The translations under genes were made by a program, and so were the position numbers. DNA of 64,000 bases from Adineta ricciae (taxonomy: Eukaryota > Rotifera > Eurotatoria > Adinetida > Adinetidae), in assembly GCA_905250025.1 (NCBI GenBank), contig CAJNOJ010000168.1:168008-232007 (forward strand), read 5' to 3'. The notes below the pieces were generated by a model that was given only the letters and a program-made list of their open reading frames with translations, had not been told where the DNA came from and made no database searches. Each line of letters opens with the position of its first letter. Position 1 is the first letter of the stretch. Shown here piece after piece: positions 1 to 64,000 of the stretch.

Positions 1-840
1 CACAATTCTCTTCAATATACAATCGTTAATCTTGTAAATCGATTGCAAACGACGCGTACCATACAAAATTAAACTGTATTTTATATCACTGAGTGTGTCC
101 AGCCGACCGGTCGTTCACACGATAACTTTCGATAGAAGCCTCAGATTGAGCTGAAATTTTTCATATAGCCTCTTCTCATTGATGTCTCTGTCGAGTTCGA
201 AGATGAACCTAATCTTGAGGGTGAGAGTGTGGGTGGGTGAGGATAGTGTGAGTCAGATCTCTCCCAAATGATTCTATGGTTGAAAACGCCACGAAACTAT
301 GCATGGTGCTTCCGCAGGTGTGGGAAACATCGAATGGATGTTCATACTGTAGTAACGATAGTGGATGTTGATAACCTGGGTGTCATACGAGTGAAGTTCC
401 ATCCATGCGATTTTGTGACAGGAAAGAACGCCAAACCTTCTATACTACTTCCGTAGGTACAGGGGGAGCAATAGATACGGTATTGGGAGACCATCGCTGA
501 GGTTTCACCCAGGTGGGTCTGTGACAGATAATATTGTCAAACTTTCCATAGTGCTTCGTTAGGTATAGGGAAACATCGAGAGATCGTTTGAAGACCAATG
601 AGGGAAGAGTTTTAAGTGGGTTAAGTGTGATCTGAGTGAAGTTTTAGCCAAGCGATTCTGTGACGGGAAACGGACGCACATTTTCATGGAGCTGTCCTAG
701 GTCTAGGAAAATGTCGAAAGGGTGTTGGCAGATCAGTAAAGAGATGGATGTAGGGTGGCCTGGATGAAACTATTGTAAGGTTGTTTTCGAGATAGATAAT
801 CGTATCCAACATTCAGCTATCACTGTTTAGTTTTAATAAA
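1..840. repeat. degenerate tandem repeat, about 107-139 bp period
   Basis: No gene is seen here. A diverged unit recurs about four times. It is anchored by a motif like TGCTTCCGCAGGTGTGGGAA near 307, with versions near 445, 551 and 691, and by GCGATTCTGTGACGGGAAA-type text near 405 and 650. A further partial unit ends near 290. The spacing varies (about 138, 107 and 139 bp) and the copies are poorly conserved, so this is an old tandem array. The short open frame at 268-456 lies inside it and is not a credible gene. Confidence 0.5.
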
Positions 841-1030
841 GGAGCACAGAACATGATTAACGAGGAATGATCCCCAACTGTCAAATCGTTTTAGATTTGA
901 AAGCTAGAGGAGCATAGGCAATCGATGATGCTGAATCCAAATATCATCTTGATTTTCGCCGTTAGGCCTCGGAAGTATTGTTTCTCCCGAATAATAGATA
1001 ACAGCGAACAGAAAGGACATTTTTCAAAAC

Positions 1031-1473
1031 TCGGTTTTTGACTAGTCCATTTGAATAAAAACGTGAAATTAGTTTTGGAAAACTTATTTCCCAAGATTCT
1101 AAGCAAAGAACGAGAGTATTAGAGACTTTATTTATAAGTTTAACTGTACCTGTTTTCACTGCAAGATTTCCCATTGTTCACTCTTCTGTGTTTGTCCTTA
1201 TATCAGTTTAGCCCGACTTATCGTAAAATGCAAATTTATGAATAACCTACCNTCGGTTTTTGACTAGTCCATTTGAATAAAAACGTGAAATTAGTTTTGG
1301 AAAACTTATTTCCCAAGATTCTAAGCAAAGAACGAGAGTATTAGAGACTTTATTTATAAGTTTAACTGTACCTGTTTTCACTGCAAGATTTCCCATTGTT
1401 CACTCTTCTGTGTTTGTCCTTATATCAGTTTAGCCCGACTTATCGTAAAATGCAAATTTATGAATAACCTACC
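1031..1473. other. assembly join: 221-bp exact duplication around a single N
   Basis: The single N at 1252 separates two identical 221-bp copies (1031-1251 and 1253-1473). An exact direct repeat with a one-base N between copies is what results when contig ends sharing a k-mer-length overlap are joined without merging. The true genome probably has one copy. No gene is seen between 840 and 1500. Confidence 0.85.
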
Positions 1474-2013
1474 TTTAATGTTACATAGCAAATGAGAAAC
1501 GTGTAAAGTAAATTTTCTCTCAGCAATTATTCTTGATCGAATCATGAACTATTTAAAATCATCCATGATTCACGATTCCGTAATCATTATTCCCTCGACT
1601 GTGAGGAGGGTCATATGAAATAAAATTGTTTGTGTGTTTGTTGGCTTGTTTGTGTCACATAGTGTGGGCCGCTGCGCGCGAAGGTGGGCGGAGGTGAGAG
1701 AAAATGGGAGACGGTGACCCATGATGGGCAAAGGTGAGAATGAGAATGTGGGAAAGATTTAGCGGCGTAGCTGTCAGGCGATGGTGAAGAGCTGGATGGA
1801 TGTTTGATAGATGAGTATGACAGCAAGGTTATCGAACGGTGAAGGCTCGATGGTGTCGTGTTGCATAACTTGGATGCCATTTGTGGTGGTCTTTAAGATT
1901 GCCGTGATTTGGGAGGCGCTCATGTGGATAGTTTGGTAGTTCGTTGAGTCGCATAATATTAGTGTATATCGTTTTGGATATGTCCGCATTCGATGTTCTT
2001 TGTTGGCTACTGT
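1474..2013. other. no recognised gene; G-rich stretch and an unassigned reverse ORF
   Basis: 1670-1760 is rich in GGTGAGAA/GTGGG-like short motifs. The minus strand keeps a 71-codon frame at 1774-1989 with reasonable amino-acid composition but no family I can name. It could be the remnant of a repeat-encoded protein. No splice-linked neighbours are visible. Confidence 0.3.
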
Positions 2014-2325
2014 ACAAGTAGCGCTCGTTGTGCCGACTCAGTTAATCCTGCACTGTGGAAAACAGATGTTTTTGTCGTGTCGCAATTGTGAGACAAATTG
2101 ATGTAACAGTTTTATATACGAAAAAACAATTAAAATGTTTTTTCGCGGATATATTTAGGAACTTTCGAAAACAAAATACTGAATACTTTTGTGTAAAAAA
2201 GCACTTGAGCTGTTTTTTCGTATATAGAACTGTTAGATCAATTTGCCTCACAATTGCGACACAACAAAAATATCTGTTCTCCACAGTCGAGGGTTAACTG
2301 AGTCGGCACGACGAGCACTACTTGT
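2014..2325. mobile_element. fold-back element (MITE-like), about 312 bp
   Basis: The two halves are near-perfect reverse complements: the left end reads ACAAGTAGCGCTCGTTGTGC and the right end is the reverse complement of ACAAGTAGTGCTCGTCGTGC. The arms meet near 2165. This explains the twin mirror-image short frames on both strands, which are not genes. No target-site duplication is evident. The element class is not assignable from the sequence. Confidence 0.75.
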
Positions 2326-2712
2326 GTCAAATGAGATTGGAAATATGTTGACCGATGTGGACATTATCACAACGATTGTCATTGCTGGAACTCGATCTCC
2401 GCCTGGTTAGTATGAATATAACTATTAGATTGAGAAAGACATTGAGGGCGAGAATGACTAGAAGTGATTACGAGAAAATATTAATCTTCGACACATAGCA
2501 ACCCTTACTTACATCTCGGTACGTTGGAGATATACTTAAATTAATGATAATAGAAGTATAACTATGATATGAGACATCTGCATACTTACTCGTCTAGGAT
2601 AATATACCTATATCTAGATCAAATATAATAATAAGAGTAAAAGAGTGAGAACTTATGAGTAAAAATGTGTCGAATTATTTTGTCTCATTTTAAATCCACC
2701 CCTCCAAAATAG
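2326..2712. other. spacer or intron; possible upstream exon
   Basis: A possible exon ends at 2405, before a GTTAG donor, and its phase agrees with the Thr-rich exon at 2713, which would make 2406-2712 a 307-bp intron. The 5' end of that exon is not visible because the fold-back element lies just upstream. Otherwise AT-rich with nothing recognised. Confidence 0.3.
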
Positions 2713-3545
2713 AACCGACTACAACAACAACAACATCGACAGCAACGACGTCCTCTACTACGGAAGCAACCTCAACTTCTACATCAACTACGACACCGCC
2801 GATAGGTAAGCCAATATTTCCTTTATCTAATTCTCAGACGTCACCAAACAAGAGCGATTTCTTTTTATGAATATAACTAAGCATGAGCAGAAATATTTAT
2901 AGCATGAGAAGATGGTCGATTAGTAAGGTATTGAAAGAAACGTATATCGATGACATATTAATCGTGTACGTAAGTAATTCTACTCACTGTGACATTGTAG
3001 GTCGAATTCCAATTGTCCCTGTCAATGGAACACTTGCAGCTGTTTACAATACATCTGTAGGTGGTGATAGTACGGCAGCAACAAGCGGCTACGGTGTTGG
3101 CCAGTACCCACCGGGTCAATCACCAAAGATGGCGTGGGATAATGATACATCAACTGCGTATATAAATTTTGGATCATGTACAGGCACTGATTATAATAAT
3201 CAGTGTGGTTTGAACACTGGCTTCTATCTTGAATTACAACGTGGTTCAACTGTAGTAACGGCGCTACAAACGTACACAGGTGGTGATCATTCTGAACGTG
3301 ATCCACTAATCGTGTCGTTAGAAGGAAGTAATCAATCAGGATCAAATCTGACACTTGGTAGCAGTTGGACTCTTATTTATAATGGCAATAGTGGATTAGC
3401 AACCGATCCAGGTCGTAATAGCGGCGGCTCGATACAACAAATAAACAACACGATTTCGTATAAGAGTTATCGATTTCTTGTGTCTGGAAAACGATCAACG
3501 TCAAACAGTGTTGCGTATTCTGAACTGATATTGTATGGATACTAA
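2713..3545 (+). CDS. secreted or surface protein: Thr-rich stalk plus discoidin-like domain (5' incomplete)
   Basis: Two exons are supported: 2713-2805 and 3001-3545, joined in phase 1. The first exon encodes about 30 residues that are almost all Thr and Ser, like an O-glycosylated stalk. The second encodes about 180 residues resembling an F5/8 type C (discoidin-like) beta-sandwich: AWDNDTSTAYINFG near its start, TGFYLEL, then GGDHSERDPLIVSLEGSN and a closing YRFLVSG...SELILYG. Such modules usually bind glycans or membranes outside the cell. No start codon or signal peptide was found, so the gene extends upstream, possibly through an exon ending at 2405. The 195-bp intron is longer than is usual in this window. 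The domain call rests on motif pattern only. Confidence 0.55.
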
Positions 3546-4186
3546 CATGTTTATCTTACTGTTGCAAACTAATTCAACGCTCTGCAAGCCCATGTTCTCC
3601 TCTTGTAGAGTTTAATGTCTTGAATTCTTTGTCTTTTCAAGACGCGCTTGCTTCTTATCATATCTCATTATTGTAAGCATTCATCACTGTTGCACTTTTC
3701 TGCGCCTATACATTTTATTTGATTTCACTATCTGTACCATTATGGACAAACTGTGTTACAGTATAAATGGATACCCAGGTTATTATGGCACGGTCGGTTC
3801 CGGCCGGTTAGGTTCTTTCTCCGACCATTTCCTTGCCGCCGGATTCCGGCCGGAAGTTGAAACGTAGGTTCCAGTCATTTCCCGACCGTTTCCTGCAAAC
3901 TTCGAGCTGGAAACGGTCAGGAACTGATCGGATATTTCCTGTGCAATTCCGGCCGGAATCCAGCGGCAAGGAACCTGCCGGAACTTGCTGGAATCGGCGA
4001 AAACTGTGCCGGAATCGAGAAGAGCTGTACCGGAACCGACTCAGGTTTCAACGGATCCAGTCGTCGGAATGATCGACCTGGGATATCATTATGTACAATG
4101 CCTTAGATCTTTTCGCGTAAGTTCTTGAGCTACTATCTTTCTACGCATGGCGTCCTTGAATAGCGTTCAGCTCACCATCTTCTACA
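3546..4186. repeat. CCGGAA-rich island in intergenic DNA
   Basis: The stretch 3785-4075 is unusually GC-rich for this window and is built of degenerate CCGGAA/TTCCGG words, including the 12-bp palindrome TTCCGGCCGGAA at 3844-3855 and 3947-3958. The 79-codon frame through it (3833-4072) is Arg/Ser-rich and looks like translated repeat, not a gene. The flanks are plain spacer. Confidence 0.5.
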
Positions 4187-4397
4187 ATCAGTGTGAAGCT
4201 AGCACGAAGGAGCTAGCACGAAGAAACTGTGTGTAAGCTGAAAACTTTTTTCCAGAGTTTGTCCGGTTCGTAAAACCTAGTCCATTCGATGCAGAATTTA
4301 ATTCTGCATCGAATGGTGGTATTGGTATTCGCCGGACAAACTTTGGAAAAAAGTTTTTAGCTTACACACAGTTTCTTCGTGCTAGCTTCACACTGAT
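4187..4397. mobile_element. fold-back MITE with 9-bp target-site duplication
   Basis: This 211-bp element is a long inverted repeat starting ATCAGTGTGAAGCTAGC and ending in its reverse complement, with the arms meeting at the palindrome around 4299. It is flanked by the perfect 9-bp direct repeat TCTTCTACA (4178-4186 and 4398-4406). A 9-bp duplication with long terminal inverted repeats fits Mutator-like (MULE) elements, although hAT (8 bp) is near. The left arm also carries a 14-bp tandem duplication of AGCTAGCACGAAG near 4198-4225. It encodes nothing. Confidence 0.8.
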
Positions 4398-4406
4398 TCT
4401 TCTACA

Positions 4407-5105
4407 AAAGATTTTAGAACAGATAAAGAAAAATATCTCCTTTATAAAGAGGAAGGAACATGCCCAGGCTCAGCGAATAAAACGAAACTCACCCTCAAAT
4501 TCGAATTTCCCGACGTCAGAAATCCTTCGGTCTACTCTGACAATGGATGTTAATAAGTCGTGGCTAGTTAATGAAAAACTAATAATTAATTAATCAAAAC
4601 CAACCTCAAATTCGAGTTCCTCGACCTCGATTACCCTACTAGTAATCAGTTTCTGGTTGCTATAGGTAAATTTCATTGATTGAAGAAATGCTGATTTCTG
4701 ATTGGATAGGACAGACAAACTTTAAGCTTTTCGAGCCCAGGATTTAACCGCTGTATAACCCTTTCTTTCAGAAAAGGGAAAAATGGTGGATCGTTATCTT
4801 ATTCAAAAGTTATCACTAATCTCTTAACATACTTACAGCGGTGGATTGGCAGCAATCGCGATACGCCACTTATTATAATAATTGGGAAATTGAAAATAAC
4901 TTTTTGTCATACAGAAAAAAATTAATCCTCTCGGAATTATGTAATAGAGCTACTAAGTTTCATTGTAGAAGTACCCGTTTGACTAAAACGTTTAGAGGCG
5001 TCTCCGCAGGGCTTTTGCTATTTGCAATATTTGACCATCCTGGCTTTTTGTTATAATTCTTTCAGAAAAGGGTCAGCGAATCCGAAGGATGAGCGCTACT
5101 TGTCT
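4407..5105. other. intergenic, small dispersed repeats only
   Basis: No gene is seen. Two short word repeats are visible: CCTCAAATTCGA-type text near 4493 and 4605, and TCTTTCAGAAAAGGG near 4767 and 5061. The 71-codon frame at 4841-5056 has no recognisable features. Confidence 0.4.
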
Positions 5106-6504
5106 TTATAGGCTTTTCATAATCAAGAGTATGCGGAAACAAAATCCAAAAATAATGGTCTTTGAATAAAACAAAATCGGCATAGCATGATTTGTTTCAT
5201 AACACCTAAACATCGATATGTGAATATTTTCCATTGCTTCATAAATTTGTTGCGTTAATTCAATCGGTGCATTCGTGTCTGCATTAGTCAATACAATGAC
5301 ACCTGTATTGTGTTTCTCATTAATTAACATCAGATGCGTCATGCCAGGGAGACTTCCACCATGGCCTAGATATTGACGATTGTCGGTCAGTGTTCTCCAA
5401 TGCCAACAGAGTCCATATCTCCGTGGTGGAGGTTGAGTGGTGGAGTTCGGATTTGGATTGAAAGGATAGATTTGACCGTTGCCAACTATGGTTTTTATTT
5501 CATCGACGGATTGTGGCGAAAGAAGTGGACTTCCCTTGTTGACAAACATGCGGAGAAAAGCAGAAAGAGAATGTGCTGACATCCGTAACAGACCAGCAGG
5601 ATAACCAGTAAAACCAAGAAAGGGAATACGTAGATATGTCGATAGATTGCCCTAGAAAGAGATACCGTGTTCAAGAGAATAACAACTCGAATGATAAAGT
5701 ATTTACCGGCATCAATTCAACATTCAATTGTGGAAATTCTGCTTTCCATAGTTCTAAGAATGATGAATTCGGTGCATAGGCATAGTGTTCTACGAAATGT
5801 GTTTTGTCAGTAAAATCTTTGAGAAGAACGCCAACTTTATCACTGGTAACATTCAATGGCTTGAAAATTTTCTCTTTTACATATTGATCATAGCGCATGT
5901 TACTGATTCGTTCCACTACTAATGCTGCTAACGTTGTTCCTTCGTTGGAGTAAAGGGTTGCGTTTCCTGGTGGTCGTGGCAGCCAATTCGTTGTATTCCA
6001 ATTTAAATATTTCAAACAAAACTCAGCTAATGTTCCATTGTCAATGGCACTATCACCAGCTTGGAAGAAGCTCGCTTGCAAAGCACCATTGACGGCGATT
6101 GACGATGAATGAGAAAGTAGTCGACGCAATGTGATGGAAGAATTGGGAAAATTTCGATGATAGATTGCACGACTTGGCAGACCCAAATATTCATTGACAT
6201 CTGTATCTAGGTCGACACGTTTTTGTTCAACTAACTGCATGACAGCAACAGCTATGACTGTTTTCGAAATCGAGGCGACAGGAAAGATTGATCTTTCAAT
6301 ATCCAATGGTTTTTTCGGTAGAAGAGATTGATAACCAAAAGCTTCCTCATAGAGTATATCAGTACTATTGACAACAATGATTGCTGCACCTGGTATATAG
6401 ACTTTCTTCAAAGATTCTTCAATTGACTGCCGAGTTAAACAGTTTGAACCACTGCTGACAGTGATAAGTAATGCGATGGTAGTCAATAATGATAATATCG
6501 TCAT
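5106..6504 (-). CDS. beta-lactamase-fold serine hydrolase (LACTB/class C-like)
   Basis: Two exons on the minus strand, 6504-5707 and 5651-5106, with a 55-bp intron, give 447 residues. Three motifs of serine beta-lactamases and penicillin-binding-like hydrolases are in order: S78-x-x-K81 in ASISKT, the YSN triad at 185-187 (LYSNEG), and H363-G-G (GHGGSLPG) in place of KTG. Residues 1-18 form a signal peptide and about 20 hydrophobic residues near the C-terminus suggest a membrane tail. It is likely a secreted or anchored esterase or peptidase acting on small esters, amides or peptidoglycan-like substrates; a drug-resistance role is not implied. Bdelloids carry many bacterial-type members, so horizontal origin is possible. 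The substrate cannot be read from the sequence. Confidence 0.8.
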
Positions 6505-7424
6505 TTCGTTGCGATGATGTCGAACAGAAAGACGTCGGACTTGTTTGTGACAACAGGGTAGAATAAATACAAAATTTGATCTTGATAAAAGGTGAATTTT
6601 GAGTACAGGATTTCATTTCTATAATCCAATGAATAATATTATGTTGTTCTAGGATTTAATTTCTAAGTATGTCAAACGAGTTTTATCCATTCTCTTAAAA
6701 CTAATAGACGCATGTTTTTGTTTTTCGTTTTGCAAAGCGTCATAGTCGAACGACATCTATTTAAATATCACTCGATGAGGATTATTGAAATTCATAAGAA
6801 AAACTTCATTATCATTATCAGAAATAATTAAAATATATTCCATTAATTGTGAGTGTTGTTTTTGATAGCAAAAAAAAATCATAGAGGCATAATCGTCGTT
6901 CTTGAAGATAGATAGAAATAGAAATTTGTTCGTGTCCACTCGTTCATTCATTCATTTTTGCTTTTCGAAACGCATACAAATATTAACATGGATATGATGA
7001 CCATTAACCCTCTTTACTGAAAAGATCTGGTTGAAAACCTCATATCTGATCCATTTAATAAACTAACATAATGTGTTCTCAGATGACAGTAAAATGATGA
7101 TTTCATCTTGATCGTGTTTCACCTGATGCAGCTGATTAGATAACCTATCAATTCTGATTCTGTCACCACTTTTTTTAACCTTTAATGCGTTTCAAAACTA
7201 AATATCTGTTTCGATGATGAATAAAACAATCGCATGTATTACTTGATAATAAATATGAGAATACAACGGTAACTGAGAACAGATAAAAAAAAGAATTTGG
7301 GGCAAATAAGACTAAAAGTAAATTATAAAGCTATATATTTCGGTTTTATAGGATGGAAGACAAAAAAGAATTCGTGTGTGATTCCTTTGTGATCTTCCAA
7401 GGAGCAAAAAATTGTTTTAGTCTA
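6505..7424. other. intergenic, nothing recognised
   Basis: AT-rich spacer between the serine hydrolase start and the tRNA gene. Only short stop-bounded frames are present, such as 6757-6951 minus, without domain features. Confidence 0.4.
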
Positions 7425-7497
7425 TGCCCGAGGACAGAATTGAACTGTCGACCCCTGGTTTACTAGACCAGTGCTCTAGCCACTGAGCCACACGGGC
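7425..7497 (-). tRNA. tRNA-Thr (anticodon AGT)
   Basis: The minus strand folds as a full 73-nt cloverleaf. The acceptor stem GCCCGTG pairs with CTCGGGC (one T-T mismatch at the sixth pair) followed by discriminator A. The D arm contains TGGCTCAGTGG (A box), the anticodon stem CTGGT/ACCAG encloses the loop CTAGTAA, and the T arm contains AGTTCAATTCT (B box). Loop positions 34-36 read AGT, decoding threonine ACN codons after inosine modification. There is no intron, and CCA is not encoded, as is normal for eukaryotes. It sits 242 bp from the OAT stop codon. Confidence 0.93.
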
Positions 7498-7739
7498 GTG
7501 CTTTTCATGCGGGAGGCTGTTTATCTCTTCCGTTTCCTTAGCGAAGGGTTTGTCTTGCAGAGCATATAACAGAACGAGCGAAAAACACAGCTGAGGACAG
7601 AGTGAAGAGATTATATGTGTGTGATGAAATAAAAACTAAAGATTTATTTTACTATGAAATGAGAAAAATAATCTGATCATCAAACACAGGTAAAATTGAG
7701 AGAACGAGACAAAACGGATCTAAATGCAAGATCATTGTT

Positions 7740-9478
7740 CTACTTTAAAGCGTGAACAGCTTTACTAATAATTGAACAGCACTGCAGTATTTCATCTTTG
7801 GTGATATTCAATGGAGGGGCAAAACGAATTTTGTCACCGTGGGTTGGTTTCGCTAAGAGACCGTGATCACGTAAATGTAAACATAACTCCCATGCATCAT
7901 AATCTAGATATAAGAGGATGCATCTAGACAAAACAATCAGAACATTTTCTATCATATACTTGGATTAATGACAATAGCATTGAGTAAACCTTTTCCACGA
8001 ACCACTTGAACTTTATCTTTTGGTAAACGATTTAATTCTTGACGCAACAGTTCACCCATCCGAGCGGCATTTTCAATCATGCCTTCTTCGATAAGAACCT
8101 AAGAATCAACTCAGTCCATATCAGAAAAAAACTGCAAGCAGTTTTTCATACTTTCAGTGATGCAATAGCGATCCGTGCGCCTAGAGGGTTTCCACCGAAT
8201 GTAGAGCCATGAGTACCGGGAGTGAACACACTCATTAAGTTGTCGTTTGCTAAAACTGCTGACACCTAAAACAAAACATATATTCAACCCGATCGTTTCT
8301 TCGACTAAACTTACCGGATAGAATCCACCAGCTAATGCTTTACCAAGAACAAGAACATCGGGGCGAACGTTTTCATGATCACATGCAAGTAATCTACAAG
8401 AGTTTTCAATTGCAGCCGGACTCTTTTATCTACAAGATGTGTACATACTTTCCCGTTCGACCAAGACCTGTTTGAATTTCATCGCCAATCCAAAGAACAT
8501 TATTCTTTGTACAGATCTTTCGAATACCAGCAAGATAACCATCGTCAGGTACGCAAACACCTAGAATAAATATGTCGTTATCATTTTTTTTGGTTCTCTA
8601 GACATTTGACTAACCGGCTTCGCCTTGAATTGGTTCTACCATAAATGCACATACACGACTATCTTTACATGCTTCCTAGAAAACACCATCGACAAAGTAT
8701 ATCGGTCAATCTCAGAGTATCGGTCATATACTTCTAGAGCTTTCAAGTCGTTGTATGGAATGATTTTGAAATTTGGCATATAAGGTCCAAAACCTTCATA
8801 ACACGATGGATCAGTTGAGCTCGATACGGCCGATAATGTACGTCCCCAAAAATTATTTTCTGCAAAGAGTACAACCGCTTCATTTTTCGGCACACCTTTC
8901 ACGTTATACGCCCATTTACGTGCCAGTTTAATTGCAGTTTCTCCTCCTTCGACGCCTAATTAACATTGAACATGGAGTCTAGTCTTGACAAGAAAATATT
9001 CGATTATACGAACTCACCGGTATTCATTGGCAGTAGTTTGTCGTAACCGAATAGTTCACACGCATACTTTTCGAATTCTCCAAGTACATCGTTGTGAAAT
9101 GCCCGCGATGTCAGCGTCAATGTTTCTGCTTGTTTTTTTACTGCATCAAGAATTTTCGGATGGCAATGTCCTTGATTAACAGCAGAGTAAGCGGAAAGGA
9201 AATCATAGTAACGGTTTCCGTCTACATCCCAAACATGAACACCTGCAAAAACTCGGTTTTGTATTCCTGAAAGGAACTTTCTGTCACCTACCGGAAGCAC
9301 GTTGAATGGCTATTGGTAACGGATGGTAGTTGGCTGCGCCATAGCGTGTCTCAAGATCAACCACACTTTTTGTTTTGGCCGTAATAGCTTTCGCTGTCGA
9401 TTTTACTGCTGATGTGCTTGCTGAAGCTATGCAACGATTCAGAAACGGAACCGAGGGCGATACTAGCTGACGATACAT
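7740..9478 (-). CDS. OAT: ornithine aminotransferase, mitochondrial
   Basis: Nine exons (9478-9292, 9242-9018, 8955-8732, 8675-8615, 8560-8449, 8393-8315, 8265-8152, 8098-7960, 7903-7740) join in frame to 434 residues, close to animal OAT at about 439. The enzyme is PLP-dependent and converts ornithine plus 2-oxoglutarate to glutamate semialdehyde plus glutamate in the mitochondrial matrix. Diagnostic stretches are [26 protein letters not shown], the PLP lysine in [11 protein letters not shown], and [13 protein letters not shown]. The first 30 residues are Ser/Thr/Arg-rich without acids, like a matrix presequence. I chose the Met at 9478 because upstream in-frame residues do not resemble the family. 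All introns are 39-63 bp. It is divergent from PEN-2, with 326 bp between the two starts. Confidence 0.95.
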
Positions 9479-9804
9479 CGAGAAGAGAAGCCGTAGTAAT
9501 AATCTACGATAAAAAACATTCTCAAAGTACAAGAGTATCAAGACATATCGAACTGTACACTGAAAGGCAGGGGAGGTGTGGTGTTTCTCTTTCTTTCTTT
9601 CGTTCATTCGTCCTGGCCCACTTTTTGAGTCATATGCACTGCACTTAGCTAGTTTTTTCCGAGCCAATGTCGATTCCAAAAACGAGATGGCGCTGTGAAC
9701 AATTCCACCAATCAAGAACGAACGCAAACAATGGTTGTCAAATCATTAACGCACAAATTCATTCCGATTACGAAGAAAGCACAGTCGAATCAAACAAAGA
9801 CAAC
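9479..9804. promoter_or_regulatory. divergent promoter region OAT / PEN-2
   Basis: These 326 bp separate the start codons of two head-to-head genes, so both promoters must lie here or overlap the 5' ends. No clear TATA box or other named element was recognised. Confidence 0.4.
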
Positions 9805-10163
9805 ATGGTTTCATTAGAAAAGAAATCACCAGAAGAACGACTGAACATCTGTCGTAAATATTATCTAGGTGGTTTTGCTTTCTTACCACTTCTCTGGCTG
9901 ATCAATGCAATTTGGTTCTATAAACAAGCATTCAAAGTCGAACCTTATCCTCAACAAGCTCAAATTCGAACATGTAAAAATAACTTTGATTTTTTTTCTC
10001 AAAACCGAACTGAATTATTTTAGATGTGATTCGAAGTGCCATTGGTACGCTAGCTTGGCTTCTTATTATTACCATATGGAATGTTTTATTTCAAGTCTTT
10101 CGCACCAAAATGGGTCCAGCTGGAGATTATTTAACATTCGTTGTACCTCGAGGATACTACTGA
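9805..10163 (+). CDS. PSENEN: gamma-secretase subunit PEN-2
   Basis: Two exons, 9805-9973 and 10024-10163, give 102 residues; animal PEN-2 has 101. The signature [19 protein letters not shown] is present near residue 15, followed by a second hydrophobic segment after the intron and the family's C-terminal GDYLTF(V)P pattern. PEN-2 is a small membrane protein required for presenilin endoproteolysis and activity in the gamma-secretase complex, which cleaves Notch- and APP-type proteins in the membrane. The start is set by similarity to the short family N-terminus. DNAJC19 follows on the same strand 124 bp after the stop. Confidence 0.96.
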
Positions 10164-10260
10164 GCACTGAATGTTTCTTTTCTCTGTGTCTATGTGTAAT
10201 TTTCATTTGATTCTTTTCTTTTCTTTTCTGTGACGATTATTTTGCAGATAAAATAAAAAA

Positions 10261-10287
10261 TTGATTTTTGTTCTCTTTCAGATAATT
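10261..10287 (+). promoter_or_regulatory. 3' splice acceptor 6 nt before the DNAJC19 start
   Basis: A pyrimidine-rich tract ends in AG at 10280-10281 and is followed by ATAATT and then the ATG. There is no matching upstream exon in the 100 bp after the PEN-2 gene, so this could be a spliced-leader trans-splice site, or the end of an intron in a 5' UTR. Confidence 0.45.
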
Positions 10288-10963
10288 ATGGTGAGTCAAA
10301 GATCTTTTAGATCGCAATATGATTTATCGAATTATTTCTACAGAGTACAGCAGTTGTTGTCGGACTTGGTCTAGCCGCTGTTGGATTTGCAGGTAAATGA
10401 TTCTTTATTTTTCAAAAACTGTATATCAAATTTGATCGTTTCAAGGTCGATATCTTGCTCGACATGGAAAGACAATTGCAGAAAACTTGACGAAGACCAG
10501 TGGCGTTATTGCTGAAGGGTTATCAGTAAGTATTTCTCATCGATCTTTCTTCGCGTTACCATCATGTCTTTTGATATTTTAGTCGAAATACTACAAGGGT
10601 GGCTTCGGTAAGAATGAAACGCATATATTCTTTACTGCTTTTTCTTATCCGTTTTCAAATAGATCCAAAAATGAATCGACGTGAAGCAGCATTGATATTA
10701 GGAGTCAGGTAAATTACTTCACATAGGTATGTCGAATATTATTCTTGTTCGTTTTTTTTTGTACAGTCCAACAGCGAATAAGAACCGTATACGTGATGCT
10801 TACAAACGTTTAATCATTCTCAATCATCCTGACCGAGGTTAATATTTTCCCTTTCAATGATTTCAGATGCATTTTGTTTGTTTTTTTAATCGCAGGTGGT
10901 TCTCCGTATATTGCTGCTAAAATCAACGAAGCTAAAGACTTCTTTGAAAGTGGTGCCAAATGA
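10288..10963 (+). CDS. DNAJC19: mitochondrial import co-chaperone DNAJC19/TIM14 (Pam18)
   Basis: Seven exons (10288-10290, 10344-10392, 10446-10525, 10583-10607, 10663-10708, 10767-10837, 10896-10963) encode about 113 residues. The first coding exon is the ATG alone. The protein starts with one hydrophobic helix ([16 protein letters not shown]), then [20 protein letters not shown], and a J domain with the HPD motif in [20 protein letters not shown]. This is the family order for TIM14, the inner-membrane J protein that stimulates mtHsp70 in the TIM23 import motor. The length and C-terminus match the animal proteins. It is very tightly spaced behind PEN-2. Confidence 0.95.
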
Positions 10964-11895
10964 ACTTTAGTAAACCTTTCCTGTTTTTTTGTTTAGTCAT
11001 CAATCAAGTTGTTGTTTGATTGAATAAGATACTATATTTGCTAAATATCTTGTCTTTCTTTTCGGCTAAAGTATTCTCATGATGTGCACTTAATTAGAAA
11101 ACTTGTTTTTCTCCTTCGTCGATAAAGAAAGAAAAACTACGATCATTATCGATGCAGAAAATTCATTTGAAATAATGAAATAGTCACTTTGTATCAGCGA
11201 ATCAACTTCTATCCTTTGCTCTGACAAGGAGGCAAGTATCTCTTGAATTTTTTTGCCGACAGTACCAATCTTCAGCCTCTTAGTATCGTGCGCGCCCCTC
11301 GTCGCAAATACGGGTAAGTTCGCGGTTAAATGAAAACTGATAATATCGTAGCGAAGGCTAGTATACGTCTGCACAGTTCATTAATTTCTTGCGGCAAAAT
11401 ATCTATATTAATAGTGTATTTCTCTTTCCTTTCTTTACTTCTTGTAAAACAAGACAAGTACTTTGAAAAACAAGTTTATGATGTGCACGACTATCATGTG
11501 TTTCTACATTTTAACTTGTTCGCAAGTACTAATAAAAAGAAAAAGATGAAGAAAAGCACGCCATGTAGCTGAAAGAACCTTCTCTGCTTTTATGCCTTCG
11601 CATTTTTTTCCTCCACTACCAACCAGTCAGCGATGCAAACTATGTCTTGCTTTTTTTCCCTTCTTTACTTCTTATTTCTCGTTCTCTTGACGCCTTCCCT
11701 CTCGTCAGATGATCATCAAAAAAAAGAAAATCGTCGACGATTGTGCACTCTCATTCATCGTGATTCACATTCAACATGACGTGTCAATTTGTAGGACTAT
11801 TTCATCTAGAATACCATCGTTTAGTTTATATATGTGAATACATTATGTAAATTCTCGAACTGATGTTTTAGATAAACGCTTGTTTCTTTTCTCTC
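10964..11895. other. intergenic, nothing recognised
   Basis: Only short frames without features are present (11090-11374 minus, 11330-11572 plus). The last 100 bp hold the 5' flank of the Rab gene, including TTTTAG near 11870 and a pyrimidine tract just before the ATG. Confidence 0.4.
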
Positions 11896-12757
11896 ATGGC
11901 AACGAAACGTGCTCAACCAGATTGGTCATTTAAAATTTTGTTGATCGGTGATAGTGGCGTGGGAAAAACATGTTTAATGTTTCGATTTGCTGGTAAGTCT
12001 CGTTTTCCCTCCGCTCGTATACGAAAGCACAATAAACTTGTTAGTTTCTGGCTGATCAGATTTCCTTGCCGTTGTTTTTTTTCTCCCGAAAGGTCACTGC
12101 TTATCTTTGTTTCTATAGACAATATGTTTGCTGAATCATTTACACCAACGATTGGTATTGATTTTAAAATTAAGACACTGCGTGTGCGAGATAAGACTGT
12201 CAAGTTACAATTGTGGGACACAGCTGGTCAAGAGAAATTTTTTAATATCACACGATCTTATTATGTAAGTTGTCCTCGATCGTATTCACACTCACGAACA
12301 CTCGATTCTTTTTCTTCTTCTTCTTCAGCGTAATGCTGACGCCATAATTCTTGTTTACGATCGTACAGAAGCAACTTCGTTTCAAAATATCGTTCGATGG
12401 ATGAGAAACATCGATGAGAATGCTCCAGATGATGTCGTTCGAATCTTAGTTGGAAACAAAAGTGATATACACGATCGTTTAGTGGTATCCACCAATGAAG
12501 GCAAGTTGCTAGCTGATAAATTTCGTGTTGATTTCTTCGAAACAAGTGCCAAATCTGATACTAGTCCAACAGTTTCCAAAATGTTCTTTTTCCTCACGGA
12601 AAAATTACTGGATCAGAAACAAGAAGCCGCATTACGCGAAAAGCAATTCTCAACACCGCATCAAACAGGAAATATCAGCTTAACGAATAACCAATCAGAA
12701 ACTACGTACGGCAAATTACTAGGTTGTTGTTCATCAACGAGAACTGTAGATGAATAA
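11896..12757 (+). CDS. Rab GTPase, Rab8/10/13-like
   Basis: Three exons, 11896-11992, 12119-12264 and 12329-12757, give 223 residues. The G motifs are GDSGVGKT (P loop), the effector stretch [21 protein letters not shown] (switch II), NKSD and [14 protein letters not shown] and the N-terminal [18 protein letters not shown] fit the Rab8/10/13 group of secretory-pathway switches. Switch II reads [13 protein letters not shown] instead of the usual RFRTITSSYYRGA. The C-terminus is odd: the only double cysteine (GCC) is followed by nine more residues (SSTRTVDE after CC), whereas Rabs are normally geranylgeranylated on terminal CC or CXC. Either another exon exists or this Rab is not lipidated in the standard way. 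Confidence 0.88.
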
Positions 12758-13927
12758 AAATCCTTTTCTCTCTTTCGTATTGTACATTTATATAGATATA
12801 TATATATATATATATTCTCAATGTTTATAGTTAATCATTCCATGCTTCTCTTGAAAAGTTAAATGTATGATTGATTGTCTTTTGAATGAAACATATTCTT
12901 GCATACTTGAAATATGCCATGTACTTATGAAAAGTTGGAACGTGTCTTTGAATAGCGAGAAAGTTGAATCGTATACACGACGGAAGTCGACTCTTGAAAG
13001 TTTTCTTTTATAAGCAAATTCGAATCGGTAAAAAGTAACGGTTGTATTCACTTTCTCAACAAAATCAATACACTAATGTACATATAATGGCATTTTATGG
13101 TATGATTATTGGCACAGAACGACGTAGATCAATTTGGCCATTTTGGAATTCTCTAATTTGAATATTTCGAGGCTTGTTAAACAACGGTTCCTAGATAGAA
13201 TTACACTCTACTATAGAAGTTGGAAAAATAGAGATCCGACCAGATGAATCACTTCCTGTCGTTCATAAATGTTGACTTCATTATAAATATTTGCTTTCCA
13301 GCAAATACAGATCGTCTCGAGCAGAAGAAAACTCGTATTTGCTATCTTTCTGTTCTGTAACACAAAAGACTTTTATTCTTTTGATTACGTTAAAACATAA
13401 GACGCTGTTTCGCTAACAATATTTGACGTATTCTCTCCGATCGTTCCAAACTTTTCTATATAATCGAATTGATCGCAATGATTCTGTACATATAAAAACA
13501 TGCGACATCTTCTAGAGTATCTGTATATATCTACTGTTATACAAATGCGACCATGAACATTATTAAATTTCTTCTTGCAATATTCATGAGAATGAATTGA
13601 ATCCATTTGATTATATACTGTGCAAACAAATCCTCTATACCGTTTCATCGTTTTGTATGCGTCTCATGCATTTCTTTGTTTACTGGTTATATAAATACAT
13701 GACATCAGACATGGTACTGCGAGAAAGCATTTACTGCTGAAATTTAGTTCATGTTGTGATATTAAATAATGACAAAAGCAAATACACACGCTCGAAGGTC
13801 AAATGAAATATTCACACAATCTCAATTGGTTATTATGTACAAGAAAAAGAAAAGCAAATGATTCACCACATCGTTTCGAAAGAGAAATTGTCTTAGGTAT
13901 CTTGTTTTTCTTCTTCTTGCCCACGTA
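12758..13927. other. intergenic with a (TA)n microsatellite
   Basis: A TA dinucleotide run lies at about 12790-12815. The rest is AT-rich. The minus frames at 12818-13051 and 13385-13648 look random. The stretch lies between the 3' ends of two convergent genes. Confidence 0.45.
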
Positions 13928-15786
13928 CTATTCTTTGAAATGATTACGAAGCAAACGAAGAAACTCTTCGCGGTTTTCGTGCGAGAGAGCTAATACTTGG
14001 AGAAGTAGTTTATGCGGCGATGCAACGCGTGCAAATGTTGAGATATACACATTTGTAAACATTGCCATTATAACTTGACAATCAAATCGATCCTGCAGAG
14101 AGAGAGGACACGATTATGTTAATGAAATTGAACAACAAAAACTAATATGCCTTACCATGAACCCACCGTGACCGGGTATAGTAGCAGCAAAGTCTTTGAT
14201 TCGAAATGCTCGTTTAAATCCACTGGCAAAAAATCCACCAAACGGTCCAATACTCGAGGCAAATAACGAAAGTAACAGTGAGTGCAATTGAAATGGATAT
14301 AAAACTAATGAACGTTTCAGAAATGAGAGTGGCTTCGGCATCATATATATTGTTTTTTGAAACAGTGGCAATGGCGTGCACGATGTTGACAGACTCATCA
14401 GTTCGTCATTGTATTCTAATGGGCAAACGAAAAATTGGTAGCGACTGAGAACGCCCGCTAAAACAAAGCCGAAAATCAACGTTGATACACCGCCACCAAT
14501 AAAGCCCTCCCATGTCTTCTTTGGTGATAATTTTGTTAATGGCGTTCGACCATAGAAAAAACCAAACATATAAGCCATTATGTCATTGCAGATAATTAAC
14601 GACACAGGAAATAGAAACCATATCATACCTAAATTACGTTTAATAATCCTTGTAAGCATTTTCGATATGTCATTAGTTTTCTAATTCATCACATTGTCCT
14701 CATGTCTCCTAGTTTTTGTGAAACTGAGTGTTGAGAAAGATTATAACTGTTGTCGACAGTCATTGATATCTAGTCTTTTCTTCAGAATTGAAGAACTATA
14801 TGATAATTCGGTTAAACCTTTTGTACAATGATTTACAAGGTCAACCCTTTCAAAGATCAATTCTGTAATTTCACAATTACACCACATCGACTTGTCATTT
14901 TGAATGACTCATCGAATATATGCCACGTTGAATATTATTTTACAGTTCAGGTCAGATCACTTCATCAAAAAACTGTCAACGTGACAAATGATGATGACTC
15001 ATACATGAAAACTTCTATCTTATGATGAATTGTTAACATACCCTCGCAAATGTTCTCTATCATTTGATGACTTGACGTCACCAGAATCATCAACGTGATA
15101 TGTGTATATCCAAATAGAGTAAATTGTTTTAGATAATAGGTTTTCTTTAAACTTAAGACAAATCCAACGAATCCGCTTGTATAGAGGAGAAAAGCAACCA
15201 TTCGGTGATATGTAACTAACGGTTGGAGAAAATTATTTCGATTTAGTAATGAACCAAAATGATGAATTAAACTCTCCCCATACAGCCAGTAGTTTGACGT
15301 AAATAAGAAAAACCAAGATAATGTTCGAAACCATGGTAGATTGTGTGACTTATAAACAACATAGCCGATGTTGATAATTTCTTGAAAGCATTTGATTTGA
15401 ATGAGAATAATAACCACCGATACAACTAACGGACCCATCGATACTAACTTAGCAAATCCAACAATCATGATGAATGAAAATATGCCGCGAATGATCCAAT
15501 TACGCCAACGAGGATTGAAACCACTGAGAATTTTTTCAAAATATTGCATAAAGTTTGGTGTAGAACTTGTCTCTTCAAACATATGTGCACCAGTTGGATG
15601 TGACGGTAAAGGTTCCATATCGTCATCAGTAGTCGGCACTGCTACAATCGGAGTCGTGATACTTGCCGCTGCTGCTGCTGCTTTAGCATTTTCACTCTGA
15701 CTTAGTCGAGTAGCATTTGTAGTTATGTCACGTTCTACATGGCGTTGACGAATATCGGATATGTCAGATTTGACTGCGGAAGACAT
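13928..15786 (-). CDS. CDS2: phosphatidate cytidylyltransferase (CDP-diacylglycerol synthase)
   Basis: Three exons, 15786-15042, 14628-14156 and 14092-13928, encode 460 residues, like human CDS1/CDS2. The enzyme makes CDP-diacylglycerol from CTP and phosphatidic acid in the ER membrane, the precursor of phosphatidylinositol and cardiolipin. The family signature is intact across the last splice: [21 protein letters not shown] followed by [25 protein letters not shown] and [13 protein letters not shown] are also typical. A roughly 100-residue soluble N-terminus with an Ala run precedes several hydrophobic helices. I start at the Met at 15786; a Met 40 codons upstream is in frame but lies in sequence unlike the family. 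CDS1 versus CDS2 cannot be decided. Confidence 0.94.
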
Positions 15787-16064
15787 TGTACTGTCAATCG
15801 AGAAAAATGATGTCGTGGCAGAGAATATCTTTGGAAGAAAAGATCGTTTTTGTGCAAGGTGATGACAAATAAAACAAAGCGCTCGAAACAACAGTACAGG
15901 TATCAAGGAAGAAAACCAATGAAATATCTGACCGTTTTTCGACAGATGGCAATAGGAACCAGAAATTCATTGGATGAATCGATCAACTCAGTTATTGGCT
16001 ATGGCTCGGTCTCCACTAGAGAAATAATACGAATTAAAAGTCGAATTAAAACACGCGTGTCTTC

Positions 16065-16507
16065 ACGTAAGATTTAATGCGCCAATAGGAAATGACATTG
16101 TGCCGCTATAATGTAGTCGAAGTGCATAAATACAGCACACGTGTACGAAACGAAATGTCGCTTGTTTGGTTTCTAAAGAAAATGAAGGAATCACTATGGA
16201 ATAAAATTGAATGATGAAACATTTGCTCGAAAATGACGTGAGAGTTATTTCAAATTCTTATATTCGGCATAAAAACTGAAATATTNACGTAAGATTTAAT
16301 GCGCCAATAGGAAATGACATTGTGCCGCTATAATGTAGTCGAAGTGCATAAATACAGCACACGTGTACGAAACGAAATGTCGCTTGTTTGGTTTCTAAAG
16401 AAAATGAAGGAATCACTATGGAATAAAATTGAATGATGAAACATTTGCTCGAAAATGACGTGAGAGTTATTTCAAATTCTTATATTCGGCATAAAAACTG
16501 AAATATT
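16065..16507. other. assembly join: second 221-bp duplication around an N
   Basis: The N at 16286 separates exact 221-bp copies (16065-16285 and 16287-16507) that include part of the left inverted repeat of the Harbinger element. The repeat length is identical to the join at 1252, so it reflects the assembler. Confidence 0.85.
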
Positions 16508-16790
16508 ACAGAACTCTCATAAAATATAATGTGAACCTGAGGTTGAATGTTCTTGTATGTGAAATAAGATGAACAAACACATGTTGTAAAATATCTTGTT
16601 TGATATAAATACTAATTATATGGCAGATTAAGAAATTTGCTCGAATCATAACAAATTTTATTCAAGAAACGACTGAACAAAAAACATTTCTAGACATCTG
16701 CACGTAATCATTTGTACGAAAATTGAGAATTATTTGCGTACTATTATAGCAAAAGAATGAATTGAAGAAGAAATTATTGAAACATAAAGG

Positions 16791-18035
16791 TTAAATGGGA
16801 TTCTGTGAAAAATATTGAGTTAATGCTTCTCTTGTTGCTATTGAAGCTGTTGTTTGTGTAGCACATGTTGGTTTTCGATAAATGGTTTCGCCAATGTCCC
16901 AATCGATTTCAACAGAATCTTGAGCATCGATACAAATATTGTGTAATATACACGTAGCTTTTATGATAGTTTTAACATTTGTAATATCATATTCCATTTT
17001 TTTATGAATACTTCGAAAACGATTTTTTAAATGACCAAAAGCTCTTTCAATTGAACAACGACAATGGCTTAGACGGTAATTAAAGACAGATTGATCGCGT
17101 GGCATGTCATATCGTTCGGTATATGGCTTCATTAGATATTTGCTCAATGGAAATGCTGAATCAGCAATAATATGAGATTGAATACGTGTATTATTAATTG
17201 TTATATAATTTTGAGTATAAATGTTTCCTTGCAGAAGTTCATATAAAGACGATCTGCTATAGACATTAGCGTCGTTGCACCGGCCAGGTGCACCGACATT
17301 TACGTATGTAAATTTTAAAGAAGAGTCAACAGCTGCCAATAAAATAATAGAGTGGTGTTTTTTATAATTATAATAGTCTGGTTCAAATCCAATTGGAGGT
17401 TCAATAGCAATATGCGTTCCATCAAGAGCGCCTAAACACATCGGATAGTTAAATTTCTTCAAAAAAGCATCAGTGGTAGCCTTTATTTCTTGTTGTGTGG
17501 TTGGAAATTTAATGAGACAATGAAAATATAATTCAACAATAACATAACAGAAATCGTGCAAGATATTGGCAGCTGAACATTTTCCAATACCGAATAGATG
17601 ACCAATTGTTCTTAATTCACCTGTAGTACCCAATAAATATAACGCGCACGCAATTCGTTTATCTACTGGGATAGCTAAGCGCAACACGGTATCTTCTTTT
17701 TTTACATATTTCCCGATTCGATCCACAAGTTGTGCAAAAGTTGAACGTTGTATTCGAAAATTGTCTTTGAATTGCTTCTCTGTCATATTGGGAACAATAT
17801 CAGACCACCATTCGCCACTTTTTGGATAAGACCAAACTGCTCGACGATGAGTATTTAGTGATTGATCAATAAGAAAATTTAAATTGAATACAAGGATATT
17901 TCTGAGTAACAATGCACGACGTTTTTTCACTCGTTGGTGTTGTAATTCACTATTAATGTTAACAATTTGACGTTTTAAATTTTTCTTTTTAATTAAATAT
18001 GAATGTAAAGCACCGAGGAACATTACTTTATCCAT
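16791..18035 (-). CDS. PIF/Harbinger transposase (DDE_Tnp_4, HARBI1-like)
   Basis: A single uninterrupted 414-residue frame. It has the Harbinger transposase layout: an N-terminal helical region with a helix-turn-helix-like segment around 120-175 (RIACALYLLGTTGELRTIG), then the catalytic core with D in CLGALDGTHIAIEPP, GAPGRCNDANVY, D in IIADSAFPL and E in CRCSIERAFGHLKNRFR. These are the expected positions of the DDE triad, so the protein is potentially active. Harbinger transposases cut at terminal repeats and normally need a second Myb-like protein encoded by the same element for nuclear import and DNA binding; that gene lies just upstream on the same strand. No frameshift or stop is present. 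Confidence 0.93.
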   Translation of the reverse strand: MDKVMFLGALHSYLIKKKNLKRQIVNINSELQHQRVKKRRALLLRNILVFNLNFLIDQSLNTHRRAVWSYPKSGEWWSDIVPNMTEKQFKDNFRIQRSTFAQLVDRIGKYVKKEDTVLRLAIPVDKRIACALYLLGTTGELRTIGHLFGIGKCSAANILHDFCYVIVELYFHCLIKFPTTQQEIKATTDAFLKKFNYPMCLGALDGTHIAIEPPIGFEPDYYNYKKHHSIILLAAVDSSLKFTYVNVGAPGRCNDANVYSRSSLYELLQGNIYTQNYITINNTRIQSHIIADSAFPLSKYLMKPYTERYDMPRDQSVFNYRLSHCRCSIERAFGHLKNRFRSIHKKMEYDITNVKTIIKATCILHNICIDAQDSVEIDWDIGETIYRKPTCATQTTASIATREALTQYFSQNPI

Positions 18036-18553
18036 AATTTGTCGAAGGAAAAATCTTGTGTTTTGAATTTGTATGTAAAAAATACACAGATTAGTATTTA
18101 TCTATAATGAAATCTTCCATAGACTATGTGAGTTTTTTCAATTTTAACAGAGTACAGACATCGGAATAATAAACATTATTCTTTATGAACAGAATCTTCT
18201 ATGCAATTGATGAACAAATTTTTACCATGATTAGCACAAACGTACAATTTATTTTCTTATAACATTAATTCTAATTCTAGGATTTATCACAATATTTTCA
18301 ATTAACAGAATTACATGAGTAAAATCAGAAAATATTACATTAGCATATAGACTAGAACAGCTTTAGCATCATATATATACGTTGACCGAAAGTCATTTAT
18401 ACTGAACAGAAATAAAATGTTGAAAGAATATAGAAAAAATATAAATCATAAATTGATTTCAATATATATATATCACATTTAATATTTGGTCAACAACATT
18501 AACAATTATTAATACAAACATTCATGAACATAAAAGAAATCATATAAGAATAT
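18036..18553. other. spacer between the two Harbinger genes
   Basis: AT-rich, non-coding, with a short (TA) run near 18466. It would hold the transposase promoter. Nothing else is seen. Confidence 0.4.
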
Positions 18554-20041
18554 TTAACCTTGTGTGTTGAAACTATTTGCAATACTTCTAAATACATTCA
18601 AAAATTCCTTCTCATTATTTAAACTCTCTTCTTGTAGTTTAGTTTGTTTTTCCAATAAAAGCAACGCCTTCGATTCTGCTTTAATAGCCATGTCATTGGC
18701 ACCGTCAATTTTGTTTATCATTTGTTGAACAAGTTCCATACTAAAAGTGAAAACGACAAAAAAGTGAATTGTTGATTACACAAGGCAGCTTTTACCGCAT
18801 ATCAACCACTTTCTTTTTTTTGGATGGTAAATTTCGTTTGATCGAATTGTCGGGAGTGTTTGAGGTAGTAGTTTTTTGTGTAGATGCTGAGTTTGGTGGA
18901 CTTTTCGAATTGCATGATCGATTATCAGTATTATTTGTAATTTCTTCGATTTCTTTGATGAAAGTGGATATATTGTTATCTTCATCATCTTTTACTAATG
19001 AATTCAAATTTAAATCGGAAGGTGAAGTATTTTCAATGTCCACGAGCACTTGTTCATCTTGAAGAGATATGGAATCTGACAAAAGACTTTCGTCGTTAAA
19101 TGGTCGTGCACCTAGTTAATGAGATAAAAAATGTACAAGTCAAACTATAAAGAAGCGTAGAATTCTTTACCGAGAAGCTTGTCAATTTGTTCGAAGTACG
19201 GCCATGATGATGGACTACTACCTGTTTTACCTGATTCTTTTCGCTTTTTTCTGTATTCGGAAACGAGATTCGCTATTTTTGCCTTTACGTCTGTGCCGGT
19301 CATTACTCGCGGTGATAAAAATTCATTTAATTGCTGTGCCATTCCATGATAAATCTTGGTATTTCTTGTTCCACCAGTCATCAAACTATCATAATGCTCA
19401 CTCCAAATATTGATAAAAACAGACGTTTCTTCTTCTGACCAATTTTTGCCTCGTTTGTTTTTTTTTGACACTAAAAGAATTAGAATTATTCTATTTTTCT
19501 AATAAAAATATCACTAACAGTTTTCTTCATTTTCACTTTTTGTTGCTGATTTCGTAATTAACGTTTTATTCGATTGAGACGAGGAAGAGCGATTTCGTTT
19601 GATTGATGTTGATAGCACAGTTTCATTCGAATTATTATCTGCAAACATTTCAAAATAGAACGAGTTTATTTTTATGCAGATAACAACAGAATCTGTACTT
19701 TTATCTGATGTTGAATCGAATTGAACGAAAGTATTTTGTAATGAAGTATTTGTCGAAGTAGATGATGCATGAGGTGGTTCGTGATTCGAAGATGCTGCTA
19801 CTACTGTCGAAGATGTTGAACAATTAGCGTCTAATGATGCTAGTGGTGTGCGTAATACGGTATTATTCTCGAAATTTGACGATGAAACAGATGAAGTAAC
19901 AACGGAAGCATTTGGCGCAATCATACGAACTTGTGATGGCATATACAAGCGCGGTTGCTGTAATACTCCTTGTTGCACTGGTGCAAGGAAACGAATTTGT
20001 TGATTGGAAGGAACAATTATACGAACATATTGAGGACGCAT
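18554..20041 (-). CDS. Harbinger second protein, Myb/SANT-like (MADF-like) DNA-binding
   Basis: Four exons, 20041-19519, 19470-19171, 19111-18796 and 18740-18554, give 441 residues. The first about 175 residues are Ser/Thr/Asn-rich and disordered. Exon 2 encodes a trihelix-type Myb/SANT domain: NWSEEETSVFINIWSEHYDS, a middle helix, then VKAKIANLVSEYRKKRKESG and a closing SSWPYFEQIDKLLG. An acidic linker, a basic KRNLPSKKKK stretch (possible nuclear signal) and a C-terminal coiled coil with KALLLLEKQTKLQEE follow. In this transposon class the partner protein brings transposase to the inverted repeats. A Met at 20089 is also in frame; I prefer 20041, but an AG just before it could be an intron end. 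All introns are short and in phase. Confidence 0.8.
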
Positions 20042-20570
20042 CTTAAATAATCTTAAAAATATGAAAATATTTACTATATCTTGCGGCAAAAATCAAGATG
20101 CATGTGCAGATTACATCGTTTTTAATACAGAGATATATTATATTCAATAAAATCGACGTAGTCCGTTAATAATACTCGACTTGCGATCAAACATGTGAAC
20201 TCAAAATCTTTTGTACTAAAAAACGCAAAATTTTTTTTGATGAAGTGTATGTTTTCCATGGTTTAACAGCTAAACATCGATTATTTTGAAACAACGGTCC
20301 TTCTTTTGCTGAATGTTCTCACCCATGACAGAGATTTTGAACAAAATCTATGGATTTCACACTTGAGTTTTGACAAGTGTGACAACATATCAATAGCCAT
20401 TGTTCTGTTTTATTTGCCTCAAGATCAAATCCTTTAATTTTGATAATTATTATTATTACCAACTTTGCTTTCTCCTTTTCATTTAATTTTATTACTATTT
20501 TAATATATTTTTTATTTTATTTCATGCTACTTTACGGAGGTTCAGCATATCTTTTTGATTAGACAAAAAG

Positions 20571-20912
20571 ATGTCATTTGATTGGAGGATTAAGTTTAAT
20601 ACGCTCTGAAAAGCGCATTAAATACGTATTAAACTTTTGACCAATCAAGTTCTTTAATTCAGTATTAAATTTCATAGTGGAGACAAGGCCTATGGATATG
20701 TATATTTTATATAAGGAAGCATAGAGACACGTGCTTTTTCCGAGATCAACACAAAAAATAATAATAATCAGACAAGTACAGAAGATATCTTNATGTCATT
20801 TGATTGGAGGATTAAGTTTAATACGCTCTGAAAAGCGCATTAAATACGTATTAAACTTTTGACCAATCAAGTTCTTTAATTCAGTATTAAATTTCATAGT
20901 GGAGACAAGGCC
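20571..20912. other. assembly join at N 20792: element end repeated, then different flanks
   Basis: Sequence after the N (20793) restarts exactly 221 bp upstream, at 20571, but matches only through 20690/20912 (120 bp, plus one shared t). After the Harbinger terminus GGCC the first copy continues TATGGATATG and the second TTAGTATGCT. The joined contigs therefore carry two different sequences next to the same transposon end, either alleles or two insertions. Confidence 0.75.
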
Positions 20913-21292
20913 TTAGTATGCTCTGAAATTCAGACGAAGTTTATATTGGCTACTGGACATGCAATCACAAGGCAGATGAAACTAGCGCCATGCTGTAAAT
21001 TAATTGGTGAGGTAAGTAGGCGACATCTCTCCAACTTGGAGGTCGTTCTTTATTTACTATTGGTGGTTTATATATTCAACATGAAAAGGTAAATAAACAA
21101 AACATCCACCTTGCCTTTCGTCTACTGAGTTCTACTGGACTTTCTTTTTCTAGGATATTGTTCGTTTAAATCTTACTATTCTTAATTGTGATGACATTTT
21201 TCAATTTATAAGATAGGTTTTCAATGAATACAATGACGTTCGTGTTTCTGTTGTAGTTGATATTGAACGATATATTGCTAAAGTTGTATCAG
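20691..21292. other. flank of the transposon and 5' region of the GART-like gene
   Basis: Contains the join at 20792 and about 380 bp of spacer. TTGTAG at 21251-21256 could be the end of a 5' UTR intron of the next gene. No other gene is seen. Confidence 0.4.
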
Positions 21293-24200
21293 ATGTCGCA
21301 GGCGAACAACCGTGGTGGCGGCAACAAGCGGTCGCGTATCTCTTCATCAGGCGCCTATCGTCAGCGCGAGAACCAGTCGACATCGTCGTCGACAAATGTC
21401 GCTCAAACTCAATCGGGTTTAATTATTGATAATGAAACTGAACAATCATCCGAAGGAATCAAAGAGCAATTGAACAGTGTTGAAGATATCATCACACAAC
21501 CTATTATTGAAGTTCCAACCAAACGTTTATTGCACTTAAAAGAACTTGGTGGAAATCTTTTTGTCTCATCATCAACAAAAATCTATTCGAAAACATTACA
21601 AAAACTATTCGATCGAGTCCTATTTACGAAATCATTAAACAATGACGTGAATACAGCACCATCTGATTTGCGCGTTTTCGAACGTGTTTTAGCACGTTCC
21701 GATGACAACGACGCTTATTCGACATGCACATCATTGGCACAACCAGTACCAGCGACAATACTTGTGCTTGGCTCTACTGCATGCGAACATGCGCTTGTAT
21801 GGAAATTACTACAGCGAAGAAATTTCAAAATTTTTATATCACCTGGTAATAGTGGCACAACAATCGATCAATCAACCGGAACAATTTCGACAGTTTTCCA
21901 AAACGAAAAAGATCTTTTGGAATATGTCGATACCAAACAAATTGACCTAGTTATATCGTTAAATAAGACATTTTACTTTGAAGAACTTGAAGCACGCCTT
22001 TGCGAACATGGCTTACATTACTTAGGATGTTCTGTTGATACATTAGTATTGACTGATAATCAATTAAATGCCAAACAATTTATGAGTAAACATAAAATTC
22101 CCACATTAGAGTGGACACATTGTTTGAATGAAGAAGATGCTCGGTCGTTTATCAATAAGTAAGCATATCGAAGACAGTAAAGATTTAGTAAACTTCCTTC
22201 CTCTCCATTAGATCTCCAAATCAACAGCAATGGATTATTCGGGCAACACATGGTAATGGTATAATCAACTGTAAAAGTCCAGACGAGGCAATGCAAACAA
22301 TCAAAGCTGTTTTCGAAGTAAAAATGGAACAAACAAGCTTGAACTCGGATCGATCAACTGATTTGTCTGTTTTCTAGGATCATATTTTTGGTAAACTAAA
22401 TCAATCTGTCGTCGTCGAGCATGGTTATTCAGCAGACGATCATCAAGTTTGTGTTTTATACATTGTAAGTGACGGCGATGGTGATTATACTCAGTTACCA
22501 ATAATACAATCTGATCCATTACGAATGGGTGCTTATGGTCCATGTCCATATTTAACATCGAAACAATTATCCTATGTTCGTCGTCGTATTGTTGAACGTA
22601 CACTTCGATGTTCACCAACGATTCGTCATTTGTTTGGTTTTCGTTTATTGATTCAAGGATCGAATTACAATCAAGTCTGTCTACTTGACTATGTGTCCAC
22701 ATTTGAAGAACCCGAAGCAGAGATTATCTTGTCATTATGCGAACCCGATGTGCTTCTTCAATACGCACTAGATCTACCGTCGGTTCCGATCATACCTTTG
22801 ACAAGCAAAAAACGTCGTGTTCACTGTGTAAATACAACTATAACGTCAACGAAATCGTCTTTAACTATTTCGAACAAAGTTCTATCGACCGCAACGAAAA
22901 ATAACAAAGTGAAAATCTTTCACAATCAGACAGATGTTAATGTTAATAATAATGGAACAGGTGAAACAAATTTCATAACAACAAGCGGTGAACGAATCTT
23001 CAACGTACTTGGTTATGGTTCGACCTTACAGGAAGCACAAATTCAATCGGTACTTGCTTGCGAATATATCAAACAGCATGCTAATGTTGACGATCTTCTG
23101 TTTAAATCCGATGTTGGTGCACAAGCGATTGAATGGTATAAGACGCGTGTTAATCGCAATCACTCGTCAACTGGTGGTTTAACGAATGGCAAAAAGAAGA
23201 AGGTGAAAAAGAAAATCTCGCTCCTATCAGGATCGAATAAACGAAATCGTAATTCGGCAAATCGTCGTCGTAACACGAAAAATTCCGAACAAGACAAAGG
23301 CAATTATAATGAAGAGAATGAAACTAGTGATGATAATGATGAGGATGATGATGATGATGAAGACGAAGACGACGACGCTGAACCAATGGATTTCGAACGA
23401 GCATTTGGCACCGTATCCGACATGCCGAAATTGGAACATATGGATATCTATCAAAATAATGGTACATTCGATGATCATAATGTTCATGAAGGTGAAACAT
23501 ATTTTGATTTGTCAAGCAAAATCGATCTGAAAACCTATAAGCAACCTGTTCTCGTATCGTCAACAATCAATTTGAATCCATTAGCAGCATTATTTAATTT
23601 AAATGATAGCGATATGAGTGATTGTCAAACTGTTTTCGAATATCTTGGTCACGAACTAACTGTTCGATGTGCGAATGATCTTGTTGGTGCTCGTACACTT
23701 TACATTCAATGTTACTCTTCACCAATATCATCACGTCGTTCAATTCAACGTTTCTATCAAGGAATCGAACAAGCATGTCAACAACTTGATTGTACACTTC
23801 TCAAAACGACCAGTTCTGCTATATCATCATCATCGTTCAGTTCATTATGTACAGGTCTATGTGATAGAGAATTTACTACACTGAATAATACAAGCCATCC
23901 AACGATTAACGAAGGTGATTTCTTAGTGGCCATTCGAAGTAGTTCGGGCACAGTTAATACGCAAGGCTATGTACAGTTAAAAGAGTTATTCCAAAAGAAA
24001 AATATTCATTTGAACGATACGGTACCTTTTCGAACTGCTGATGGTGAAGAAGAGTCATTTTTCTCATTATTGCTACAAAAATCATCTGTGTTAGCATCAT
24101 CATTAGCTAAGACCATTGGTGAACTGATTAGAAATCGAACGATCAAAGCCGTTCGATATCTCAAAGGTATGTAGATTAGCTTTAGATTAATAAAAATCCT

Positions 24201-25569
24201 ATCTACTTCTTCATTTAGATATTGGTTTGGCTCGTATGATTGAATCTTTACTTGGTCCATTCAGATCAACATTGAATATTGACTTAAATGGCCAACAATG
24301 GCCTGTAATGCCACCACTTTTTACTTGGATCTATCAACATGTAAGATTAATCGTGCTTTTCTGCTCGTACAATTTGATTCTCTTCTTTTCAGAGTGGTTT
24401 TAGTCAAGATGAAATGTTCGAATATTTTAACTGTGGTGTCGACTATATACTTCTTGTTGATCATACAAAAATTACTGTCGAAGATCTTCTTCGTCATCTA
24501 ACTGAAACACATACTTCAAGTTTTTATCTAGGAACATTTGTGTCAATAAGTAAGTTGAAATTCGACATGATGTTTTATCTATATTTCGATGTTTTCTTCT
24601 TAGATCCGACTCCAACACGTAAACCAATTCGTACGCCACAACAACCAATTGTCGCTCCACCACAACCACGTACTGTTCAGTTGAAAAATATTTCTTTCAA
24701 ATATCCGAAACCATATCAAACAGCTGGCGCATTAACAAATAATAGTGCACCTGTCGTAATCAAAGATCGAATGAAACAACCGATTGCAAATGACAAAACA
24801 CGTTGTGCTGTACTTATCTCTAACAATGGTAAACCAATCTCGAAATAACATGACGATTTCTATATCTGCTCGTTTCTTTTAGACACTTCCTTACTTTCAC
24901 TTCTCGCTTATAGTACATCAACACTTGAATGTGCATTCGAGATCGTTCTTGTACTTTCAACAGTAGCTGGCCTATCGGATATTGCTCGCGTGAATGAATT
25001 ACATCCCTCCGTGGTTACTAAAGTGATTCAACCGAAGAAATACGCTGCTCGACATTACGATTTGGTAAATAGTTCATTGAATTCCTTTCAGTGGATAGAA
25101 ACTTTATTTCTTTTTCATCGTTCAGGATCAAAAAGTGGACGACGAATTACAACTACATGGCTGTGAATTAGTTATTCTCGATCGTTACACATGTCGTTTA
25201 TCACATTCGTTTATTATGGCTTGGCGTGGACGTTTGTTAAGTATCTATCCATCGTTGTTACCATCATTTCGTCATAGTAGTTCGCCCATTCGTGATGCTT
25301 TACAAACAGGTGTACGTATAACAGGTGTGACAGTTCATTTTATTGGTGAATCGGATACGGACAACGATGGACCCATCATTGCCCAGGAAAGTTTATCTGT
25401 AACACCGTTCGAAACGGAAATGCAATTGGAAAATCGTCTGCGTACACTCGAACAACAATTGTATCCGAAAGCAATTGATTTAGTGGCGTCAGGAAAGATT
25501 GTTTATCAGGGTAAACGACGCATGAGTAAAATCAATTCAACTACGTCAATTACGCCTTCATCTTATTAA
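21293..25569 (+). CDS. GARS-AIRS-GART-like protein with eroded active sites and a RAD21-like N-terminus
   Basis: Eight exons (21293-22158, 22212-22317, 22378-24166, 24219-24340, 24393-24549, 24604-24828, 24883-25064, 25126-25569) encode 1296 residues without breaks; animal GART is about 1010. Domain order is that of the purine enzyme: GARS (about 153-590), AIRS (about 660-930), GART (about 1030-1280). Key motifs are gone. GARS has GSTACEHA for GSGGREHA and LDYVSTFEEPE for EFNCRFGDPE. AIRS lacks the DGVGTK loop. GART has S1188-I-Y1190 where the catalytic Asn and His of NIHPSLLP should be, although PSLLPS and the later Asp remain. Residues 56-118 match the RAD21 encoded at 30942-33578 (PTKRLLHLKELGG versus [13 protein letters not shown]). 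A KKKKVKKK stretch near 595 and an acidic run near 637-660 separate GARS from AIRS. It is probably a non-catalytic, perhaps nuclear, paralogue; its function is unknown. Confidence 0.85.
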
Positions 25570-26227
25570 ATAAACTTTTGTTTTTGTCTGTACATTGGAT
25601 TCTATATCATTATATGTTTCTGCGCTATTTGTTTCCTGGAATAGCCTGATTCTTTTTGTCTTTTTCCCTCTTTTTGTTTTTGTAGTCTTGTCGTCTTGTT
25701 TAAGAAAAAAGTCCAAACGAAAAATATATATGTATATGTATACAGTCATGAACAAAGTACAAGCTGTGTTTGTTTGTTGATCATGTTCAATAGCACGAAC
25801 GAAGACAAAGCATCTTTCAACTGTTCGCATGTGAACGAGCGAGAGATTCTTTCAGGTGTTGTTTTAGCTGTTAATTGATCGTCCAAACAAGTGTCAGTTG
25901 AATGTAATTCTATCTGAGATGAAGAAAAAAAAATACTAATTGACTTTATCACCACCCCTCTTTCTCTTATCTAAACTATAAAACAAGCACTCTTTTATGT
26001 GTATTGTTTTCAAATCGAGTTAATCATTGTCGGACAGTCTGTCTTCAAATGTCGAGAGCACTTCTTTCGTCGATAGATTAATTGAAAGAAGAGCGCAACA
26101 TATCATATATTGCATCACGTTCCTTATCAATCTGTTGTCTACGCATACTTTTGCATTTCTCTTTATTTTAATCAGTCGAGAAGTTGTTTCACAACAAGCA
26201 TCGTGTACCATTCGTTAACAACAAACA
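25570..26227. other. intergenic, nothing recognised
   Basis: Spacer between the GART-like gene and the TIL gene. The short frames here overlap on both strands and have no domain features. Confidence 0.4.
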
Positions 26228-26566
26228 ATGATCGTATCGATTCGTCTCAGCTTGCTATTGATCCTGATTCTAGCTATACTCGTTAGTCAAACGAACGGTA
26301 AGCTCATCTGAGAGAAAGATCGTCGATTCGGGGAAAATCAACTTCGAATACTTTTTCTAGGTTTCCTGTTTGGCCAGTGGTGTTTAGGTGCGCATCAAGA
26401 ATATTTAAGATGTGGTTCCGCCTGTCCACTTTCATGTGCTGATGTTCGATATGCAAGATATTTTAAACCATGCACGTATCAATGTGTTCAAGGCTGTTTC
26501 TGTAAACGTGGTTATGCGCGTCGTACTCATTCGAAAAGTCAGTGCATCCCTGACTGGCGTTGTTAA
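26228..26566 (+). CDS. small secreted cysteine-rich protein, TIL-type
   Basis: Two exons, 26228-26297 and 26361-26566, give 91 residues. Residues 1-23 form a strongly hydrophobic signal peptide ending near QTNG. The mature part has ten cysteines with the spacing of a trypsin-inhibitor-like (TIL) domain: WC...RCGSACPLSC...PCTYQCVQGCFCKRGY...QCIPDWRC. The CxCxxGY core is the clearest sign. TIL proteins are extracellular serine-protease inhibitors, or structural modules. The reactive loop cannot be aligned with confidence, so the inhibitor role is inferred. The intron is 63 bp and the start is the only Met before the signal peptide. Confidence 0.78.
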
Positions 26567-27337
26567 TGAAATTAATAATCTAGCATTGGAATGTATTTTT
26601 TTGTACATATGGGTAAATAAAATATGATTAGTCAGAATACTGTCTTAGATATAATACTAATAAAAAAAAGAAATGCTAATTAACTTTGTGTAAAAATAAT
26701 TTTGATAACATTGATTTACGTCAAATCGTAAGTGAACAATGGAGCTATCAAGGACGAAATGATTTACCTTGATCTAATACATTTAGTCAAATAGGACTAT
26801 GACGATTTTACAAAACCGGTTTTAGACAATACTGAAGAATGATATGCGTAATAATCATTCGATCGACTTTTGTTCGATAAGTAATCGATACGAAAAGCAA
26901 TAATACATTTATGAAACGATGCTTTTGTATGGATGGTTACTCTTCATAAATGTACTTAACGTTCAAAGGTTCATACTAATGCACGCTTTCGATTCTGTTT
27001 TTCTTCTCGATATACAAAGACACATATGTTTAAGATTTGACCTCGAAATCAATATGAACTTAGTTCAATAGCGTGTTAATGGATCGATTCGATTATCTGC
27101 GTATCGTACGACCATCAATAAGATAAGAGACATTATGTCGCTCGAGGGATGACTTTTTCGTTTCTTTCCGAAACAAAATCATCAGTTACATTAAACGATA
27201 GACGACGAGGAACATTCTCTACCGTTCTGTATATCGTTACGCTTCATGTTCGTGCGAATATAAATCCAGATTGTCTATTAACTGACAAGACATAAATCGT
27301 CGAATGTACCTTTCTTCTCACACACATCTCTAATATC
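26567..27337. other. intergenic, nothing recognised
   Basis: AT-rich spacer containing the 5' flank of the NOX5-like gene. No convincing frame and no repeat structure were seen. Confidence 0.4.
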
Positions 27338-30273
27338 ATGTCGAACACGGATGAAAGCCTGCACACGACTCTCTCGATGGATGCCTCCTCGCAGCCAGCG
27401 ATTATCAATACAGTAACTGTTGCCCTACCACAACAGCAGCCTCGTCCTCTAAAGCGTAAGATTAGTCATCAATCAACACCAGTGTTTTCTTCGTTTTTAC
27501 GAACACCCTCAGGAAGTAATGGTGGATTTTTCAACAAGTTCGTATTCTTGTCGAAAGAGTGTTCATTTTATTTGAGCGGATATTTATTGTTTCAGTTTAA
27601 TGCAACGAACCATTTCGAATCGTCAAAGAGCCGAAATTCAACTGCAAAGTTTACTTGATGAACCTGAAGAATCTCTACCGACATTCACACGTCGTGCCAG
27701 TGATCATTTACCAAACGAGAATCTACCATTAGAAGAAGTGTCCAAATTACTCAATACTCAAACGTTCGTCATTGAACGACTTGTTAATGCTCTCTATTCG
27801 TCTACCGATGATGATGATAGTATAAAGACTTTGAGCAAATGCGAAGTACGAAAGCTAACACGAGCACTGAATAGTACGATGGACGTTCGAGCTCTTCTGT
27901 TTTTCATGATGCTCGACGAAGATGGTGATCGTTATGTAACAAGTAATGAACTGGCATTTTTCTATGAGAAATATTTACAAGGCTTGAAAACATTCGATGC
28001 TAATCGTTTGCAAGAAGTTATCCAAGTGCTTCAGAAGAAGTTTCATCTCGATCAAGTAAAGAAGACAACTTAAATTGATATCGAAAAAGTACAATCGAAT
28101 GCATTTTTTTTAGAAACCTCGAATTGATTTCGAAGAATTCTATTCGATTGTATCCAAAGATGCGACACTGCTCGAATCTTTATCTCAATTCACTGTTCAT
28201 CCAACATGGTTTATCAAAACACCCAATAATTCAATGGTCAAACAAAGTAAACTTCAACGTTTTTTCAGTCATCACTGCCACCAACAAGTCATATACGAAG
28301 CACGAAAAAATAGACTAACAATAGACTATGTCAAGGATAATCTATCGAGTATCATTGTTTTCATTCTGTACATCTTGGTAAATCTTGCTTTGACCATCTA
28401 TGTTATCATTTATCGAATAACAGTGACCAGATCACATGCATTTGTTGTTGTTGCACGTATTGGTGGAATGTTGCTGAATTTCAATTGTGCACTCGTCATT
28501 ACACTGATGCTTAAACAAACAATATTGGTCATTCGTACGAATAGTTTTCTACGGAAGATCATTCCTGTTGATAACCATATTGACTTTCATAAAGTCGTCG
28601 GACGATTTATTGCCATCCTATCAATTGTACATACAATTGCACATATGGCCAACTTCGGAAGACTTACAGGTACGAATACTTAGCCCCAAGACGAAAGACC
28701 TTTTAATTTTTCAATATTTAGATCATTCCTGGGGAACTTACATGGTACGTTTATTTGTCTTCTCTATAGAACGACCATATCGGCTTCTTTAGTTTGCGAC
28801 AAGACCTAATCTAGGTTGGGTAGGGGGCCTTGCGCCATTGACTGGTGTTATCTTATGTGTCATCCTTGCTGTCATTGTTATTTGTTCCATGCAATGGATT
28901 CGTCGTGGTGGTCATTTTCAAGTAATTTATCTTCTGTTACCTTCAATTCTAACTGTTCTTTTATACAGATTTTCTATTGGACACATTTACTGTACTTTCC
29001 ATTTTTCATTCTTCTTATTCTGCATGCAGGAAACTTTTGGGTATGTTCAACATGGGTCTACGCGCGGAACTTTACATCTGACTTTTTTTTAGAAATGGAT
29101 CGTGGGCCCATTATCTCTTTTCCTGTTGGAAAAAACCTATTCAGTTTTAACAAGATATTCTGTTCGAAGTGGCCGCACTTATCTTCATTCAGCAACTATC
29201 GAACAGTCGAATGTTATTAGTTTGAATATACATCGGCCAAAAAATTTCACGTATGTTCTACTCGGCGATGCTCTTCTTCAGTTTTCTTGTGTGTGACTTC
29301 TAGTTTTAAACCAGGTGATTATATAAGTATCAATTTACCACGTGTTGCACTCTACGAATTCCATCCATTTACGATCAGTAGTGCACCTGAAGAAATGGGC
29401 AATCTTCGCGTACATATCCAAGCTGTTGGCAATTGGACTAAACAGGTTTATCAACGTTTCAAAGAAATGTCCGAAGATGACGCTCGAGAAAATCATGTCA
29501 AAGTTTACCGTGCTGATCTCCATCCCGAACAATCGGTTGCAGATCTTCAAGCTATCAACAAAGATCACTGTGGCGATGATGATGGCAGTGAAGTATATAC
29601 AGGAAAATGTCGAATGAAATTCAAAAAACGAGAGCCTGTCGTGATCAACGGACCTTATTCATCATGTGCTCGTTACATATTCGACTGTAAACATGTTGTT
29701 TTGATTGGTGGTGGTATTGGTATTACACCATACGCATCGATATTATCAAGTCTCATGGCGCAGTTTCGTGCATCGCGTGTTGTTTGTAAATACTGTAATG
29801 GAATCAATTACAATTCCAAAGGACTTGTCGAAAATCATCGTCTGAAGAAAGTCGATTTTATTTGGGTGAATCGAGACCAGAAGAATTTTGAATGGTTCCT
29901 CAATCTTCTTCGTCAATTTGAACAAGAACAGGAATATTATCTAGCGTCGAATTCGAATGAAAAGCGTTTTCTTGACATTCATTTATATTTTACAGAAATC
30001 AAGCATGATGAGAACATTGGTAATGTTCCATTAGATCTAGTGACTAAAATCTGGGCTCAAGTAGCTGGACAAGATATATTTACCAGTTTAAAATCGAAAA
30101 CACATATCGGTCGACCGAAATGGGAAGATTTGTTTAGTAATTTAATTTCAGGCGAAAATGCCTCGACAGCAAATGATGTTGATGTTTTCTTCTGTGGACC
30201 GTCAACTATGGCTCAGACAATTCGAAATCATTGTGCTACATTTCGATTTCGATTTTACGAAGAAAAATTTTGA
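27338..30273 (+). CDS. NOX5: NADPH oxidase, NOX5-like (EF-hand)
   Basis: Eight exons (27338-27537, 27596-28055, 28114-28669, 28722-28744, 28793-28921, 28969-29040, 29093-29250, 29304-30273) encode 855 residues. Order: a disordered N-terminus, an EF-hand region with one canonical loop DEDGDRYVTSNE near 173-184, six membrane helices with heme histidines in DFHKVVGRFIAIL...HTIAHMANF and FYWTHLLYF...HAGNF, the FAD motif HPFTISSAPE near 552, the NADPH motif GGGIGITPYASIL near 667, and the terminal FYEEKF. This is a calcium-controlled flavocytochrome that passes electrons from NADPH across the membrane to oxygen, making superoxide. The linker between the FAD and NADPH sites is long and acidic (around 590-640). 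Exon 4 is only 23 bp. Other EF loops are degenerate, so calcium control may differ from human NOX5. Confidence 0.93.
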
Positions 30274-30941
30274 ATTTTTTTGTACAATTAAGATGTTAAT
30301 TTCTTCTTCAATCTCAATATAAGTATAGACTTCATCCAATGATTTTTCTAATCTTGCACACTTTTGGGTCTCTTTCTCATGAACAATCATGCTCTCAGAT
30401 CCGATCTTCAACACACATCGCTACATTCACAAGAGATATTGAGTAAAAAATTCGATTTGCTTTTATTTTGAGTTGTCTTTTTAAATAAGGCATTCGAATC
30501 GCCCACCATTTCAATATGATCGTTCGATGAATGCGAAAAATACAATCGTGAGAAGATATAAGACAAAAGAAGATATTACTAAATCAGAAGACAGAGAAAA
30601 AAAAGAAGTAGGGAGAGCGCAAAAAGCACACACAGAATTCTAGAAGACAACAAGAAGTATTTATATATAGATTAAGAAAGAAAAATCGAATACGATGGAA
30701 CCATTCTGTGACACAGAAAAGAAAAAGAAAGTGAGTATTTTATCATACAACCAAAGACACAACACGTCGACAGAAATATGTACAATGTACATGCAGACAT
30801 TGAGAGAAAGAAGAAAAAGAAAATACTTGAACGGCGAAAGAAATAGAAGAATTGATTTTATTTTGCAAATACCATCATGATTTGATTAGCTTTACCAAAA
30901 CATTCAATCTGACAACATTGATATTGATTTGTTTGTCGTTT
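30274..30941. other. intergenic between convergent genes
   Basis: 3' regions of the NOX5-like gene and RAD21. Purine-rich on the plus strand near 30580-30860. No gene recognised. Confidence 0.4.
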
Positions 30942-33578
30942 TCATCTTCCGCCGCTGGATATATACTGATGGAAATTCACACCCGGTGTTACTGTTATGT
31001 CTCCGAATGCTTCACTTTGTTCAACGTCAACAGCTTGCAATTTTTTTAATACTAATAGCGTATAAAATTTCTGTGCAGTTAATTTTCGTGTATGATAATT
31101 TGGGTTGCCCGACGAAAGATGATCGTGAAACGAAAGTGCGTCTACTGAATCGAAAGAACGTTCGAAAGCATTAAGCATGATTTTTGCACGACGATTCAAC
31201 TTCTTGCCAGATTCAAAATCCTAAAAGAGAGAACAGCGGTTTTTTCTACTAATCAGAGATTTTTTTCTGGAAATAAATTACGTACTTCTTGAGCGGTTGT
31301 CGTTTGTCCATGTTCTTCTTCGTCATCGTCTTGCTCATCCTGATTTTCTTTCAAATGTCCCATTCCTTTCTTACGTCGTGCACTACCGGGTGTGCGTGAG
31401 GGCGATGGAGGTAGCTGATTCAATTCATGAACTTTTCGTCCACTCTTTCTCGTTGGTGACATGGGCGCAGGCATAACATCCATGAGATTATCCATAGATG
31501 TTGTCATCGGAGGGAAAAATAAGGAATCACCCGGTAGAATCGATTCCATACGTTGCCGTTTATCGATGTTCGATTCGTTTCCCGGGGATAATCCACGTTT
31601 TCTTGAGCGATTGGGTGAATCATAGCCTAGCACTTCTAGGTAATGATGATGTGAAGCACGCATTTGTTCAATGGATGACTCGTCTCTGTCACGTTCAAGT
31701 TGTTCCATGGCAAGATCATGTTGAATTTGATAATTATCCGGCGGCATTTGATCCAATGCTTTTGTGGTTAAATTGCGTGAAAATAACTATGAAAGATGAA
31801 GCCATGAAAGAAACATTCGTTGGTCAACGAATTTGTTTTACCTGTTGCAAAGTTTTTGAAAATACACATGTAGCACTGAGAGAGAACAGCTTTTCTATTC
31901 CACCGGTTTCTTTCAAGTGCATTAAGCGACGCGTCGGCGGTGCTAATTCGAGTACACCAACAATATCTGTTGTATCACTGAGCTGCGTTTTCATTGATGT
32001 ACTGTCAATTTCTTTAACTTCATCAATAACTAGTTTCCGCTTGCGTTTGGCTGCTTGCCGATTTGCTACAGGTGTTTGCGCTATTCAGCAAAAGAAAACG
32101 AAGGTAAGAAAATTCACATTTAAAGAGTTCGTCGATTCCCACCTGATGTTAAAATAGGTGGTAGAACAAATTCATCCGAAACGTTAGATAGAAGTGTTGT
32201 ATCATCAACACCTGGAATGTGTTGGATGGTTTGATTGTCGCCTTCAACATCCATACGATTATCGCCATCATCTGAAGACGTACACAGTTTTGAGAAAATC
32301 TCTTCATTCTTATTCTTCGTCATACCTTGATTTCGTTCACCAGCTGGAGCTGCATGATCATTAAGTGTGGGTATGGCAGGATCATTGTCATCATCTGCAA
32401 ATAAATGATATACGTATCTATGTATTGTTCGAAGTTGTAGCTTGACTTACGATGAAATGGTGACATGACATGATCGTAATGACTTTTACCATTAGCTAAA
32501 TCTGAATTATCATCGCCGATACCAATCACTGAGCTAGGTCCAGCAACTAAAAGGTAGAAAACCATTCTCCCTTAATCTGTAAATCAAATTACTGAACGTA
32601 TAATGGTTCTTCTCCTAGGGCTATTCTATAGAACTGATTCATTGTAGAGTTTTGCAAATGCCTTATCTGATCTGATTAGATTATTTCTCTTTAATTCACA
32701 ATACGTACAATCTCCAAAACCATCCAATGCAAATGGATCATCACCGAATGGTCGAGCAATACTTTGTTTTTTGCGCACAGTTGTATCTAGAAAGGTAAAA
32801 TCGGCGAAAAATTCGAATTTTCAGCATGGTTTCTCCTACCATCTAAATCTAGATTTGAATTTTGTGCATTCAAATGTACTGATGGTTGAAGTTTACGAAA
32901 GAATTCAGGTTCGTCGAGTCCGTTAGCATCACCTAAAAGACAGAAAACTGTCATGAATCACTGTTCATCTTCTTTAGTTTATCCCTACCAAAATCATCAT
33001 CCATTGGCATAGGCACACTGATAAAATCTTCCTTCAATGTGATTTCTTCTGCACGTGCTTGATGCATTTGAAACCGAGTTGGATCATCGATATAACTAAA
33101 TCGAGTGGAAAATCAATTACACTGATCTTTATCCGGTCATATCTTTGTTTCGATATAATAAGCATGAAACTTACTCTATGTTAAGATCGATTAGATCAAA
33201 ATCGTGAAAATTTTCTGGTAAAGTTATTGCAGCAATTGAAACTTCTCGGGTGTCGGGGTCGACATTGACACTATGTGTATTTGATCCTTCAATCCCAACA
33301 ACTCCCGGTCGAAACGCCATTTTAATTTTAATAAACGCTTCATTGCAATCCGCTAATAAGTATTTCGTTTTCCGTGAGTAGATTCGTACAACTCCAAGTA
33401 ATAAATGTCCTTTCGTACGTAATGCAAGTTTTAGACATGGTTCGAGAATCGATTCGCAACTAAGTCGAATATCTGTTTCGAAAATTTGTGCTTTAGTTAA
33501 TTTTTTATCCCAATGTGCCGCAAGCCATAGACGAGCTAAGGGACCACGTTTGGTCAATATCGCATGTGTATAAAACAT
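30942..33578 (-). CDS. RAD21: cohesin kleisin RAD21/SCC1
   Basis: Nine exons (33578-33175, 33095-32989, 32932-32840, 32786-32709, 32546-32451, 32394-32143, 32080-31842, 31786-31286, 31220-30942) encode 682 residues. The N-terminus is the kleisin SMC3-binding domain: [62 protein letters not shown]. The middle has [16 protein letters not shown] and [20 protein letters not shown] (about 390-410), the region that contacts SA/STAG in known RAD21. The C-terminal winged helix ([30 protein letters not shown]) binds SMC1. RAD21 closes the cohesin ring that holds sister chromatids. An acidic and Ser/Pro-rich region lies between; separase sites were not identified. It is head-to-head with KLHDC4. Confidence 0.95.
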
Positions 33579-33856
33579 GCTGACGGTTAAGCTTGATCAC
33601 CGTCCAAAACAATAAATGGCAATGAAGACGACGGTTTAAGGTCTTTGTCAGTGCCATATTGACAGATAGGAAGAAAGACTCCTCGATGAGGAACTTATTC
33701 ACTTTGGAAGCAAATCCTATGGCGAGAAAACATTTTTCAATTTAGAAATAGTTTTCAAAAGAAAACGATTAGTTTTTCCTCAATAGAATATTCAACGATA
33801 GATGGTGCTAACTGTTCCAATGGAAGATAGTTTTACTTGAGAAATTACTTTTTGAA
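33579..33856. promoter_or_regulatory. divergent promoter region RAD21 / KLHDC4
   Basis: 278 bp separate the two opposite start codons. Both transcripts must start within it. No named motif was recognised. Confidence 0.4.
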
Positions 33857-35819
<1,963 letters not shown>

Positions 35820-36839
35820 CAGTACTTTGTTATTTATGTTTCTTATATTGTTATTGTTTCCGAACAAACAGACATAAAAATAAGAAGAATTGTTCCGAAA
35901 AAGTTTATTTCAATGACAAGAAATTCTTAATGCAATCAGTCAAATGGTCAACCATGTAGGAGAGACAAAACATCTCAAAGCTTTCTCCATTGGGCGCCAT
36001 TGCCAATTGAAAAAACTAACAAGTCTCATATAATCATAACGGAAACATGTGAAAGATTTTCCTTTGAATCTTCTGATGTTGAACAGCACAAAATGTCGGT
36101 TCATAAGTCCATGAGAGGTTACACCAGCGCCGAAATTATTCGCTGGATATAACGATGTTGTTTGCTCTTTCAAAAGTTAAATCGTTCTTATATTGTTTGC
36201 CATCTATTGAGTGATGAGAAAGCTCGTCGTCTTGACATGTTCTTCTGGAATTCAATTCTGCGATTGAGAAGCTGTTCTGATGATGAGATTGAGCAATTTC
36301 AAGATATGACGATCTTCCTCCGAAAAATGATGGGCATGGGCCAGATTTCATAGTCGTTACGACTACTATTAAATTGCCCGAAGTTGGAGTAATCAGATAA
36401 CTGTTGGCTACATGTATATGAGCTGTCATATACCCCATATCACTGTTAAATGAGAAGTGGATGTCTCTCAAAGCAATTATTGTCTATAGTCATGCATGAA
36501 TGATGATGATTATAGTGCATTTATTAAATCTTAATCGATCAAAACTGTTCTTGAATGAAAACAAAAAGGAGAGTAATCGCGATCAAAATCTCCTGTATCT
36601 ATTGATTTCTCCACAGGAAATATGTAATCGAACGAACTGTCAGTCACCTTTCTCTCTTCTCTTCTGTTTACAACGGTATCATACCGACAATCAACAAATA
36701 CGCCTGTATATATTAGAATGATCTTTTCCGTAATGGGAAATAGCCCTGGTTTGTTCTCTCATTCTTATTATTCTAACACACATATCGGATAGTCACTATC
36801 AAGTAGCGAAATATCACTCGTTAACAATCTGTACAGCTA
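35820..36839. other. intergenic, no convincing gene
   Basis: Two overlapping minus-strand frames (36471-36136 and 36173-35940) are open for about 110 and 77 codons, but show no domain, no family resemblance and no clean splice partner. They might be a decayed gene. The rest is spacer and the 5' flank of the myosin light chain gene. Confidence 0.35.
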
Positions 36840-37575
36840 ATGGCTGATGTAAATCTTTTTTGATCTACGATCTTCTCAATTCTGTTTCGTTTCTTTTTTA
36901 TTAGAAAAAGGCAAAGAAGCCGGCTCAACGAGCGACAAGCAATGTCTTCACGATGTTTGAGCAGAAACAAGTCCAAGAATTTAAAGAAGCATTTGGCCTG
37001 ATGGATCAAGATCGAGATGGTTCGATATCATTGGATGACTTAAAAGAAGTCTACTCGTCATTGGGAAAGACACCCAAAGAATCCGAATTGAAAGAAATGC
37101 TTGAGGAAACAGGTGGACCAGTTAATTTCACAAAATTACTGCAAATATTTGGCGATCGATTGAATGGTTTGAAATCTCTCTCATGCTGATGATATCATGA
37201 GAATTTTTTGTCATGTTTTCTTTTTAGGTACAGATGCTGAAGATATTTTAATGAATGCTTTCAAAACGTTTGATGAGGATGGAAAGGGTTTTCTCGAGCG
37301 TGAGAAGTAACTATTTTCTAAAACTTGACTTAAAATACGAACATGACCGATTGTTCTTCTTAGTCTTCGAGAGTTATTAACTTCAATGGGAAAACCAAGC
37401 GAACGACTATCTGATGTCGAGGTAATCTGGAAGCAATGGATTGATATGATTTGTTGTATATCTTCTTTGTAATTAGTTCAATCAAATGCTAGAAGGAGCA
37501 CCGGTTGATCCAAAAGGTTTACTCGATTATGGAGCATTTACCAAACAAATCAAACGTGGAAAAGAAGATGACTGA
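36840..37575 (+). CDS. MRLC: myosin regulatory light chain
   Basis: Five exons (36840-36848, 36905-37166, 37228-37306, 37364-37421, 37477-37575) give 168 residues; animal non-muscle and smooth-muscle MRLC is 171-172. The first coding exon has only three codons (Met-Ala-Asp). The phosphorylation site [12 protein letters not shown] is intact, with the Thr-Ser pair that MLCK/ROCK phosphorylate to switch on myosin II. The first EF hand [12 protein letters not shown] has all metal ligands, while later hands are degenerate, as in the family. [21 protein letters not shown] and [11 protein letters not shown] match closely. It binds the IQ motif of the myosin II heavy chain. Confidence 0.95.
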
Positions 37576-38111
37576 ACTGATGAATTTTTTCTTTTTTTTA
37601 ACCATTAGAATTCAATTTACTTGTGTTTCTCTATGTGTAGCCATACTAGAATATAGATTAGATAGTCAATAGAACGAAAATATAATTTCAAGTACTCAAA
37701 CTCTATAAGCTAAAATATCGATATGCGCACTAACATCTAAGTTTCGTATCATCTACTCACCTGCTATGTAAGTATAAACACAAATCAGACTGTTTATTTT
37801 TACATTGTGCATCTGTCGTGTTGTTATTGTTTAAGTAATGAAAAGCATGCATTCAATGTAATCGATATATCGTGTGCATGAGTATCGAAGAAATAATGAA
37901 AACATTCTTTTTCGGACAATGAAAAGGTTATCAAGTTTGAATCAACTCTTGCTTACGATTCAACACATGTAAACCATCTGCTGAAGATGAATTTTCGCTT
38001 ATTCTTATCAGATTTTGTTAGAGTAGCTATATAAACACATTTGCTTTATTTATAAAAAAAGAAACCGTAACTTATCATTGTCGTAGGTTGATTCTATCAC
38101 GAGAAGCAAGC
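37576..38111. other. intergenic, nothing recognised
   Basis: Spacer between the myosin light chain and GH28 genes. A run of A residues lies near 38056, and an AG at 38086-38087 shortly before the GH28 start could be a splice acceptor. Confidence 0.4.
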
Positions 38112-39620
38112 ATGTCAAAGTTTCTTTTTATTCTATGTATTATTTCAGCTGTCAACTTTCTTGCAACACAAAACACTGTTGTATTCAATATTTTGGACGA
38201 CGGTGCCGTAGGTGACGGCATTCATGATAATACTGATTCTATTCGAAGAACGATTCTTCGAGCAACCGATCACCAAGCACCTTGTACGGTACTTGTTCCC
38301 GGAGGAGACTTTCTCACAGGTTCATTACAAATACCGTCAAATGTAACATTCTATCTAGCCGCAAATGCTACTCTCCGTGCCTCGGATAATGCCAGTCATT
38401 ATTCATGCGTTCCAAGTATGACAAGTGATACGGGACCTTGCGATTATCCATTTCTACTTGTTGATCATGCACACGACGTTCATCTTCGGGGAGAAGGTCG
38501 AATTGATGCCGGTGCTAATAGTCCACCAGGCCATCTCGTTCGTGAATATCGTCCAGCATCGAATATGCTTATACCTACAGAATGGAAACTACCGAATTGT
38601 TCGTATTACAGTTGTCGACCAAAGTTGCTCGTTGTACGATACAGTTCATCAGTTGAATTGACAAATATAACTATAATGAATTCTCCTCTATGGACAGTGA
38701 CGATTGTTGAAAGTGAAAACATTCTTTTTGATCATGTGACGATAGTTGGCGATCGTCGTTGGCCAAATAATGATGGTATTGATCTAATCAATTCCCGTCA
38801 TGTGACGATTCGCAATTCAAACATAACGACGGGCGATGATTGTATTGCCATCATGTCACATGGCCCATCGTCGATGTTTAATATCACGGTGGAGAATATG
38901 GATTTACAGAGTACATCTGCAGGAATTAAAGTTAGCGCGTATGAAAGAAACTCGACGGGTGATATGTATGATATGGTATTTAGAAATGTACGAATAAACG
39001 ATACAAATCGTGGTTTATGTGTTGCACCACGTTGGGGATCAGGAAGAATAGCAAATCTTCTATTCGAACAAATGTCGATCGAAACGAGATTTTTTGGTTT
39101 AGACTGGTGGGGTACAGCCGAGCCAATTTATATAACTGGTCTTTCAGCTAATGCAGAACGGGCGTGGACGGGACTAATGAAAAATGTCACTTTCAGACAC
39201 ATCGTTGCACGCGGCGAACAAGGCTTTCTTGTTCGAGGAAATACAAGTATATTACAAGATATCTATTTTAGCAATGTGTCACTTACGATTGCACGATGGA
39301 GTAATGTAAGTGAACATCCGTCGCTTGATTATCGTCCGTCACAAGAACCACAAACGAGTCAAGCAAATGTGGATGGGCTCTTTGCTATGGACACTAATGG
39401 ATTATATCTCGAAAATATTGAAATCGAGTATTCCGAACCAAAGCAATACTATTATGGACAATGTTTGAATATTAGTAATGTGACGCAGCTAATTAAAACA
39501 AATATTCAGTGTCGAAACGCGAATTTCTTAACATCGGGACAAACGAATTGGAAAGCTATTGACAAAATAGTAATTGTATTTTTCTTTGTGATACTAGCAC
39601 TTTTTATCATTTTATTGTAA
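38112..39620 (+). CDS. GH28 (polygalacturonase/pectinase-like) glycoside hydrolase, intronless
   Basis: One uninterrupted 502-residue frame, while nearly all neighbours have several introns. Residues 1-20 are a signal peptide and the last 20 (IVIVFFFVILALFIILL) a membrane anchor, so the enzyme would face outward. The parallel beta-helix pattern of family 28 is clear: DDGAVGDGIHDNTDSIR at the start, LRGEGRIDAGA, SPLWTVTIVESENILFDHVTI, WPNNDGIDLINSRHVTI and TGDDCIAIMSHG. The catalytic aspartates of the N(T/N)D and GDD motifs are present. The next motif, usually GHG, reads SAGIKV, and RIK reads LCVAPR, so activity or substrate may have changed. A bacterial or fungal origin is likely for a plant-pectin enzyme in an animal, but needs a tree. 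The Met at 38088 is an alternative start. Confidence 0.85.
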   Translation: MSKFLFILCIISAVNFLATQNTVVFNILDDGAVGDGIHDNTDSIRRTILRATDHQAPCTVLVPGGDFLTGSLQIPSNVTFYLAANATLRASDNASHYSCVPSMTSDTGPCDYPFLLVDHAHDVHLRGEGRIDAGANSPPGHLVREYRPASNMLIPTEWKLPNCSYYSCRPKLLVVRYSSSVELTNITIMNSPLWTVTIVESENILFDHVTIVGDRRWPNNDGIDLINSRHVTIRNSNITTGDDCIAIMSHGPSSMFNITVENMDLQSTSAGIKVSAYERNSTGDMYDMVFRNVRINDTNRGLCVAPRWGSGRIANLLFEQMSIETRFFGLDWWGTAEPIYITGLSANAERAWTGLMKNVTFRHIVARGEQGFLVRGNTSILQDIYFSNVSLTIARWSNVSEHPSLDYRPSQEPQTSQANVDGLFAMDTNGLYLENIEIEYSEPKQYYYGQCLNISNVTQLIKTNIQCRNANFLTSGQTNWKAIDKIVIVFFFVILALFIILL

Positions 39621-39769
39621 ATAAAAACAGTCTTCCGTTACCTTCTGCTAAATGTCACTCAAACTGTAAGTCATTGCTACGAAATTTCTCTTCCTTTGAG
39701 AAATCGAAATTTATTCTGCATCTCAAAAACGACAAAGATTCACATCATAGGATACTGATCGGTTGTCTT

Positions 39770-40015
39770 TCAGTACTGGGTAGCTCCACCTGTGCCGGTT
39801 GGATAGTGTGTGTGATGATGGCTGCGATGACCACCGCTGCTACTGCCGTGATAGTGTCGAGCACTACTGCCATAATGAACATTACCATATTCTGGTTGGC
39901 CAGTTGCATTACCATGGTACGTCACAAAACCATTGGCTATTTCGTGACGTTCCCTTCTTTTGCCCAAAGCATAACCGGCTAAACCAACAGCACCTGCAGC
40001 GAGTATTAATTCCAT
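39770..40015 (-). CDS. small Gly/His/Ser-rich protein with N-terminal hydrophobic helix
   Basis: A single 81-residue frame. Residues 2-17 (LILAAGAVGLAGYALG) make one hydrophobic helix followed by KRRER. The rest is rich in His, Gly, Ser and Tyr, with SGGHRSHHHTHYP near the end. The composition is non-random and the frame has a natural start and stop, so I keep it as a hypothetical gene. Such short glycine/histidine proteins can be membrane-tethered or secreted structural or metal-binding peptides; I recognise no family. The downstream strand is open in other frames, so confidence is moderate. Confidence 0.5.
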   Translation of the reverse strand: MELILAAGAVGLAGYALGKRRERHEIANGFVTYHGNATGQPEYGNVHYGSSARHYHGSSSGGHRSHHHTHYPTGTGGATQY

Positions 40016-40561
40016 TATGATATTGAATACTTTGTCGAGTGATAGTTTCTCACCGAATATGAATACGTCTAAGTGTGTGTGCTTGAGTATATATAGATAT
40101 ATAGCAAAAAAGGAAGAAAAGAAATGAAAACAAAATCAAGCGTGTTATTGCAGGTAGAGAAGAAAGACACTTGATATTTTTTTTAATTAGTAATCGTGAT
40201 CGTTGTTAGACAATAACGTATATGTCAGGCTTTTTCCAATCAATTAGTCAGTAAACAAAACTCAAAGACTGTGACATGCTATATGACGCAATTAGATAAA
40301 CTAAACATGGTAGAACCTATTAGTTTTTATTTTGAAAAATAAAGAGCGTTGGTTTTTTTTCCTTCTAATTAACATCAAATCAATTTCTCTGACTATTTAG
40401 TAAACAATTCACAAATTTCTCATTCTGTACACGAATAGATTAGACACGCGTACACCCACATATACAAATCTTGCTATATATTTTTTTTTGATTCATTTCA
40501 TCTAAAAATCACATGTTAAATAGATATTGAAAAAGTCGATAAGTAAGAATGGACACGTTTT
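40016..40561. other. intergenic, nothing recognised
   Basis: AT-rich, with a TATATAGATATATAG stretch near 40088 that could serve as promoter text for the small minus-strand gene. No other gene is seen. Confidence 0.4.
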
Positions 40562-41427
40562 TCATGTGTAATAACTGCCACCACGGTCTCCGCCACTGTA
40601 GCAATATTTGAAATAGATAATTTCAGCAAGAATTGCTATGGTTATAAATGTTATGCCTAGACCCATACCCAACTGTGCTGAACGCGTTGGAGGTGGTTCA
40701 CCTGAAAGAGAAATCAGGAAAATCTTCGTTTTGTTTCCTTCACAGTAACCAAAGTCAAACCTGTGTTGACTGGTGCAGAGGTAACTGTTGTTGTCGTTGT
40801 CGTTGTCGTCGTCGTTGTCGTCGACGATTGCGTCGTTTGACTGGTTGTAGTAGTAGTTGTGGTGGTGGTTGATGTTGTCACTGTCACTGTGGTGACATTA
40901 GCGGTAGTGGTCGTAGACGAAGTAGCTGTGGTTGCTGTTGTTGTTGTAGTGGTTGTAGTTGTCGAAAGATCAATCACTTTCAGATGCCAAAACTGTGAAT
41001 CAGTTAAGGCAGTCGAGTTGATAGTACCGTTGGAAAACAATACGCCGACATCAAAGGTAATATAGAATTCATTGCTGACATTATAAAGATTTTGCGGTAA
41101 GTAAAAGGATACTGTGTAGTTTGCGTAGTTCACACTGCTGCTAGAGTTAGAAACATCGATTTGATAAAGTGATGTATTTGTCGAATAACTATAAACACAG
41201 ATGCGTGATGAAAATGCCGGTCGATTAACTAATTGACTGACTAAAAATAAAATCCAGGCCAACTACGGATTAAAATCTATTTCTGCGCGCCTACTTTGAA
41301 TCGAAAAGGGAATGTTTGTATTATTCACTGTAAAATTCGATTTTGGTACTTGAAGTGTTATGTTAAAATCACCGTAGATAGAAACAATAAACAAATCAAT
41401 GAAGAGAAAGCTTAGGAAAATCTTCAT
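40562..41427 (-). CDS. mucin-like single-pass membrane glycoprotein
   Basis: Three exons, 41427-41295, 41240-40761 and 40701-40562, give 250 residues. It has a signal peptide (IFLSFLFIDLFIVSIYG), then an about 110-residue ectodomain with many N-glycosylation sequons and two cysteines, then an about 80-residue block made almost wholly of Thr with Ser, Val and Ala, a typical O-glycosylated stalk. The last exon encodes one membrane helix (GMGLGITFITIAILAEIIYF) and a short tail. The first intron is 54 bp; its acceptor at 41241-41242 keeps the frame, whereas a 31-bp alternative would not. The ectodomain fold is not recognised. A surface or cuticle-coat role is a guess. Confidence 0.7.
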
Positions 41428-42073
41428 TTGTTGTGTGTTGAAATGAAATATATTCGTCTACGTCTGACGGTAAGAAAACGACGTCTAAGCGATACGGAGA
41501 GGAAAAAGAAAAGAAATGTATGATGTTAAAAATATTTTCTTTGTGTTCATCTGAGAAGATTACAACAACGTTTCCTTCATCTTCAAGAAACATGAGCAAG
41601 AGGAAAAAAGTAAAAAGCTACTGGCGTGAAAAATAGAAACGTCTAGTTGACAAATGATGAAGCTGCAACACAGACGAGATATGGGAACCAATAGAAGTCA
41701 GGAAAGTTTTCGTCTGAAATACACACAAAGAAAAAACAACAAATGTTCTTTCTTTCCGTCGTTGAATCATCGTTTAAAAAATCTCGAAGAGAATAAATTG
41801 ACTTATTGTTTTTTTCAACGCTGATGAATATTACTCAATGTTTGATTATCGTGCGAATGCAAGACAACATAAATGTTAATTATACTCCAGGGAAAACCTT
41901 GAAAAATAGTTCTATTTGTTCAAAACAAACTTTGTACTAGGTAATAAAAAGAAACATCTCGCTCCCTATCGGAAGTTTCCTATTCTCGAAACGGGACTAT
42001 GTAAATCATTAAAATGATTTTAAAAAAAGGCGCGAAAAGGATTGTTTTCTTGTTGTTTTTCGAATTTATTTAT
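41428..42073. other. intergenic, divergent flank
   Basis: Separates the mucin-like gene (minus) from the alpha-tubulin gene (plus). No gene is seen; the minus frame 41396-41599 overlaps the first exon and is not supported. Confidence 0.4.
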
Positions 42074-45057
42074 ATGAAAGAGATTATATGTCTTCATATC
42101 GGTCAAGCAGGTTGTCAGATAGGTCATGCTTGTTGGGAATTATTTTGTCTTGAACACGGTATACAACCGGATGGATCCTTATGTTCGTCGAACGACGATA
42201 ATCAATCCTTACTGACATTTTTTGAAGCTGTGGGATATAGATACACACCACGAATGTTGTATATTGATTTAGAATCGACAGTTTTAGATGAAGTTCGTTC
42301 GGGTTCGTATCGACAATTGTTTCATCCGGACAGAATCATTTCTGGAAAAGAGGATGCAGCATCGAATTATGCTCGTGGTTATTTCACGATTGGGAGAGAA
42401 TTAGTTGATGGCGTTCAAGAACAGATACGTCGCCTCGTGAATCAATGCCATTCATTACAAGGATTTGTGGTATTTCATAGTTTTGGTGGTGGTAATTATC
42501 GAATCTATGTTGGAAACTACATCGTTTATTTTTTGAAATATGCTTAGGAACTGGTTCTGGTTTCACATCTCTTCTCATGGAGCATTTACATAACGACTAC
42601 GGAAAGAAGACACGTCTCGAATTTGCGATCTTTCCATCGCCAAAGTTGTCAACTGTTATCACCGAACCGTACAATACTGTTTTGAATACTCATACGGGTT
42701 TGGAACATGCGGACTGTGTTTTTATTGTTGACAATGAAGCACTCTGGGATATATGCACCCGCTCTTTGAATCTTTCAAGAGGAAATTTTGTCAATATCAA
42801 TCGATTAATTGCACAGGTTATCTCAAGTATCACAGCCGGTAGTCGTTTCAAAGATGGTACTACAGCTGATTTTATCGAATTTCAAACAAACCTTGTTCCA
42901 TTTCCACGCATTCACTTTCCTCTTGTAAGCTATGCACCATTGTGTTCGGCCGAGAAAGCTTACCACGAACAAAATGACACACAATCTATAACACAAGATT
43001 TGTTCCATCGAAACAATCAAATGGTCAAAGTAGAACCATCGCAAGGCAAATATATGTCAGTTACGATTATTTACCGAGGCGCAGTCTCGCCCATCGATAT
43101 CAACAATACAATCAGTAAATTAAAACGTGATAGAAGAATATCGTTTGTTGACTGGTAAGTTTTCCAAAGCGATCGTATGAATTAAAAAGTATCTTATATG
43201 AAAAATTTTTTATTTTCTAAGAATATCCGTCAGATAAATAATATAAAAGAGAAAATGAGTTCAGCAACTCAAAAAACCTATGTCCTAATATCATAACTTC
43301 CTGATAGCGAAAAAATATATTCAGACAGTTGTTAACAACAACAAAGGGCGTCATCTAAACAGTAATATGCAGGAACGCAAACTTCCTGCGGTATGATGCA
43401 GATTGGTTCTGGTTCAGGAATGCAAATTAGCTTAGGTCGACGAACACAGATAACTTGTGGTGGAGCTACACAAACCGAAGGTGGTGGAGGAACGCAGGTT
43501 GCTTCGGGAGCTGGAATACAGATGGTTTTTGGTGAGAAAGTACTGTCAGATTTCGATGAACACGAATCATCAGTAGTTGATGTCGTATTAAGACAAAATT
43601 TTGATGGTTTGTCCATACGAGTTGGTGGTGCAGGTGGAGATAATAGGATGGGGTCTTTTGGTATAGGCATCGGCCTTGGAGACGATGATGTGGAGCAGCC
43701 AGTTGTCGGGAATGTTGACATATCAGATGTCCCAGTTGTTAGCATATCGCTTGATCCAATTGTAAACATATCAGTTGATTGTGTTTCAGGCATACAGAAC
43801 AGTTTTGCAGGAGGACAAGCCGGTTTTTGCGCAGGACAGCCACCTTTTGGTGGAGGACAGCCGCCTTTCGGTGGAGGACAGCCACCTTTCGGTTGAGGAC
43901 AGCCGCCTTTCAGTGGAGGACAACCGCCTTTCGGTGGAGGACAGTCACGTTTTGGTGGAGGACACATATATTTGGGTGGTGGACACGCATATTTAGGTGG
44001 GGGACTAATACGTCTAGGTGGCGGGCAGGTACATCTGGGTGGTGGACAGACACATCTGGCCGGAGGACAAACGCATTGAGGCAGCATACAGACGCATCTG
44101 GCAGGTGGACAGACTAATGTGGGTGGTGGATAAACTAGTCTAGGCGGAGGACACACCAGTTGTGGCGGTGGACAGACTAGTTTCGGTGGTGGATAAACTA
44201 GTTTCGGTGGCGGATAAACTAGTTTCGGTGGAGGACAGACCAGCTGTGGTGGCGGATATATCAGCTTCGGCGGTGGACAAACTAATTTTGGCTGACAGGG
44301 ATACTGAGGTTGCCGCATATAGACGCACTCTGATCCTGGAGGAGCACACACTAGATCCATTGGACAACTGCGGAGAATAAGATCTGGTTCAGAGGCCACG
44401 TTTATTCAAATGGTAGCAATTCACTAAGTTATCAACTTGCTTTTTTATAACTACAATATTTTTGCTTTCGCCCGCATCCTTTATATACACACCTTCGATC
44501 TGATACACGCCATAAACAAATGCGTACACGATTATTTTCACTAGTTCCACAAATTTTTCCTATATAATGAAATTGTGACGCAAAAGTCTCATGACAAATT
44601 TAATTGTAGGTGTCCTACTGGTTTCAAAATTGGTCACAGTTGAGTGCCATGGACTACAGATTTTTGTTTTGATCGAACTATATTATTTAGCTGTAAGTCC
44701 GCCAACGACTGTTCCGGGCGGTGATCTTGCACCCACTAATAGATCTGCTGTTTGTCTTGCAAATTCCACAGCGTTAGTTGAAGCATGGGCTCGAATTGAT
44801 TACAAATTTGATCTCATGTATTCGAAGCGCGCATTTATTCATTGGTACGTTAGCGAAGGAATGGAAGAACATGAATTCAATGAAGCACGAGAAAATTTAG
44901 GAGCGTTGGAGAAAGGTTAGTTTGTTATCAGAAAATATGTTTCACATAATTTTTCATTTCCATTGATTTTATTTGCCATATTTCAGACTACATTGAAGCA
45001 GGACACGATCTTGCACGAGTTAATTCGATAAGATCGAATATGTTAAATGGTGACTAA
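42074..45057 (+). CDS. divergent alpha-tubulin hosting a nested gene
   Basis: Five exons (42074-42491, 42548-43154, 44610-44638, 44691-44915, 44987-45057) give 449 residues, the usual alpha-tubulin length. Family marks include the start [27 protein letters not shown], the GTP loop GGGTGSG across the first intron, [15 protein letters not shown] with the preceding catalytic Glu, [16 protein letters not shown] and [15 protein letters not shown]. It is unusual in three ways. The K40 loop is shortened and has no Lys (SSNDDNQ). The tail [22 protein letters not shown] has no acidic cluster and no final Tyr, so acetylation, glutamylation and detyrosination sites are absent. Intron 2 is 1455 bp and holds an opposite-strand gene. 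It is likely a specialised microtubule isotype. Confidence 0.9.
43332..44399 (-). CDS. Cys-Pro repeat protein nested in the alpha-tubulin intron
   Basis: An intronless 355-residue frame lying wholly inside tubulin intron 2, on the other strand. Residues about 15-205 are a tandem array of seven-residue units of the form (C/Y)PPP(K/R/Q)xx, for example LVCPPPK and GGCPPPK. These correspond to 21-bp DNA repeats, clearest at 43842-43990. A Thr/Ser-rich segment follows, then a C-terminal part with spaced Cys-x-Pro motifs ending in CLDDALCCC. There is no signal peptide. Composition like this is seen in cross-linked structural proteins (cornified or cuticular layers); that is an analogy, not a family match. 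A TATA-like box lies 80 bp upstream. Confidence 0.75.
   Translation of the reverse strand: MASEPDLILRSCPMDLVCAPPGSECVYMRQPQYPCQPKLVCPPPKLIYPPPQLVCPPPKLVYPPPKLVYPPPKLVCPPPQLVCPPPRLVYPPPTLVCPPARCVCMLPQCVCPPARCVCPPPRCTCPPPRRISPPPKYACPPPKYMCPPPKRDCPPPKGGCPPLKGGCPQPKGGCPPPKGGCPPPKGGCPAQKPACPPAKLFCMPETQSTDMFTIGSSDMLTTGTSDMSTFPTTGCSTSSSPRPMPIPKDPILLSPPAPPTRMDKPSKFCLNTTSTTDDSCSSKSDSTFSPKTICIPAPEATCVPPPPSVCVAPPQVICVRRPKLICIPEPEPICIIPQEVCVPAYYCLDDALCCC
44479..44487 (-). promoter_or_regulatory. TATA-like box of the nested gene
   Basis: The minus strand reads TATATAAAG 80 bp before the start codon at 44399, inside the tubulin intron. Position and sequence fit an independent core promoter for the nested gene. 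Confidence 0.5.
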
Positions 45058-45304
45058 CCGCTTTGGCATGACTAATACAGATAGTCATTTCTCTTTAACA
45101 TGTGATCTTCTTTCGTCATTACCACACTTAATAGACAAGGAAAAGGATTTCTTTCTTGATAATATCTCTTTGACAAGTTTTACATCATAAATGATAAGAC
45201 GAAAAGTAAATAACGTCCATGAATCACCACACAATAGGATGTATAAATAAAAAATTCAAACGCGAAAGTAGTACTTATTACATATTATCTGCGAAAACGA
45301 TCAC

Positions 45305-45975
45305 ATGAGTCGTTCGGGTCGATGCAAAACGGTGCTCTTAGGTGACACAGGTGTCGGTAAGTCCTGTTTAGCACTCTGTATCACTAAAGGCTATAGTCAT
45401 GAACATATTGAAACCACAATCGGTGCTGCCTACTTCCCACATTCGGTTCAGATTGATCCTGATACAGTGCTGAAGGTTGACTTGTGGGATACCGCCGGTC
45501 AAGAAAGGTAGGCTGTATCTTCGTTCTTTCTTTATCTTGATGTAAAAATTATTCTTATTCTAGATTTCATTCTCTCGCTCCAATGTACTATCGAGATGCT
45601 GCGGCAGGTTTAGTTGTTTACGACATAACAAATAGTGAGTCATTCCGTCGTGCGAAGATGTGGGTTAAAGAAGTACGTGCAGCAAATGGGCCAAACATGG
45701 TAGTGGCAATAGTGGGCAACAAACTCGATCTGGCTACAGGTGACAAACGTCAAGTAAACAGACAAGAAGTTAGTGAATATGCTGAAGAAAATGAGTTGCT
45801 TTTCATGGAAACTTCGGCACGACGTGGTGATAATGTCGGAGAAATATTTTTGACAGTTGCTAAACAAATTGCTGCAAAACAACAAATAAATTCACCAAAT
45901 AGAACGAATGATACAATTTCAGCAACAAGTGTGACAACCAAAACAACCAAATCGAATATTTGTGGTAACTGTTAA
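45305..45975 (+). CDS. Rab GTPase, Rab5/22-like
   Basis: Two exons, 45305-45507 and 45564-45975, give 204 residues. GDTGVGKSC (P loop), [28 protein letters not shown], NKLD and ETSAR are in place. IGAA and the SLAPMYYR switch II are hallmarks of the Rab5/Rab21/Rab22 early-endosome group. The P loop differs from Rab5 (GESAVGKS). The tail after residue 170 is Thr/Asn-rich and ends CGNC, so the terminal Cys and the one three residues before could be prenylated, although this is not the usual CC or CxC. It starts 247 bp after the tubulin stop on the same strand. Confidence 0.9.
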
Positions 45976-47519
45976 ACATAATATTTTCCTCTTTTCTGAA
46001 TGTGTTTATATGAAAGTAATAGTAAACTAGTTTCATTTTTCATTTAATGGATCTTATCTCTATTGGGCATTCACTAATACACAGAAAGATCACTTATATA
46101 ATTGAATATTTTCGCATTACTCGATTGTTGTGCAAAAGCACATTGCAATTATTCGTCACTTTTGCAAAAAAAGTGTTCGAATTCATCTGAATATATGCAA
46201 TGGGAAATGAAGTCAAGTGTATAAGTGAATAAGTCAAGAGAGTCTCCTCCTACCGTGCGACTGACATCGACAGGTGTACCTATTAGAAGTGGCTTATCCC
46301 TCTCCAACGATCCCCGTTGGCAGAAGACGAATGGAGCCGTGAAAATGCTATTTCGCGTGTCAAGTCGTCTATGGATGATTTATCTTGTGATGTTTTCATT
46401 TCCAACGGAAAAGGTGCTGATAAGTTATAAAACACAAATGTGCAAACGATCAAGTCTGATGAGATTAACCATCACCTTTATTGTTCTTTCATCCTCACAC
46501 ATGTGAATGTTTTCAATCGATTGACACATTGCCTCATATTGAGTCCATCTGTTATCTCCCTTGTGTCCGAAAGAGAGAAAACAGTTTAACAAGGATATTA
46601 TCATCATGATCATGAATGTTTTGATCTTCACTTGTGAGAAGATGGGAAATGATATTAAATGAAGATGATATATTGGATTTCTGTTCTTCCCTATAAGGAA
46701 AAGAAGATACTCGATCATAGAATGTATTCTTTAAATAACTTATGTCATGCATTGACACCTTTTTGCGCTTCGTTATGTTTCATCTCAAAGATTGACATCA
46801 ACGATGAGCAGCATTGCCCGCTGGTCACAATTATTCCTTAGACGATCAAAAGACATGACTCAAAGATGACATCTTCATCCAACAAACACATTCTGCCGCT
46901 CCACATCACCACATCTCCACATCACGTGAAGGAGAAAACTACTTGAAATCATAATTGAAAATGAACATGGAAATGAAAAGAAGTGAACATCTAATTATTT
47001 GTGGTCACGCGAATCGATCCCACTCGATCACCAACTGTGAACTGTATCTCCGTACATCTCTCTCTTTTCTTTCACCCATCATTCGACTAAATACGAGACT
47101 CTATACACATTATGGGGTGTTTTAACATAATGAAAGCCTTGATTTGTGAGTGTGTTTGAGATAGACAGTATGTGATTGTAAAAACAGAAACATATGGAAC
47201 AGGCGAAGGAAAAGTAGTGGGTGATTGGATCATATATCTCCTCTTTCTTTCTCTCTCTCTCTCTCTCTTGTTTACTGATTGGTTGAATGAGAACATATGC
47301 GATGATGCAGGATGATGTAAAGAACGTCTCGCCACGATTACGTGGATATTGAACAATCACAAAGAGAGAAAGAGAGAGAGAAAAAGAGAACGGTTGATCG
47401 ATCTAGACATGTACGTATATATAAGACGGTATTGACTACGTAATATTATGCTCATTCTGACATAACACACATTAGATTACAACATCATATCATATCGATT
47501 GACTAACTAACTGAGAATC
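45976..47519. repeat. long intergenic region with TC and GA runs and a TATA box
   Basis: No gene is recognised. A TC run at 47241-47269 and a GA run at 47361-47390 face each other about 90 bp apart and could pair. TATATATAAG at 47416-47425 is a good TATA box for the zinc-finger gene, about 95 bp before its ATG. The 94-codon frame at 46225-46506 has no features. Confidence 0.45.
47416..47425 (+). promoter_or_regulatory. TATA-like box of the zinc-finger gene
   Basis: TATATATAAG lies about 95 bp upstream of the ATG at 47520, just downstream of the GA run. The spacing suits a TATA promoter with a short 5' UTR. Confidence 0.5.
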
Positions 47520-48392
47520 ATGTCATTTATGATTGACCGACTTCTTGCTCCATCAGCATGTTCATCTTCGATCACTTCTACAATCAATATTACTCGATCA
47601 GCTCTTCAGTCATTGACAAACACTTGCATTTCTACAAGTCAACAAAAACAACGGCGAATGTGGCAATGTGACATCTGTTCGAAAGCTTTCGATCGTCCAT
47701 CGCTATTAACTCGACATATTCGTACACATACAGGTAAGATCTCACATTAGTTGATTCTTCTTCGATTTCCCTGTGATTATTGTAGGTGAAAAACCACATG
47801 AATGTGATATTTGTACAAAAGCATTTTCGACTTCATCCTCACTCAATACTCATCGTCGCATTCATTCAGGTGAAAAGCCTCATGTCTGTGAGATATGTAA
47901 CAAACGATTCACTGCTTCATCGAATCTTTATTATCATAAGTTGACGCACAGCAAAGTAAGTGACTTTATTCGATTAGTTTGATCCTAGATGATTATGTTG
48001 TATTTGTTTCTTTATAGGAAAAACCTCACAAATGTTGTCAATGTTCGAAAAGTTTTGCAACTCCAGGTGATCTTCGATGTCATTTACATGTTCACAATGG
48101 CACATGGCCATTCCGATGTTCGATCTGTACTCGTGGCTTTTCCAAACAAACCAACCTGAGAAATCATCTTCTTATTCATAGTGGTGAAAAGCCATTCGAA
48201 TGTGTTCATTGTACGAAGAGATTCTCATTGTCATGCAATCTTCGATCACATGTTCGCACTCATCACAACGATGTACCATTGGACTTTTCTTCATCTTCGT
48301 TTCAATCAGAAAATCAGTCGTTATCTCATGTAGATGGCGATGAGAGTGTTGATGAAGATGAAGATATGATCGACGTGGAAAACGAAGACTGA
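47520..48392 (+). CDS. C2H2 zinc-finger transcription factor, six fingers
   Basis: Three exons, 47520-47733, 47786-47955 and 48018-48392, give 252 residues. After a Ser/Thr-rich N-terminus (about 50 residues) come six C2H2 fingers starting near residue 51 ([19 protein letters not shown]), with TGEKPHE/SGEKPHV-type linkers between most of them. Finger 3 has [12 protein letters not shown], finger 4 [11 protein letters not shown] and finger 5 [11 protein letters not shown]. The ending is acidic ([17 protein letters not shown]). This is a sequence-specific nuclear DNA-binding protein. The finger series reminds me of Glass-type factors, but I am not sure enough to name it. Intron 1 cuts between fingers 1 and 2, intron 2 between fingers 3 and 4. 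Confidence 0.88.
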
Positions 48393-49716
48393 GAGTTGGT
48401 TTATTGTTATTTTTGTATTTTGAATGATTTATTTATATTAATTGTGTGTGCGTGAGAGAGAGAGAAGCACAGAAGGAACAGTGATGTGATATTGTAAATG
48501 TAAATGTTCGAAATATGTGAATATAGATTTGTTATTTCGATTAGAAAGGAAAATAAAGAATGAATGAATGATATTTGAGTGTTGATGGTGATCGCGGAAG
48601 TTTGCGTAACGTGTTGGTGTGTTTAGCAGATGATTTATGTGAATGAAAAAGAAAGCAGATCAATTTTCATAGTTGTTGTTCTCAAAGAAAGGAAGGAAGG
48701 AAGTGAGAGGAGAAGGTGAAAATGATTGAACTCATAAATTTGATTATAATGATGTTGTTTGAGACAATGTTGGTGATTGTTGTTTTTGATTTGAATATGT
48801 GGGGCGAGGATGTGATTTGATAAATGTATGCGGATTTGTAATGTTGATGTGGAAGAGAAAAGGATGAAATGAGCGGCGAGAAATAGGAAATAGTCTAAAT
48901 AATTAGGAGAGATGTGAAATGAGTAATTTGTAAAGCAAACAAGTTCAAAGACGAGTTACATTTGGTGGTCTCATGTTGACTTTTTCGTTATGATGGTGTG
49001 ATGTGTTCGTTGAAAAATCATAAGCCTACACTAATAGACAGACACATGTAGTTTATTGCATATTTCGGCTATTGCGAAAAGATAACACCGAGATGCTGAT
49101 TACGATGTTATTTTTGTTCATCTTCTGTTTTTATAAGATGTAAGAAGTTGATTGTGTTTATCTGAATGAGCATGAGAAAAACATGGCAAAGAGAAGAATT
49201 TATGAGCTATGTTATTGCAGATAAACATGACACGGGTAAGCAATGTATCAAAACAATATATATCACATTAGTGATGCTTTCAAAATCATTGAATCATCGA
49301 TTGTAGTTTTTTCAGTGATCTCTAAACAGAAGCAACTTCCTAATTTTAGAGAGATATCCTTTGAAAATTTCACCACCATTTGAAATTGTCTGTTTTCTTC
49401 TTATCAATTTCACAAGAATCAAATTCTGAGAAAGTGAAGTCTAGTTCTAAGGGCGTCGGTTGCTTTCCCTAAGTCAAATGTTACAACAGCAACAACATCC
49501 TAATTCCTATTGTTGAAATTAATGTCCATGAATGCTGCGTAAACTTTACACATTTTAATTTGACCACATACATTTATTTCGAATCAATCAACTTTCGAAT
49601 AGAAATCTTCTTTTTAAAATTATTTAAATATATATATCGAATGTCTTTTATTTACAATTGATTTTCTTTCTACGATTGAAAATAATCAAATCTTCTAAGC
49701 CGGATATAATTTCACT
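48393..49716. other. intergenic, long 3' region
   Basis: Purine-rich plus strand from 48440 to 48960, with many GAGAGA and GGAAGG words, then AT-rich spacer. No gene recognised. Confidence 0.4.
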
Positions 49717-50714
49717 TTATTTGACGACACCAAGTACCTCTGGACACAGTCGATTGGTCATTTCATACTAAAGCATCAAAGGATGTGAAAATAAATCGAA
49801 ATATACGAAGTCATCTTACCAACGGAGCCATTTCTTCTCTTTTCAACAAATCAAATTCGTGGCAAAAGTAGCAGAAATGTTTGTAACACATATTGACATG
49901 CGGTTCCTGGAAGAGGGGTAAAAATTCGTATCGTTTACAATCGTCAACAAATCTTACCGCTTGCAAGTCAATAATGCGATCGAAATGATGTACATAAACA
50001 TGAACAAACACCCGGTATAATCGTGATAGTAATTTTTTACATGTCGAACGAAAATTCTTCGGGAACGGGGTACCGACTTGTACAGGAAATATCGCTTCAT
50101 CATTGATGATCGTTTCGACCCATTCCATCAGTAAAGTTATATAACTAGGCGCATTTAATGATGTTGGCTTTTTATATTTTACACCGTCACACCATCTGAA
50201 ATCAACAGAATTCGTCTAGCTTTTGGTGATGAAAGGCAGCTTCCAGTATATACCGATATTCATATCGAGGTCCGCCAGACATCGTTGGACAACTTTGCGG
50301 AGTACAATAGTCAGTAATAATCCCGTAGACCAGATTGATTCGATTGAAAAAGTCGACCACTAATAATTCATAATGAAAGAACTCATCTCGTTCGTTCATG
50401 TCAAACATGTGCTTTCAGTTCTTACCATGTACAGCAATCCAATCATCTTCATCTTCATTGTCAGGTAGTTTAACAATCTCTTTCAAATCAAGACCGGATT
50501 TTAACGAAGCACTGGCTTGTTTATGAAGCGAGTATCGCATTGTACCTTAAAACCAACAAGAATAGTTCTTAGCAATTACAGAATGAATCATTACCCTGTT
50601 CGAATTTCTTCTTGGGACGAAACGTCTACAAATAAGAGTACTACAATTATAAACTGTATCGATCTAATTACTTACCTTGTCTTTAGCAAAGAAAGATGCA
50701 AAAGACGATGCCAT
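49717..50714 (-). CDS. MOB3: MOB kinase activator 3
   Basis: Seven exons (50714-50676, 50625-50595, 50545-50426, 50359-50254, 50195-49958, 49906-49820, 49767-49717) give 223 residues; MOB3 proteins are about 216. The start has [22 protein letters not shown]. The zinc-binding MOB core shows [70 protein letters not shown] and the zinc histidines in [15 protein letters not shown]3 proteins are adaptors that bind STE20-type kinases of the Hippo and STRIPAK networks. A short extra segment (RFVDDCKRY in the raw frame) is removed by the 49907-49957 intron. Exon 2 is only 31 bp. Confidence 0.93.
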
Positions 50715-52237
50715 GTTTCGATGTTCAAGAGTTGTTTCAATACTGAAACAAAAACCACTAATGTACTCCTTTTGTAAACATACTAATCAATTGCGAGATT
50801 TGTTGTCTATCATTTGTACGACTATGAAATGTTCGGCGTACGCTTCAGTCAACAATCCGGCAGTGATGAGAGAAAATGAGAGTCAAAAAAGCAGAAGAAG
50901 AAAACGGACAGTTGTGTATGTCTATACATCTCGACTGTCGAACACTCAATTATCAATCATCAACGCAACGAAGCAACAAAAGAAAAAGATAGCAAATAAT
51001 TCAAGTAGTAGTACAAAAAAATGAATGAAGGAGAACAATATGGTTCACTACTATTGGCGTTTGCAATGCCAATATTCAAGGATGATGAATGGTTCATTTG
51101 TTCAGTGAAGACAGCCTCTTTATACTGAACGAAATAGAAGAGGTCGCCTGTAGTTGGTAATTCTGTCTATAGAAAAAGAAATAATGTTCAAAGTGATTCA
51201 ATTAAACAAACAAATTGTTTGATTGCTGAGTGAAACCCATCAGAAGTATTTATTTCATGAGCTTCTCGATAAATTACATCCAAAATAGAGAACAATTACC
51301 AGATACATAGCCATCATAAACATGTTCAACTATACAGAAGAAATAGAGCGTTCTATTCACTAGTGAATACTGTTGTCCTGATGACATCAATACAACTGTA
51401 ATTGAGTTAATGATCTTCAGTAGTCATGAATATTCAAATATAGCTAGATCTCAAGTTTCACTTGTTCTATTCATCTAGCAGATACCAAGAGAATCTCTTC
51501 GGTTCATCATGGACACAATGTACATTATTCAGATCAAGTCTGTCAATTACATAAGCGCAAGGCATGTCTTGATGTGTGCTATGCATTTGAACAATACTGC
51601 ATGTATTTCGAAGTCTATGATGGAAATGTATACAGATATTCTACAATAGATAGGAGATGGTTCATACCAGACAGAATGGGAATCATTTAACTTAATAAAT
51701 ATGATGCACATCTGGTTTACTTACAATTAACATAATCTATTGACCTTTGCATCAATTACGACTATGCTTGAAATTTCAAGTTTCTGCAGGAAGAATAAAT
51801 GATCATCGCTTAGTTAAAATACTCAAACTACGAAGAGAGAGAGAACCGTTTGACGAAGTATAAATCTGTTTTCAGACTAGCAGAGCACAAAAAATTACAT
51901 AGAGTATTGATCTTATCTGAATTCAACTTCATGATCAATAATAACCAATCTAATCTGATAAAGTTTAGACATTTCTCCAGTGAACACCTATATTTGCACA
52001 TGTCAATGGCGCTAGCAGAAGTTGACAGCTTGATTCTTACGTCACTTATTAGAAGAAGTGTTTCTTCATTGAACATTGTAAAGCAAACGAAAAGTCTTCT
52101 TGGTTAATGGCTTTCGAATGTTTGTAAAAAGAGACTACTTTCCTAATTCTTCTCGAAACCAAGTGTATATTTTAAAAAAAGAATACAAATTAACACATAA
52201 ATAATTCTACAAAATACAGCAGAAGTGAGCTTTCTCT
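50715..52237. other. intergenic, nothing recognised
   Basis: No supported gene. Frames such as 50677-51024 plus and 51828-52107 on both strands overlap each other and lack features. Short AT-rich direct words only. Confidence 0.4.
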
Positions 52238-52909
52238 TTATTTTCGCGCATTTCGAACTGGACGGTTTGGTCTCTTCTTGCTCGTTTGATCCGACGGAGG
52301 AGATACGCGACTAACTCCGTATAAGACACCCACAACCAGAAATAGAAGATAATCCACGAAGATAAGAATATACGCAGCTTTGTACAAATGTCGGTGACAA
52401 TATTCGGGTAGGACAGGATCAAAGAACTCGACGCGTAATTTCACTTCGAAGACAATCCATTGTCCAGCAAAAAACCAGGCGATGATAAGTAGAAACAGCA
52501 CGATGAAAACTGGAATGAGAATCTTCAATAACATTGGGTTAGGGCCAGAGCTTTTTAACGTTATTGATGGTTTTTTATTCAATTGAACGAAAATAAGAGC
52601 GCCCACGATGGCAAAAGCAATACCAGATGCGCCGCTGAGAATCATGTACGGAGATATAAATTGTCGGACAGTACATTGTCCAACATAGATGAAGCCAATA
52701 ACAAATTGCGAAACAGGTACGGGAGCATAGAGAAGAATGGATATTAGAAAGTAGAATGAACTGAGATAGCCACCTTGGTATTTGATAGATGAAGGTTGTA
52801 TCGTTTGTATAGGTAATGGCTGACGTAAATCGTATTGTAAAGGCACAAGATAATCAGCATTATCTTCGCCTGGATCTCTATATGTAACTTTTTTAGGTTT
52901 AGTAGCCAT
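52238..52909 (-). CDS. four-helix membrane protein (TMEM272-like)
   Basis: A single-exon frame of 223 residues when started at the Met at 52909; upstream in-frame sequence is hydrophobic but unlike the family. A polar N-terminus of about 55 residues precedes four hydrophobic segments (around 58-80, 95-118, 128-150 and 178-198), and the tail is basic. Layout and lengths fit the small four-pass TMEM272-like group of unknown function; the match is by pattern only. A second, shorter protein of the same design lies at 56010-56575. It lacks introns, unlike its neighbours. Confidence 0.65.
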   Translation of the reverse strand: MATKPKKVTYRDPGEDNADYLVPLQYDLRQPLPIQTIQPSSIKYQGGYLSSFYFLISILLYAPVPVSQFVIGFIYVGQCTVRQFISPYMILSGASGIAFAIVGALIFVQLNKKPSITLKSSGPNPMLLKILIPVFIVLFLLIIAWFFAGQWIVFEVKLRVEFFDPVLPEYCHRHLYKAAYILIFVDYLLFLVVGVLYGVSRVSPPSDQTSKKRPNRPVRNARK

Positions 52910-54705
52910 GATAAAGTTCAAATCTAGGGAAAATAATGATATGACATAAGTCCAATATATTTGCAATCGAAAACAAACTAAAAACGAAACGATCAATGCT
53001 CGATCGTAAATGATAAGCGATAGAAAAACGTCTCACTTTATTCAGCTTTACAAGTCCTTCCTCTTCTTCTGTTATATAATTTGTCAATGTACGACTACAT
53101 ATTCTTACTAGTTCTACGTTAGTATGGCCTTGAGTGTCAAGCATGTTCACTCTTTTTCTCTTCCGTCAAAATTTTTCTTTTGTGTTCTTTGAAGATTTTT
53201 TTCTTCTTACTTGCGCGTGTATATACATAGTACTCTCACCTTTACCGCTGTTGGCAGAGAAAAAATTCAGAAGGAATCGTATGGGTCGCCTATTGCAGAT
53301 AAGAGAGAAGGAAAAATAAAAACGACGGTGATGCGATGACAACATATAAAAAAAGACGTAAAAATGCCAGGAAAGAAAAAAAAATGTGAGGTACAGTTTT
53401 GGCTTTGTACGAGTATGTGTATAGGTAATAAACTTTTAGTTATATAAAGAGAAAGAAAAAAGACACTGAAGGACATATATATATATATAATCGAAAGGGA
53501 ATGGAGAAGTGAAGAAGAATTTCTGTTCTTCTTCTTTTTTTTTATGTTAAAACGATGTAACTGACCTTCATCATATTATATTCAAAAATCTCTCTAAAGA
53601 AGAGTTGCTACGGTGTTGTTAGAGGAAAAATATGCAGTGGAAATAGACGACGAATCAAATTTCAGTCAGTTTTATCATAATCTGGTCGATCGATTAAGAG
53701 AGGAGGAGAAGATGATGAAGATTAGTAAAAACATATTCATTATTGGTTTGTTTATCATTGATTTAACCGAAAGAGAAGAAACAAGAAAATTATCAATTCA
53801 AATTGTATTTCATAAAAAATATGTCGAATAACCTTGCTCGTCATTTTATACAACGAGGAGAAGATGCATCGTCTAATAGGCCCGGATACATTTAGCACAA
53901 GCTTTTTGAGTTAAAATTACTCATTCAAGTTCGCCATTAAAATTTAATAATATCAAATTGCTTACTCTCTTACATTTGTCATCTGTAATGGCAGAATCAT
54001 TTTGTTAAAAGTTACGTAGTTGTGTTCCATTTCATCGAATACTCAGATCTGACAGAGTTTTTTTATTCACTAGCTGTATTTTGCTAATCTCAATAGTACT
54101 TGATGTTCGCCTTCGTTTCCGTACGATGTCTTACGATACTCAAGATGTTTATCATCACACATAGGTGAAGAGGCAAACACCAGATGAAATTCCAATTGAA
54201 ACAGATTGCTATAGATGCGGAATAGAAAAAAAAGACTGTATGGATGCTTGGGGTTCTCAACAACAAGATACAAATACTTGACAAGTTATAAAATTCAATA
54301 TCTGAGCATATTCAAAAGATGTCTCTATTACACACTTGACTATATTGAAAATATTCACACAGAATCCAATTTTATTTAACGATGTTACACTTTTATCGTC
54401 ATTTCTTCTTTATAGACATATACACAAATACAGTATCATATTTCTTCGTCCCAAACACAGTACCTCACTCTGCTATCTGCGTTATTTTTGAACATCGGCG
54501 AGAATTATTTCGAAACGATGAAACATAAGTTCATTTTTTATTTATGGCAAGACAGCTCATACCGAACAGGTTATCATTGATTCGGTCCTTCATTTATACG
54601 TCACGTGTACATGATTGAATAACCAATGAATTAGCGAGCTAATCCCGTCAAGCTTGAGTTGTTATTGTGTGTACGCGTTTGTACATACACTCAGAACGGA
54701 TCAAA
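52910..54705. other. intergenic with (TA)n and purine-rich stretches
   Basis: A short TA run lies near 53478-53491, preceded by a purine-rich block. The frame 53613-53831 has charged, coiled-coil-like residues (DRLREEEKMMK) but no family and no splice partner; it may be a decayed exon. Nothing else is recognised. Confidence 0.35.
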
Positions 54706-55791
54706 ATGATGAAAGTCGGAGAAGTTTTCCTGCCGGATGATGAAGATTACAAATATTTCAAGAACGAATGTACAAATGATGATGGATGGACAGTGTGCTA
54801 TGATAAATCATCATGCCGTGTAGCTACGAAGAAAAGTACCCTTTCAGCATTCGATGTTATTCGTGTAAGGTTATCGCATTGAATTGATTAATACAATAAT
54901 CATGTTGTTTGTAGGTTCAATCGGAGTTTAAGGATATTTCGGCGGATCTTCTCTACGACGTTCTACATGATGGTTCGTATCGCGCCAAATGGGATTCGAC
55001 AATGTTAGAATCAAATGATATTTGTATTGTTTCACCAAATAGTGATATTGGCTATTATTCCGGTTTGATATATACAAATTGAATTATGAAAATAATCATA
55101 ATAAAATTTCTTTTCTAGTAAAAAGTCCACCGCCGTTTAAAAACCGAGATTTTGTAACACAACGTGTTTGGTTAGATTATGGACGTAATCAAGAAAAATA
55201 TATTCTTAATCATTCGGTCAATCATCTTGTAAATAATTCTTCTAATTGAGTATTTTGTCTACGCTCATCGATATATTCTAGCGCGAGCCACCGCGAAAGA
55301 ATTTTGTACGTGGAATTTCTTATCTAACTGGATTTTTAATCATACCAAAAGGTTCGTCATCGTGTACATTCTATTACATGACACAATGTGATCCTGGAGG
55401 TCGGTATTTTTCGAAGTTTTCCATTATGGCAGTCGTATTTTCTTTGCTTTCAGGCAGTTTGCCAGCTTGGTTTGTAAATAAAACATCGAAAGTTTTAGTA
55501 CCGAAGGTAAGGAAACGTTTTGTTTGATATGGTGAATTTTAACACCTCGTTCTGATTTAGATAATCAAAAAATTAGCCAAAGCATGTACGAAATATGACA
55601 AATGGAAGTCGAAAAACGATCCACATTTGAAGCCATGGCTGTATCCGGATCAGTTGACTGTTCCCCGATTGAATCCAGCTGATCTTGGAACATTCAATGC
55701 CCAAGAAACACTAACTGCATCTGCGGATACAGGCGAAGCAGCGATTGGAGAAAACGCTGTTCAAATCGATGATCTTGTTAGAGATGATTGA
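54706..55791 (+). CDS. STARD10: START-domain lipid transfer protein STARD10-like
   Basis: Six exons (54706-54864, 54915-55062, 55119-55228, 55282-55399, 55454-55506, 55561-55791) give 272 residues; mammalian STARD10 is 291. The START domain runs over about residues 8-215: LLYDVLHDGSYRAKWDSTML, NSDIGYYS, PPPFKNRDFVTQRVWL, YILNHSVNHL, PPRKNFVRGISYLTGFLI, YYMTQCDPGGSLPAWFVNKTSKVLVPK and the closing CTKYDKWKSKNDPHLKPWLYP. STARD10 moves phosphatidylcholine and phosphatidylethanolamine between membranes. The acidic, disordered tail is shorter than in mammals. I start at the first Met of the MMKVGEV pair. Confidence 0.92.
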
Positions 55792-56009
55792 ATACTTTGC
55801 TATTCAGCACATGCTAGGTGAAGGGTATTTTGGAAAATTTCTTTTTTAAAATAAAAATGTCTACGGCGCCATAATGGTGGTCTTGTTCGAAGGAGAAAAA
55901 TAAGAATAAACACATCATATCAATGAGAAAAAATTCGAAATGGTAACAGATTTTATCAATAACATTCCTAGTTGTTGCCAGCAACAGAAACATTCAGAAA
56001 GAGAATCAA

Positions 56010-56575
56010 ATGTCAGCTCGTAAAGTTCTCATTCTGTTTCTGATCGCGTTAATCTTTCTCATCCCCTTGGTTGAGTTATCGATCGGGTTTTACTATGTTG
56101 ATTCTGTTCAACTGTGTCCGTTACAACCTGACACTGCGCTATTCTTGTCGATCGGCGGTGTATTTTTGGCAATCTTTTTTGCAGCTGCATTGGGTTTCAT
56201 CTATTCTATAACTCCAGCACGATTCAAAGCTGCCAAAGGACTAACAACAGCACAGATAAGTGCGAAAGGAAGTAGTGTGGGAATGCAGATATTAATCGGT
56301 AAATGACCTCTCGTTTTCTTCCACAGGAAGTCTAGTTTTCTACTTTAGGTGCGATTGCATTCATATTCGGTGCATGTGCATTTATATTTATCGTACTTTT
56401 GAATACTCGTGTATATGGAAATATGAAAAAAGTTCAGTGGACGTCTCCAACCGGCTCAAATTATTGTTTATATGCAATCTCTATCTCCGCATTTGCCATG
56501 GTCATCGCGAATTATGTCGCTTTTGCATTGCTTCTCCTCGTTGCAGCAATTCTATTACTAGGAATTGGATTGTAA
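56010..56575 (+). CDS. small four-helix membrane protein (TMEM272-like)
   Basis: Two exons, 56010-56298 and 56349-56575, give 171 residues. Four hydrophobic helices are at about 5-28, 44-68, 95-118 and 140-168, with short loops and cysteines in the first outer loop (VQLCPLQPD) and before the last helix. The architecture is like the protein at 52238-52909, with weak similarity in the helix 1-2 region (GFIYVGQC versus GFYYVDSVQLC). Function is unknown. It follows STARD10 by 218 bp on the same strand, with an AG acceptor-like site about 15 nt before the ATG. Confidence 0.7.
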
Positions 56576-57275
56576 ATACGCCAAATTCGAGAAATATTTT
56601 CTTTTCATCTTTTCAATGTACACTGACGAACAGTTTGTTGAAAGAACTAATAGATCATTTGAATACATCTCTATTGACTGAAATGTCATAATCTTTCAGA
56701 TCAAATACGATCAAGTTCATTGGCTAGATATTTATTCAGTTGTTTCAACCAAATATTGACTATCTAGTTTCATCATTTACGAGTACATTGAGCTCTCGAA
56801 ATTACTTACAGGTCTTCTGTCGAGAAGAAAAAGTCGAAGGAATAGGCTGTGAGCTTTTCGACAGATTATTTGTTCTTGCTTTTCTGATTATTGACACGAC
56901 GGGCGAGTTATTCGTAGTACATGGACTGACGTGTGAAAAAGTTCTTTTGTTAGTATAAAACGTAGTTGATTTCTTTGTCAACAAGATGAAGTAGAAGAAA
57001 AAAGGTGCGATGATGATTGAATGAAACTCTCTCAACACGAAGAAGTTGAAACATAAGTTTCACTTGTAGAAATGTGTTTATGTGCCGTTGGCAAGAGCGA
57101 ACGCAAAACGATTAATGTAGGCGAATAAATGTACACGATAATAACAGTTAGAGAAGTAAAAAGAAAACGAGAAGGAGAAGAGAAAAGTTAAAGGCGATCA
57201 TTGCACTTTTTTGTCGAAAAAAGAGGAAAGAGAAGTTCACTTGTGTGCTCAAGTAATTAACCGATCGTTTTATCA
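56576..57275. other. intergenic, nothing recognised
   Basis: Spacer between the four-helix gene and the PLAC8 gene. Overlapping short frames on both strands only. Confidence 0.4.
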
Positions 57276-58048
57276 ATGGCTGCACCGTATCGTGAACATG
57301 GTAAGGCATTCATGTTTTGCCGTTTTTCATCCACTGTTCATTTGAAAACACAGAACCAGTACGATACTATCAACCACTGCCAGCATCCACGCGTGTTGTA
57401 TATCCAAGTAACGGTTATCATTTGGACGATCAACAAATCAAAGCTCGTCAACAAATGGCTCATGTGTAAATACCATTCAAAAGGAGAAAAGTTGAGCAAT
57501 TTGTTTTCTTGTAGAAATGTTGTTGTCACTCAACCGGGTCGAAGTGTATGGGACTACGAACATCCGTGGTCCACCGAACTGTGCTCATGCTGCTCTGATT
57601 GCAAGCAATGTATATCCTGATGATTGAAATTAGCTCGATGATGATTTTCTCTATGATCATTCTAGGTTGTTTTGCCTTCTTCTGTTCATGTTGTTTTGAG
57701 TACAAATTGCATAAACGTGCGGGAGAGAAGACGTGTACATGTTTATGCCCGGGCTCGCGATTTGCATTGAGATCAAAGATTCGAACAGCATTTCGAATTC
57801 GAGTAAGCATTTTAATATTCCAAATTCGAGTTATTGTCGAAATAAGAGGCGAACACTATGATTTTGAATTCTTGCGTCAACAGAAGCCTTAGTTGTCCAA
57901 TGTCATAACTGTCTTTTTATTAAATCTGGATGCATGTCTATATTCATGTATTTAGGGTGATCTAATCAATGATTGTTGTACTGCAACATGCTGTCCGTGC
58001 TGTACGTCGATCCAATTGACTCGCGAATTACATTATCAAGGACTTTGA
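57276..58048 (+). CDS. PLAC8-family cysteine-rich protein
   Basis: Five exons (57276-57300, 57354-57465, 57515-57609, 57666-57802, 57956-58048) give 153 residues. A polar N-terminus (about 45 residues) is followed by the PLAC8 pattern: WSTELCSCCSDCKQ, a Cys/Phe-rich hydrophobic stretch FAFFCSCCFEYKLHKR, then CTCLCPG, and the closing DCCTATCCPCCTSIQLTREL that matches the family's CC-P-C-C...Q..REL motif. PLAC8/cornifelin/FCR proteins are small membrane-associated proteins linked in different lineages to cell size, metal or calcium handling. The last intron (153 bp) is longer than usual here. Its stop is 76 bp from the stop of convergent PINK1. Confidence 0.86.
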
Positions 58049-58124
58049 AAGCAGTCGCTTTTCTTTTCCCCAAAACAAAGTTTATTTCTGTGTACAAAAT
58101 TGGCAAGCTGATGAAAAGTAATGT

Positions 58125-60032
58125 CTAAAGTTGATTGAGAAAAGTGTGTGCTCGAAAAAGTGTTTGTGACGTTTGCCGTTCAAAAAAAAGCTTCTTCAAA
58201 TTCAGTTCAACACGTGTTAGTGTATGTTTACTAAATAAAGTTTCCAAAGCTGTCCACATGTAAACTTGGCAGAGTTCATTAGTTGATTTCAATGACTTGA
58301 ACCATAGATATAATTGGAGGCAGTTGGCAACCAGAACTGTGGACGGACGCTAGAAGAGAAAGAAACAATGAGATAAAGGTCGAATTCAGAATAATCAGTT
58401 ACATTTTCGGGGTTTTTGAATAGCATAGAATGAACAAGCCGTTCGATAATTGGCGGAGAGGCAAGAGAAGGTAGATTCTGATCGTCGTAAGTGTCCTGTC
58501 GGAGTGTACCATGAAAGAATGGATTTGGTTGGGAGAAAAATTCATAACATAGCGTTCCACTTGCCCATAGATCAGATTTATCAAAATCCAAATAGTTTTT
58601 CGGTCCAGGTTCACTGTTCAGAATCTAAATTGATGTTATAAATTACTTTATGCGAGTCATACTTATATGGAAACCTACCTCCGGTGCCATCAATGCCAGA
58701 TTTCCACCTTTACAGATTTCATCTGTTTGATGTGGAACTTTCAGGTCGGGTGGCTGATAAAGTGCACAACCAAAATCAGCGACAACTAATTCACCAGTTG
58801 ATTCACATATGAGTAGATTATCACTCTTTAAATCTCGATGAACAATCGACTGTTTGTGTAGATACACTAGAGCTTCGAGTAATTGAGCAAAAAGTGTTAA
58901 ACGTTGATGCACATCTGGTTGATGTGAACGAATATACTCATTTAATGTCAAATCGTATCGTCTCATGACGATAAACAATGTTTTGTTTCGACCGTAACCA
59001 TCGGGAGAAAGACGTGTTGGTATAGCCATTGGATAATGTTCGTGTGCTTCGTTTAACAATGGGAAGGAATCGACAAAACATGAGTACATTCGCACGATGT
59101 TCGGATGAGTAAAGTATTGTCGTAAAGGGATCAATTCTTTGTCCATGGCTTTTTTAATCACTTCAGCATTCGATCGAACTCCATAGTTGAACAACATTTT
59201 AATCGCGAGGTTGAATCGACCAGCTAGACCCGAAGAAACACTTAAACCAAACCTCGAAATGAAATGCATTTAACCTACCGGGTAAAATGTCTGAATTCGT
59301 ACTGCAGGAATCAGTCATACAAGTGGATGTTTGACATTGAACTACGATGATACAATAGAATGGTGAAAACTATGAATGTAAATGTATGGAAATACCTTCG
59401 GTGACCGATTCGCCATCAGTATTGTTGTTGGAAGAATGTTGTGAAAGAATCTCGATATCACTCTCATTTGATTGACTGTTCGACGAACGAAGTCGTGCTT
59501 CATACACAGCTGCGTTACAACCGCAGCCGATCAAACGACCTAGTTCATAATTATCAAGTACTGTTTGATAATGTTTCTCATCTTCTTGATTAAACTGATC
59601 CATCATGGAACTTTTCGAAAGAAGACTACCGATCTGATGTATGGTTTTATCGAAATGACCCGCATCGTATGATGATTGTGGAAGAAGTGAATAGCCGAGC
59701 AGGCCCAATAGAAGATGCGAACCCCTTGGCGCTACAAAAGAGACTAGGGTTTGATAGATTTCCATAACGGAAACAGACGAACCAGCAAAGAAAAATCGGC
59801 GTTTGATATCATCGAGGACCAGTCTGAATGGGACTAAATTCGATGACACATTTTGTGCATTGGTCGGTGCGAGAAACGATCGATAGATTGATGGGAATAT
59901 ATAAAATCGTGTTGGATGTTTCGTAAACTTCGATGTTTGGTGAATAGAAGAAGTAAAAATAGGTTTGGCTGGACGAGAGATCATTGTTCGACTCAATCGA
60001 ACAATGAATGTCGCCGCTCCTCGAAATACCAT
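58125..60032 (-). CDS. PINK1: mitochondrial serine/threonine kinase PINK1
   Basis: Five exons (60032-59396, 59341-59279, 59223-58679, 58624-58403, 58349-58125) give 563 residues; human PINK1 is 581. The N-terminus is Arg/Ser-rich like a mitochondrial presequence, with a hydrophobic stretch (GSHLLLGLLGYSLLP) near 110. Kinase motifs: glycine loop LGRLIGCGCNAAVYEA, Lys 242 in LAIKML, HRDLKSDNLL near 362, DFG near 382 and MAPE. The PINK1-type inserts between the glycine loop and the lysine and after HPNIVRMY are present, as is the C-terminal helical extension after RPS. PINK1 senses damaged mitochondria and phosphorylates ubiquitin and Parkin. An AG acceptor lies 7 nt before the ATG, and the upstream gene ends only 68 bp away. 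Confidence 0.93.
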
Positions 60033-60039
60033 TGTTTAT

Positions 60040-60065
60040 CTAAAAACAAACGCAGATTAAATTTC
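60040..60065 (-). promoter_or_regulatory. 3' splice acceptor 7 nt before the PINK1 start
   Basis: On the minus strand a T-rich tract ends in AG (plus 60041-60040), followed by ATAAACA and the ATG. The stop of the upstream gene is only about 35 bp further back, so there is no room for a normal 5' exon. This suggests trans-splicing. Confidence 0.5.
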
Positions 60066-60100
60066 AAAATTGACATAAAAAGTGAAAACAACAAAAGTCC

Positions 60101-61084
60101 TCAATGTTTATGATGTCTATGCGAAGATTGACTCTTGTCAGAGTGTCGATCATGCGTGCATCTATGTACAATTGATGTATTATTTTTGTCTTTATGTAAA
60201 ATTTGAACAGTTCGATGATTATTTTGCGACGATTCTTCTGTTCGACGCTTCTTAATCAAGTGTCGAAGATCGAATTCGTCTGTATTGAGCTTAACTGTTA
60301 TCGAAACAGGCCGTTCGTTTACGGGCGAAGAATGACGGCGTTCTTCTTTCTTCTGTGGTTTAATGTTCTTTGTCGAAGATTTATGGTGGCTTTGTTCATT
60401 GCGCGTTGATGATTTTCTTGGTGGTGGTGGTGGCGGGGCAAGCGCGACTGGATTTTCCGTAGGTTTATCTTCCTGATGCAAGAGTAAGTCATCGTCTTGA
60501 AAAGGACAATCAAGAATTAACGTATCATCATTCGCTGTTGGAATGTCTTGCGGAAAACGTTCGTCGATATCACCTGTTGCTTGTTTTTCTTTGTTTTCGA
60601 AACGATAGTCTTTGTCGTGTCTATCAATTGAATCTGAACTGATCGATGATAGAGAGGAAGACGAAGATGATCGACTAATAGAAGAGTAACTCGAGCCAGA
60701 ACGAGAAGAGTACGATTGTGACGGTGAACGAGACGCACGACGAACCGGAGAATGATCATGAGTACTCTATGAATGAAAGTCGATATAGATGGATTTTCTA
60801 TTCCACTCCACAAATAAAAACTAACTTTTCGCTTCTTAGAATTCAATGTTTTTAATGCTGCATTTCGTAATGCATCTAGAGCATCATCATCGTCATCATC
60901 ACTGTAGCTACGTTTACTAGCTTTGATCGGATGATACGAACTGTAATGAGACGTTGAAGTCATTGCTTTTGAGTGAGTTTTATCGAAATAATTGTCCGTA
61001 GTAACGGGATAATATGATGACGTCTGCAACAAACGAACACATAAGCATTCTTCTGAATAGGAGCATTTTTCAATATCTTACCAT
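60101..61084 (-). CDS. serine/arginine-rich, proline-rich nuclear-type protein, unknown
   Basis: Three exons, 61084-61082 (ATG only), 61023-60826 and 60766-60101, give 288 residues. Exon 2 has KASKRSYSDDDDDDALDALR and ends in KKRK. Exon 3 opens with an RS-type block (RRASRSPSQSYSSRSGSS and an eight-Ser run), continues acidic, then has APPPPPPRKSS, a basic stretch, a compact hydrophobic-charged segment VSITVKLNTDEFDLRHLIKK, and a His-rich end. RS blocks and basic clusters point to a nuclear RNA-processing or transcription role, but I recognise no family. The start rests on the lone ATG with a GTAAGA donor. PINK1 follows 68 bp behind. Confidence 0.65.
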
Positions 61085-61636
61085 GTGAATTTCATGAGTA
61101 TATTGCCGTCAGTTTCGTAAACGTTGATGATTACTAACAACAGGAAAAAAGAATTCAACATCGTTGATCGAAATCGCAACCAATCATTGATATATGCCTC
61201 ATTGATTTGATTTGATATCAATCTCACAGTAGTTTATAAAGCTCAACTGATGACTACCGCCATCTATCCATAGGCGGGCTATATATATGTATACAGTAGT
61301 TAAAAGAAGAACCATGTCGATATGAAATCAGCGATAGATAGCTTTCGCGATTCAAATTCAGATCAGTCAACAGATATGTGAATCGCTGGATGACTATAGT
61401 GTATACACTGCTCTTCGTCCTATTCCGTTTACACAATCATACTGATATGGCACAATAATATGTTTTTCTTTAAAAAAACAAACATAGGTTAGTTCATGTG
61501 GTTTGCTACTCAACTGTAATTGTTGACCTGTCGAAGTGACTCATCACTCTTTTTCTTCCTTTTATCGTTACCTACAATGTTTGATAAGTTTTTCAAAACT
61601 ATGTTTTCTGTCGATAGCGACAAACAAATAATTCCA
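61085..61636. other. intergenic, nothing recognised
   Basis: 5' flank of the RS-rich gene and spacer. Overlapping short frames only. Confidence 0.4.
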
Positions 61637-62375
61637 ATAATGTTCAACACACAAAAAGAATCAATCACATTTACGATTACGTAAAAATTTCTTGGAAAAA
61701 TCACAAAAAGATCTTTTCAAAGCAACAAATCAAACTGAACGTGATAATAAAACATCGAAACTACAAGTATTTACTCAACGTTCGCTCATGTCAACGAATA
61801 CAAAAACATGATTTCTTTCTCATAGATCAACGAAATCAAAACCAAAGAAACTCAAATCCGCGAACTTGGATGACAACATGACGATAGACTGATTATCATT
61901 CGATTGATGGCATCAAATAATATGTATTCAAAGGAACAATTCTTAATTCGTACTTCAACGCAAGCAGATAACGTCTATCAAAATCAACAACAACAACAAT
62001 ATCATCATCTTGAAATGATCGTATCTCAAAGTTGTAATACTTCAATCACAAATACAAGTTCACGTCTTCATCCACATACACCAAATACTGAACCAGTACA
62101 TGTTGATCAACCTAGGAACTCTGCTTCATCCGAAACTTCACAAGAAACTATGTACACAACAAGCGCCAGCAAAAGCTGAAATTATTCGAACAATAAAATA
62201 CGTTTTGATACATCAAAATCTTGGTGTGCACGGTGAAATCGTCACTGACTTTGTTCAAGTAAAGTTTATGAAAAAGATGGAGCATTTTTATGTTTGTATT
62301 GATTATGGTGATGTTTTTCCATCAAGTACTGGTGCTGTAAATGTTATTTTTAATAGTGAAGAACGAGTTTTTTAA
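61637..62375 (+). pseudogene. fragmented coding remnants, Gln/Thr-rich
   Basis: Several frames here look translated but are broken. The frame over about 61650-61811 encodes a charged helical stretch (KNFLEKSQKDLFKATNQ) and ends in a stop. 61904-62179 encodes a Gln-rich, Ser/Thr-rich peptide whose end was altered by a deletion at 62101-62109. 62170-62375 is open in yet another frame (IIRTIKYVLIHQNLGVHGE). No splice sites join them. A second, longer copy of the middle part begins at 63770. I recognise no family. Confidence 0.45.
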
Positions 62376-63769
62376 GAAGCAACCTGAAGAAATAGTCCAC
62401 TACCGTCATCCTGTCAGCGTCCAGCTGTAGTAGCTAAGTGTGTTAATATTTTCTCTTTTCTGTTGTAGACGATTTCGTATGTAAAAAATCAATTCTTCGT
62501 TAATTACTTTGTCTGTTTACATCGTAATTTTATGTATTTTCTTCGCAATTCTCTCGTGAAATGTGTGTTTGCTTTTTCTCAAAATGTGAATTTATTCTCG
62601 TCGAAAAAGATGAAAAATAAATGAATGAAATCGTAGGTCTACTTAAGATTAGAAAAGTTGCTGCTGTGCAACAACATCGACTAATGTTCCATTAGGTAAA
62701 CACATAGGCTGGGAAAGCTGGAGGTGCGGTGAGGCATGAGCCTTGCCAAAATTTGGGCTNACGAAAATGAATGAGTTCATTGTACTTCATATTAGCAGAC
62801 AGCTGATTTATTCTGATGTGTTAAATGTACAAAAGAAAACGCTAAGAAGGATTTTTCCTTAAACATCTGTTAGAGACATAAAATGACTTGTACAAGGTTA
62901 TGAAGATCGTTGTACAACAATACATAGGAAACAATTTAGATTGAAAGAAAAAGCGATGATTTGTAAGATATCAACATGTGCTTCCGTTTTTTCGCAATGT
63001 GATGTTAGCATATAAGCGAACTATTACAATCACAACCAAAAACATTATATTTGTAGGATATAAAGCTAAAATATTTGGAAAATAAAATGATGTCAAAAGG
63101 AACACATAGAATAGAAACAAAGAAATTCTTCTTCCTGCTATTCTTCTCCCAAACAGCTATTGGCTCTCTTTCGATAGGATAATGTATTAGCAAATGAGGA
63201 CATACCATACTAAAGCAAGCACGCGCGTGTGTCCATCATTAGGACACGAGATGTTGCACACGATAAAGATTGATATGCCGGGAGTTCCCGTGTAATTATA
63301 AAAAAGTAGCGATGAGCAAAAAGGATAAACTCAAAATATATTTGTGACACAAATCTGATAAAACAATCAAGGACAAACTTTTAAATTCCTTAATCTGTGA
63401 AGTCTGAAGGTAGAAAAATAAAACTCCGCATATAATATGATATCTCTATTCGTTTGTGTTATTTCATTGGAATTGATATATGGTTAGTTGCACCAGAAAT
63501 CTCCCACGATTACAGTGGCCCTCTCCGATCAGGCTGAAACTTCCAGCATTTGGATCTCTCGTCATATACACATATGCATATATGACGAATTTTCTGCTCT
63601 TTTCTTCTTCATTTCAAATGATGGATTTATCCTTTTCCATCTCAGTCATCTGGTAAATTTCCACAGAGTTATGTCAAGGGATCAGTTGATCACTATATAA
63701 ACTCGGTTTTACAGTTAAATAAATAGATATAGGACCTTGTTCTCATACAAGAAAATAACACCGTCACAA
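62376..63769. other. spacer with an assembly gap at 62760
   Basis: The N at 62760 is preceded by a short GC-rich stretch (62700-62759) unlike the text that follows. Unlike the other joins, no 221-bp overlap is present. No gene is seen on either side. Confidence 0.4.
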
Positions 63770-64000
63770 CGTCTTCATCCACATACACCAAATACTGAAC
63801 CAGTACATGTTGATCATAGTAAAGGACATGCAGTTGTCATACATCCTCGACAACAACGTCAACGATCGAGATCATTGACTAAAGTTTCGCTGAAACATCG
63901 ATCATAAGGAACAGTTGAAATAGGTTTCTTTCATTCAATTTTAATCTTCATAGAATAATGAAATTGTTTGTTGATCAACCTAGAAACTCTGCTTCATCCG
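63770..64000 (+). repeat. second copy of the 62-kb remnant with 162 extra bases
   Basis: 63770-63816 repeats 62063-62109 and 63970-64000 repeats 62101-62132 with one difference. Between them lie 162 bases not present in the first copy, bounded by TGTTGATCA on both sides. Read in the frame of the first copy, this version continues HSKGHAVVIHPRQQRQRSRS and stops at 63905-63907, so it may keep the original 3' end. The window ends inside the repeat. Confidence 0.7.

Follow-up and report, generated by a model that had tools for sequence, protein, structure and literature searches.

The window analysed here is a 64,000-nucleotide stretch of Adineta ricciae contig CAJNOJ010000168.1, and it carries on its forward strand, at 21293-25569, a gene designated GARTL whose eight exons (21293-22158, 22212-22317, 22378-24166, 24219-24340, 24393-24549, 24604-24828, 24883-25064 and 25126-25569) have GT-AG borders and join into an open spliced frame of 1296 amino acids. 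Relatives recovered by a protein search have the same length. One of them, P0006, reads uninterrupted for 1285 amino acids from a contig of 4212 bases, and the gene in the window spans 4277 bases including 386 intron bases, which suggests that P0006 represents a spliced transcript. Exon 1, an open frame, encodes a segment resembling the cohesin subunit RAD21 and then, without an intervening intron, the start of a GARS domain. Since both parts lie in this one exon, the in-frame fusion to the N-terminus of a GART-like protein that the first-pass annotation had described is confirmed. The RAD21-like segment, which by homology is a putative STAG-binding segment, comprises residues 37-119 (21401..21649) and is recovered in phmmer, profile, HMM-HMM and shuffle comparisons. 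Conservation within the protein is highest over residues 56-150 (21461..21742), of which residues 120-150 are conserved and have no RAD21 match.

Downstream on the same strand follow a GARS-like domain (residues about 151-576; 21743..23133), for which Pfam GARS_N and GARS_A score above and GARS_C below cut-off and which matches human GARS in the PDB at 6.5e-24; a variable charged linker, first basic and then acidic (residues 577-700; 23134..23505); an AIRS-like domain encoded by exons 3-5 (residues about 697-1012; 23494..24545) that matches human AIRS at 1.6e-16; and a formyltransferase (GART/PurN-like) domain encoded by exons 6-8 (residues 1079-1280; 24798..25518), with a Pfam Formyl_trans_N match of 8.9e-30 and a match to human GART of 1.1e-26. 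The Pfam AIRS model has no match in the GARTL of the window and does match the Didymodactylos GARTL. GARTL has the domain order and the folds of trifunctional GART (GARS-AIRS-GART). That enzyme differs in having neither the extra N-terminus nor the charged linker, and the catalytic motifs of its three domains are all broken in GARTL. The predicted structure of exon 1 is poor (mean pLDDT 48.7, with residues 1-150 below 50), and the RAD21-like segment by itself is predicted to be unfolded, helices being suggested at low confidence at 53-61, 78-83 and 100-106. For the relative P0017, prediction gave a good GARS domain, with human GARS as its best PDB match, and a weak remainder. The otherwise variable acidic linker (23134-23505, forward strand) contains a string, EPMDF, that is kept in the window and in P0001-P0017, and the linker of P0018 keeps the EPM of this string.

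The similarity of the N-terminal segment to RAD21 was found by several comparisons. When GARTL residues 1-151 were compared with PDB sequences by phmmer, all eight distinct matches up to E=10 were RAD21, one of them a RAD21-separase chain, and the best (E=3e-7) aligned GARTL 37-110 with human RAD21 318-393, a region that covers the STAG-binding segment of the human protein. The first-pass annotation had aligned residues 56-118 with the middle of RAD21 and had identified that part as the one contacting SA/STAG; both statements hold, the motifs it quoted are correct, and the similarity is slightly longer than it had stated, extending over residues 37-119. A profile built from eight GARTL segments gave ten matches up to E=10, of which the best nine were RAD21 (from 9.9e-9 for the best to 0.8 for the ninth) and the tenth was an unrelated protein (E=3.4). 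The HMM-HMM comparison that had been proposed as a check on the claim was significant, at 98.7% and E=1.8e-16 over 77 columns with 44% identity, when the GARTL segments were set against 20 RAD21s, eight from bdelloids and twelve from elsewhere. Against an HMM made from 30 RAD21 segments of non-bdelloid origin, GARTL 1-151 scored 53.5 bits, and the best of 5000 shuffles (3796 scored) reached 7.7 bits.

Judged by sequence homology, then, GARTL has in common with the alpha-kleisin RAD21/SCC1 the STAG-binding middle segment. The two differ at their ends: the Pfam domains Rad21_Rec8_N (N-terminal, SMC3-binding) and Rad21_Rec8 (the C-terminal, SMC1-binding winged helix) are both found in the allelic bdelloid RAD21 P0022, whereas neither was found in GARTL up to E=1. 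The conserved core common to GARTL and RAD21 is PT..L...KE.GG..LF, together with an L/F helix face. According to the available text of PMC3709894, helix 383-392 of human RAD21 is required for SA1/2 binding, the substitutions L385A/F389A reduce that binding, and L385A/F389A/T390A abrogates SA2 binding. The position equivalent to L385 is leucine in all 18 GARTL proteins. The F389 equivalent is phenylalanine in 11 of the 18 and isoleucine in seven, isoleucine being the commonest residue at this position in bdelloid RAD21 (10 of 15 rows) and present in none of the 30 non-bdelloid RAD21 rows. The T390 equivalent is aspartate in 18 of 18; threonine itself occupies position 390 in merely five of the 30 non-bdelloid rows. 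Two residues that follow the conserved GG are missing in GARTL. The STAG-binding motif thus retains its main features, with some changes.

The protein closest to GARTL is also from Adineta ricciae (98%). A search with the whole protein found 21 proteins, 18 with the segment, the other three being an ordinary frog enzyme and two ordinary yeast enzymes. Eleven of the 18 carriers are named Adineta or Rotaria, one is named Didymodactylos and six are environmental. On the recurrence of the fusion in other rotifers, which the first-pass annotation had raised, a search with the segment region returned the same 18 and no others among 505 candidates, and no carrier was named outside the bdelloids, in a search that needs shared five-residue words and a length window and so gives no proof of absence from monogononts. 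Among 13 sequences (P0001-P0012 and the window), invariant columns make up 75% of residues 56-150 and 69% of residues 37-110, compared with 36-48% of the GARS and AIRS stretches, 17% of the linker and 69% of the formyltransferase domain. The window and Didymodactylos proteins are 77% identical over residues 37-110 (53/69) and 46% identical over residues 151-400 (115/248). Over residues 37-150, the GARTL ohnologues have a dN of 0.098 and a saturated dS of 3.4, and the copies C168 (that in the window) and C310 show zero amino-acid changes at a dS of 0.17. The segment is real, old and strongly constrained, in agreement with the earlier view that it is an old copy kept at the protein level.

A RAD21 gene of nine exons and 682 amino acids, supported by its gene model and its relatives, lies about 10 kb away, with all its exons within 33578-30942 on the reverse strand (30942..33578), where the first-pass annotation had placed it; it probably represents the donor lineage of the segment. 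Its matching STAG-binding stretch (31742..32033, reverse strand) is interrupted by an intron (31787-31841) that GARTL lacks. Two further products are encoded between these genes, at 26312-30273 on the forward strand. One is small and has a TIL (trypsin-inhibitor-like) domain; the other is an oxidoreductase whose ferric-reductase domains, FAD-binding and NAD-binding, resemble those of NADPH oxidases. The genome holds three copies of GARTL, namely the one described here, C310 (99% over the query) and C14 (76%), and each of them has a RAD21 segment 9.5-10.4 kb off on the opposite strand. A. vaga has two copies of the pair, with GARTL/RAD21 locus tags 013567/013564 and 029544/029547, so that the numbers differ by three each time. 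Because the linkage is found in every copy, the two genes were probably already neighbours when the bdelloid genome duplicated.

The GARTL segment has a mean identity of 43% to bdelloid RAD21 and 37% to that of other animals, and glutamine at the L386 position is found in 18/18 GARTL proteins and 15/15 bdelloid RAD21s compared with 0/30 other RAD21 rows. A tree of the segment (83 columns) was built from 63 of 136 segments, comprising 18 GARTL rows, 15 of 16 bdelloid RAD21s (one duplicate was removed) and 30 others, taken as every third remaining distinct RAD21; P0038 and P0131 were left out as the motif is missing from them. It united the 18 GARTL rows as a single group with support of 100/100 and a long stem, and the position of that group among the RAD21s was not placed by these 83 columns. 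The simplest story would be that the segment was copied from the neighbouring RAD21, which we infer to be the donor.

In the enzymatic part of the protein there is a feature that the first-pass annotation had missed: its domains have lost the motifs that have catalytic roles in GARS, AIRS and the formyltransferase. In the window sequence and P0001-P0018 (19 sequences), the N and R of the GARS motif EFNCRFGDPE are kept in none, three residues are deleted from the GARS stretch KASGLAAGKGV in all, and the D, G and G of the AIRS motif DGVG are kept in none, with the last K of the motif kept in one. The formyltransferase His is replaced by Tyr in all 13 sequences that cover the site; the Asn is kept in nine of these 13, and the Asp is kept or lost according to the alignment. 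By these sequence criteria GARTL is a pseudoenzyme, with broken motifs in its GARS, AIRS and GART domains, although the kept Asn and the ambiguous Asp mean that it may retain a ligand-binding role. This corrects the phrase 'purine-enzyme scaffold' used in the first-pass annotation.

The remainder of the de novo purine pathway was searched for in the genome. A frog GART query matched eight places, six of which are GARTL exons, spread over the three loci, and the other two weak matches (E 0.04 and 0.10) to another formyltransferase locus, C227; with this query no canonical GART was detected besides the GARTL loci. Models of PFAS and ATIC gave zero matches each, in a draft genome searched exon by exon and with intronless prokaryotes as their controls. 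IMPDH, the sole control with introns, gave strong exon matches (best 8.6e-77). The GARS_A model gave no genome match and missed GARTL itself, so this null carries little weight. PAICS loci lie on C113 and C133. That on C113 (L022 1249-2952) is a single frame of 567 codons that matches human PAICS at 1.7e-55, and the frame on C133 is similar to it. The protein encoded on C113 has SAICAR-synthetase and AIR-carboxylase similarity, its SAHKGP loop is altered in the alignment, and it is probably, by its sequence, a second pseudoenzyme of the purine pathway. The missing genes, sought exon by exon in a draft genome, are suggestive, and de novo purine synthesis has probably been lost in bdelloids, with GART and PAICS surviving as apparent pseudoenzymes. 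An unexpected clue that follows is that bdelloids may rely on purine salvage. The KEGG purine metabolism map is broader than de novo synthesis. In the available text of PMC3499245, 'purine metabolism' is among the bdelloid KEGG pathways with foreign transcripts, which is possible evidence against the loss.

A RAD21 segment detached from its kleisin has a precedent in Drosophila UNO, part of the SNM-UNO-MNM system of homologue conjunction in male meiosis I. As described in the accessible portion of PMC9767379, UNO residues 289-364 resemble human RAD21 320-394, the same alpha-kleisin segment as in GARTL, and UNO, like GARTL judged by its sequence, carries this segment on an unrelated body without the SMC-binding ends. 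The two proteins differ in several respects. The segment lies near the C-terminus of UNO and at the N-terminus of a trifunctional pseudoenzyme in GARTL; the body of UNO is a small self-associating domain, whereas that of GARTL is a large and apparently dead enzyme; and UNO binds the STAG paralogue SNM (PMC9767379), whereas the genome carrying GARTL yielded ordinary STAG loci only (C85 and C232, with a third match, C590, below cut-off). UNO also contains a site for separase and a basic helix that binds DNA. The separase motif ExxR is not conserved in GARTL, 14 of the 18 proteins having zero ExxR. A less strict form, [DE]xxR, is retained in the acidic linker of the protein in the window and of P0001-P0017, and not in that of the Didymodactylos protein P0018. 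UNO-type separase control of GARTL was rejected because ExxR is not conserved.

The unrelated bodies of UNO and GARTL point to separate origins of their segments. By analogy, the binding of a STAG-family protein by the detached segment of UNO lends support to STAG binding by GARTL, for which the two STAG loci of the genome would supply candidate partners. A detached STAG-binding RAD21 segment is thus already known, and it is the body of GARTL that is very unusual. No title on a RAD21-GART fusion or on loss of the purine pathway in bdelloids was found among open-licence PMC papers, which is weak evidence of novelty, and the words cohesin, RAD21 and REC8 do not occur in the part of PMC6264785 that was available. 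The earlier opinion that the arrangement is undescribed may therefore stand for the fusion and fails, given UNO (PMC9767379), for the detached segment.

Our results suggest that GARTL is probably a pseudoenzyme that serves as a scaffold, binding STAG by means of a kleisin-derived peptide and lacking the SMC-binding ends. With the segment present and both of these ends absent, a STAG-binding adaptor without a ring function is the simplest prediction from the sequence, and STAG binding is directly testable. We infer STAG binding, the partner, the cellular role, the donor and the order of events as follows. In the bdelloid stem or earlier, the 5' end of GART would have received a copy of the STAG-binding segment of RAD21, whose probable source is the RAD21 gene still present some 10 kb off. 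De novo purine synthesis would have been lost and the three catalytic sites would have degenerated, with fold and segment both retained. GARTL would then bind STAG at the site used by RAD21 and, having no ring-closing ends, would tether STAG to anything held by the GART body, candidates being a second GARTL held through the AIRS fold, another protein as partner, or a ligand bound by the conserved formyltransferase fold. AIRS forms dimers, and self-association of GARTL would be expected by analogy with these.

A bolder proposal, which we consider doubtful, is that a bdelloid ancestor lost purine synthesis and then turned GART into a STAG-binding, self-associating linker of chromosomes, which would make it a second and independent case of the cohesin STAG interface being used by a non-kleisin, with a possible connection to non-reductional meiosis and the repair of chromosomes. 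The adaptor reading, if correct, would already make GARTL an instance of a metabolic enzyme that was released when its pathway disappeared and was remade into a protein associated with cohesin, in animals whose chromosome biology is known to be unusual. The parallel with UNO suggests that the RAD21 segment for STAG binding can be carried from protein to protein as a module.

Other readings of GARTL were weighed against the adaptor. One is that GARTL acts mainly as a decoy that withdraws STAG from RAD21 and so tunes the amount or loading of cohesin, the GART body being a stable carrier. A competitor would need exactly what is found, the STAG-binding part without either SMC-binding end, and the kept L385 equivalent is consistent with this; it would, however, have little need of a conserved body of 1150 residues, of which the formyltransferase domain is 69% invariant, and we regard this role as rather unlikely. 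It is also unlikely, in our judgement, that the segment no longer binds STAG and is conserved for another contact. Conservation beyond the RAD21 match to residue 150, the aspartate at the T390 position and the two residues missing after GG are what such a change of function might leave, but the segment has the core PT..L...KE.GG..LF and the L/F helix face that are known from RAD21.

That GARTL might be a working purine enzyme with an incidental cohesin tag is highly improbable, and on sequence the broken motifs led us to reject it. The kept domain order and folds and the formyltransferase Asn in nine of 13 sequences would suit an active enzyme, yet the GARS N and R and the AIRS DGVG are kept in 0/19, the formyltransferase His is Tyr in 13/13, and the adjoining pathway enzymes PFAS and ATIC were not found. 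Chance similarity, a gene-model error or an assembly artefact was rejected as having next to no probability, given a single exon, three genome loci, carriers in other genera, the phmmer, HMM-HMM and shuffle statistics, and the spliced transcript suggested by P0006.

Apart from these genes, the region upstream of GARTL contains two identical 121-base copies (20571-20691 and 20793-20913), 222 bases apart, with a single N near the second, possibly a short mobile-element or assembly feature. A transposase frame with a DDE_Tnp_4 domain (1.4e-34) lies at 16791-18098 on the reverse strand.
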